A stretch of DNA of 41,936 nt from an uncultured Chlorobiaceae bacterium (lineage in GTDB: Bacteria > Bacteroidota > Chlorobiia > Chlorobiales > Chlorobiaceae), in the NCBI GenBank assembly GCA_903824295.1, contig CAIJWE010000123.1, forward strand, positions 1 through 41,936, read 5' to 3'. A model generated the notes under the pieces. The model did not search any database, had not been told where the DNA came from, and saw only the letters and a list, made by a program, of their open reading frames with translations. The translations under genes and the position numbers were made by a program. Positions within the stretch are counted from its first letter, which is position 1. Each line of letters opens with the position of its first letter. Positions 1-41,936 of the stretch are shown here, piece by piece.

Positions 1-51
1 CAATTTATGTATACCTTTACGCCATATAAGGGGTGTAAGAGAGTGCTTCAT
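1..51 (-). CDS. Possible 5' end of a gene running off the left edge
   Basis: An ATG on the minus strand at 51 opens a frame of 17 codons that reaches the window edge without a stop, beginning MKHSLTPLIW. A GGA lies about 7 nt upstream and could act as a weak ribosome binding site. It would be the next co-directional gene of the polysaccharide locus after the gene ending at 270. The piece is too short to assign a function, and it may be a chance open frame. Between it and position 269 I see no supported gene; the short frames there have no recognisable product. Confidence 0.2.
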   Translation of the reverse strand, partial: MKHSLTPLIWRKGIHKL

Positions 52-269
52 GGTATCCAAATTTAAGATTACGGTGTATGATGACCACTATAATTTTATA
101 TATGCAAAATGTATGCCATTCAAATCCTTGATGTTATCATTATATTCCATCAAGCCGTCCTCGGCCGGGTGACTCTCCATGCTCAGCCTCATGACTCGCA
201 TACTGAAAATAGCACTTGATGAAACCGTTCATATTGAGAGTATCAGAGCGCGTACCACAAGGAATTCAG

Positions 270-1061
270 TTATAGCCATATCCAAGGTGCTACACGGCGA
301 ACCAGACGACGCAACATGTTCTTACGAAGGTACGATTTATTTTGATAATCAACATTCAGGCGACCACCAAAGCCTGCGATATTTGGTTGAACACGAAATC
401 TCGGAACGATACCGGCGGACTTATCTGCGGCTTTCAATATTTTGAAAAAATACAGCTCGGGACTTCCGATAAGCTCAGTTTTTAAAAGCTCGAAGCAGTC
501 TCGGATATAAAGCTCATAGCCTGTTTTAGAACAAGAAAAAATGCGAAGATCCATCCATTCGTTGGCTCCAAACCGATCCCCTATCATAGGAACATGGCGC
601 AGATCACAATAGATATTGTAATGTAATGGCGCTGTAGTAATCATTTGGCTCAAATTGAGTACACGGAGGCGTCCGGTGACCTTCCAGATCAAATCATCTG
701 GGTCTAAAAGAGTAGAATGAGTGATTCCGTAATCTATCAGCTTAAATTCTCCATATCCTTTACCAAACTCCGGGGGATGATCGTTTCCCTGAAACTTGAT
801 GAGCTCAACCTTTTTATGATGAGGAACATCACTCACAATGGCTTCCAATGCGGAAAGATCCGAGTCAGAGTTATCGACAAAAATAATTTTATTTACGATA
901 TGATCAGGAACGGTTAAATAAAACCGTAAAGCCTCACAGTAATCAGCAAGTCTTAAGCCCGCATCATTTCTGGCTAATTCCGGAGCGTCACAGGGTGGTG
1001 TTATCGTAGCAGTCATAAGAAGAACTGCCGGTCTTTTTGCATTATCTTTTCGACTGATCAT
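270..1061 (-). CDS. Putative glycosyltransferase-like protein of the polysaccharide locus
   Basis: This 263-residue protein has no signal peptide or membrane segment. Near residues 12-20 it has a hydrophobic strand (VLLMTATITPP), and around residue 60 a second strand ends in the acidic turn KIIFVDNSDSDL, which resembles the nucleotide-sugar-binding first half of GT-A-fold glycosyltransferases. Further on are conserved-looking charged stretches (DLRHVPMIGDR near the middle) and a basic C-terminus. I do not recognise a precise CAZy family. It is the last complete gene of the minus-strand polysaccharide locus, 295 bp downstream of the O-acyltransferase gene. That spacer shows no gene and no convincing promoter. 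A cytoplasmic sugar-transfer role is an inference from the fold hint and the neighbours. Confidence 0.5.
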   Translation of the reverse strand: MISRKDNAKRPAVLLMTATITPPCDAPELARNDAGLRLADYCEALRFYLTVPDHIVNKIIFVDNSDSDLSALEAIVSDVPHHKKVELIKFQGNDHPPEFGKGYGEFKLIDYGITHSTLLDPDDLIWKVTGRLRVLNLSQMITTAPLHYNIYCDLRHVPMIGDRFGANEWMDLRIFSCSKTGYELYIRDCFELLKTELIGSPELYFFKILKAADKSAGIVPRFRVQPNIAGFGGRLNVDYQNKSYLRKNMLRRLVRRVAPWIWL

Positions 1062-1356
1062 AACTATTCTTAGTTCATCTTAAAAGTTCAATAAGCAGAA
1101 GAGAGCTGACTTCTTTATACGGAGTCTTTATTGAAGCATAATCTCTCATCAAACACAGACTGTCATGAAAATCGCGCACCATCCCCTAAAGCAAAATTTT
1201 TGGAATAGCCCGGAAAGCACCTGAATATATTTCCGGTCTTATAGTGTTGTGCGAGCGCAGAGCAATCATTTATAAAAGAGGATATCTGTACAACAGCAAT
1301 GTTTTTAATATACCTGATTGACATCAAAAAATAAATTTTTCACGAATAAAGAAGAT

Positions 1357-3321
1357 CTATTGAGATTTCATATCTCTGAAAACTTTATCAAAAGAAGAGG
1401 CTATATAATGAGAGCCAAATACTGAAAGATGGTCATCATCAGAGTACAATATTTCATCCTGGATAGCAATTATCCCCATACTATTTTCATCAAACATTTT
1501 AGATTCTGCGTGAATCACCGTTACGTTAATATTTTTGGATAGCTCATGTAGTGTTTCAAGAACTTCACGGTTTCGTAAATTATATTCGGCAATAGCAGGT
1601 CGAATTTCGACCCCTTTAACTGCAAACGGCAGCCGCTTTTGAATCAGACTGAATCTCGTGACATTATATCCAATCTCAGGAACATCACTAACAATGATGA
1701 CTTTGCGACCCATACGAAGTAATTCATCAACGGTCCTGGAAAGGCCTGTGCTAAAAACAATTGAATTCTTCTGCTTGTCTTTATATTTGGAGTAGGCATC
1801 GTTAATAGAATAAACAAGATGATCCTCCTCCTTGTAACTTGTGCCTTTCGAATATGCTGCCCATCGAGCGGCAAGAATAATTGTTTTAATATTAGAGTGC
1901 GCTTTTAAATAATCCAACACACCATTATTATATTGAACTTTGTCAAATGAATTATATGAATTGTCAGGTATTGTATTGATATCAACACCTAAAAGCGGAG
2001 GGGCGGAGTCGTGGGTTAGTATAACCCCGGAAACGGCATATTTATTGGATTCTTTTTCAATAGCAGGTATAAACGCACGAGCATGAGAATCGCCCCACAA
2101 AGCAAAAGATGGAGTGGCACTTTTTAGTCCGACTTTTGGAGCTACTGAAAGGTTATTAAAATTTTCCGGTAGTTGCGCTATGTAGTTATAGTGATATTTA
2201 TCTGTAGCCAGAAATTGAATAATCAATCCAAATCCAGATATAGTTACCATTATTATGGCAGATATGATAAATATTTTTTTTCTCTCAATGACTACTTTTT
2301 GTTTGATTCTGAATGGCCTTTCAATATACCGCCATGAAAGTGTTGCAAGCGCCACAGAGGTAACTATAATTAATAATTTTTCATAACCGTCTAAAGGCCG
2401 AAACAGTATGTACTTTGTAAATGCAACTATGGGCCAGTGCCAGAGGTAAAGAGAGTAAGATATGAGACCAATAAATACGATGGGTTGCAATGAAAGCAAT
2501 GTGCTTACAATTGTTTTTCTCTCTTTGGAGTCGCACCATATTATTAAGCTTGCTCCAAGTACCGGTGCAATGGCATTTTGTCCTGGGAAAGGGGTATTGT
2601 GGGTATAAAAGGTAATGCTGTAAAAAAGCAATCCTAACCCTGAAAGAGAGAGTATGTTTTTAAACAAGAAGGAGGATGGGGCTGGCAGGACACCAAGAGC
2701 AAGAATGGAACCTGCAAGAAGTTCCCAAGCTCTTGTGGGAACAAGATAAAAGGTAGCTCCTGGATGGTGAGAAAGTCCGTAGATACTGGCAATTAATGAA
2801 ATGACTGCTGTTGTCAGCAGTAAAGGAAAATATTTTGCTTTAAAATAACGACTTACTATAATCATCGATATGGGGAAAAAAATATAGAACTGTTCTTCTA
2901 CAGCGAGTGACCAGGTATGTAATAAAGGTCTTTGCAAAGATTGAGGCTCAAAATACCCGGATTTAAGCATAAAAAATATATTCGAATAAAAAAGAGTTGT
3001 AGAGGTTATGCTTGCACCAAGTTCTCTGCAACCTGATGGATCAAACAGATAGAGACCTATAATGGAGCTGAATAATATTACAGGAAAAAGTGCGGGAAAT
3101 ATTCTTCTTATTCGACGCTCATAGAATCGAGCAATTGAAAATTTCCCTTCTTTAAGATCATGAAGAATAATTGAGGTTATCAAAAAGCCGGAGATTACAA
3201 AAAAAATGTCAACCCCGACAAATCCGCCGGAAAACCCGGGAATATCATAATGATAAAAAAGAACTGCAAGTACAGCTATTGCGCGCAATCCGTCTATATC
3301 TGCTCGATATTTTATATTCAT
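1357..3321 (-). CDS. Acyltransferase-3 family O-acyltransferase with C-terminal SGNH domain (OafA-like)
   Basis: This 654-residue protein should be an inner-membrane O-acetyltransferase that modifies surface sugars. Residues about 1-350 form the Acyl_transf_3 membrane domain: an N-terminal RADIDGLRAIAVL motif followed by a histidine (FYHYD), the FFVISGFLI helix, the HTWSLAVEEQFY motif near residue 134, and about ten hydrophobic helices. After a single linking helix, residues about 400-654 form an SGNH hydrolase-like domain with the nucleophile block GDSHA near 410 and the C-terminal DDDHLS block near 628. Both catalytic elements are intact. In the OafA/YrhL family the membrane half moves the acyl group across the membrane and the SGNH half transfers it to the glycan. 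The ATG lies 5 bp after the stop of the GT25 gene, so the two are probably co-transcribed. Confidence 0.9.
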   Translation of the reverse strand: MNIKYRADIDGLRAIAVLAVLFYHYDIPGFSGGFVGVDIFFVISGFLITSIILHDLKEGKFSIARFYERRIRRIFPALFPVILFSSIIGLYLFDPSGCRELGASITSTTLFYSNIFFMLKSGYFEPQSLQRPLLHTWSLAVEEQFYIFFPISMIIVSRYFKAKYFPLLLTTAVISLIASIYGLSHHPGATFYLVPTRAWELLAGSILALGVLPAPSSFLFKNILSLSGLGLLFYSITFYTHNTPFPGQNAIAPVLGASLIIWCDSKERKTIVSTLLSLQPIVFIGLISYSLYLWHWPIVAFTKYILFRPLDGYEKLLIIVTSVALATLSWRYIERPFRIKQKVVIERKKIFIISAIIMVTISGFGLIIQFLATDKYHYNYIAQLPENFNNLSVAPKVGLKSATPSFALWGDSHARAFIPAIEKESNKYAVSGVILTHDSAPPLLGVDINTIPDNSYNSFDKVQYNNGVLDYLKAHSNIKTIILAARWAAYSKGTSYKEEDHLVYSINDAYSKYKDKQKNSIVFSTGLSRTVDELLRMGRKVIIVSDVPEIGYNVTRFSLIQKRLPFAVKGVEIRPAIAEYNLRNREVLETLHELSKNINVTVIHAESKMFDENSMGIIAIQDEILYSDDDHLSVFGSHYIASSFDKVFRDMKSQ

Positions 3322-3326
3322 GATGT

Positions 3327-4046
3327 TTAATGAGATAATTTTCTTAATATGTTTTTTGTTTTTCTCATGATTGCTATGAAGGGACTGAGTAGTGGTGATT
3401 TATCCCAATATGATAATTCACGCAAATCGGTGCGTGAACTTCTCTGATACCCCAGACTTGGGTTGACGATATAGGTATTTATATCAGGGTTTTGAATCCT
3501 GAATGTTGATATGGCAGCATCGTAATGCATCGGGCCGCCAAGTGGGTCGCCTGGCTCTCTTTTTTGTAGTTCTTCAAGAAATGCTATAAATTTTTCGAAA
3601 ATCAAACCATTCACTGCGTAACAATGAGTGAGAGGCAATGGCGTTGATATCTTTACCAGAATCTCTGTTGGCTGTAGAGTTGATTGATATTCATGTCCCA
3701 AATACAAAAATCCCCAGTTTGTCTGTGGTAATAATTTTAAAATTTCAGGGGTAAGACTATTAATGTTCGATAAAAATGAAATATCATCTTCTAATATTAA
3801 AATATTGGCGCATTTGTCATCTTTCGCTTTTTTTATAGCATGCAAGTGACTTAACAAGCATCCTCGTGCGCCAATACTTGGAAATCCTGCTGCTTCTGTA
3901 GGCCGGGTTGCGCTGAAAAAATTGATTTTACTGTTTCCAATAGGCCAATCAATTCGTTTAAATTCTTCTATCGTCTCTGATCTTCTGTCAAGTCTTTCGG
4001 GCAAGTTTATAATTGCCGTCCTGTCAAAATATTCAACGATTTTCAT
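3327..4046 (-). CDS. Glycosyltransferase family 25 protein
   Basis: The 239-residue protein matches the GT25 (LPS glycosyltransferase) pattern. It has an N-terminal INLPERLDRR segment, the conserved GARGCLLSHLHAI stretch in which a histidine follows the first block, and the acidic NILILEDDI motif near residue 95 that stands in for the metal-binding DxD. GT25 enzymes usually add a galactose or a similar sugar to lipooligosaccharide or capsule. It lies 5 bp upstream of the O-acyltransferase gene. A 141-bp AT-rich spacer with a perfect -10 hexamer lies upstream, so this gene may start its own transcript. The sugar and the acceptor cannot be told from sequence. Confidence 0.85.
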   Translation of the reverse strand: MKIVEYFDRTAIINLPERLDRRSETIEEFKRIDWPIGNSKINFFSATRPTEAAGFPSIGARGCLLSHLHAIKKAKDDKCANILILEDDISFLSNINSLTPEILKLLPQTNWGFLYLGHEYQSTLQPTEILVKISTPLPLTHCYAVNGLIFEKFIAFLEELQKREPGDPLGGPMHYDAAISTFRIQNPDINTYIVNPSLGYQRSSRTDLRELSYWDKSPLLSPFIAIMRKTKNILRKLSH

Positions 4047-4095
4047 TGTATAATATTTAAATAATTATTCAATTCTGCAATCTTTTAATAAGGAT

Positions 4096-4122
4096 ATTAT
4101 ACTTGTTTTATATTTAACGCAA
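4096..4122 (-). promoter_or_regulatory. Candidate sigma-70-type promoter for the GT25 and O-acyltransferase genes
   Basis: On the minus strand a TTGCGT hexamer (4117-4122) is followed after 15 bp by a perfect TATAAT (4096-4101), about 50 bp before the ATG at 4046. The surrounding 140 bp is very AT-rich and carries no gene. The spacer is shorter than the ideal 17 bp, which lowers confidence. Confidence 0.35.
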
Positions 4123-4187
4123 GGCATTTGGTCAGATTTCAGTCACATATGTAGATTTTATTTATTAAGAATTTTTTTTCACAGCGA

Positions 4188-5234
4188 TTATGCAGTGTAT
4201 TTAATAGATTCTGCAAGGTCATGTACACACATTAAATCATCGGATAATGATTGTGGTATTTGTATATTCATCATTTTGCAAAACGATTCTATTCTGTAAC
4301 GCCAGTCATGATTTGAGATGGTATGATAAATATTACTTCGCCTTTGTTCCTCAAGGTCATCGTTGTTTAAAAGTAGTTTTATTAATTCATCACTCGCAAT
4401 CTCTGGATCATCTGAAAGCTCAACTGTTGACTTTGGCCAAAACAACATATCATCTGCCATTCTGGATACCGGTCGACGTCCGGCTACGATACAACCGGCA
4501 AGTAAAGATTCAAGCCATCGACTTGTTACCATCATGGATCGAGGCCGGTCTCCTTGTGGTTCAATAAATAAATTAAATGCAAGTGAAATTCTGGTGCGAT
4601 GCAACAGTTTAAAAAGCATCCCGCGCTCAAGGCGGACAGATGGACCTGTTAAATTGCCAAGGGGAGAGTGAAGGTAAAGATATGGTGAGATTGCAGGATG
4701 GAACCGTGTTGAAAATTTTGAATGATAGCTTGGAGGTGTTCGCCCAAAACTCATTATATCAATTTCTCTGGTTTTAAATGTCTTTGGAGCCCAAGTAAGG
4801 CAGTCAGCCCCTTGGTAAAGTTGATGAACCGGAATCTTGTATTGCGATTTTGGAAAATCAATATCTTCATGTGCCGTAACTGTTATAGCGTCAAATAAAG
4901 CAGTTTCTTTAACATATCCGGTTTGAAAATAAGAATCAATCATCACGCCATAGATTTTACCAAATTTATGGCGACAGTCAGGTATAGAATTAATCAGTGC
5001 AAGATCACCAGGCCCCCTTGCTACTACAATAAGAACATCTCCTCCTGAAGTTTGCAATGGTTCATGGACAAGAGTGTTGCGGTGAACCAGGCGGTCGATT
5101 CCTTGTCGTGGAATTAATTTTGGAGAAAGGATCTCTGCATTAAAATAATGGGCAAACAGTTCAGCCAACTCATCTATAGCTACCCAGCCAGCATGTGGGG
5201 ATGCCAGTCCGGCATAAAGTACTGATATTTTCAT
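4188..5234 (-). CDS. Glycosyltransferase (GT1/GT4-like, divergent)
   Basis: From the chosen ATG the protein is about 348 residues. It begins MKISVLYAGLASPHAGW, a typical first strand and loop of a GT-B glycosyltransferase. The C-terminal half holds a run of family-like signatures: a DIMSFGR strand, RSMMVTSRWLESLLAGC where donor-binding helices usually lie, and a final segment resembling the glycosyltransferase C-terminal helix (HTISNHDWRYRIESF). An upstream TTG at 5273 extends the frame by 13 residues and overlaps the preceding gene by 8 bp. I prefer the ATG at 5234 because the protein then starts directly at the first beta strand. It lies 31 bp downstream of the neighbouring GT4 gene. Donor and acceptor are unknown. 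Confidence 0.72.
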   Translation of the reverse strand: MKISVLYAGLASPHAGWVAIDELAELFAHYFNAEILSPKLIPRQGIDRLVHRNTLVHEPLQTSGGDVLIVVARGPGDLALINSIPDCRHKFGKIYGVMIDSYFQTGYVKETALFDAITVTAHEDIDFPKSQYKIPVHQLYQGADCLTWAPKTFKTREIDIMSFGRTPPSYHSKFSTRFHPAISPYLYLHSPLGNLTGPSVRLERGMLFKLLHRTRISLAFNLFIEPQGDRPRSMMVTSRWLESLLAGCIVAGRRPVSRMADDMLFWPKSTVELSDDPEIASDELIKLLLNNDDLEEQRRSNIYHTISNHDWRYRIESFCKMMNIQIPQSLSDDLMCVHDLAESIKYTA

Positions 5235-5265
5235 AATATGAGCTATGGAAATGAATGAATGTTCA

Positions 5266-6573
5266 TCAGGCAACAGTATTACTTGTGTGTTTTTCTAAAA
5301 GTTGATTATAGATATTTACAATAGCTTCTCCTTTGGCGTTCCAGGAAAATTCTTTTGCCCTTTCTATTGATTTTGCTGACATTTTATTGCGCAAAGCTTC
5401 ATTCTGAACTAATTTCGTTATGCATTCTTTTAATTCCTGAACGACATAATCCCTCGAAACAGGGTTGATTTTATAACCGGTCTCTTCCGTAACATATTCG
5501 GCTATACCGCCATTATTAATTACAATACAGGGAAGGCCGTTTGCCATGGCTTCTAATACCACAGCCCCTCCAAATTCACGGACTGAGGGAAAGCAGAACA
5601 TATCACTATCTCTGTAGTAGTTCACTGTTTTCTGTTGTTCTACCCATCCGGTAAAATCCACTTTTTCGTCAAGGCGCAGCTTGTTAACCAGAATTTGAAG
5701 GTTGTTTTTCTCCGCTCCATCACCAACGATAGTAAGCTTAATTCTATCCTGTATTGATCGCTCCAGATTACTTATGGCTTCGATGAGAATATCTGCACCT
5801 TTATAAGGTACCAGGCGCCCAACAAAAAGAAGATTGACAATTCTTTTGCTGTCTTTATCAATGGTACTTGTTTTCACTTCGGTTTTTAAAAATGAATCAT
5901 CTATTCCATTTTCATAAAACAGTTCAATCTTTTCGTTCTTTATATCAAAAAGGTCTTTAATAAGGTTCATGGTATACGTCGAACCGGAAAGAATGTAGTC
6001 AGCTTTTTCGTAAGTCTCCCTATAGCCTGGAATGATGTATCGACCTATCAGGCGGAGAAAGTTAAAATATGAGAACTCCTGACGCGCTACGGCTTGGAAC
6101 CCTTTTGGAAACGGAACTCCACCATTTACCGGACCAAGAATGAATGGCGTGTTTTTACATGCTTTAATAGCTTTTACCGGGTAACGGGGCAGAATAGGGG
6201 TTAAGGCGTGAACAATATCGTACTCACCACCAAGAATTACATTTTTAAACTGAGCGTATACCTGATGATTAAACTCTGCATAAATTGGATAGGTCAGCGT
6301 ATTGTATAAAGGCCAAATTATTTTGCCCTTTATCTTGCTTACTTTGTCGGCTATTTTGTAGTAGCTTTTTATGAATTTGCTTTCCGGGATATAGACAATA
6401 TCTCTCTCAGGGTGAGCTTTTTCCAAAGCGGTTTTGTTTCTCTCATGCGTGACAAGCGTTGTGTTGACGAGCTGGCTGATGTGTTTGTAGAATGAATATC
6501 CCACAAGCGGCACCGATGGCCACTCAGGATTGCATTGCTCTATAATTAAGAGTACCCTTACCTTGCTTTTCAT
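5266..6573 (-). CDS. Glycosyltransferase family 4 protein
   Basis: A 435-residue GT-B fold enzyme. The C-terminal Glycos_transf_1 domain is clear: LLFVGRLVPYKGADIL near residue 250, LTIVGDGAE, a DFTGWV strand, and the donor-binding EFGGAVVLEAMANGLPC motif with its glutamates near residue 345. The N-terminal domain contains the GPVNGGVPFP loop typical of GT4 family members. It acts in the cytoplasm on a nucleotide-sugar donor. It sits 17 bp downstream of the GT2 gene ending at 6591, and the next glycosyltransferase follows within 31 bp, consistent with one operon. The sugar specificity cannot be read from the sequence. Confidence 0.9.
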   Translation of the reverse strand: MKSKVRVLLIIEQCNPEWPSVPLVGYSFYKHISQLVNTTLVTHERNKTALEKAHPERDIVYIPESKFIKSYYKIADKVSKIKGKIIWPLYNTLTYPIYAEFNHQVYAQFKNVILGGEYDIVHALTPILPRYPVKAIKACKNTPFILGPVNGGVPFPKGFQAVARQEFSYFNFLRLIGRYIIPGYRETYEKADYILSGSTYTMNLIKDLFDIKNEKIELFYENGIDDSFLKTEVKTSTIDKDSKRIVNLLFVGRLVPYKGADILIEAISNLERSIQDRIKLTIVGDGAEKNNLQILVNKLRLDEKVDFTGWVEQQKTVNYYRDSDMFCFPSVREFGGAVVLEAMANGLPCIVINNGGIAEYVTEETGYKINPVSRDYVVQELKECITKLVQNEALRNKMSAKSIERAKEFSWNAKGEAIVNIYNQLLEKHTSNTVA

Positions 6574-6590
6574 TATTCCCTGCTTTTTTG

Positions 6591-7790
6591 TCAGTAATTA
6601 CCGCTCTTATTGCTTGTTTCTCGCGTGGTTCTGACCCACGCATCAGTTTTATTTTTCAACATCATTCCCATATAGATCGGTATTTTCCATAATACATAGA
6701 GCGGCGCTGTTGCAAGGTAGAGCCAGGTGGAGAGTGGTGCTCTACGTTGAATTTGGCCTGAGGCAAGATAGATAAAAAGTATTGCCCAGAACGAAAATGC
6801 GAGACATTGCCAAACTGCATCAAGTACGATGGAGCCTACTGATGCAAGAGTGAAAAGCATAACGAGAATAGAGAGCGGTGGTATGGCAAGTTCTGCAAGC
6901 GCGTAGAGGTAGCGAAGGTCGCGTGATTCTTTAAATTGTCTGAACAGCGGAAGAGACATTTTTTTTACAAGCATAAACCGCCCACCTTCCCAGCGATTTC
7001 TCTGGCTTGAGGCGTTTTTGCCAGAGGTTACCATCTCACTTCGTATTACAGCATCCGGGTTGTAGTGTACATTGATGCCATCTTTGAGCAGAAGCAGTGT
7101 AAACTCTATGTCTTCCACAATAGAGTGTGAAGGCCATCCATAGTGCGCCATCAATGCTGTACGAAACCCCATGCCGTTACCCCTCAAAATAGCGCTTCCT
7201 GACATGCGGAATGATCCAGCCAACCGCAAATGATTAAACACATTGAATGCCGCATCAATGAGTGCCGTGCGCCATCCTGCCTGCGGGTTACTAACGCCGT
7301 TAAAAGCCTGAACAGCCTCGATTTCAGGGTTGCTGAGCGAAGCGCTGATCTCGCGCAGGTAGTTTTTGTCGGGGCAGACATCAGCATCGATGATGGTGAT
7401 GGCATTGGTTGCCTGATAATTTTCCTTGCAGTTTTTGAGAAACCAGTCGAGTGCCTCCCCTTTTCCTCGCTTAAGTTTGTCAAAGCGCTCAAAGACCTGT
7501 GCGCCAGCGTCTCGTGCATTTTTTGCTGTCAAGTCAGTGCAGTTATCTGCTATAACAAAAATTTCAAACCTGTTAGCGGGATAATCGCTTGCCAGAATAT
7601 TTTCGACAGTTCGTTTTATGCCCTCTTCTTCATTATGCGCCGGAATCAGTACTCCTATATTGAGGAATTGGTTACGGATCGGTTCCTCTTTTTTAAAGAG
7701 GTACGAGGCTATCGTACTCATAAGGAGATATCCTGCAGGAAGTGCAAGCAGGATAAGCAGGCTTTTAATGAGAAATTCAACGATTATCAT
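6591..7790 (-). CDS. Membrane glycosyltransferase family 2 protein (processive-type features)
   Basis: The 399-residue protein has an N-terminal membrane helix (residues about 5-30), a GT2 catalytic domain and a C-terminal pair of helices (about 290-345). The catalytic landmarks are visible: VLIPAHNEEEGI, the metal-binding IDADV near residue 130, the catalytic-base region VEDIEF, and an RNRWEGGR sequence matching the Q/RxxRW signature of processive synthases. Such enzymes add sugars at the inner face of the membrane, and some polymerise. The gene overlaps the preceding GT4 gene by 4 bp (ATGA), indicating translational coupling. Whether it is processive is not provable here. Confidence 0.88.
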   Translation of the reverse strand: MIIVEFLIKSLLILLALPAGYLLMSTIASYLFKKEEPIRNQFLNIGVLIPAHNEEEGIKRTVENILASDYPANRFEIFVIADNCTDLTAKNARDAGAQVFERFDKLKRGKGEALDWFLKNCKENYQATNAITIIDADVCPDKNYLREISASLSNPEIEAVQAFNGVSNPQAGWRTALIDAAFNVFNHLRLAGSFRMSGSAILRGNGMGFRTALMAHYGWPSHSIVEDIEFTLLLLKDGINVHYNPDAVIRSEMVTSGKNASSQRNRWEGGRFMLVKKMSLPLFRQFKESRDLRYLYALAELAIPPLSILVMLFTLASVGSIVLDAVWQCLAFSFWAILFIYLASGQIQRRAPLSTWLYLATAPLYVLWKIPIYMGMMLKNKTDAWVRTTRETSNKSGNY

Positions 7791-9007
7791 GATTGCGCTG
7801 AGGCCTGGTTAAGTAAATCGACCATTTTGAGGTTGTTATCGTGCTGATTGTAGCTTGCTTTTACTTTTTTTCGTCCGGCTTTTCCAAATTGCAGTCGCAA
7901 TTCCGGATGATTGAGCAGGGTCTGCATTTGGCTTGCAAGCTCTTCGGCATCTCCAGGCGTTGCAAGCAGTCCGTCCTGGCCATGCTCGATAAGTTCCGGT
8001 ATACCGGTAATTCTGGTTGATATAACAGGGATCTCTTTAGCCATTGCTTCCATCAATACCACCGGAACACCTTCAGCAAAACTCGCAAGCACAAAGAGAT
8101 CGGCCTTGTCATAATGTTGACGCACCTTATCCTGGCCAAGAACTCCGGTAAAGGTAACCATCTCCTTGAGGTCGTTCCTGGCTACAAAATTTTCAAGCGA
8201 GAGTCGGTCAGGTCCCTCACCAATCAATGTGAGGTGAAATTGTAACCCTTTGTTTTTAAGCAGCAAACAGGATTCGAGGAGAATGTGCTGTCCTTTGGCA
8301 GGTACCAGCCTTCCGACACAGATGATGCTCGGTACCTTGTTGCCTGGGTCAGGCCTCACGGCGTAGAGGTCAGGATCTACACCGCAACGTACAATGTGTT
8401 GCCGGTTCCAACTCTCTGAATCACTGATACGCATGATTTGGCTTCTACAGTAGTGGCTTATACAGCGGACAAAACTTGCTTTCTGAATCTTTTCGGCAAG
8501 TAAGGCAGAATCTACTGCATAAAAAATATCAGGTCCATGGATAGAGGTGCTGTAGCTCATGCCTCCATAGGTTTTCATCAGTATGGCAACTATTGCTGTG
8601 GGATTTCCGAAGTGCTCATGTATATGGGTGATCCCGAGCCGGTGCATCCACTCTAAAAGAATTCCAGCCTCCAAAAAATAGGCAAGCGCCTTTACTGGAC
8701 TTTTTGGCCCCTTGAAGAGCAGTTTTGATGCTTCAACAGCCATACGGAGGTAACCAGCAGGGTTTTTGAGGAGAGAGTGAATATGGGCTTTTACCATCAA
8801 CGGTGGAGGTGTAGCGAGTACCATAATGGTTTGAACTGCCTCATTCTGTTCTGCCGCGGTCATGAACTGAAGGTTCGATGGTTTGCGGATAGATGCAGTA
8901 TGGACGGTTATTCCTGCCTTTCTCAACGACTCTATCTCCCTGTATATAAAGGTATGTGAGATTGCTGGATACTCACTGCAGAGATATGCTATGGGTTTAT
9001 TGATCAT
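7787..9007 (-). CDS. Glycosyltransferase family 4 protein, colanic-acid type
   Basis: The 406-residue protein opens with IAYLCSEYPAISHTFIYREI, the start typical of the WcaL/AmsK-like subgroup of GT4 enzymes made for exopolysaccharide repeat units. The middle holds HIHEHFGNPTA and SIHGPDIF, and the C-terminal domain has ICVGRLVPAKGQHIL, LIGEGPDRL and the donor motif FAEGVPVVLMEAMA near residue 310. It overlaps both neighbours by 4 bp, the GT2 gene upstream and the GT2 gene downstream, so the three glycosyltransferases are tightly coupled. It probably adds one sugar to the lipid-linked repeat unit in the cytoplasm. Confidence 0.9.
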   Translation of the reverse strand: MINKPIAYLCSEYPAISHTFIYREIESLRKAGITVHTASIRKPSNLQFMTAAEQNEAVQTIMVLATPPPLMVKAHIHSLLKNPAGYLRMAVEASKLLFKGPKSPVKALAYFLEAGILLEWMHRLGITHIHEHFGNPTAIVAILMKTYGGMSYSTSIHGPDIFYAVDSALLAEKIQKASFVRCISHYCRSQIMRISDSESWNRQHIVRCGVDPDLYAVRPDPGNKVPSIICVGRLVPAKGQHILLESCLLLKNKGLQFHLTLIGEGPDRLSLENFVARNDLKEMVTFTGVLGQDKVRQHYDKADLFVLASFAEGVPVVLMEAMAKEIPVISTRITGIPELIEHGQDGLLATPGDAEELASQMQTLLNHPELRLQFGKAGRKKVKASYNQHDNNLKMVDLLNQASAQS

Positions 9008-10062
9008 ATTTCTGAAATAGAAAGACCGGTTGTGAGAGCATTACGTTTGTTTCTTAATGGGTTATTGGTTACGAGACCCGCATAAAAACGGATTAACCCA
9101 AAGAGTTGCGGGATTACTACAAGAGAGCAGTGCCAGGCATAGATCCTCGCCTCTTTCTTGTTCAGTTTGTTTTCACGCATAAATTTATTGACCTTGAAGA
9201 TACGGGGATTGAGGAGTAAGGCGGTGCCGGGAGTTACGGTGAGAAGCGCAATCGTAATGGCTGCTGATGATGGATAGATCAAAAGTATCAAGAGGGAAAA
9301 AATCAGGCAGATAAAAAATCCACCACCTTTGATAGCAATTTTCTGAAATTCATACTTCCAGAAATCACTGCCAGCCTCGGCTTCTCGTTTGCGAACAGCA
9401 GCAAATCCATACCCTGAACGGAATGCCCTCGCCAGGTATTGACGAACTGTTTTCATGGCCAGGTCATGCTGTGTCATCAAAGCGTCAAGTCGGACAATCT
9501 TCCATCCATCCCGTATAATCCGACGGCTCAGCTCAGGATCTTCTCCACCGACCAGAAGTTCGTCATAACCACCCGTTTTTTCAAGAACCTTGCGCTTTAA
9601 CAGGACGTCACCGCCAAAACAACTGGACTCTCCGATGGGTCCGTTCCACTCAATGTTTCCTATCCAGTTATAGACGGAGTGTTCAGGATGCATCTCTTTG
9701 CGAAATCCCATCACAGCACCAATTTGCTCATCATCCATAGCCTTAACGGCAATTTTAAGCCAGTCAGGGTTTAGAATCGTGTCCGAATCAAGAAAATGCA
9801 CCAATTCCGAAGAGCCTTGTTTCCAACCATGATTCCGACCCATACCCGGAGTTGGATACTCTGGATGAAGGGCTATAAGCGCAACGGAGCCATAACCCCT
9901 GGCAACTTCTATACTTCTGTCGGTTGATCCACCGTCAACATAGTATATCCGGATTTTTTCACTTGGGTAATCAGACGCAAGGAGAGAATCAATGCACCTG
10001 CCTAATGTTTTACTGCAGTTAACACCTATAAGAACGCAATCGATAGCAGGCAGATGTGACAT
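9004..10062 (-). CDS. Glycosyltransferase family 2 protein with C-terminal membrane helices
   Basis: The 352-residue protein has a GT2 catalytic domain over about residues 8-230: CVLIGVNCSKTLGRCI, the YVDGGSTDRS nucleotide-binding turn, the metal-binding LDSDT near residue 93, and the GGEDPELSRRI acceptor motif near 170. Two membrane helices follow (about 250-290). An AAGGA element about 10 nt upstream of the ATG is a good ribosome binding site, as expected for the first gene after the terminator at 10228-10262. This gene therefore probably heads the second glycosyltransferase block, though I found no strong promoter in the 190-bp spacer. It overlaps the next GT4 gene by 4 bp. Confidence 0.88.
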   Translation of the reverse strand: MSHLPAIDCVLIGVNCSKTLGRCIDSLLASDYPSEKIRIYYVDGGSTDRSIEVARGYGSVALIALHPEYPTPGMGRNHGWKQGSSELVHFLDSDTILNPDWLKIAVKAMDDEQIGAVMGFRKEMHPEHSVYNWIGNIEWNGPIGESSCFGGDVLLKRKVLEKTGGYDELLVGGEDPELSRRIIRDGWKIVRLDALMTQHDLAMKTVRQYLARAFRSGYGFAAVRKREAEAGSDFWKYEFQKIAIKGGGFFICLIFSLLILLIYPSSAAITIALLTVTPGTALLLNPRIFKVNKFMRENKLNKKEARIYAWHCSLVVIPQLFGLIRFYAGLVTNNPLRNKRNALTTGLSISEI

Positions 10063-10227
10063 TCTTGATTTTCCTTAGAATTTGCTTATGCAATAACACT
10101 CTTTCTGTATACTCGCAAATTGAATGCCAAAGGAAAAAAAACAAACAAGTCATTTATTTATAAACGATTGAGGGCGTCCGATCAGCCTGAGGCCTCTTTG
10201 TGCATAGCATATAGAGAGGCTTTTTAG

Positions 10228-10262
10228 AGAAAAAACTCTCTGATTGATAGAGTCAGAGAGTT
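10228..10262 (-). terminator. Intrinsic terminator overlapping the WG-repeat gene stop codon
   Basis: On the minus strand a perfect 10-bp stem (AACTCTCTGA, 10253-10262, pairing with 10234-10243) encloses a 9-nt loop and runs into a six-T tract. The TGA stop codon of the WG-repeat gene is part of the first arm, so there is almost no 3' untranslated sequence. A second, weaker inverted repeat (GCCTCT/AGAGGC, 10192-10220) lies just beyond. The structure divides the polysaccharide locus into an upstream export block and a downstream glycosyltransferase block. Confidence 0.75.
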
Positions 10263-11485
10263 GAGTATTCCTCTGTGAACGTAATGGTTATGACTACCCC
10301 CCCCTGTTTATTGATAAATCCTATGGTATTTTTATCACCTTCGGTAATGATTATTTTTGCAAGACCTTCAGAAAAACCTTCTGCTGCAACGAAATTGGGC
10401 TTGATGACCATTGCGCCCTCTCTGTCGATATACCCATAGAGATTACCTACCTTAACCAGGGCTAAACCTTCTGAAAAAGGGTAAGCCTCAAGAAATTGAG
10501 GCCTGATAACCATCCTGCCTTTTTTGTCAATAAACCCATATTGATGGCCCACTTTGACAGCAGCCACTCCCTCTGAAAAAACACTCAGGTCATCAAAGGT
10601 AAGGTTAAAGATATTTTTTCCTTGTCGATCGATAAACATTGAATGATTTCCAGTTTTTGCAACCGCAAATCCCTCTGAAAAAATACCGATTTCATCAAAA
10701 ACAGGGTTGATAACCAATCTACCTCGCCGGTCAATTACCCCCCATTTGCCAGTCAGAGTATCACCAAACCTCACAGCAGCAAGACCATCCTTAAACCTGT
10801 TGACCGCATCGAACTGAAAGACCGTGACCATTTTCCCATCGGTATTGATAAACCCAAACTTGCCTGAACGATCATCACCAAGTCTAACCGCGGCAAGACC
10901 TTCAGAAAAGTCCTGCGCTACATCAAATTGCGGCAGAACGATCAACCTCCCTTTTCTGTCAATAAATCCAAACTTACCGGCGCTAAATTCACCAATATCA
11001 ACTCTGGTCATATTTTTTTTAAAACCAGGTGTAGCGCCAAACTGTTTATTGATAAGAATTCTGCTCTGTTTGTCGACAAAAACATGGTTTTCTCGAGTGT
11101 CGGCAACAACTATAGCGGCCCGACCGTTGGCAAAGTCGTGTGCGACTGAAAATTGCGGGACAAACGACATTGCCCCCTCTTTGTCAATAAATCCATAGCG
11201 GCCGTTTATTTTAACGGCTGCAACGCCTTCAGAAAAGTCGCTGGCCTCATCGAATTGCGGAGTGATGACAATCTTGCCATGTTTGTTAATAAAACCAAAA
11301 TGTTTGCCTATCCGTACCGCAGCAAGACTATCCGAAAAGAGATGCACCGTATTCAACTGTGGGCTGAACCTGTCGCCTGCCATTGTTTCTGCAAAGCCAA
11401 TGGCAGGAGCCTCAATAAGAAAAAATAATAATAAACTTATAAGGGCATGCAAAATTGTTTGTTTGCAATTAAATTGAGGGTTCAT
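10253..11485 (-). CDS. Secreted WG-repeat protein
   Basis: Starting at the ATG at 11485 the protein is about 410 residues. It opens with a basic stretch, a hydrophobic core (ALISLLLFFLIEAP) and an AIGFA|E signal-peptidase-like site, so it is probably exported. The remainder is about ten tandem units of roughly 33-40 residues, each built as FSEGLAAVK followed by GFIDKKG and a PQF segment, the hallmark of WG beta-hairpin repeats. The third unit is degenerate. An upstream start at 11548 would overlap the VanZ-like gene by about 80 bp and push the signal peptide inward, so I chose the later start (17-bp overlap). A G8 tract lies near the 3' end (10297-10304). WG repeats have no single known function; a structural or binding role at the cell surface is inferred from the locus. 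Confidence 0.85.
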   Translation of the reverse strand: MNPQFNCKQTILHALISLLLFFLIEAPAIGFAETMAGDRFSPQLNTVHLFSDSLAAVRIGKHFGFINKHGKIVITPQFDEASDFSEGVAAVKINGRYGFIDKEGAMSFVPQFSVAHDFANGRAAIVVADTRENHVFVDKQSRILINKQFGATPGFKKNMTRVDIGEFSAGKFGFIDRKGRLIVLPQFDVAQDFSEGLAAVRLGDDRSGKFGFINTDGKMVTVFQFDAVNRFKDGLAAVRFGDTLTGKWGVIDRRGRLVINPVFDEIGIFSEGFAVAKTGNHSMFIDRQGKNIFNLTFDDLSVFSEGVAAVKVGHQYGFIDKKGRMVIRPQFLEAYPFSEGLALVKVGNLYGYIDREGAMVIKPNFVAAEGFSEGLAKIIITEGDKNTIGFINKQGGVVITITFTEEYSTL

Positions 11486-11840
11486 TGCCATAATGCATTT
11501 TAATGCGTATGATTGCTGCCGCAACAACTCCAATAATGATTCCGACATTATTGTATAATGCGTTCAGATTCAAAAATTCGAATCCCTCACCAGTAATTGT
11601 GGTATGCAATATTTCAAAAAGAAAGCTTATCGGCGCTATAGCAATGGTGATCAGAAACGCCAATATCCTTTTTCGGAATAAGAGTATAGGTACAAAAGCA
11701 AGGATGGTATAGATCGTAACATGAAAGAGTATATCAAATACATTTCCCTCTGAATTGGCTGTACTTCCTGAAAAAGTAGCTCCAACAAGGCCAATAAAGA
11801 CAATAATCCAGATTATTATGAGTTTTGTTGAAAGTTGCAT
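11469..11840 (-). CDS. VanZ-like membrane protein
   Basis: A 123-residue protein with four predicted membrane helices (about 7-25, 36-53, 58-76 and 92-112). The sequence DILFHVTIYTILAF matches the KxxHFxxYaxLg helix of the VanZ-like family, and EGFEFLNLNALYNNVGI corresponds to its second conserved loop. VanZ-like proteins are small and of uncertain biochemical function but recur in exopolysaccharide loci, often beside the polymerase or the exosortase. It lies 21 bp downstream of the Wzy-like gene and overlaps the WG-repeat gene by 17 bp, so it belongs to the export operon. Confidence 0.75.
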   Translation of the reverse strand: MQLSTKLIIIWIIVFIGLVGATFSGSTANSEGNVFDILFHVTIYTILAFVPILLFRKRILAFLITIAIAPISFLFEILHTTITGEGFEFLNLNALYNNVGIIIGVVAAAIIRIKMHYGNEPSI

Positions 11841-11861
11841 CTTCAGGCAGGTTAATGTTTA

Positions 11862-13295
11862 TTAGCGAATAAATGTTGTCTTTTGAGAAGGTGATGCCCC
11901 AACGAAACGGGTTCCCCGAGTAATTACGCTCTCAATCATATCTGAAGTATTGATTTCAGCAGAGGGCAAAAAAGAGTCTGGATTTTTTATGAACAACCCG
12001 ACCAAGCCACCAACAACAACCATATAAATTGGATTAAACATCGCATTAAGAAGGTTGTCAATCTGAGTAATAGAGGAAAATACAGCCATGGCAGCCGGAG
12101 CTGCATAGGGTGCGGTTTTCCATAATTCAGGTTTTAAACGAAAAAGAAGAATAAAGACCGGCAACTGAATCATCAGAAAAAAAATTGATAACCCGTAGAT
12201 ACCATTGACTCCGTAGACTATAATCCACCCGCCATCAGTCACCGCAATATCTTTCCCTTTATCATCAAAGACTCTTGAACGATTCCAACCGCCCCATCCA
12301 AAAAAAGAACCTTGAAACGCTTTATTGAGAAGCATGGTTTCATTGTCAAACCGAAATTGCAATGATGCAGCTCGCGAAGGGCTGAATTTTTGAGCAATGT
12401 AGTCAGTGAAATTTCGACCATCCCATGAATAGCCGATTCTCGCAACCATGTAGAGATAAGGACAGAGCAGCAATATTGCCACAAGAATAAAATTTTTATA
12501 TCTGCTGGAGAGATAGAGTACGCCAAGAGCAACGAATAAATATAAAATTGCCCCGGCTGACTGCATCATGAGAGTGGTAAAGACAAGCACGAGGAGCAGG
12601 AGGAGAGATGGTATCGTTAATATTTTTTTTGGGAGTCCTTTGCAGTAATAGAGCCAACTTCCAAGTAATGCTGCCAGCATCATCCACATGGAAGTCATAA
12701 GGCCATGGTCCATGTAGACTGATGGCCTGTACCCTCCGTTTTCGCGCAGACTCTGAGCAAAGCTTGTTTGGGAAAAACCGTATGTCAAGCGATGCATTTG
12801 CGGGCTTATAATCATTTCAATCCAACAGAACGGCACATAGATAACGCCACCGATAAAAATAGTGAGCGCAAGGGTTTTTAAGGCATCGGTATCAGTAAAA
12901 TAGATTCTACCGATATAGTAGGGCAGCCCGAATTTTATGGCCGTGTACAAGATTGTCGAGAGTCCATCATAAATCCCTAAACCATTGAATATTGATGAAA
13001 AAAAAGAGGCGGTACACCAGAGCACAATCAAAGTATCTGCAATATGAAACTTGAAGTTTAACAGGCGTTCTTGATCACGAAAATAGGCTCCTGCAAAAAT
13101 TCCGAGACCGAGTACGGTTGATTTTGTGTTTTTAAGCAGAAAGATATCATAATCTGCACATGGCAGGAACATCCATCCAGCTACGTAGGCTATAACAGGT
13201 ACCAGGCGTGCGTCAAGCTTTTTGTAAAGAAAGAAGACAAAAGGGGTCCATCCGAAAAAAGCAAGAGGTACAAATATGTTTCCCGGGCTGCTCAT
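11862..13295 (-). CDS. O-antigen ligase/polymerase-like membrane protein (Wzy-type)
   Basis: The 477-residue protein has about ten to twelve hydrophobic helices. A long loop in the second half (about residues 300-365) contains MVARIGYSWDGRN, RAASLQFRFDNE, GWGGWNR and TDGGWIIV. This layout of many helices with one large external loop carrying arginines and a late aromatic/glycine motif is that of O-antigen ligases and Wzy polymerases, and the WaaL-like family shows the same RxxxW and GxG features. It would join lipid-linked repeat units, or ligate the chain, on the periplasmic face. The gene overlaps the upstream acetyltransferase gene by 4 bp. Ligase and polymerase cannot be told apart by sequence alone; polymerase fits the company of a Wzz-type protein and Wza. 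Confidence 0.8.
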   Translation of the reverse strand: MSSPGNIFVPLAFFGWTPFVFFLYKKLDARLVPVIAYVAGWMFLPCADYDIFLLKNTKSTVLGLGIFAGAYFRDQERLLNFKFHIADTLIVLWCTASFFSSIFNGLGIYDGLSTILYTAIKFGLPYYIGRIYFTDTDALKTLALTIFIGGVIYVPFCWIEMIISPQMHRLTYGFSQTSFAQSLRENGGYRPSVYMDHGLMTSMWMMLAALLGSWLYYCKGLPKKILTIPSLLLLLVLVFTTLMMQSAGAILYLFVALGVLYLSSRYKNFILVAILLLCPYLYMVARIGYSWDGRNFTDYIAQKFSPSRAASLQFRFDNETMLLNKAFQGSFFGWGGWNRSRVFDDKGKDIAVTDGGWIIVYGVNGIYGLSIFFLMIQLPVFILLFRLKPELWKTAPYAAPAAMAVFSSITQIDNLLNAMFNPIYMVVVGGLVGLFIKNPDSFLPSAEINTSDMIESVITRGTRFVGASPSQKTTFIR

Positions 13296-13792
13296 TGGTG
13301 TTTATTATGAACTATTGCTGGTATACCAACTGCCGTAGACGCCTCGGGAACATCATTCAGAACAACAGCGTTAGCCCCAATGCGAGCGTGAGCTCCAATG
13401 TGAATATTTCCTATTATTTTGGCTCCTGCACCGATATCAACATGGCCCTCAATAACGGGAAGACCCGGCTTTAGTCCGTTTCCTATAGTAACTTGTTGAA
13501 AAATAAGACAGTTCGGGCCGATTTCAGCATCAGGATGTATAACGATACCGTTTGGATGCGGAATCATCAGGCCACCACCTATTTTTGAATTGAGCGGGAT
13601 ATCAGCGCCACATACAGCACTCCAGAAACGATGTCGTACAACAAAAAAAAAGGACATCATTTTTGAAATGATGGTCTTTTTTAACTGCTGGCGTTGGTAA
13701 TGACGAATAGCTAACAAAAGATATTTTCCTGGTTCATAATGTCCGCTTATAATTTTTTCACGGGACCAGTCAGGTTCAGTTGCTGAAATCAT
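13292..13792 (-). CDS. Serine-acetyltransferase-like hexapeptide acetyltransferase
   Basis: The 166-residue protein has a short helical N-terminus and a left-handed beta-helix: IPLNSKIGGGLMIPHPNGIVI, then QQVTIGNG, VDIGAGAKIIGNIHIGAHARIGANAVV, ending AVGIPAIV. The PHPNGIVIH segment carries the catalytic-type histidine of CysE-like enzymes. Homologues in polysaccharide loci (for example EpsC-like proteins) are annotated as serine O-acetyltransferases but probably acetylate a sugar. It lies between the co-polymerase gene (11-bp gap) and the Wzy-like gene (4-bp overlap). A cytoplasmic role in acetylating a nucleotide-sugar or repeat unit is inferred. A second member of the family is at 19004. 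Confidence 0.85.
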   Translation of the reverse strand: MISATEPDWSREKIISGHYEPGKYLLLAIRHYQRQQLKKTIISKMMSFFFVVRHRFWSAVCGADIPLNSKIGGGLMIPHPNGIVIHPDAEIGPNCLIFQQVTIGNGLKPGLPVIEGHVDIGAGAKIIGNIHIGAHARIGANAVVLNDVPEASTAVGIPAIVHNKHQ

Positions 13793-13803
13793 CTTTTATA
13801 CAA

Positions 13804-16053
13804 TTACTTTTTTCGTTTGAGTAAATTCCCGAAAAAACTGATAACGTTATCAATCTTAACAAGAAACTGTGATTTAATAATATAGTCAATAGCTTTCTTG
13901 GGTATAATTTTTTTTATGAAATCTGGTGGTTTATCGAAATACTCTTCTATGGAAAGCGTTTGCTTGATTCCTCCATAGTTGAGAATCGGAGCAATTGCAG
14001 GAACTCCAAGACGAATAAGCAATTCTGCTGAAAGTCTCAAGTTTTTGTATTTAGAACTATTTCCAAGACTAACCAAGGCAACAATATCACTATAAATCGC
14101 AAGATGTTCCGTAAGATGACTTTTCAATAATGATGCGCTATCGATACAGATAAAGTCATACTCTTTTTTAACCTCATCAAGCAATGTTTTTATTAATTGA
14201 CGAGGTATCGGATTAGCCGTTATATTGCCTGCATACATCATATCAATATTATCACCCGGAGTGGAGATGATGTAATCTTTCCATGATCCGCCATTATAGA
14301 GATAATCGCATAGACCTGGTAAATTAAGCTGAAATTCAGATTCATTTTCAACCACAGGAATCTCAATATCACCATCTATCATAAGGACTTTTGGAGCAAT
14401 TCTTGAAAGCGCCTTGGCGCAACTGAATGCGATTGCTGATGATCCAACCCCTTTTTCAATTCCGGTAAAGAGGATGGTTCTTGTATTATCATGCTCTTTT
14501 TCGCGACAGAACTTGATGGCAAGACTACCTATCTTATGGGCCTTGAAATCATCAGGAGCAATACTCAGTGGTTGTTCGCTATCCATTTCTTTATCAACAG
14601 CTAAAATTGTCTGTGTTGGAGGATAGCCAAGAGCGTGCTCAACGTCCAGTGGCCGACGGATAGTGTCATCTAAAAATTCATAAAGGAAAAATGCACCCCC
14701 GACAAAGGCGAAGGAGCCTAAAAAGAACATCGTCAGGAGGTTTTTGGTATTTGATTTAAGGGGTGCTTTAGGTGTTCTTGCCCGAGACTCTATGGATATA
14801 CGTAAAGGAGCCTTGTTTTCAATCTCTATTTCAGTGATTCGAGTATCAAGCATATCGAGAATGCCTCGCTTATGTTTTACAAACTCATAGAGACTTTCTC
14901 CTTTGTGAATCCCTATTGAGACTCGTTTTGCCTCTTTTAAATTTTTATCCAGCTCCTGCTGCATTTGCAATTCAGCATTTTTGGTTTTATCAAAATCAGT
15001 TTTCGCATGTACCAACTGTGTTTTTATGTCAAGATCTCTCTTGCCATTCAGTACCGATTTTGCTGTATTTCGTACCTCACTGTGCAACTTGGTTGCGTAA
15101 TTTTTCATGGCATTCATGCGCTGCTCAACATAGATGCGGTCAGGATTTTTTGGTGTTAATCCATCGGTTGTGCTTCTCATGTCCTGGAGTTGCTGATAAG
15201 TCCAAGAATCAGTTATATAGAGTGATTGATTATTCATCACCAGTTCATCAATAAGAGGATCTAATGAAAGTGCCGATATTTCCCTGCTTTCAGTTTTTAT
15301 TTTTTCATAATTTGTTTCAGCTTTTATTCTTTCAAACAGGGCATTGTCGTAAATTGCTAAAAGTGACAGGCTGTTTTTGGCGGCAATATTAAACTCCTCG
15401 GAATATGCAGCAGTAGAAATATCTTTCGTAAGGCTGTCAAGATTACGCTCATACACAGCCATTTGATCTTCAATAGACTTTTTTTGACCATAAAGATACT
15501 TCAGCTTATCCGAATCGACGGTATTATTTTTAGTACGACTGTCGTTGATATAGACATTCATGAGCTTGTTCACTATTTCAGCCAGCCCATAGGGCTTGCT
15601 GCCGGAAATCGTTATCTCCAGCAGATGTGTTCCTGAAAAAGGTTTAACCGTGATTGAGCGATCAAGAATATCCGCGCAAACATCTGTCGATTTGATACCG
15701 GGAAATATTGCATTTCTTTCGCGGGAACTGAGTTGCTCAACGGTAAGCTTTAGAACATCGAAGGATTTTATGGTGTGTGCTTGAGTGTTGGCGTAATCGT
15801 TATAATAGTTGGCTATAGAGGTCTCATCGGATGTGGTAATTAATTTAGATATAACCGGGTCAAGCTTTAGAAACGCATGAATTTCATAGTATGGTTTTTT
15901 TATCAAAAATATTAACGGCGTTAACATTGCAAATAAAAAAGAGCACAAAAATAGAACAAACAGACCATATCGCTTTAAAAAACCGATAATATCGAATGAT
16001 TTTGAACGCTTTCCGTAAGGGAGTAGCACTCTTACGGCATTTTCTTTGAGCAT
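13804..16053 (-). CDS. Polysaccharide co-polymerase with fused BY-kinase-like domain, probably catalytically impaired
   Basis: A 749-residue Wzz/Wzc-type protein. Residues about 27-50 form the first membrane helix; a long periplasmic alpha-helical region follows, and the second helix lies near 438-462. The cytoplasmic part (about 515-749) has the order of a BY-kinase: FTGIEKGVGSS in the Walker A position (near 534), VLMIDGDIE as Walker A', and YDFICIDSASLL as Walker B. The Walker A lysine is replaced by serine (GVGSS instead of GxGKS/T), and the C-terminal tail has no tyrosine cluster. Wzc-type proteins normally control chain length and polymerisation through autophosphorylation. Here a structural co-polymerase role is likely and kinase activity doubtful. 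The gene lies 9 bp from the flippase gene and 11 bp from the acetyltransferase gene. Confidence 0.85.
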   Translation of the reverse strand: MLKENAVRVLLPYGKRSKSFDIIGFLKRYGLFVLFLCSFLFAMLTPLIFLIKKPYYEIHAFLKLDPVISKLITTSDETSIANYYNDYANTQAHTIKSFDVLKLTVEQLSSRERNAIFPGIKSTDVCADILDRSITVKPFSGTHLLEITISGSKPYGLAEIVNKLMNVYINDSRTKNNTVDSDKLKYLYGQKKSIEDQMAVYERNLDSLTKDISTAAYSEEFNIAAKNSLSLLAIYDNALFERIKAETNYEKIKTESREISALSLDPLIDELVMNNQSLYITDSWTYQQLQDMRSTTDGLTPKNPDRIYVEQRMNAMKNYATKLHSEVRNTAKSVLNGKRDLDIKTQLVHAKTDFDKTKNAELQMQQELDKNLKEAKRVSIGIHKGESLYEFVKHKRGILDMLDTRITEIEIENKAPLRISIESRARTPKAPLKSNTKNLLTMFFLGSFAFVGGAFFLYEFLDDTIRRPLDVEHALGYPPTQTILAVDKEMDSEQPLSIAPDDFKAHKIGSLAIKFCREKEHDNTRTILFTGIEKGVGSSAIAFSCAKALSRIAPKVLMIDGDIEIPVVENESEFQLNLPGLCDYLYNGGSWKDYIISTPGDNIDMMYAGNITANPIPRQLIKTLLDEVKKEYDFICIDSASLLKSHLTEHLAIYSDIVALVSLGNSSKYKNLRLSAELLIRLGVPAIAPILNYGGIKQTLSIEEYFDKPPDFIKKIIPKKAIDYIIKSQFLVKIDNVISFFGNLLKRKK

Positions 16054-16062
16054 ACGTGAAGA

Positions 16063-17823
16063 CTATTTTTTGATAAAGAGCGATGGAGATCCGTGTGACT
16101 CAATTTTTCCATTCTGGAGATTGTAAACGGTGTCGCATTTTTCGATTGTACTCAGTCTATGGGCTACGATGATGATTGTTTTTGATCCTTGCAGGGCATT
16201 TACTGCCTGCATAACCTCTTTTTCAGTTGCTATATCCAGAGCACTTGTCGCTTCGTCAAGCACGAGTATTGGTGGATTGTGATAAAGTGCACGAGCGATG
16301 CCGATCCGTTGACGTTGGCCGCCCGAGAGTCGAACGCCTCTCTCACCGACTATCGTATCGAGCCCTTCAGGGAGTTGCTCTACGAATTCCGTAAGATATG
16401 CGGCTGAAACAGCTTTTTTTACACACTCTTCATCAATATCTTCGGCAGGCAGCCCAAAAGCGATGTTATTCCGAAGCGTCTCATCAGTCAGATATATTGA
16501 TTGTGATACATAACCGATCTGGTTCTGCCATCCACGCATGTTCTTTTGAATATCAAGACCGTCAGCTTCAATAGAGCCTGAATCAGGTGTCAGTAAACCT
16601 AAAAGAATATCAACAAGCGTGCTTTTGCCAGATCCGCTTTTTCCTATAAAACCCACAGAGGTACCCTGCTTGATGGTAAGAGAGATATTGTTGAGGGCAG
16701 GTGAAGGTGCCTCAGGGTAGGTATATAAAATATTTTGGAGTACGAGTTGGTTATTGAATGATTTTGACGAAGCCTCAGGTTTATCGTTTTCCTCTACCGG
16801 TAGTTCAAATTCCTTTTGCAGGATATCAATGACAGGTGAGCAGTATTTTAGTGCCTGTGATGCAGCGAGAATTCTGTTAATGGATGGTATTAAGCGGAAT
16901 GCCGCTACGGCAAAAAGGCCCATCTTCGGGATGATGTCTCCAATCGCACCTCCCTGAGCTAATGTTGTGATGACAAGCAGTGCAAAGGCCGCAATGGTAA
17001 GAAGCTCCATTAATAGGCGGGGTAACTGCTGCACGGTTGCATTTAACTGTACAACACTTGCACGTGCATTGGTATGCACTTTATATCGATTTAAAAATTC
17101 AGAATCTCGCCCAAGTAATTTAACATCTTTGGCACCCCCAAGACCTTGCTGCAGGTGAAGGAGTCTCATCCCATCGTGCAGTTGACGAATTTCACCCCAG
17201 CGGGTCATCCTTTTTTTCGTCAGTTTCATAAATCCAAAACCTGTCAAGCTAAATATGGTGATAATAATCATGCTGCCGACAGGTTCAATCAGCACCACCA
17301 TGATGCAGAGAGCAACAATAACGAGAGATTCCGTTATAAGTTGTAATGCCGGGGTTACAACGTTATTGGTAAACACCCCGACTTCGGTAATAACATTTTG
17401 TGTTAAAATTGCTGAGTTTCGTTGCAAGTGAAATACGTATGGCTGACGCAGATAGATAGTGAAGAGGCGAAGAGAGAGCCTTGCCTCTAAATTAGAGATA
17501 AAGCGATTTTGACCCCAGGCCAGCATGCCTAAATAAACCGCCTTGAAGAGATAGACAACAAACAGCAGCAAAACGCCACCGATCAAAAGTGTATTAGAAT
17601 CCGGGTTCCCCAATAATTGGAGCAGCGGACGGATTGCCGGATATTTTTCAGCGATATCATGTTGTGAAAAAATAGCAAGCGTCGGTATCACCAAACCGAT
17701 ACCAAGGGCTTCAAGACAAACACCGACAAGCATCAAAAAAAGCAATATCGTAACATTCACCCGCTCTTTTGGCTGCAGGAACAGTTTGGCTTTTTTAAGA
17801 AACGACAAATGAGAGAGCGTCAT
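16063..17823 (-). CDS. ABC transporter, PglK/MsbA-type lipid-linked oligosaccharide flippase
   Basis: The 586-residue protein is a half-transporter. The N-terminal membrane domain has six helices (about residues 20-320). The ATPase domain follows with Walker A GKSGSGKST near 388, Q-loop YVSQS, signature LSGGQRQRIGIARAL near 490, Walker B ILVLDEATSALD, and the H-loop histidine in VAHRLST. All catalytic motifs are intact. Size and arrangement match PglK/MsbA homodimers, which move lipid-linked glycans across the inner membrane. Between the Wza-type and Wzz-type genes, this is the only flippase candidate in the locus, because no Wzx-type (MATE/MOP) gene is visible. A peptide or lipid exporter is the less likely alternative. 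Confidence 0.88.
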   Translation of the reverse strand: MTLSHLSFLKKAKLFLQPKERVNVTILLFLMLVGVCLEALGIGLVIPTLAIFSQHDIAEKYPAIRPLLQLLGNPDSNTLLIGGVLLLFVVYLFKAVYLGMLAWGQNRFISNLEARLSLRLFTIYLRQPYVFHLQRNSAILTQNVITEVGVFTNNVVTPALQLITESLVIVALCIMVVLIEPVGSMIIITIFSLTGFGFMKLTKKRMTRWGEIRQLHDGMRLLHLQQGLGGAKDVKLLGRDSEFLNRYKVHTNARASVVQLNATVQQLPRLLMELLTIAAFALLVITTLAQGGAIGDIIPKMGLFAVAAFRLIPSINRILAASQALKYCSPVIDILQKEFELPVEENDKPEASSKSFNNQLVLQNILYTYPEAPSPALNNISLTIKQGTSVGFIGKSGSGKSTLVDILLGLLTPDSGSIEADGLDIQKNMRGWQNQIGYVSQSIYLTDETLRNNIAFGLPAEDIDEECVKKAVSAAYLTEFVEQLPEGLDTIVGERGVRLSGGQRQRIGIARALYHNPPILVLDEATSALDIATEKEVMQAVNALQGSKTIIIVAHRLSTIEKCDTVYNLQNGKIESHGSPSLFIKK

Positions 17824-17847
17824 TGTTTTGTTTTAGCGATAGTTTAT

Positions 17848-18912
17848 CTATTTACCGAAAGAGTTTATTATCGTTGAATTTCCTTTGATAAGATTCATAT
17901 CTCCTATTCCCATACTTATTATTTGCAATGACGGCATAATTTTTTCAAGTGTATAGTTGAATTTAGCCATACCTGTTGCGCTGATATAAACAATGTCATT
18001 AGGCAACAGCGTTAAGTTCTGACTGAAGTCACCATGAGCGATAAGTTTATTGAGATTAACCGTAATAACGTCGCCCTTCACCTCTTGTTGCCGGACAATA
18101 AAAACTTTTTCGGGGTTTGCATCTTTGTTCAAGCCTCCCGAAAGCATGATTGCTTTCAGGACGTTCATGCCATCTTTCAACTGCACCGCGCCGGGATTTC
18201 TTACCTCTCCCATGACATAGACAATTTCATCATTCAGCTCAGGAAGGAAAATCACATCATTGTTTCTAATCGGCGCATTCAGGCTCATATTGCCATTTTT
18301 AAGAAGATCCTGAAGATCGATCCATATAACACTGTTATTGCCCCGGATGATCGAGCACCTTGTCATTTTACCCTGATCAGGAAGTCCGCCGGCAAGAGCA
18401 AGGCCTTCAAGCAGCGTGCCATTCCCCGGGAAGTTGATGACACCGGGCTTGGCAACCCTGCCAAGCACAAAAGCTTTATTGTTATGAAACTCTTTGATCT
18501 GTACCGTTACTTCAGGCTCTATATAAAGTACCTCAAGTTTTGAGGTCAACAATTTCTGCACCTCTTCGGGGGTGTAGTTAATGACGTTGATGTTGCCAAC
18601 CCTGGGCATAGCGATAAAGCCGTCAGGAGAGACCAGAATATTTTCCTGCGTCAGCTCAGGCCTCCGCCAAACCTTGATGGTGACAAGATCACCCGGGCCC
18701 AAACGGTACTGATAGGCCTCCTTGGGTCGTATAGCTTCTAACTGCTCTTTGGTAGCAAACTTCTGGTTTTTTTGAGGGAGTTCAATACTGAAATCTCTCT
18801 CAGGAGGAGAAGGTACCCGGGTGGGTTGTGGCGAAATGCCACTGCAGGCGCTGATCATCACTGAGAGCAGAAAGCCGCAGAGTATTGAAATTATATTTTG
18901 CTGTAACCTCAT
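17848..18912 (-). CDS. Wza-type outer-membrane polysaccharide export lipoprotein
   Basis: From the ATG at 18912 the protein is 354 residues and starts with a lipoprotein signal (MRLQQNIIS, a hydrophobic core, and the lipobox SVMISAC with the cysteine at residue 23). The Poly_export domain follows (YRLGPGDLVTIKVWRRPELT, VSPDGFIAMPRVG), then two SLBB domains (FVLGRVAKPG and VYVMGEVRNPG). A longer frame opens at 19017, but it would bury the signal peptide and adds no recognisable sequence, so I reject it. OPX proteins form the outer-membrane channel for capsule or exopolysaccharide. It lies 24 bp upstream of the flippase gene and 91 bp downstream of the acetyltransferase gene. Confidence 0.93.
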   Translation of the reverse strand: MRLQQNIISILCGFLLSVMISACSGISPQPTRVPSPPERDFSIELPQKNQKFATKEQLEAIRPKEAYQYRLGPGDLVTIKVWRRPELTQENILVSPDGFIAMPRVGNINVINYTPEEVQKLLTSKLEVLYIEPEVTVQIKEFHNNKAFVLGRVAKPGVINFPGNGTLLEGLALAGGLPDQGKMTRCSIIRGNNSVIWIDLQDLLKNGNMSLNAPIRNNDVIFLPELNDEIVYVMGEVRNPGAVQLKDGMNVLKAIMLSGGLNKDANPEKVFIVRQQEVKGDVITVNLNKLIAHGDFSQNLTLLPNDIVYISATGMAKFNYTLEKIMPSLQIISMGIGDMNLIKGNSTIINSFGK

Positions 18913-19003
18913 GAAGTCATCAAAAATAATGTTACCGAGCTTACCGGATAAATATAGTACAAAAAGCGTGGCACAAAAAGCTTGTCGATGGCTTGGTACC
19001 GGG

Positions 19004-19540
19004 TCAGGCGGTGACAAGAAGAGGTGGTTGCTCCTTTTTATGGGGAATAATCTTTGCTGGAATGCCTACGGCAAGGCAGTTGTCGGGGACTGAGGTGATT
19101 ACTACGGCATTGGCACCGATATCGACGTTGTTGCCGATAGTGATATTTCCGAGGATTTTTGCGCCGGTGCCGATATTGACATTATTGCCGATTGAGGGGG
19201 CGACTTTCTGGTCGATATTTTTCAGGCCTATTGTTACTCCGTTTCGGATAATGCAGTTATCACCGAAACTGGCATAACCGCTGATGATGATATCACCGAA
19301 ATGCTCAATACGGAAATTTGCTCCTACAGGAACCTCACAGGGTAGTTCTATACCCGTAAGCACCTGTACAACTTTATAGAGAAATTTGTAAAAAAGAGAA
19401 CAGGGTTTTCGGATCAACCCGTTTTTTACGGTGTAACGCCAGCGCCCAAACCTGTAGACAATCATTACCCAAAAGCCTTGTGAACTCCAGACTCCATTAT
19501 AGGTTGCTAAATCAGCTCGAATGTTCGCAAAGATGGTCAT
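19004..19540 (-). CDS. Serine O-acetyltransferase-like hexapeptide enzyme
   Basis: Starting at the ATG at 19540 the protein is 178 residues: MTIFANIRADL, a typical CysE-like N-terminus, then an aromatic stretch (WVMIVYRFGRWRY) and a left-handed beta-helix with FGDIIISGYASFGDNCIIRNGVTIG and several xGxGAxI turns. The segment RIEHFGDIII holds the catalytic-type histidine. A frame opening at 19609 overlaps the preceding GT2 gene by 44 bp and adds 23 residues that do not fit the family. Enzymes of this subgroup in polysaccharide loci probably acetylate sugars, but a housekeeping cysteine-synthesis role is not excluded. It is one of two homologues in the locus; this one lies just before the exporter gene. 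Confidence 0.85.
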   Translation of the reverse strand: MTIFANIRADLATYNGVWSSQGFWVMIVYRFGRWRYTVKNGLIRKPCSLFYKFLYKVVQVLTGIELPCEVPVGANFRIEHFGDIIISGYASFGDNCIIRNGVTIGLKNIDQKVAPSIGNNVNIGTGAKILGNITIGNNVDIGANAVVITSVPDNCLAVGIPAKIIPHKKEQPPLLVTA

Positions 19541-19565
19541 AAGTGATAAGTGATTACCAGAGTTA

Positions 19566-20537
19566 TTACCAGGGTGTTGGAGGTGAAACGGTGCCCATGC
19601 GCGTATCATAAAGCGATTGGAGAATCAGCTTGCTTATTGCTATAGCTGCAACTCGTTTTTTTGCCGCATCTTTTGATGGCAGAACGTTCTTGATATATCG
19701 CGCGACATACCAGAAAAATTCGACGCCTGTTGCCAACAACATGGGAATAAGGCCTTTGTTTTTACGGTAATAGAGGCACTCGCTCCGCATTCTGAAGGAG
19801 AGTACCTGTGCAGCTCCCACATCAATGGCTTTGTCTTTTCTGGTTTTACTGCTGGCCCCGCCAACGTGTATGACCTCGGCATCCGGGGTAAAATAGACTT
19901 TCCATCCTGCTTTTTTGGCACGAAAGCAGAGATCGGTCTCCTCATAGTAGAGATAGAAGCGAAGGTCGAACAATCCGATTGCGTCGAGCATCTCTTTGCG
20001 CAGAATGGTATAGGTTCCTGGTACCCAGTCGACTTCCATTGGCCGGTCATGAGCAAATCCACCGAATTCGTGGTGGTTCAGAAGAGGAGATGCTGGAAAT
20101 TTTCCGCTGATTCCTGAGAGTGTAAGCAGTTTATAGAGTGCATTGGGAAACCGGCGGGCTGAGGGCTCAATATGGCCTTGAGGTGAGATTATTTTACCTC
20201 CGCAAAGACCGCACTTCGGGGTGCGATCCATAAACTCAATGCAGTTGCGAATAGACGATGGTCTGATATAGGCGTCGGGGTTGAGCAGAATGATATATCG
20301 GCCGGTTGCGTGCTCGAACGCCTGGTTATTAGCCGCCGCAAAGCCGATGTTTTGCGTATTTGCAGTCAGGCGCACAGACGGGAATTCACGTTGCACCATA
20401 AGCGCGGAATCGTCGGAGGAGTTGTTATCGACAACAAAAACTTCAAGATCAATACCGGTACTATGGGTAAAAAGGGCCTGAAGACAGTTACGAAGAATAT
20501 CCTTTGTGTTGTAACTGACGATGATTACGGATACCAT
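19566..20537 (-). CDS. Glycosyltransferase family 2 protein, rhamnosyltransferase-like
   Basis: A 323-residue GT2 enzyme of the WbbL/RfbN type. It shows VSVIIVSYNTKDIL, the nucleotide-binding VVDNNSSDDS, the NIGFAAANNQAF motif, the metal-binding LLNPDAYI (an NxD variant of DxD), the DWVPGTYTILRKEM segment and the acceptor motif YYEETDLCFRAKKAGW. This combination is typical of enzymes that add rhamnose or a similar sugar to a lipid-linked acceptor. It probably heads the export operon, with the acetyltransferase gene starting 25 bp downstream. Just upstream lies the decayed stretch at 20566-21199. Confidence 0.9.
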   Translation of the reverse strand: MVSVIIVSYNTKDILRNCLQALFTHSTGIDLEVFVVDNNSSDDSALMVQREFPSVRLTANTQNIGFAAANNQAFEHATGRYIILLNPDAYIRPSSIRNCIEFMDRTPKCGLCGGKIISPQGHIEPSARRFPNALYKLLTLSGISGKFPASPLLNHHEFGGFAHDRPMEVDWVPGTYTILRKEMLDAIGLFDLRFYLYYEETDLCFRAKKAGWKVYFTPDAEVIHVGGASSKTRKDKAIDVGAAQVLSFRMRSECLYYRKNKGLIPMLLATGVEFFWYVARYIKNVLPSKDAAKKRVAAIAISKLILQSLYDTRMGTVSPPTPW

Positions 20538-20565
20538 GCGGATCGTGATTGAGTGTGATTGGTTA

Positions 20566-20832
20566 TTACTGTACCGGTCTTGCCAGTTCCACCTGTTTGG
20601 TCATCATCAGCATGTTTTTTCCATCCACTCCAAGTTCAGGAGAGCTTATCATACGGTGATTGAGAAGAAACAGTCCGTACCCTCCTTCTGGATAACTGGA
20701 TAGAACAGGAGTCTGTATATGAGGGTTGAACTGCGGATTAGAGTCAATTACTGTTGCTGTAAGCTCCTGATTATTGGCAGTGAAGGTGCATACAAAATAA
20801 GTGGCACCCTTTATGTCGGTAGCCTGACTTGT
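20566..20832 (-). pseudogene. 3' half of an RsbW-like HATPase (anti-sigma/serine kinase) gene
   Basis: This minus-strand frame is open for 88 codons from just after a TGA to a TAA at 20566 and has no start codon at its 5' end. Its product reads like the C-terminal half of an HATPase_c_2 (RsbW-type) domain: a beta strand (ATYFVCTFTANNQEL), a strand ending in an aspartate in the place of the ATP-binding G1 box (TATVIDSNPQFNP), a good G2 box (EGGYGLFLLNH), and a last strand (GKNMLMMTKQVEL). The N-box (ExxxN) half is missing, and stops precede the frame. RsbW-like kinases regulate sigma-factor partner switching. This copy is almost certainly non-functional. Confidence 0.6.
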
Positions 20833-21199
20833 TCATGCAGCAAACATGCACTTCCCCCTCGTCTACCGTTAACTCTTCACTCTTTTTCTGATACTTGTCA
20901 CACTTTTTGCTCAACCTTCAACATCTGCCCGCTAAACCTTATCTGGTGTACTGTTGACCAACGACTGACTCAGCCTCTCTACGTTAAACAATACAAAATA
21001 TTCCTTTAATCCGCACAGTAATTCTGCTGCGGTGGCCTACACTTTTGGATCTCGAAACCGTTGTTGCGCAGATAATACACTGCATTACAATAATCAGAAA
21101 ATAGATGCCGGGTATACTTATGACCGATCAGTTCAAGCAACCGTAACTTTTCCGGCTCAACAGCCGGCTCAACTAATTTTGCGAAAAACCCTCTACAGG
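20833..21199 (-). other. Stretch without an intact gene, probably decayed coding sequence
   Basis: I see no intact gene here. A minus-strand frame ending near 20935 (ATAAELLCGLKEYF, then FNVERLSQSL) faintly resembles the end of a STAS anti-anti-sigma domain, which would be a sensible former partner of the RsbW-like fragment, but the match is weak. A 70-codon minus frame (21006-21218) overlaps the end of the GT4 gene and has no recognisable product. The stretch looks like gene debris bordering the GT4 gene. Confidence 0.35.
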
Positions 21200-22405
21200 T
21201 TATATCACTTGAAAACAAATATCAAGTGCACGCCCAAGAGCTGCGCCCCAACTCTGCTGGCGATCATAAAACTGCTCACTCTCAGCAGCACAGTTTACGC
21301 GAATTGATTCATAATAATTCTTATCGTTCGCCAAACGCTTAATGGCCGTAACCATTGCTTGCTGGTCGCCACATTCCACGGCAATTACCGAGCGAGGTAA
21401 AACATCAATTGCAGGACAAACTGCGGTTGCAACTACCGGGCGCCCGGATAAAACACCTTCAACCACCACACGATTCAATCCCTCCGGAAAATAAGCCGTC
21501 GTCGGTACAACAACAGCATGGCAGCGCTCATAGGCCGCAAACATTTCTGAACTGTTCAACTGGCCAAGTATCCGGATACAGCCATCCAGTCCACGTCGAG
21601 CACAATCGGTCTTGAGTTCGCTCAGGGCGGTTCCACCACCACAAATCTCAAGTGATACATTACTCTGGCCATCAGCATGCAAGCTGGCCATCACATCAAG
21701 CAAATCAAATACTCCCTTGCTGCGCTCGACACGTCCTGCATACATTAGTCTGAAAAAGCGAGCATCCCAGAAAGGCGGGGAAATCTCTGCAAAATAAGCG
21801 CGCTGATAGGAACTGCGCGCCTGCAGCAGCATACCGCTGACCTGATCACAGGTGAGCTCATGTACTTGCCGTTCGCACTCCGGTGATATACAAATAGTGG
21901 CAACAGGATGTTTTTTCCAAAACCTGCCATTTAAGCCCTGCAGAACACGTTCATACAGTGAAGTAGATCGATAACCCCGCGGCCAAAAAGTACACTGCAA
22001 ATCAGTAATGACTTTAATACCAAAAAGGGACGGAATAGTCAACAACCACCAATGCTCACAATCAGCAATCAAAATCACACGTGGATGATGACGCAGTATG
22101 GTACCAATAACACCCAACCAATGCAACAAATAGAGCGATTTATAAGCGTAACCTGATTTACCACATGCCTTATTTGGGCGATGCTCAATCGTAATAAGGC
22201 CTTCAACCAACAACTCTTTACGCGCATGCGTAGAAATCACTAATGCTGAAAGGCCTCGAGCACTGATTTGATCGAAAAACTGGCCAGAATAGGTCTCAGA
22301 AACCTCCGATGCGTCATGCTTACCAGATAGCCAACTCCGCATTGTTCCTGCAATATCACCAGGACCTCCGCAATAAATCACTTGCGGGTGTAATTTGATT
22401 ACCAT
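21200..22405 (-). CDS. Glycosyltransferase family 4 protein
   Basis: A 401-residue GT-B enzyme. The N-terminal domain begins PQVIYCGGPGDIAGTMRSW with the glycine-rich first loop. The C-terminal domain has LMYAGRVERSKGVFDLL near residue 225, LEICGGGTAL, IRILGQL and the donor-binding region TAYFPEGLNRVVVEGVLSG near residue 325, in which the usual EG(F/x)xxxxxEA glutamates are recognisable. It is intact but isolated: about 660 bp without an intact gene lies on each side, unlike the tightly packed genes of the rest of the locus. It may be a recent addition to the polysaccharide cluster. Its sugar is unknown. Confidence 0.85.
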   Translation of the reverse strand: MVIKLHPQVIYCGGPGDIAGTMRSWLSGKHDASEVSETYSGQFFDQISARGLSALVISTHARKELLVEGLITIEHRPNKACGKSGYAYKSLYLLHWLGVIGTILRHHPRVILIADCEHWWLLTIPSLFGIKVITDLQCTFWPRGYRSTSLYERVLQGLNGRFWKKHPVATICISPECERQVHELTCDQVSGMLLQARSSYQRAYFAEISPPFWDARFFRLMYAGRVERSKGVFDLLDVMASLHADGQSNVSLEICGGGTALSELKTDCARRGLDGCIRILGQLNSSEMFAAYERCHAVVVPTTAYFPEGLNRVVVEGVLSGRPVVATAVCPAIDVLPRSVIAVECGDQQAMVTAIKRLANDKNYYESIRVNCAAESEQFYDRQQSWGAALGRALDICFQVI

Positions 22406-23066
22406 TGTATCGGATTCTGGTTGACAACAAAAATAAAATCATTTAACGTATATTATCAAAAGGCCTTAAATCTCAACCTCAGGTATAATCATTTCCGCAC
22501 CAAAGCCGGCAGAAATAACTTCTCCGCTCAAATGAACGCATCCTGACGCTGAACCCCATGCGCGCAAGCTTAGAAATATCCTATTCTGCAAAAAAATTTT
22601 TCGACGTTTCCAGCACCTCTTTCGCTGCCAAATTTCAGACAAAATACGAGCTGTATCCAGCGAGAGATGCAAGCTTCCCAAGTTTCAGCGTAAAGAGTAA
22701 TGAATTCAATCCCCGCAGTAACTCCTTTAGCTGCCTATCGGGCAAAGGAATTGTCGGCTCGCAGCAAAGTCTCCAAACCTGAATTTCGATCAAAGCAATA
22801 AAACTCGCGAATCAAAAACGGCGATATCCTCTGCATTACCGATAGTCAAAGTCACCGAATAAGACAAAACACCCAACCATCCACCTCAGACAGAATATAG
22901 TCACTTCGCAGAGTACTCCACAAACATTATTCTTATACAATTCTTCTTTATCTATTACTCCGATGAAGGATAGAAAAGTCGTTCTTGAATAAAACCGAAT
23001 CCGAACGGAACATCATCGCCAGACGAACCATCGCCTGACGACGCTTTTCTGCAACCCGAAAAAACA
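22406..23066. other. 661-bp stretch with no convincing gene
   Basis: I find no gene I can support. Short frames occur on both strands (minus 22466-22681, plus 22558-22782). On the minus strand, stretches of coding-like sequence sit in different frames and are interrupted by stops, for example PLPDRQLKELLRGLNSLLF in one frame and GEVISAGFGAEMIIPEVEI closing another. This is what a gene broken by several frameshifts would look like, but I cannot name a family. Confidence 0.3.
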
Positions 23067-23108
23067 TGCAGAGTTCGTGACAGACGGAAAATATTGTTGC
23101 AGAGTTCG
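23067..23108 (+). repeat. Direct repeat of 11 bp upstream of hisF
   Basis: The sequence TGCAGAGTTCG occurs at 23067-23077 and again, identically, at 23098-23108, a spacing of 31 bp or about three helical turns. It lies 58-100 bp before the hisF start. It could be a regulator binding pair for hisF or a chance duplication. Confidence 0.3.
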
Positions 23109-23166
23109 AACTTTATTGATTTCTTGTGTCACGATTTTCATAAATGCGTTTTCAGCTCTCTACAAC

Positions 23167-23922
23167 ATGTTAGCCAAGCGAATCATACCCTGTCTCGATG
23201 TTCGTGACGGCAGGGTGGTAAAAGGAATAAACTTTGAAGGGTTACGAGATGCGGGCTCCATCCTTGAGCAGGCGCGCTTCTACAACAATGAACTGGCCGA
23301 TGAACTTGTGTTCCTTGATATTTCGGCTTCACTGGAGTCCCGCAAAACAACACTTGAAGAGGTACTGAAAGTCTCCGGAGAGGTCTTCATTCCTCTCACT
23401 GTCGGCGGTGGGATCAGTTCTGTTGAACGGGCCAGGGAGGTTTTTTTGCACGGTGCTGACAAGGTTTCGGTCAATACCGCAGCGGTCAATGACCCATACC
23501 TGATTTCGCGGATTGCAGAAAAATACGGCTCACAGGCCGTTGTGGTCGCCATCGACATCAAGAAAACAGGGGATGAGTACCTTGTCTTCACGCATTCAGG
23601 GAAAAACCCAACATGCTACGAAGCGCTCGAATGGGCACATAAAGTGCAGGAGCTTGGTGCCGGTGAAATTCTTCTAACCAGCATGGATCGCGACGGTACC
23701 AAAGAGGGGTATGACAATGATATCCTCAGCCGTGTCTCCACATCAGTTCATATTCCCGTTATTGCATCCGGAGGAGCGGGAAATCTTGAACATCTCTACG
23801 ACGGATTTACCAAAGGGCACGCTGATGCTGCGCTTGCCGCATCAATTTTCCACTTCCGGCAACATTCAATCCTTGAGGCAAAGGAGTACCTGCGAAAGAG
23901 GGGAATCCCCGTCAGGATCTGA
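23167..23922 (+). CDS. hisF: Imidazole glycerol phosphate synthase cyclase subunit HisF
   Basis: From the ATG at 23167 the protein is 251 residues, the usual HisF length. A longer open frame reaches back to 23077, but the added residues are not family-like and HisF starts [12 protein letters not shown]. The protein is a (beta/alpha)8 barrel. Catalytic Asp11 (CLDVRDG) and Asp130 (VVAIDIKK) are both present, as are the phosphate-binding loops VGGGIS and ASGGAGN. With HisH it converts PRFAR and ammonia from glutamine to IGP and AICAR in histidine synthesis. HisH is not in the window. The gene converges on the polyphosphate kinase gene with only 12 bp between the stops. Confidence 0.97.
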
Positions 23923-23934
23923 TCTCGCAGGCTT

Positions 23935-24813
23935 TCAGCCAACCTCTCCCATCAGCCGCTCGCGAATATCAGCCAGCTCCTTTTGGCGCTGCACAGAGGC
24001 TTCCGGATATGACAAATTGAGAGAGCTGAGGGTATGAAAAATGATTTGCGACACAATCAGCCTTGCGTTCTGTTTGTCATCGGCCGGAACAACGTACCAG
24101 GGCGCATGTTTGCTGCTTGTTGCACCAAGGCAAGCCTCGTATGCACGCATATATTGTGTCCAATACTTTCGCTCCTCAATATCAGCCACACTGAATTTCC
24201 AGTTCTTTGCCGGAGCGTCTATCCTGTCGAGAAACCGTTTTCGCTGCTCTTCTTTCGAAAGGTGAAGAAAAAACTTGACAACTCTTGTCCCGTTACGATA
24301 GAGATGATTTTCCAGATCGACAATCGACTGATAACGGTGTTCCCATACTTTCCCCCCCCGAATTAACTCATCTGGAATACCCTGCACAGCAAGTATTTCG
24401 GGATGCACACGAACAATAAGCACCTCCTCATAATAGGAGCGATTGAATATACCCATATGACCCCGTGACGGGAGAGATCGGTTGCTTCGCCAAAGAAAAT
24501 CATGATCCAGCTCCTGCGCTGAAGGGTGTTTGAAACTGAACACCTGACACCCCTGAGGGTTGACGCCCGTCATGACATGGCGGATGACGCCATCTTTACC
24601 GGCAGCATCCATTGCCTGAAAAATCAGCAACAGGGCATAGCGATCATCAGCATAATGCACCTGCTGCAGTTTGCTCAACTGCGCAACATGATCGGCAAGC
24701 AGCTCTTTATACTCTTTTTTTGAACGGTACACCGGCTCAACCAGCGTCGGGCGCCGGTCAAGATCGACCTCCTCGCCTTCCCGGATCCTGAGAGAATCAT
24801 GATCAAAACGCAT
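23935..24813 (-). CDS. Polyphosphate kinase 2 family protein
   Basis: From the ATG at 24813 the protein is 292 residues, the length of single-domain PPK2 enzymes. Walker A is [15 protein letters not shown] near residue 63, followed by [16 protein letters not shown] and the lid/Walker B stretch [24 protein letters not shown]. These enzymes transfer phosphate between polyphosphate and nucleotides, usually making nucleotide from polyphosphate. The upstream extension to 24912 adds 33 unrelated residues and is rejected. A G8 tract (24352-24359 on the plus strand as C8) lies in the coding region. The gene diverges from the DUF4405/two-component operon, sharing a 285-bp intergenic region, and no partner gene is adjacent. 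Confidence 0.92.
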
Positions 24814-24983
24814 AGGGATAATAATTGAGAACGTGATGTCATGTAAGGCCTGCCACAAGAGTGTACGACAGCCGATCAACCGATGACAAAATTTTAAACC
24901 TTTTTTAACCAACTTATTTCAAAATCAGTTCGTTCGTCAGCTCCCGGCGCACGGACAGGGAGCACTTTTTTTCCGTCCATGAT

Positions 24984-25022
24984 TTTAAGCATAAATTAAG
25001 CTTTCTCTCATACTTCTTTAAG
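24984..25022 (+). promoter_or_regulatory. Phased TTAAG half-sites, candidate response-regulator operator
   Basis: Three near-identical half-sites lie upstream of the DUF4405-regulator-kinase operon: TTTAAG at 24984-24989, ATTAAG at 24995-25000 and TTTAAG at 25017-25022. Their starts are 11 and 22 bp apart, one and two helical turns. The first pair matches the direct-repeat layout YTTAAG-N5-YTTAAG known for PmrA/QseB-type OmpR regulators. A possible -10 (TACATT, 25034-25039) follows. The downstream regulator is an OmpR-type protein, so autoregulation is the natural inference. Confidence 0.5.
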
Positions 25023-25098
25023 AATCTCCCTGCTACATTGGAACCTGTTGAGATAAAAATGCAAACTAACCACGACATACAAAACCACTATCGACACT

Positions 25099-25647
25099 AT
25101 GGCACAAACGATTAAATCCTGGGCAACCCCTCTTGCCATTGGTTCATTTACGATTTCCGCAGTCACCGGCCTTCTGATTTTTTTTGATTTGGAAATTGGT
25201 ATTATAGAGCCTGTTCACAAGTGGCTGAGCTGGCTTCTTGTTGCCGGAGTTCTTCTCCACCTCAGCTCAAACTGGAAACAGTTCACCGGATATTTTTCAA
25301 AAAAACCTGCATTAGGCATCATTGGCGCAGCACTCATCGTTGCCGTTGCCTCCCTTCTGCCGATCTTCGGTGAAGATGAAGATGGAAAAGAGGGCGGAAA
25401 AGAGGGCACTGGAAAAGTTGCAGTACAACTTCTTGAATCATCATCGCTGGAAACCATAGCTCTGGTTACAAAAACCACGCCGAAGCTTCTCGTTGAGCAA
25501 CTTGAAAAAAACGGTATCATGGTCAAGGCGCAATCCTTAACCATTCAGGAAATTGCCAGTAACAACAGAAAAAGTGAGCGGGAGATTCTCGGTGCCGTGT
25601 TAGGCAACGTAAAAGGTTCCACAGAAAACGATGGTGACAACGATTAA
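25099..25647 (+). CDS. DUF4405 membrane protein, cytochrome-b-like helices
   Basis: The 182-residue protein has three membrane helices (about 11-29, 43-60 and 71-91). Histidines 40 and 54 flank or sit in helix 2 in the pattern PVHKWLSW and LLHLSSNWK, which in DUF4405/cytochrome b-like proteins can ligate haem. After helix 3 comes an acidic, glycine-rich linker (GEDEDGKEGGKEGTG) and a soluble C-terminal domain of about 75 residues (SLETIALVTKTTPKLL, then LTIQEIASNNRKSE). The gene starts the operon with a response regulator 20 bp downstream, so it is probably either a sensor accessory or the regulated target. Haem binding is inference from the family. Confidence 0.8.
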   Translation: MAQTIKSWATPLAIGSFTISAVTGLLIFFDLEIGIIEPVHKWLSWLLVAGVLLHLSSNWKQFTGYFSKKPALGIIGAALIVAVASLLPIFGEDEDGKEGGKEGTGKVAVQLLESSSLETIALVTKTTPKLLVEQLEKNGIMVKAQSLTIQEIASNNRKSEREILGAVLGNVKGSTENDGDND

Positions 25648-25667
25648 TACAAAAAAATAATTTACGT

Positions 25668-26345
25668 ATGAGACTTCTTATTATCGAAGATGAGCCAGGC
25701 ATAGCCGGCTTCCTCAAGGACGGACTTGAAGAAGAGTATTTTGCCGTCGATGTTGCCTACGATGGCAAAAGCGGACTTGATATGGCTCTGATCAACGAGT
25801 ATGACCTGCTCATCGTTGATTGGATGATTCCTGCTCTTAGTGGTATTGAGGTCTGCCGGCAGGTACGAAAAGCCGGCAGCACGGTACCGATACTCTTTCT
25901 GACAGCCAAAGACACACTTGAAGATATCGTGTTCGGCCTTGATGCCGGCGCCAATGATTACATAAAAAAACCCTTTGAATTTGAAGAACTGCTGGCACGC
26001 ATTCGTGTACAGTTACGAAATAAAAACAAGACTGAAGATTCATTAAGTGCCGGAAGCCTCACCATCAACCCTGTAACTCATCAGGTATTCTGCGCTTCAA
26101 ATGAAATCACCCTTACCCCCAAGGAATTTGCCCTTCTTGAATACCTTGTGCGCAACAAAGACCGGGTATGTACCCGAAGCCGGATCATTGAACATGTCTG
26201 GGATATCCATTTTGATTCCGATACCTCGGTTATTGATGTCTACATCACCTTTCTGCGCAGAAAACTTGAAGCTGCAGGATGCGGCAACATCATTCAAACG
26301 ATACGTGGAGTAGGCTATATCGTTCGCGAACCAGGCATGTCATGA
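25668..26345 (+). CDS. OmpR-family response regulator
   Basis: The 225-residue protein has a receiver domain with acidic residues E7 and D8, the phosphoacceptor Asp51 (IVDWMIP), the T/S residue and lysine in FLTAKD, and a C-terminal winged helix (LTPKEFALLEYLVRN, then DVYITFLRRKLE and TIRGVGYIV). This is the layout of PmrA/QseB/CusR-type transcription factors. The gene overlaps the histidine kinase gene by 4 bp (ATGA), so the pair is translationally coupled. It is likely to bind the phased TTAAG sites at 24984-25022 in front of its own operon. Confidence 0.95.
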   Translation: MRLLIIEDEPGIAGFLKDGLEEEYFAVDVAYDGKSGLDMALINEYDLLIVDWMIPALSGIEVCRQVRKAGSTVPILFLTAKDTLEDIVFGLDAGANDYIKKPFEFEELLARIRVQLRNKNKTEDSLSAGSLTINPVTHQVFCASNEITLTPKEFALLEYLVRNKDRVCTRSRIIEHVWDIHFDSDTSVIDVYITFLRRKLEAAGCGNIIQTIRGVGYIVREPGMS

Positions 26346-27838
26346 TTATGAAAGCGAAAAATTCTGTCAAAAAAAGTCACTCTTTCCTTAAAGAGTTGTC
26401 CGTCATGAGTTTGCGAAACAGGATCGCATTTTACTATACGATCACGACAGCAGTTTTAATCGCCCTTGTTTTTGCTACCATATACTTCACTGTTGAACGC
26501 ATTGTGTACAAGCAATTCGATGAGGAAATAAAAAAAGAGGTTTCAGAAATCCTGTCGAATGCAAATATATCAACCCACGACTTCAAAGGGTTTGATAGCT
26601 TTCAGAACCGGGATATTGATGCTGGCGATGGAGACGGTGACAACGACAATGATTCGATAAAGAAAAAAAAGGTAAACGTTGATACGGAATTTATCCAACT
26701 GGTTGACAGTACCGGACAGGTCATCAACAAATCATCCAGTCTTTCATGGTGTGTCCTTGCATTTAATCCGGACAAGGCAGGAACCGCCTACTTCAACAGC
26801 AGTTTCGGTGGTTCAATGGTCCGGCAGGCACAAGTGCCTCTTGTCAACAGGAGCGGAAAAACCCTTGGGTACCTTATTGTTGCCGTTCCCCTGAAAAACG
26901 CCATGATCGTGCTGCACGACCTGCATGATATTTTTTTCTTTTCCTTTCCGGTCATCATTTTAACGCTGTTCATGCTGACCCGCCTGATTGCCGGCAGGAG
27001 CATAAGGCCCATTGAAAAGGTTATCGCCACGGCCGAAAAAATGACACAGGCACATCTCGATCAGCGAATTCCGCTTCCCTATCATCATGACGAATTGTAT
27101 CGCCTCTCAGCCACCTTCAATGCCCTGCTCGACAGGATGCAGGATGCGTTTCAGCGTGAAAAACACTTTACGGCCAACGCTTCACACGAACTAAAAACAC
27201 CGCTTGCCATAGTAAAAGGAACTCTTGAAGTATTGGTTCGCAAACCAAGAGAGAGAGAGCATTATGAAACAAGGATTCAGTTTTGCCTCAAGGAATTAAA
27301 CCGAATGGCACGCCTGATCGACCAGTTACTCATGATTGCACGTTATGAAAGCAACAAGATGCAGCCACACATTGAAACCGTAGAGCTTTCAAAAAATCTT
27401 GAGAGTATTCGTGAAAGAATGCAGCCATCTGCCGACACAAAAAACATTTCGATCACCATCGACAACATGGAAAACGCCCGGATTGCCGCCGACCCTGGCA
27501 TGCTTGACATGATCTGCGAAAACATTCTTTCTAATGCCATAAAGTACTCTCCAACTGGATCTTCGATAGCAATAACCGTACAACGCAACGCCGATACGAT
27601 TGTCTGCAGCATAACCGATCAGGGTATCGGCATTCCTGCGGAGAAACTGCATGCCATTTTTGAGCGCTTTTACCGGGTCGATGAATCAAGAAACTCAGGT
27701 ACGGGAGGTTTTGGCCTGGGACTCTCCATCGTCAAAAAACTTGCCGATCTGCAACACATCAAGGTAGGCGTCACCAGCGAAAACAACCTGGGAACAACCT
27801 TTTCCCTCACTTTTTCAGCGGCGGAAGTTCCCTGCTGA
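26342..27838 (+). CDS. Sensor histidine kinase with Asp-rich periplasmic segment
   Basis: From the ATG at 26342 the protein is 498 residues. Helix 1 lies near residues 25-55 (YTITTAVLIALVFATIY). The periplasmic sensor region includes an Asp/Gly/Asn-rich stretch (DAGDGDGDNDNDS) followed by lysines. Helix 2 lies near 195-220, then come a HAMP domain, HisKA with His282 in the SHELKTP motif, and HATPase with N-box ENILSNAIKYSP, G1 DQGIGIP and G2 GTGGFGLGLS. All catalytic motifs are intact. The acidic stretch resembles a cation-binding loop, so the stimulus may be a metal ion; this is inference. The 3' end overlaps the convergent radical SAM gene by 32 bp. Confidence 0.95.
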   Translation: MIMKAKNSVKKSHSFLKELSVMSLRNRIAFYYTITTAVLIALVFATIYFTVERIVYKQFDEEIKKEVSEILSNANISTHDFKGFDSFQNRDIDAGDGDGDNDNDSIKKKKVNVDTEFIQLVDSTGQVINKSSSLSWCVLAFNPDKAGTAYFNSSFGGSMVRQAQVPLVNRSGKTLGYLIVAVPLKNAMIVLHDLHDIFFFSFPVIILTLFMLTRLIAGRSIRPIEKVIATAEKMTQAHLDQRIPLPYHHDELYRLSATFNALLDRMQDAFQREKHFTANASHELKTPLAIVKGTLEVLVRKPREREHYETRIQFCLKELNRMARLIDQLLMIARYESNKMQPHIETVELSKNLESIRERMQPSADTKNISITIDNMENARIAADPGMLDMICENILSNAIKYSPTGSSIAITVQRNADTIVCSITDQGIGIPAEKLHAIFERFYRVDESRNSGTGGFGLGLSIVKKLADLQHIKVGVTSENNLGTTFSLTFSAAEVPC

Positions 27839-28802
27839 GGCCACCCTGTTCCGGTATGGCAGTATTGCCCTGCACCATCACCCAGTAGGGTTCCCCGTTA
27901 TGTTCGACCAGCTTGAACCGGCCCGTAGCAAGCATCTCCTGCATAATCTCGGAAGCTTTATTGTCATCACCGGGAAATCGGTCCACCATGGCTTTCTGGA
28001 GTTCTCGCTGCTGCACCGGGTGACGCGAAACGATGGCTGTGACCGCTTCAAGCAGATCGGGGGCACTTCGAAGATCCATATTACCTTTAAGCGGATGAAC
28101 AACCGTTGTTACCTCTGAAAGAATAGCAATTGCCCGCTCAATGCGCCCTTCTGAAGGGAGATGGATCTCCTGATCGGGCGCTGGCCTCGTAGGCAGCACG
28201 ATGTGCACCATATCGGGATTAATCTTTTTGAGAACTGCGGCAAGATCGCGCAACGCCTCATCGGAATCGTTCATACCGCCAAGCAGCATCACCTCAATCC
28301 AGAGTTGCTTTTTGTACTCATTGCGGAATGCCACAAGACCTTCGACATGCTGCTTGAAGGTAAGCCCTTCGGCAGGCCGGCAGATCTGCACATGCAAAGC
28401 CTCCGTGCCGGCATTAAGTGACGGAAGCACAGCATCGGCCTGAAGAAGCTCTTTGCGCACCTCCGGCAAATAAAGCAGTGACCCGTTGGTGATAACCGCA
28501 ACAGGTATGCTTGTCAGCTTTTTCACCTCTGTTATCAGCCACCCGAGCCCTCGATAAAGCGTGGTTTCACCGGAGCCGACAAAGGTGATCCAGTCGAGCC
28601 CCTTGTTGACCGTCAAAGCCTCGCGAATCTCAAAAAGTATCTCTTCACGCGGAAAAAACTCCTGCCTCTCTGTAACGAACCTCCTTGTCTTGCCCAACTG
28701 GCAATAGAGGCAGTTCCAGGTACAGCTTTTCGTAGGAAAAAGGTCAACACCAAGTGACTGACCAAGCCGTTTTGATGAGAGTGGCCCAAAAACGTATTTC
28801 AT
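27807..28802 (-). CDS. Radical SAM protein (COG0731-like)
   Basis: The 331-residue protein has the radical SAM cluster motif CTWNCLYC (cysteines 28, 32 and 35), preceded by a short N-terminal stretch, and the SAM-binding GSGETTLY loop near residue 77. The barrel continues through AVITNGSLL, VLPSLNAGT and VMLLGGMND. After about residue 240 there is a C-terminal region with a winged-helix-like segment (RELQKAMVDRFPGDDNKASEIMQ) ending FKLVEHNGEPYWV. The Fe-S and SAM sites are intact, but the substrate is unknown. It is co-directional with the pucC-like gene 23 bp upstream, the last gene of that minus-strand series, and overlaps the convergent kinase gene at its 3' end. Confidence 0.88.
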   Translation of the reverse strand: MKYVFGPLSSKRLGQSLGVDLFPTKSCTWNCLYCQLGKTRRFVTERQEFFPREEILFEIREALTVNKGLDWITFVGSGETTLYRGLGWLITEVKKLTSIPVAVITNGSLLYLPEVRKELLQADAVLPSLNAGTEALHVQICRPAEGLTFKQHVEGLVAFRNEYKKQLWIEVMLLGGMNDSDEALRDLAAVLKKINPDMVHIVLPTRPAPDQEIHLPSEGRIERAIAILSEVTTVVHPLKGNMDLRSAPDLLEAVTAIVSRHPVQQRELQKAMVDRFPGDDNKASEIMQEMLATGRFKLVEHNGEPYWVMVQGNTAIPEQGGLSRELPPLKK

Positions 28803-28825
28803 TGTCTCAAAACAGTTATAAGCAT

Positions 28826-30172
28826 TCAGACTTTCCGGTCAAGGGCAAGCTCAGCCATCTTTGCCTCGCTTTCAGCCTCAAAAGCCTCCTTTGAGATATG
28901 CGGAAGCACCAGACTTGCAATGGCGAATGCGACAATTTCAATCGAAAAAATAGCAGCATAAGCCCAGACATATTGCCCGGAAAAATGATAGACCAAATCA
29001 ATAATAATTCCTGCTCCGAGATGACCGACAAAGATGGCCAGACTTTGCGCCGTACCCCAGAGTCCGATATAGACGCCGCTGCGACCTGCCGTCATGGACA
29101 TCATCATGGAGATATTGGAGACGCTCGAAGCGCCAAGGCCGATTCCGGTAACCACAAGAGCAGTACGCAGAAACTGGACATCAAGTATAAACCCTGCTGC
29201 AATCAGCATACCAAAACCAGCAATGCAGAACATATTGCCAATAAGGGCGCCCCGTTTCTGGCCAATACGGCTGAGCAGAAAACCGGTGATCAGCATAAAA
29301 ATAAGCTGGGTACCACCCATGGTTGGCCTGAAAAGCTTGGTTGTCGTACCGACCGGCATGCCAAAAACGTGGGCGCCAAAAGGATCCATCACAATCTCAT
29401 TGGCAAAGAGGGCGAAAATCGAGATAAAAATATAGAAGGCAAAGAGCAGGGTTTTAGGCGAAGAGGAGAGCAGCTTGATCGACTGCGAAAAAGAGATGGA
29501 GTGTTTGCTCTTCCCCTCTTTTGTTTCGACATTGCGCTGCTCGACGCCAACCACCGCCAGAAGACCGATTCCAAGGGCAATGAGGCCACCAACTTCAGCC
29601 ACCGTAATGAGGCGCTCCGGTGTAAACACATCGAGATAGGTCCCGACAATACGGGTTGAAATAATGGTGGTAAGCACCATCAGCGTCCAACTGGCACCGG
29701 TCACTTTTCCGATATTCTCCTCCCCCACCGTATCAGCGAGCAAAGCATAATAGGCTGTTGTGGCCACCTGCAAGCCAAAACCAAAGACAAGAAAAATAAT
29801 GGACAGCTTCAACAGGCCGATATCATGCATCATGGCTGGAAGCAACTCGGAAAATGCTATTCTCCCCACTTCGACCTCATAGGCGGCAGCAGGAGCAAGC
29901 ATGAAGGAAAAGACACAGCAGAGCAAACCAATCAAAATATAGGGTGTACGCTTCAGTCCGAAAATCTGCGACCGGTCAGAGAGGTTGCCCGCCCAAACCT
30001 TTACTCCCAAAATCGCCAGCAGCTCCTTGAGGCTTATCAAACCAAAGACAATGGTTGCAGAAATACCGAGTTCCGTCGTCATAACCCGGTTGAGGGTATC
30101 AAGCAGAAAACCAAGCATGATACCAAATCCCATCTGGAAAAGGGAGAGACGAATAAGATTGATTTTCTTCAT
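28826..30172 (-). CDS. PucC/LhaA-family MFS transporter-like membrane protein
   Basis: From the ATG at 30172 the protein is 448 residues with about twelve membrane helices and no signal peptide. The N-terminal IRLSLFQMGFGIMLGFLLD and the loops GNLSDRSQIFGLKRTPYILI and ADTVGEENIGKVTGASWTL are typical of the PucC/LhaA/Bch2 branch of the major facilitator superfamily. In phototrophs this family handles or assembles (bacterio)chlorophyll with light-harvesting proteins, and is named for the Rhodobacter 44.5-kDa PucC. It is the strongest phototroph marker in the window. A start 10 residues upstream (30202) is possible but adds no family-like sequence. Neighbours are the radical SAM gene and recD2, neither obviously related. 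Confidence 0.85.
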   Translation of the reverse strand: MKKINLIRLSLFQMGFGIMLGFLLDTLNRVMTTELGISATIVFGLISLKELLAILGVKVWAGNLSDRSQIFGLKRTPYILIGLLCCVFSFMLAPAAAYEVEVGRIAFSELLPAMMHDIGLLKLSIIFLVFGFGLQVATTAYYALLADTVGEENIGKVTGASWTLMVLTTIISTRIVGTYLDVFTPERLITVAEVGGLIALGIGLLAVVGVEQRNVETKEGKSKHSISFSQSIKLLSSSPKTLLFAFYIFISIFALFANEIVMDPFGAHVFGMPVGTTTKLFRPTMGGTQLIFMLITGFLLSRIGQKRGALIGNMFCIAGFGMLIAAGFILDVQFLRTALVVTGIGLGASSVSNISMMMSMTAGRSGVYIGLWGTAQSLAIFVGHLGAGIIIDLVYHFSGQYVWAYAAIFSIEIVAFAIASLVLPHISKEAFEAESEAKMAELALDRKV

Positions 30173-30250
30173 AAAAAAGCAATAAAAATGGTTATCAGGC
30201 AACCCTCATCCATTGAAATACATGGTCAGGAATATAACAAAAAGCGGTGA

Positions 30251-32479
30251 TCATTGCCGGAGCTTATCCCCCATTCCTTGAGAAATCCTTGCTGCAAGGC
30301 CGGTCAAGCGCTGCGAAGAACGTTTGTTGCCGATGGCCATGGCAAGCGCCTTGTGCTCACCGATAATCATCACCAGCTTTTTTGCCCTTGTCACCGCCGT
30401 ATAGATAAGGTTTCGTTCAAGAAGCGAAAAGTGGTGCATAGAGAGCGGTATCACCACCGCCGGGTACTCCGAACCCTGACTCTTATGAATGGTAATCGCG
30501 TATGCGAGGGCGATTTCATCAAGCTCACCAAACTCATAGAGCACCTCCCGGCCATCATACTCCACCCGAAGCGTACTATCCTCCTCGTCAACCAGTGTAA
30601 TACGACCGATATCGCCGTTAAAAACCTCCTTGTCATAATTATTGACCATCTGGATCACCTTGTCACCCTCCGCATACATCGTCTCAAAACGCACAATCTT
30701 CCGTATCGCATGAGGGTTCAAAGTCTCCTGAAGAAGCCTGTTCAGCGCTTTGGTACCAAGTGCCCCCTTGTTCATCGGCGTCAGCACCTGAATATCACGA
30801 AACGGCTCCATGCCGAATCGAACAGGAATACGATCAGCAACCACCAGCAGCATCCGCCGCAAAATATCTGCGGTACTCTCTGAAGGAACAACATAAAAGT
30901 CGGACAACTCCGCCGCGCCCTCATCGGCAGCTCCCGCCTGAGGGGAGGGAAAGGGCAACTCCCCGCAGTTGATGCGGTGAGCATTGACAATAATCATAGA
31001 TGATTGCGCCTGACGATAAATCTCCGTCAGACGCACCACCGGAAGAACGCCCGAATTGATCATATCAGCCAGCACAAATCCCGGCCCAACCGGAGGAAGC
31101 TGGTCAACATCACCTGCAAAGATCATCGCGGAACGGCTCGATACCGCCGCCAGCAATCGGTTCATCAACACCACATCAATCATGGATGCCTCATCAACAA
31201 TCACCAGATCAGCTTCCAGCGGATAAGAGTTGCCCCGTCTGAAGTCGCGAACAAAGGGATCAAACTCAAGCAGGCGATGGATGGTTTTCGCCTCCAGGCC
31301 TGTTGCCTCAGCAAGGCGTTTGGCCGCCCGGCCCGTTGGAGCACAAAGCAGAACATTGAGCTTGGCCGTCGCGAGAATTTTGAGAATGGTGTTGATGATC
31401 GTTGTCTTGCCTACCCCCGGCCCGCCGGTTATAACCAGAAACTTGCTCGACAGCGCAAGCGCAACGGCACTCCGCTGCGATTCCGATAACTCAATGGCCG
31501 AAAGCTTCTCCGCTTCAGGAATAACCATTGCCGGATCAAGAGTTCCCCAGGGAAGTGCTCCCTCCATAATCCGGCTGATACTTTTGGCAACTCCCGTCTC
31601 GGCACGAAACAGCGAAAGAAGGTAATAGCTCTTTTCACCCTCCTCCTCAACAGCCACGATGGTGCCGATAGAGAGTTCCTGACGGATGGCCTCCTCAAGA
31701 ACCGGTTCAGGAAGAGCAAGCAACCTCCTGCAGGCAGAAAGCAGCATCGGCTCAGGAACCCGGCAATGCCCTTCCAGCGAAAGCTCCTGAAGTGCATGAC
31801 CGATACCTGCCCGGGCCCGCAACGGAGAATCTATCGGTATGCCGATGTTCCGTGCAATCTGGTCAGCACTCTTGAAACCGATTCCAGGTATATCGAGAAT
31901 AAGCCGATAGGGATTGGCGCTTACCACCGCCACAGCATCATCACCATAAACACGAAAAATCCGGGCAATGCGCGATGTGCTGACCCCGTGAGCATGAAGA
32001 AAAAGCATGATTTTTTTAATCGCTTTCTGCTCCGCCCATGAAGCAACAATCTGCTGCAACTTTTTCTTGCCAATGCCGGGAAGCCCGAGAAGTTGTTCAG
32101 GGTGATCCTCAATAACCGTGAAGAGCTCCAGCCCATAAGCCCGCACGAGCAGCTTCGCCAGATGGGGACCAACTCCCTTTACCATGCCAGAGGAAAGATA
32201 ACTGGTGATTCCTTCGAGCGTATCGGGCGGAATAACCCCGAGATGCGTCGCCTTGAACTGGATACCCCATGTTTTATCGTTATGCCAGCAGCCGACAGCC
32301 TCAACATGCTGCCCCGTATTCACCGCAGCAACATGGCCCACCACCGTCACCGCATCGCGATCCCCTTTTCTGCCAAGACGCAAAACACTGAACCCCGACG
32401 ATTCGCTGAAAAAGCTCACCTTTTCAACAATGCCGGTAATGCGCTCCTCACCGGGAGAGAGGGTGGGGCTCTCGTTCAT
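30251..32479 (-). CDS. recD2: RecD2-type ATP-dependent DNA helicase
   Basis: The 742-residue protein matches RecD2, the stand-alone SF1B helicase of bacteria without RecBC. The N-terminal OB-like region is followed by tandem helix-hairpin-helix segments (GVGPHLAKLL, GLPGIGKKKL, DIPGIGFKSADQ). Helicase motifs are Walker A GGPGVGKTT near residue 349, Walker B LVIVDEASM, motif III GDVDQLPPVGPG, and late motifs YAITIHKSQGSE and YTAVTRAKK. All are intact. It unwinds DNA 5'-3' in repair. The gene is co-directional with the M24 peptidase gene upstream (101-bp gap) and the pucC-like gene downstream (78-bp gap). Confidence 0.95.
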   Translation of the reverse strand: MNESPTLSPGEERITGIVEKVSFFSESSGFSVLRLGRKGDRDAVTVVGHVAAVNTGQHVEAVGCWHNDKTWGIQFKATHLGVIPPDTLEGITSYLSSGMVKGVGPHLAKLLVRAYGLELFTVIEDHPEQLLGLPGIGKKKLQQIVASWAEQKAIKKIMLFLHAHGVSTSRIARIFRVYGDDAVAVVSANPYRLILDIPGIGFKSADQIARNIGIPIDSPLRARAGIGHALQELSLEGHCRVPEPMLLSACRRLLALPEPVLEEAIRQELSIGTIVAVEEEGEKSYYLLSLFRAETGVAKSISRIMEGALPWGTLDPAMVIPEAEKLSAIELSESQRSAVALALSSKFLVITGGPGVGKTTIINTILKILATAKLNVLLCAPTGRAAKRLAEATGLEAKTIHRLLEFDPFVRDFRRGNSYPLEADLVIVDEASMIDVVLMNRLLAAVSSRSAMIFAGDVDQLPPVGPGFVLADMINSGVLPVVRLTEIYRQAQSSMIIVNAHRINCGELPFPSPQAGAADEGAAELSDFYVVPSESTADILRRMLLVVADRIPVRFGMEPFRDIQVLTPMNKGALGTKALNRLLQETLNPHAIRKIVRFETMYAEGDKVIQMVNNYDKEVFNGDIGRITLVDEEDSTLRVEYDGREVLYEFGELDEIALAYAITIHKSQGSEYPAVVIPLSMHHFSLLERNLIYTAVTRAKKLVMIIGEHKALAMAIGNKRSSQRLTGLAARISQGMGDKLRQ

Positions 32480-32580
32480 GAAATGGTTAATGGTGATACG
32501 TGATACTGTTCAAATTCCATAGACAAGGAAAATAAGGAGAGCCAATATATCCTTTCCAGCAGGCAAATGGAATGGATGAC

Positions 32581-33753
32581 TCAACCCTCCAGAAAAACAA
32601 TCCCGTCCGGCAAATCACTCAACCTGAGGCCGCCATCATCGGTAACCACAAAGGTATTCTCAATGCCAATCACCCCTTTGCCGGGTATAACAAACTTGGG
32701 TTCAACTGCAATCACCTGGCCTGCCTGCAACGGTACCGTGAACCCTTTGGCAAGCACCGGCAGCTCATCGAGTTCAAGGCCAACGCCATGACCGACAAAT
32801 TTTGCCTGTTCACCCGGCATACCCATAAAGAAGGAGCCAAGCCCGGCACGCTCGGCCATTGCTGCGGCGGCAAGAAAAAGCTCTTCGCAGATGACACCTG
32901 GTTTCATGCCCTGACGAACCATCTCCTGAATCTCCAGCGCGACATCAAAGGCCCGCTGCAATTCCGGGTCAAGCGTTCCGATAACAAACATGCGCGTCAT
33001 ATCGGCAATATAGCCGTTGAAAACCCCTCCGAAATCAAGAAGTATCGGCTGGTTCACCCCAATCACATCGCAGGAAGCCCCATGCGGAGAGGCGCTCGAC
33101 AACCCCTTTCCGGTCACCGGGCCATCAAAGAATCCGCCATTCAACCCTCCGGAAGAGACTGCCAGACCGAAGAAAAGCTCCTGGTTAAAAGCCCGCATCC
33201 TTACATATCCCTCATGCCCGGCCTTGCGAAGCCGGTATTCCATTTCTGCCGACAGATCAAGCTCCCGCATCCCCGCTTTGAGGAACTGTGGCACCTCGGC
33301 AAAGACCGAAGCAAGCTTGCCAGCACTCAGGCAGAGCTGCTCAAATTCAAAGGGCGACTTGACTGAGCGAAGCTCACGCAGCATCATTGAAATATCCACA
33401 AAAGTGCGTCCTGGCAACGCACGGGTGTAAAAGAGATGCTGCTGAACCGGCACAGCATCAAAGGTCATACCGATAGAGAGCTGATGCTCACTGAACAGCG
33501 AGGCAAACTCCTTGCTTGGAGGAAAAGGGCGGATATCGGCTATCGGGCTCTCCTCCCTCGCCCGCGAGAGACTCTTGCGCACCAGGAGCAAGGGCTCCCC
33601 CTCTGCCGGAATCCAGAGTATGGCGTTCTGGCGGGTACCTGCAAAATAGTAAACATCAATCGGCAGGATGAACAGGGCCGCATGGATATTCTTGCTCTGG
33701 AGCATTCCCTGCAAACGGAATACCCGCTCTTGTGATTCTGTTTTTGTCAGCAT
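32581..33753 (-). CDS. M24 family Xaa-Pro peptidase
   Basis: The 390-residue protein has the creatinase-like N-terminal domain (residues about 1-140) and the pita-bread M24 domain. Metal ligands are recognisable: the two aspartates in LLDFGGVFNGYIADMTR, the histidine in FVGHGVGLELDE, and the glutamates in AVEPKF and GIENTFVV. This is the Xaa-Pro aminopeptidase/dipeptidase arrangement; aminopeptidase and dipeptidase cannot be separated from sequence alone. It lies 17 bp downstream of htpX, so the two proteolytic functions are probably co-transcribed. It is cytoplasmic, with no signal peptide. Confidence 0.9.
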   Translation of the reverse strand: MLTKTESQERVFRLQGMLQSKNIHAALFILPIDVYYFAGTRQNAILWIPAEGEPLLLVRKSLSRAREESPIADIRPFPPSKEFASLFSEHQLSIGMTFDAVPVQQHLFYTRALPGRTFVDISMMLRELRSVKSPFEFEQLCLSAGKLASVFAEVPQFLKAGMRELDLSAEMEYRLRKAGHEGYVRMRAFNQELFFGLAVSSGGLNGGFFDGPVTGKGLSSASPHGASCDVIGVNQPILLDFGGVFNGYIADMTRMFVIGTLDPELQRAFDVALEIQEMVRQGMKPGVICEELFLAAAAMAERAGLGSFFMGMPGEQAKFVGHGVGLELDELPVLAKGFTVPLQAGQVIAVEPKFVIPGKGVIGIENTFVVTDDGGLRLSDLPDGIVFLEG

Positions 33754-33770
33754 GGTTTGTTTACTATAGT

Positions 33771-34652
33771 TTATGACTGCTGCCCACGCAACCGTGCAAT
33801 GCGCTCATCCAGCGTTGGGTGGGTAGAAAATAATCTCCTCAACCCACGACTCTCCCTGCCTGAAATTGCAAAGGCGGCAATTTGCTTGGGCATGGCTGAT
33901 GGAAGTTGCTGAGCCTGCAACTTTTCAAGTGCGGCAATCATCTTTTGTTTGCCAGCCAGCAACGCCGCTCCGGCATCAGCACGGAACTCCCGCTGACGCG
34001 AAAACCACATCACCACAACGGATGCCGCTATGCCAAGCAAGATCTCTGCGACGATACGGACAAGAAAAGATGCAGGGCCAGTACCCCGTCTGGTGTCGAA
34101 AACAAATTTATCGACCGCATAGCCGATAACGCGTGAGAGGAAGACAACAAAGGTGTTCAGGACACCCTGAATCAACGTCAGCGTCACCATGTCGCCATTG
34201 GTAATATGCGACATCTCATGCGCCAACACCCCTTCAGCTTCGTCATGCGTCATGGCATTGAGCAAACCGGAAGAGACAGCAACCAGCGAACGGTTTTTTG
34301 TCATGCCGGTGGCAAATGCGTTGACTTCAGGCGAGTTGAATATGGCAACTTCAGGCATGGTGACGCCAACCCTCTGCGCCTGATTTCTCACGGTATTGAT
34401 CAGCCATTGTTCCGTTGCTGTGGCGGGGGTTTTAATCACAACCGCGCCCGACATCCGTTTAGCTGACCATTTTGAAAGCGCCAGTGAGAGAAAGGCGCCA
34501 CCAAACCCGATGATAAAGGAAAAAACAAGAAGGTTACCGAGATCAAGGCCGGAGGCGTTCAGATAAGGCTGTACGCCAAGGACGCTCATAGTGACCGAGA
34601 GCACCAGCATAATGGCAAGGTTGGTCACAAGAAAGTAAAAAATGCGCTTCAT
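33771..34652 (-). CDS. htpX: Membrane-bound zinc metalloprotease HtpX
   Basis: From the ATG at 34652 the protein is 293 residues, the usual HtpX length, and a good ribosome binding site (GGAG) precedes it. The frame stays open to 35180, but the added N-terminal sequence is not family-like. Two N-terminal helices (about 5-55) lead to the M48 domain with the zinc motif HEMSH near residue 140, the downstream glutamate in the REFRADAGA segment, and two further helices. HtpX degrades misfolded inner-membrane proteins. The 177-bp region between htpX and the divergent gene at 34830 holds both promoters; no CIRCE element is visible. Confidence 0.95.
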   Translation of the reverse strand: MKRIFYFLVTNLAIMLVLSVTMSVLGVQPYLNASGLDLGNLLVFSFIIGFGGAFLSLALSKWSAKRMSGAVVIKTPATATEQWLINTVRNQAQRVGVTMPEVAIFNSPEVNAFATGMTKNRSLVAVSSGLLNAMTHDEAEGVLAHEMSHITNGDMVTLTLIQGVLNTFVVFLSRVIGYAVDKFVFDTRRGTGPASFLVRIVAEILLGIAASVVVMWFSRQREFRADAGAALLAGKQKMIAALEKLQAQQLPSAMPKQIAAFAISGRESRGLRRLFSTHPTLDERIARLRGQQS

Positions 34653-34829
34653 ATTTTTCTCCAACAGGTTATGGATATTGATATTGATATCGACGATGTA
34701 CGGCAACCAGAATTTCACAAAATTACCATAAAATTTGGTAGCAGCAAAGGGAGGGCAATGAATGACTCTTTTCATCTGATTATGTATATTGGCACTATAC
34801 ATCTCAGAGATCTTTAACCCTTTGATACC

Positions 34830-35291
34830 ATGATAGCCCGAATTCAGACACTTTACCTTTTTCTTGTTGCTCTGCTTGCTGCAGCAAGCATGATGTTCCC
34901 TTTTTGGAGCTTCAACTCCAAGACGCTGTTTTTTGTCTTCGATTTCGTTCCATTCCCCGATGCGGGGATAATGCAAGTAACCAGCAGCTATGCCGCCGGC
35001 ATCTTTTCTCCCCTTACCGCCATTGTCTCGCTTGCTGCTATTTTTTTCTATAAAAAAAGAGAGCTGCAAAAAAGGCTCATTCTGCTTGCTATGCTTTTCT
35101 TTGCGGGAGACCTGCTCTCGGGCCTTGCTGCTGCACATTTCCTGAACCAGTATTTTTGCACCTGCTTTACCTTCACACACAAACCTGACGCTGGATTTTT
35201 TATGCTTCTGCCTGAACCTGTACTGCTCTGGCTGGCGCTCACAGGAGTAAAGAAGGATGACAAGATTGCCAACGCATACAAACGGCTCTGA
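34830..35291 (+). CDS. DUF4293 family membrane protein
   Basis: The 153-residue protein has four hydrophobic helices (about 6-27, 52-73, 83-105 and 125-143). The opening MIARIQTLYLFLVALLAA matches the start of DUF4293 proteins, a small family of Bacteroidota/Chlorobiota membrane proteins of unknown function. The gene lies 3 bp before pdxA, so it is probably translated from the same mRNA. No catalytic motif is visible. Two cysteines (CTCF) sit in the loop before the last helix. Confidence 0.75.
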   Translation: MIARIQTLYLFLVALLAAASMMFPFWSFNSKTLFFVFDFVPFPDAGIMQVTSSYAAGIFSPLTAIVSLAAIFFYKKRELQKRLILLAMLFFAGDLLSGLAAAHFLNQYFCTCFTFTHKPDAGFFMLLPEPVLLWLALTGVKKDDKIANAYKRL

Positions 35292-35294
35292 ACG

Positions 35295-36278
35295 ATGCGC
35301 ATTGTCTGGTCAATCGGTGACCCCCACGGCATCGGGCCGGAAATCATACTGAAAAGCTTCCTGAAACTTGATGGCTCCTGCCACTCCTTTCTTGTCGCCG
35401 GATCATACCGCGTGATGGAATACTACCGGGATGCACTTAACATCCCGGTAAAGCTGGAACTGGTCAAAAGCGCAACGGCTCCGTTCCGGCAAGGAGTTCT
35501 CCCTGTACTGAGCGTTGCGGAACCAACGAGCATCATGCCCGGCACCATATCGGCTGAGGCGGGCATGATCGCCCTGGAGTCGCTCCGTGCGGCGGCTGAA
35601 CTCTGCCGCGAAGGAGTGTGTGACGCCCTCGTCACCGCCCCGATCAACAAGGAGTCCATAGCACTGGCAGGCTCCAGCGAAAAGGGGCATACAGGATTTC
35701 TCGGCCGAATGTTCAACGTTCCCTCCCCCACCATGATGTTCTATGACCCGGTCACAGAACTCAAGGTTGCCCTTGCTACCATTCATGAACCCTTGGAGCG
35801 TGTTCCCGGCCTTATCCGAACAATGGATCTTGACGCTTTTTTCTCGGCAATGGCGACATCGCTTCAAAACGATTTTGCCATTGCCACACCCCGCATTGCC
35901 GTGCTCGGTCTCAATCCTCACGCTTCCGACGGCGGAGTAATGGGCTGCGAAGAGCAGGAGATTATTCGTCCCTGCATCGAAAGGTTGTCAGCCAACCTAA
36001 AGGTAGAAGGCCCATACCCGGCCGACGGCTTTTTCGGCGCAAAAATGTACCGTAACTATGATATTGTCGTAGCAATGTATCACGATCAGGGACTGCTCCC
36101 CTTCAAAGTGCTCGCCTTCGACACCGGAGTGAACGTCACCCTTGGCCTGCCGATTGTGCGAACATCGCCCGACCACGGCACCGGTTTTGCCATTGCCGGA
36201 AAAGGAGTCGCCTCCGAAAGAAGCTGCTATGAGGCAACCCAGCTTGCCATAACTATTGCCCAGAACAGAAAAAAATAG
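35295..36278 (+). CDS. pdxA: 4-hydroxythreonine-4-phosphate dehydrogenase PdxA
   Basis: The 327-residue protein starts IVWSIGDPHGIGPEI, the family signature, and carries the metal-binding histidines in KGHTGFLGRMF, MYHDQGLLPFK and SPDHGTGFAIAG. It oxidises 4-phosphohydroxythreonine in the DXP-dependent pyridoxal phosphate pathway. Length and motifs are complete. It is the second gene of a compact plus-strand set, with DUF4293 3 bp upstream and an FtsE-like ATPase 4 bp downstream. Confidence 0.97.
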   Translation: MRIVWSIGDPHGIGPEIILKSFLKLDGSCHSFLVAGSYRVMEYYRDALNIPVKLELVKSATAPFRQGVLPVLSVAEPTSIMPGTISAEAGMIALESLRAAAELCREGVCDALVTAPINKESIALAGSSEKGHTGFLGRMFNVPSPTMMFYDPVTELKVALATIHEPLERVPGLIRTMDLDAFFSAMATSLQNDFAIATPRIAVLGLNPHASDGGVMGCEEQEIIRPCIERLSANLKVEGPYPADGFFGAKMYRNYDIVVAMYHDQGLLPFKVLAFDTGVNVTLGLPIVRTSPDHGTGFAIAGKGVASERSCYEATQLAITIAQNRKK

Positions 36279-36282
36279 AACC

Positions 36283-36990
36283 ATGATCTCCTTCAGCAAC
36301 GTTGACCTTGAACTTGATAAAAAACCGGTTTTCAAAAACCTCAGCCTGACCATTGATTCCGGAGAGCTTGTCTATATTGTCGGCAAAAGCGGCAGCGGAA
36401 AAACAACGCTGCTCAAGTCGCTCTACATGGATGTGCGCCCGAAAAAGGGAGAGATACGCATTGCCGGATACAGTTCGCGCACCATTAAAAAGCGGCAAAT
36501 CCCCTACCTGCGCCGCAAGCTCGGGATTGTATTTCAGGATTTCCGACTGCTCGAAGACCGCAATGTGTACGACAATCTGGCCTTTGTACTGAAAGTTACC
36601 GGTACAAAGGATGCACTCATCGAGGCAAAGGTAATGCATGCGCTCGAAAGCGTCGGCCTCGAACATGCCGCAAAACTGATGCCTCTCTGCTTGTCGGGGG
36701 GAGAACAGCAGAGAATATCCATCGCCCGTGCACTGGTACGCGAGCCTCTCGTCATCCTTGCCGACGAACCAACCGGCAACCTCGACCCCGACACCTCGCT
36801 CGAAATCCTTGAATACCTGAAACGAATCCATCAGAAAGGAATCACCGTCATCATCGGCACCCACGACTACGAACTGGTGCGCCACTCACCCTTCCGAACT
36901 TTGCAAATCAAGGATTTGAATCTGGTGGAGAGCACCATGGAGCCATCGAGCACAGGATTCAGGCCGGCGACAAGCAACTGCCCCTCGTAA
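36283..36990 (+). CDS. FtsE-like ABC ATPase
   Basis: From the ATG at 36283 the protein is 235 residues. A TTG at 36256 would overlap pdxA and is not needed. Motifs are complete: Walker [12 protein letters not shown], the Q-loop stretch [21 protein letters not shown] that is distinctive of FtsE, signature [15 protein letters not shown], Walker [13 protein letters not shown] and the H-loop GTHDYELV. FtsE works with the membrane protein FtsX to drive cell-wall hydrolysis at division. No ftsX-like gene is adjacent in the window, so its partner must be encoded elsewhere. The C-terminus extends about 30 residues past the last motif with a serine- and proline-rich tail. A candidate terminator follows. 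Confidence 0.88.
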
Positions 36991-37015
36991 TCCCTTTTGA
37001 TAAAATCAAATCCCG

Positions 37016-37043
37016 TAGGGGTATTCCTTGTGGATACCCTTTT
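37016..37043 (+). terminator. Candidate terminator after the ftsE-like gene
   Basis: A GGGTAT/ATACCC stem (37019-37024 and 37034-37039) with a 9-nt loop is followed by TTTT at 37040-37043. It starts 25 bp after the ftsE-like stop and lies at the convergent boundary with the DUF2442 gene, whose stop codon overlaps the T run. Confidence 0.5.
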
Positions 37044-37356
37044 ACCGATTGGCAGATTTCACAGGAGCAGCTCTCGACAATCCTGATTTCCCAATCGATT
37101 TTATTCGGGACACCTTAGTTGCACGGGCAGAGGGAAAATCATACTCAACACCATTCGTGTCATTTTCCCACCTGATGGTATGGACGACGTCCGATACTTC
37201 GAATTTCCTGACGGTGTTGTAATCTTTCAGTTTTTCAAACATAGCGCCCCAAAGGGCCTCTTTCAGATCAACCACCCCGCTTGCACCGTTGTTAAAGGTA
37301 ATCTGTATCCGATACTCTTCCATGTATTCAGCCTTGGTAACTTCTAACATAATCAT
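37042..37356 (-). CDS. DUF2442 family protein
   Basis: The 104-residue protein carries the DUF2442 pattern: an N-terminal VTKAEYMEEYRIQITF strand pair, GASGVVDLKEALWG, and a central VVHTIRWENDTN segment. A methionine two residues in (37350) is an equally good start, since family members commonly begin MLEVTKAEY. DUF2442 genes are often found next to DUF4160 genes, as here, and have been discussed as possible toxin-antitoxin-like pairs. No activity can be read from the sequence. The ATG directly abuts the stop of the DUF4160-like gene (TAAATG). Confidence 0.8.
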   Translation of the reverse strand: MIMLEVTKAEYMEEYRIQITFNNGASGVVDLKEALWGAMFEKLKDYNTVRKFEVSDVVHTIRWENDTNGVEYDFPSARATKVSRIKSIGKSGLSRAAPVKSANR

Positions 37357-37524
37357 TTACTCCAATGGCGGGATTTTATTTAAAGGTTCATGCCTTTCTG
37401 CCAAATTCCAGTCATCAAGAAGATTGTCTTTGTAAATCTCATACCATTCCATCAACGAGTGAAGGGCACGCTTTCTCCTTTTCTCTTTTCGTTTAAGACC
37501 AGCAAAAATTACATAGATTACCAT
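37357..37524 (-). CDS. Short DUF4160-like protein, N-terminally truncated
   Basis: This 55-residue gene opens at the ATG at 37524, preceded by a GAGAG ribosome-binding-like sequence. Its C-terminal two thirds match DUF4160 proteins: ALHSLMEWYEIYKDNLLDDW followed by a final LNKIPPLE. The usual N-terminal half, with its DHNPPHxH motif, is absent, and no trace of it shows in other frames upstream. It may therefore be a truncated and non-functional copy, or a small partner of the abutting DUF2442 gene. The stop and the next ATG are adjacent, indicating translational coupling. Confidence 0.6.
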   Translation of the reverse strand: MVIYVIFAGLKRKEKRRKRALHSLMEWYEIYKDNLLDDWNLAERHEPLNKIPPLE

Positions 37525-37710
37525 CTCTCGACTGTTAAAACAAAGTTACCTGTGACCTCTTGCACAGGGTTTGCTTTGTAATAAAACCGCCTTTCGAAGT
37601 ATAACAAACAATTTCAGGCCATCAAAACAGATGACTACGCACTATAACCCGGCATCAATGCTGCGAAGGTGCCTTCTTCTTGTCATGGCAAAGCCATAAC
37701 ATTAACCTCC

Positions 37711-38008
37711 CCCGATTCAAATATGCTTCCTCTTCGCCGACACCGGACTCGGCAAAAGCATCCTCGCCGTACAAATCGCCGACGCCATCACTCGCGGACA
37801 AGCCCTCCCCGGATTCAGAATGGAAGCCCAGGCCCAACCCGTCCTCTACCCCGACCTCGGAGCCCATGAAAAATGGCAAACCATAGCCTCCAGCCTTCCC
37901 AACGTCACCGTATCCACCATCCTCGAAAAACGAGCCACCCTGCCCGACCGAACCCAGGGCCTCGACCTCGCCGACGACCTCCTCGACGTACACTATCCGC
38001 CATTTTGA
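37711..38008 (+). pseudogene. Chimeric remnant: AAA ATPase Walker region joined to a primase-like tail
   Basis: A plus-strand frame open from about 37711 (after a TAA, with no good start) to the stop at 38008 joins two unlike parts. The first reads CFLFADTGLGKSILAVQIAD, a Walker A region of the AAA_25 (RepA-like) ATPases of Bacteroidota mobile elements, and continues ITRGQALPGFRMEAQAQ. From VLYPDLGAHEKW onward it instead resembles the C-terminal toprim-like part of mobile-element primase proteins (STILEKRATLPDRTQGLDLA). The ATPase Walker B region and the rest of the primase are missing. It looks like a deletion that fused two genes at a shared VLY motif. The junction and the second assignment are inference. 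Confidence 0.5.
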
Positions 38009-38233
38009 ACACAAAAACCGGTAATTCCTTTGCTGATCGTTTCTTATTCTCCTGTTTCAGCAATATCTTGATAAGCATGTAAACGGGAGCCACTGGCCCG
38101 ACTTGTTGAAGGATGAAGCAGAGCAGCAATCCCACGGGATCTAAGTTCTTATACATAGAAAAACTGTCTGCTTTTTCATGATTAGGCAGATCGGTCTGAA
38201 CGATATTAGCTCAACATAACTTGATAGGCCAAA

Positions 38234-39127
38234 ATGGCAAAACAAAAACAAGCCGAATTTTTGAAATGGATGGGCCCATGTCTTGATGCGTTGCGAAAAC
38301 TTGGTGGCTCTGGAACCCCCCATGAGGTTTCAGACTCTATTGCTGATGAATTTAACCTTCCCGACGAAAAGAGGGAAGAGTTGACGTCGTCAGGTATTCC
38401 AAGATTCCACAACCAAATATGTTGGGCTCGTCAGTACCTCGTCTGGGAGGGATACATCGAAAGTTCAAAACGGGGTATCTGGAAGCTTAGTTTGACTGGT
38501 GCAAAAAAACATATCACTGCCGAAGATGCAAGGATGTTATTTCTAAAATGGGTCGATATCTTCTCCAAAAAACGGAAAGAAAAAAAACAACAAAACATTC
38601 CAGACTCTGCGCCTCCTGAAATTGAAGAAGTATTCGACGAAACGACTCAGAGATATAGCAATTATAAAGAGGATCTTATTTCTATATTACGATCATTAAC
38701 ACCAAGAGGGTTTGAGGAATTATGTCTTCTGCTGTTGCGCGAAAACGGCATTGAAAATCTTAAATTGACAAAGCAAGGGCGTGACGGAGGAATAGACGGT
38801 ATCGGAACCTTGCGAATTAATCCAGTCGTGAGTTTTAAGGTTCTTTTTCAGTGCAAGCGCTACAATGATAAAAACTCCATTAAACGGGAACAAATAGGGG
38901 ATTTTAGAAATGCAATGATGGGCCGGGCAGAAAAGGGTATTTTTATAACAACGGGATATTTTAGTGCCGATTCTGAAAGAGAAGCTTCCCGAGAGGGTGC
39001 GACTCAAATTGAACTTGTAGATTGTGATAAACTGATAGAAATGTTTGAAAATTCAGAACTTGGCCTGAAGCAGATAATAACTTATGAAGTTGATCGTCAG
39101 TTTTTTGAGAAATACATAAAGAGCTAA
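38234..39127 (+). CDS. Mrr-type restriction endonuclease
   Basis: The 297-residue protein has an N-terminal Mrr_N winged-helix domain (about residues 10-95: PHEVSDSIADEFNLP, IPRFHNQICWARQYLVWEGYI) and a C-terminal Mrr_cat domain. The PD-(D/E)xK nuclease residues are visible: E161/E162 in FEELC, D184 and D188 in GRDGGIDGIG, and the Q206-C-K208 motif in FQCKRY. Mrr cuts modified or foreign DNA and has no partner methyltransferase. The domain is complete, so the gene appears functional, unlike the fragments on either side. A 225-bp stretch without a gene precedes it. Confidence 0.92.
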   Translation: MAKQKQAEFLKWMGPCLDALRKLGGSGTPHEVSDSIADEFNLPDEKREELTSSGIPRFHNQICWARQYLVWEGYIESSKRGIWKLSLTGAKKHITAEDARMLFLKWVDIFSKKRKEKKQQNIPDSAPPEIEEVFDETTQRYSNYKEDLISILRSLTPRGFEELCLLLLRENGIENLKLTKQGRDGGIDGIGTLRINPVVSFKVLFQCKRYNDKNSIKREQIGDFRNAMMGRAEKGIFITTGYFSADSEREASREGATQIELVDCDKLIEMFENSELGLKQIITYEVDRQFFEKYIKS

Positions 39128-39239
39128 CAACCGCATCAACTCGGACTAGCAATTTCGCCACGATCCATTGCCAGGTTTTTATGTGTAGTGTTCTTGCAGA
39201 TTCTTTGAATTTGTCGCCTACACTGAAATCCCCCCCCCT

Positions 39240-39476
39240 CTCACACTCCGCGTCCAGAACGAACACCACCACCCCCAGCACATCATCCCGCGCCAACTGC
39301 CGGTCAATCTTTCGCTGCAACGTCGGCGACCCAATCTTCGCCGTCACCTCCTTCGCTCGCACCAGAAAATCCAGATCAGCCCGCAGGTCACACAACTCAA
39401 ACCGCTGCGGATAGGTCACTACCACATTCGCCGCATCATAATCCACCCCCTCCCACCGGCAAAAAATCCTGACCAT
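39240..39476 (-). other. Coding-like fragment on the minus strand, unrecognised
   Basis: One minus-strand frame across this stretch is open and protein-like: VVVTYPQRFELCDLRADLDF, then AKEVTAKIGSPTLQRKIDRQ and LARDDVLG. It recalls the C-terminal part of phage or mobile-element structural proteins, but I cannot name the family. The frame is open on both sides without a natural start or end, and it overlaps the mrr gene end and the radC-like remnant. A C9 run at 39230-39238 sits at its border. It may be one more gene fragment of the decayed element. Confidence 0.3.
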
Positions 39477-39783
39477 GTGCAACATCGTAGCTCTACACTC
39501 CCGCTCTGCACCGCCGAAGCCGCCACCGTCACCATACCCCGCTTCGGCATCCGCCTCGTCCGCGAATCTCAAATCATCTACACCAAAAACATCACCGGAG
39601 CCGAAATGGTCGTAGACCTCTGCCGCACCATCGGCCTCCAGGAACGCGCCAGCGAAGAACTTCACGTCTCTTCTACCTCAACACCAAAAACGATGTCATC
39701 GACATGGAACTCTCGTCAGCAAAGGCACCCTCAACACCTCACTCGTCCACCCCCGCAACAGCAGCATGAAGTTTCTTTTGTGA
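39477..39783 (+). pseudogene. RadC-like (JAB/MPN) pseudogene with two 2-bp insertions
   Basis: The frame from the ATG at 39477 reads as a mobile-element RadC-like protein (VTIPRFGIRLVRESQIIYT, GAEMVVDLCRTI, LQERASEELHV), then loses the family. Adding the two following frames restores it: FYLNTKNDVIDMEL in one, then LVSKGTLNTSLVHPR in the next, each step costing a 2-nt insertion. Both insertions look like duplications of TC (near 39667-39670 and 39711-39714). The conserved JAB metal motif that should follow LVHPR is missing, replaced by a short tail and a stop at 39781-39783. It is non-functional and probably belonged to the same element as the AAA/primase remnant. Confidence 0.65.
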
Positions 39784-39863
39784 GGGACAATTCAAAAATC
39801 CGCAGTTTAGGCGGATCAATCTAATTATAGTTCGGCCCCATAGAAGATCGCCCAGTGGTTCGT

Positions 39864-39892
39864 TTGACAATCTCATTAATTGTAGCTACATT
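39864..39892 (+). promoter_or_regulatory. Promoter and operator candidate of the brnTA operon
   Basis: A perfect TTGACA (39864-39869), a 17-bp spacer and TACATT (39887-39892) form a near-consensus promoter. The predicted transcription start falls on or next to the brnT ATG at 39899, so the mRNA would be leaderless; no Shine-Dalgarno sequence precedes the ATG. A perfect 10-bp palindrome (TGTAGCTACA, 39881-39890) covers the spacer end and the -10, with partly symmetric flanks, as expected of an autoregulatory operator for BrnA. Confidence 0.6.
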
Positions 39893-39898
39893 AAACTT

Positions 39899-40168
39899 AT
39901 GAGAGTCGAGTTCGATCCCGCCAAGGACGCAGCAAACCAAGCGAAGCACGGTGTGTCTCTGGCTATGGCGGGCGACCTCAACTGGGAAGCTGCACTGGTG
40001 TGGGTTGATGAACGGTTTGAGTACGGCGAGTCGCGAATGATTGCGCTCGCTCCGCAAACCGAAATCCTGTATTGCGTGGCATTTGTAGACCGAGGCGAAG
40101 TGCGAAGGGTCATCAGCCTGCGCCGCGCCAATCGTCGCGAGGTGAAACACTATGTCGAAAATCTCTAA
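39899..40168 (+). CDS. brnT: BrnT-type toxin
   Basis: The 89-residue protein matches BrnT, a RelE-fold ribonuclease toxin: the N-terminal EFDPAKDAANQAKHGVS motif, a central strand (ALVWVDERFEYGESR), and the C-terminal VRRVISLRRANRREVKHY segment that carries the catalytic-type arginines and the tyrosine. It would cut mRNA when free of its antitoxin. It overlaps brnA by 17 bp, giving coupled production of both. Codon and base use here are more GC-rich than in the flanking fragments, consistent with transfer. Confidence 0.92.
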   Translation: MRVEFDPAKDAANQAKHGVSLAMAGDLNWEAALVWVDERFEYGESRMIALAPQTEILYCVAFVDRGEVRRVISLRRANRREVKHYVENL

Positions 40169-40451
40169 GCGTTCAACTATCCTCATGCCCACTGCGGAAG
40201 AGGACAAGATCATTACTGCGGCAGCTAAAAGTGATCCTGACGCGCAGCCACTCACGCCAAAGCAACTGAAGTCGATGGTGCCAATCAGTGCCCTGCGTGG
40301 TCGTCCCAAGTCTGAAAACAAGAAGCTGCTTGTATCGGTGCGTTATAGCCCTGAGGTCATCGCCTATTTCAAGTCAACCGGTGAAGGTTGGCAATCGCGA
40401 ATGGATGGTGTGCTTCGTAAGTACGTAACGCGCCATTCCCGTAGCGAGTGA
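40152..40451 (+). CDS. brnA: BrnA-type antitoxin
   Basis: The 99-residue protein has a flexible N-terminal part with MPTAEEDKIITAAAKSDPDA and a C-terminal ribbon-helix-helix-like domain (KKLLVSVRYSPEVIAYFK, then TGEGWQSRMDGVLRKYV), the pattern of BrnA antitoxins. It should neutralise BrnT and repress the operon by binding the palindrome at the promoter. The gene order toxin-then-antitoxin and the 17-bp overlap are the norm for this family. Confidence 0.92.
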   Translation: MSKISKRSTILMPTAEEDKIITAAAKSDPDAQPLTPKQLKSMVPISALRGRPKSENKKLLVSVRYSPEVIAYFKSTGEGWQSRMDGVLRKYVTRHSRSE

Positions 40452-40927
40452 AATGTGACCTGACGCTGCCCGATAAGGCCGAGTAGCGCCGGTTACCTTG
40501 GTCGTTAAACCCCACCTCTCATTCTCTGTTCGTTACCTTTCTATAGTTGTTTCTATCTTACCGTTTAGATGCATTTAAACAAACTCCTCGGCACCATCAA
40601 AAAAAGAGTACTCTGATGCGTCATGCTGCACAAAAACGCACGATTCGCCACAGTCAGTCGGATCCGGTTACTATATCGAAGAACGATCAGGCAGACTATG
40701 GAGTCCATCATGGTTCCGATGTGTCCGTGCAGGTTCGTGTATGGTGTTTTTGATAGTTCTTCTTTCGCGTAAAGACAGGAAACGTTCTGCCAGAAAAGAT
40801 CTCTCCCTTCGGTCGAGATGACAAAAAAAGGCAATCCAAAGAAAACCGATGAAAAAGCTTTAACTTCACCCCCAAAACAAGCCCGCTTCAGGCGGCGCTT
40901 TTTCCACCAGAAATCAATCGTGCACTT
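40452..40927. other. 476-bp stretch without a gene; carries a dispersed-repeat-like segment
   Basis: I see no gene that I can support between brnA and jetA. A segment near 40797-40830 (CTCTCCCTTCGGTCGAGATG) is of a type I recall as dispersed in Chlorobiota/Bacteroidota genomes, read on the minus strand as ISTEGRDLF. It occurs once in this window. A short plus frame starting at 40818 ends after 43 codons and is in the wrong frame for jetA. Confidence 0.3.
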
Positions 40928-41936
40928 TTGGCTCTCGACTACTCCACCCTGAACCTGCTCCGTCAGAACCATCCTGCATGGCGACTCTTGTGCGCCCAGC
41001 ACGCGCCGCTCGTGGCCGGGTTTCTGCACCGGGTCTTTATTGTGCCCAATGTGCGAATTCTCTCGCAGGCCGATCTGGTTGAGTCGCTGGAGGATGAGCT
41101 TTTTTCCCTGCGCCAGCAGCTCGGTGCCGACCAGTTTCCCGGTACGGCGCAAAACTACCTGAATGATTGGGCCGATAACGACAAGGGGTGGCTCCGCAAA
41201 TTCTATCCGGACGGGACGGATGAGCCCCACTTTGACCTGACCGCTTCAACCGAAAAGGCGCTGGCCTGGCTGGAGGGGTTGGCCGAGCGTGCTTTTGTGG
41301 GCACGGAGTCGCGACTGCTCACCCTCTTTGAACTGTTGCGTCAGATGAGCATGGGAAGCCAGGCCGATCCTGAAGTACGGATTGCGGAGCTGCAAAAGCG
41401 GCGTGACGATATTGATGCCGAAATTGCCCGAATCCGCGACGGAGAGATATCGCTGCTTGATGATACCGGCCTGAAGGATCGCTTTCAGCAGTTTCTGCAA
41501 TTGGCCCGTGAGTTGCTGACCGATTTTCGTGAGGTGGAGCATAACTTTCGCACCCTCGACCGCCGCGTGCGTGAGCGCATCGCTCTCTGGGAGGGGGCCA
41601 AGGGGGCGCTGCTGGAGCAGATCATGGGTGAGCGTGATGCCATTGCCGATTCCGATCAGGGCAAAAGCTTCCGCGCTTTCTGGGATTTTCTCATGTCGCA
41701 GTCACGCCAGGAGGAGCTGAGCCTGCTGCTCGAAGAGGTGCTCGCCTTGCCGCCGATTGTTTCGATGCACCCCGACAGCCGTCTGCGGCGCGTTCACTAC
41801 GATTGGCTGGAGGCTGGGGAGCATACCCAGCGCACGGTGGCTCGCCTTTCCGAGCAGTTGCGCCGTTTTCTTGATGACAAGGCGTGGCTTGAGAATCGGC
41901 GCATCATGGATATCCTGCACGGAATCGAAAGCCAGG
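40928..41936 (+). CDS. jetA: Wadjet anti-plasmid system protein JetA (DUF3375), 5' part
   Basis: The frame is open from 40853 to the window edge without a stop, so it is absent from complete-frame lists. The product opens LALDYSTLNLLRQNHPAWRL, the typical DUF3375 start, then FLHRVFIVPNVRIL, and coiled-coil-rich sequence (IAELQKRRDDIDAEIARI). No ATG lies in frame near the start; the TTG at 40928 gives the family-like N-terminus and is my choice. JetA is the kleisin-like subunit of the type I Wadjet complex, which extrudes and cleaves small circular DNA. JetB, JetC and JetD would follow beyond the window. Only about 336 residues are visible. Confidence 0.85.
   Translation, partial: MALDYSTLNLLRQNHPAWRLLCAQHAPLVAGFLHRVFIVPNVRILSQADLVESLEDELFSLRQQLGADQFPGTAQNYLNDWADNDKGWLRKFYPDGTDEPHFDLTASTEKALAWLEGLAERAFVGTESRLLTLFELLRQMSMGSQADPEVRIAELQKRRDDIDAEIARIRDGEISLLDDTGLKDRFQQFLQLARELLTDFREVEHNFRTLDRRVRERIALWEGAKGALLEQIMGERDAIADSDQGKSFRAFWDFLMSQSRQEELSLLLEEVLALPPIVSMHPDSRLRRVHYDWLEAGEHTQRTVARLSEQLRRFLDDKAWLENRRIMDILHGIESQ

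Follow-up and report, generated by a model that had tools for sequence, protein, structure and literature searches.

A phased array of TTAAG-type half-sites upstream of a DUF4405–regulator–kinase operon and its candidate envelope regulon in Chlorobiaceae

Which protein reads the short TTAAG repeats that precede a two-component operon in an uncultured Chlorobiaceae bacterium, and how many other genes share them? In this genome (G000), the repeats are flanked by a divergent PPK2 gene on one side and a DUF4405 gene on the other, within the window, which is the whole 41,936-nucleotide stretch of DNA analysed. An earlier note described three half-sites in helical phase at 24984, 24995 and 25017. 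All three are real and their spacings of 11 and 22 bp are correct, but each coordinate is one base low and the array is incomplete as described. On the plus strand, half-site 1 (TTAAG, 24985..24989) reads TTTTAAG in nearly all relatives, half-site 2 (TTAAG, 24996..25000) follows at offset +11, and half-site 4 (TTAAG, 25018..25022; offset +33) occupies the position of a −35 element. The note had missed a degenerate fourth member of the array, half-site 3 (CTCAT, 25007..25011, plus strand; offset +22), which is recognised by column conservation and by its enrichment in promoters unselected for it. Its consensus is CTTAG in regulator operons, TTAAT or CTTAA before other targets, and cTTAa/g family-wide. 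Also missed was TACATTG (25034..25040, plus strand), a putative −10-like element 11 bp after half-site 4. The four half-sites are phased at 0/11/22/33 bp, with TACATTG at a fixed distance from them.

The operon begins with a gene for a DUF4405 membrane protein (25099..25647, plus strand; Pfam PF14358, 31.2 bits). It continues with an OmpR/PhoB-family response regulator (25668..26345, plus strand), proposed from co-occurrence to be the box binder, and a membrane histidine kinase (26342..27838, plus strand; HAMP, HisKA and HATPase_c domains), the start of which overlaps the regulator stop. The presence of an OmpR-type regulator in this operon, as the earlier note had it, is confirmed by Response_reg and Trans_reg_C domains. 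Both the phased direct repeats at a fixed distance from the −10 element and the receiver and winged-helix regulator encoded within the box-bearing operon agree with an OmpR/PhoB-family activator promoter. Long open frames had suggested a regulator–kinase fusion, which was rejected because a stop follows after 206–232 codons in every orthologue checked. The periplasmic domain of the kinase holds an acidic insert at residues 81–122, visible in the window as a low-complexity stretch at 26582–26707 and also His-rich in some relatives. Across 80 sequences, Asp, Glu and His make up 27% of this insert vs 13% elsewhere, and 23 of the 80 have at least two His in it. Some first-gene proteins carry acidic tails.

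One account of the array is chance AT-rich repetition without function, and one result is in keeping with it: the two-site pattern TTAAG-N6-TTAAG, proposed beforehand for scanning the genome, occurs seven times in the home genome against seven for a reversed control pattern, and was rejected as a genome marker. The marker idea does hold for the three- and four-site form, as the exact triple TTAAG-N6-TTAAG-N17-TTAAG has 103 matches in 61 family genomes vs one for the reversed pattern. Examination of 60 stretches, mostly around exact triples, gave 37 non-redundant promoters chosen by three TTAAG alone. Here, TTAA (at least three of four letters) stands at +22 in 31 of the 37, compared with 0–7 at neighbouring offsets, and TA stands at +49 in 31 of the 37, compared with 0–12 at other offsets.

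A lack of conservation in orthologous upstream regions had been named beforehand as grounds for refutation. Among 80 orthologous or paralogous regulator loci, in which a box was called where TTAAG at 0/11/33 matched in at least 13 of 15 letters, the triple is kept upstream at 64, corresponding to 51 non-redundant promoters once those at least 70% alike are removed. In these 51 promoters, the columns of the three half-sites carry 1.3–2.1 bits of information, a value that drops almost to zero beyond about −2 to +57. The phased +22 half-site emerges from this table with C, T and A conserved (CTTAG/CTCAG), as does a TAC-TT element at +49 (25034). Across orthologous operons, the flanks of the box diverge while the half-sites and the −10 stay constant. 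The box-bearing regulator loci include some from Bacteroidota, Ignavibacteria and Kiritimatiellales. The phased TTAAG array is a real, strongly conserved promoter element, and the tandem regulator box suspected before this operon is borne out by its conservation at orthologous operons. Chance repetition, already refuted by these tests, is extremely improbable given the 51 promoters, the 103:1 excess over control, the fixed −10 and the hidden fourth half-site.

Behind the box, gene content varies. In six non-Chlorobiaceae loci (L074, L076, L077, L080, L083 and L084), an unrelated DUF2231 membrane protein replaces DUF4405, and at least one DUF2231 protein of non-Chlorobiaceae loci has a very acidic tail. 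The box is retained at L030, L045 and L081 though no first gene was found between it and the regulator. At L065, L070 and L073, the boxes lie 1.2–1.9 kb upstream, outside the initial 1,000-base search range, and precede an inserted cytochrome or BOF gene. In L132 (G019), a BOF/YgiW-family gene separates the box from the regulator genes, and L070 and L073 show an equally long gap. In L144 (G050:C56) and L065, the intervening gene encodes a 444-residue single-haem CxxCH protein of outer-membrane appearance; no Pfam or NCBIfam model matched it, and by inspection it is reminiscent of cytochromes of Fe(II) oxidation. Chlorobaculum-type loci (L063 at −1112, L064 at −1581, L066 at −1514 and L068 at −1122, relative to the regulator start) carry a variant array, TTAAG/TTAAC/TTAAT/TTAAG at 0/12/22/33, which differs in internal spacing and letters and possibly represents a second specificity.

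Co-occurrence bears on which protein reads the box. With the regulator scored as absent where the best match was below 40% identity or lacking, and with a site cut-off of E 1e-5, sites were found in none of the six family genomes without the regulator and in 50 of the 55 with it (Fisher p 8.3e-6, an optimistic value that overstates independence because the genomes share ancestry). The regulator is present in G016, G018 and G034 with no site in either scan, and in G012 and G040 with no site at E 1e-5. Twelve genomes of other families in Chlorobiales have no site at E 1e-5. Elsewhere in the phylum, beyond the family, only six sampled genomes have a site at 1e-4. The next most similar regulator of the home genome is only 35% identical and lies on contig C6; the profile scan found no site on C6, nor on C30 or C89, which carry other OmpR-type regulators. 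From Chlorobium to Ignavibacteria, orthologues that carry a box differ hardly at all in the helix-turn-helix of the regulator. A good upstream box is lacking at the duplicates in which the recognition helix has changed (L075, L079, L082 and L085); L081 is an exception, a paralogue with a changed helix that still has a box.

These distributions can be set against the proposal that the boxes are read by some other DNA-binding protein, for which the operon would be just one target among others. Such a protein could be another response regulator, or an alternative sigma factor for which the −35 region is unusual. Any factor could serve a box-bearing regulon, and three family genomes do have the regulator without a detected box. 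Yet none of the six genomes without the regulator has a box, and the box accompanies the regulator in other phyla, where few genomes show any site; furthermore, 11 bp direct repeats are an OmpR-family signature, and the contigs of other OmpR-type regulators carry no found site. A separate reader is therefore very unlikely, and the operon's own regulator is the favoured candidate.

Genome scans used a 60-position DNA profile; its E-values are rough, and part of its training set came from the genomes scanned. The home genome gave 11 matches; three are training sites, and of the other eight, seven lie upstream of a plausible same-strand gene start. Besides the DUF4405–regulator–kinase operon itself, three candidate targets lie on contig C85: TlpA–DUF4266–DUF3570 genes (C85:6696; named by Pfam), a gene for a Fib_succ_major-domain protein (C85:2291), and a gene preceded by two boxes (C85:9062 and 9226) that encodes a large Ig-like repeat protein. 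The two box promoters before this one giant gene (L218) are near-identical and 164 bp apart. Other predicted targets encode an ApbE-like protein followed by DsbD (C9:2943; ApbE by eye from sequence, DsbD by Pfam), a cytochrome b-like protein with a multihaem c-type cytochrome (C68:34437; family names from relatives), a Zn-ribbon/TPR/P-type cation ATPase set (C68:79372), thioredoxin and its reductase (C106:3115), and a small solo DUF4405-like protein (C103:2224, minus strand). The solo protein (L224) has 64 residues, is like the N-terminal part of DUF4405 proteins and has relatives in L147 and L152. A site at C94:12767–12816 with an odd half-site run and no clear target was excluded, as was a pair on C112 that lies inside a reading frame without an array.

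Targets that recur family-wide are the same gene sets together with cation-efflux transporters. Because the box recurs about ten times in the genome, it appears to define a regulon of some ten promoters at home, mostly for envelope electron transfer, thiol chemistry and metal transport. This regulon is apparently unreported, as the literature searched yielded no description of a response-regulator box or regulon in green sulfur bacteria.

From the computed conservation, phasing, recurrence, gene context and co-occurrence, we infer binding, positive control, dimer stoichiometry and a signal. It is proposed that 24982–25041 is an activator-dependent promoter, at which the operon's own regulator binds the four half-sites and activates both the operon and an envelope redox/metal regulon; on sequence evidence this is the probable reading. 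The kinase would phosphorylate the regulator in response to a signal at the envelope, for which a divalent metal or a redox change is the likeliest candidate. Once phosphorylated, the regulator would occupy all four TTAAG-type half-sites, which recur in 11 bp phase along a single face of the helix, as two dimers arranged in tandem, head to tail. With TACATTG 11 bp downstream, half-site 4 would stand in for the −35 element, and the bound regulator would recruit RNA polymerase by class II activation. In this way the operon would be autoregulated and some ten promoters of the same architecture switched on. Two tandem dimers acting in class II fashion would be the most economical arrangement, given that the four half-sites all face the same side of the helix and that the last takes the place of the −35. 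A metal or redox signal for the kinase is plausible in light of its acidic/His insert, the acidic first-gene tails and the cation-transporter targets.

The activating sign and the −10 function are proposed from position only, and the same four half-sites could be bound by the regulator as a repressor, with occupancy of the −35 blocking RNA polymerase until a change in phosphorylation relieves it. Half-site 4 does cover the −35 region, and autorepression by OmpR-family regulators is known. However, the −10 spacing is fixed (TA at +49, above) with no separate −35 conserved, as fits an activator that replaces the −35, whereas repressor sites usually tolerate varied positions. Repression is thus considered unlikely, and activation remains the preferred reading.

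A broader possibility, offered tentatively and with the balance leaning against it, is that in green sulfur bacteria a three-component metal/redox sensor has master control over extracytoplasmic electron transfer, reading a four-half-site code that arose independently of PmrA. Its parts would be a DUF4405 or DUF2231 membrane protein, a CusR-like regulator and a kinase with an acidic/His-rich periplasmic insert, and its reach, if the proposal is true, would cover the flavinylated DUF3570/DsbD system and outer-membrane-type cytochromes. The promoter code is exactly searchable and predicts as many as ten or so targets in a genome. Through it, the flavinylated DUF3570 and DsbD electron-transfer genes, the purpose of which is unsolved, gain a candidate regulator. 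Furthermore, the box looks like that of PmrA while its apparent reader does not resemble PmrA, a useful case for the evolution of specificity in the OmpR family.

Several known systems share parts of this design. In the promoters of Bacillus subtilis PhoP and E. coli PhoB, phased direct repeats overlap the −35, and PhoP has four repeats; the present array likewise lies over the −35, but its half-site letters differ and no phosphate genes are among the targets seen. TACATTG and the TAC-TT element of the family resemble the Bacteroidetes −7 element TAnnTTTG. By sequence, the closest subfamily for both regulator and kinase is CusR/CopR/CzcR with CusS. Among the four E. coli proteins compared, the regulator is nearest to CusR (44% identity), followed by QseB (36%) and BasR/PmrA (35%). 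Its best family match, TIGR01387 (CusR/CopR/CzcR), scores 224.7 against a cut-off of 279.2 bits, and the best NCBIfam match of the kinase, CusS-type, scores 258.6 against 292.6. In a tree with the four E. coli regulators, a separate clade holds the regulator and its orthologues, and the E. coli proteins sit on long branches of uncertain placement. Cus-type boxes are inverted repeats, whereas those here are direct, and the operon is without Cus efflux genes.

QseB boxes are tandem and AT-rich. The position of ygiW next to qseBC in E. coli is echoed by the BOF (YgiW-family) gene that separates the box from the DUF4405–regulator–kinase genes, seen only in one Chlorobium subclade. The regulator falls far below the NCBIfam equivalog cut-offs for both QseB (147 against 345 bits) and PmrA (158 against 330 bits). 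The PmrA box of Enterobacteriaceae consists of head-to-tail CTTAAG and NTTAAT hexamers with 5 bp between them, bound by an OmpR-family dimer (PMC3973317). The array shares its TTAAG-type letters, head-to-tail order and 11 bp phasing, but has four half-sites where the PmrA box has two, and its regulator lies outside the PmrA subfamily. PmrA contacts bases through Asn188 and Asn196 (PMC4660055) of its recognition helix, and in the regulator, the recognition helix of which is different, the aligned positions are Ser and Phe. Of the PmrA/QseB-type box first proposed, the letters and spacing stand; the proposed kinship of the regulator does not, its nearest relation being CusR. On the target side, TlpA-like, DUF4266, DUF3570, ApbE and DsbD are all named in the part considered here of a report on DsbD/DUF3570 flavinylation, in which Chlorobium luteolum DUF3570 is flavinylated by ApbE and that part names no regulator or promoter for these genes (PMC8238504). 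The type of system is thus a known one and the regulon appears to be new, with a PmrA/QseB label that fits the layout and not the family.
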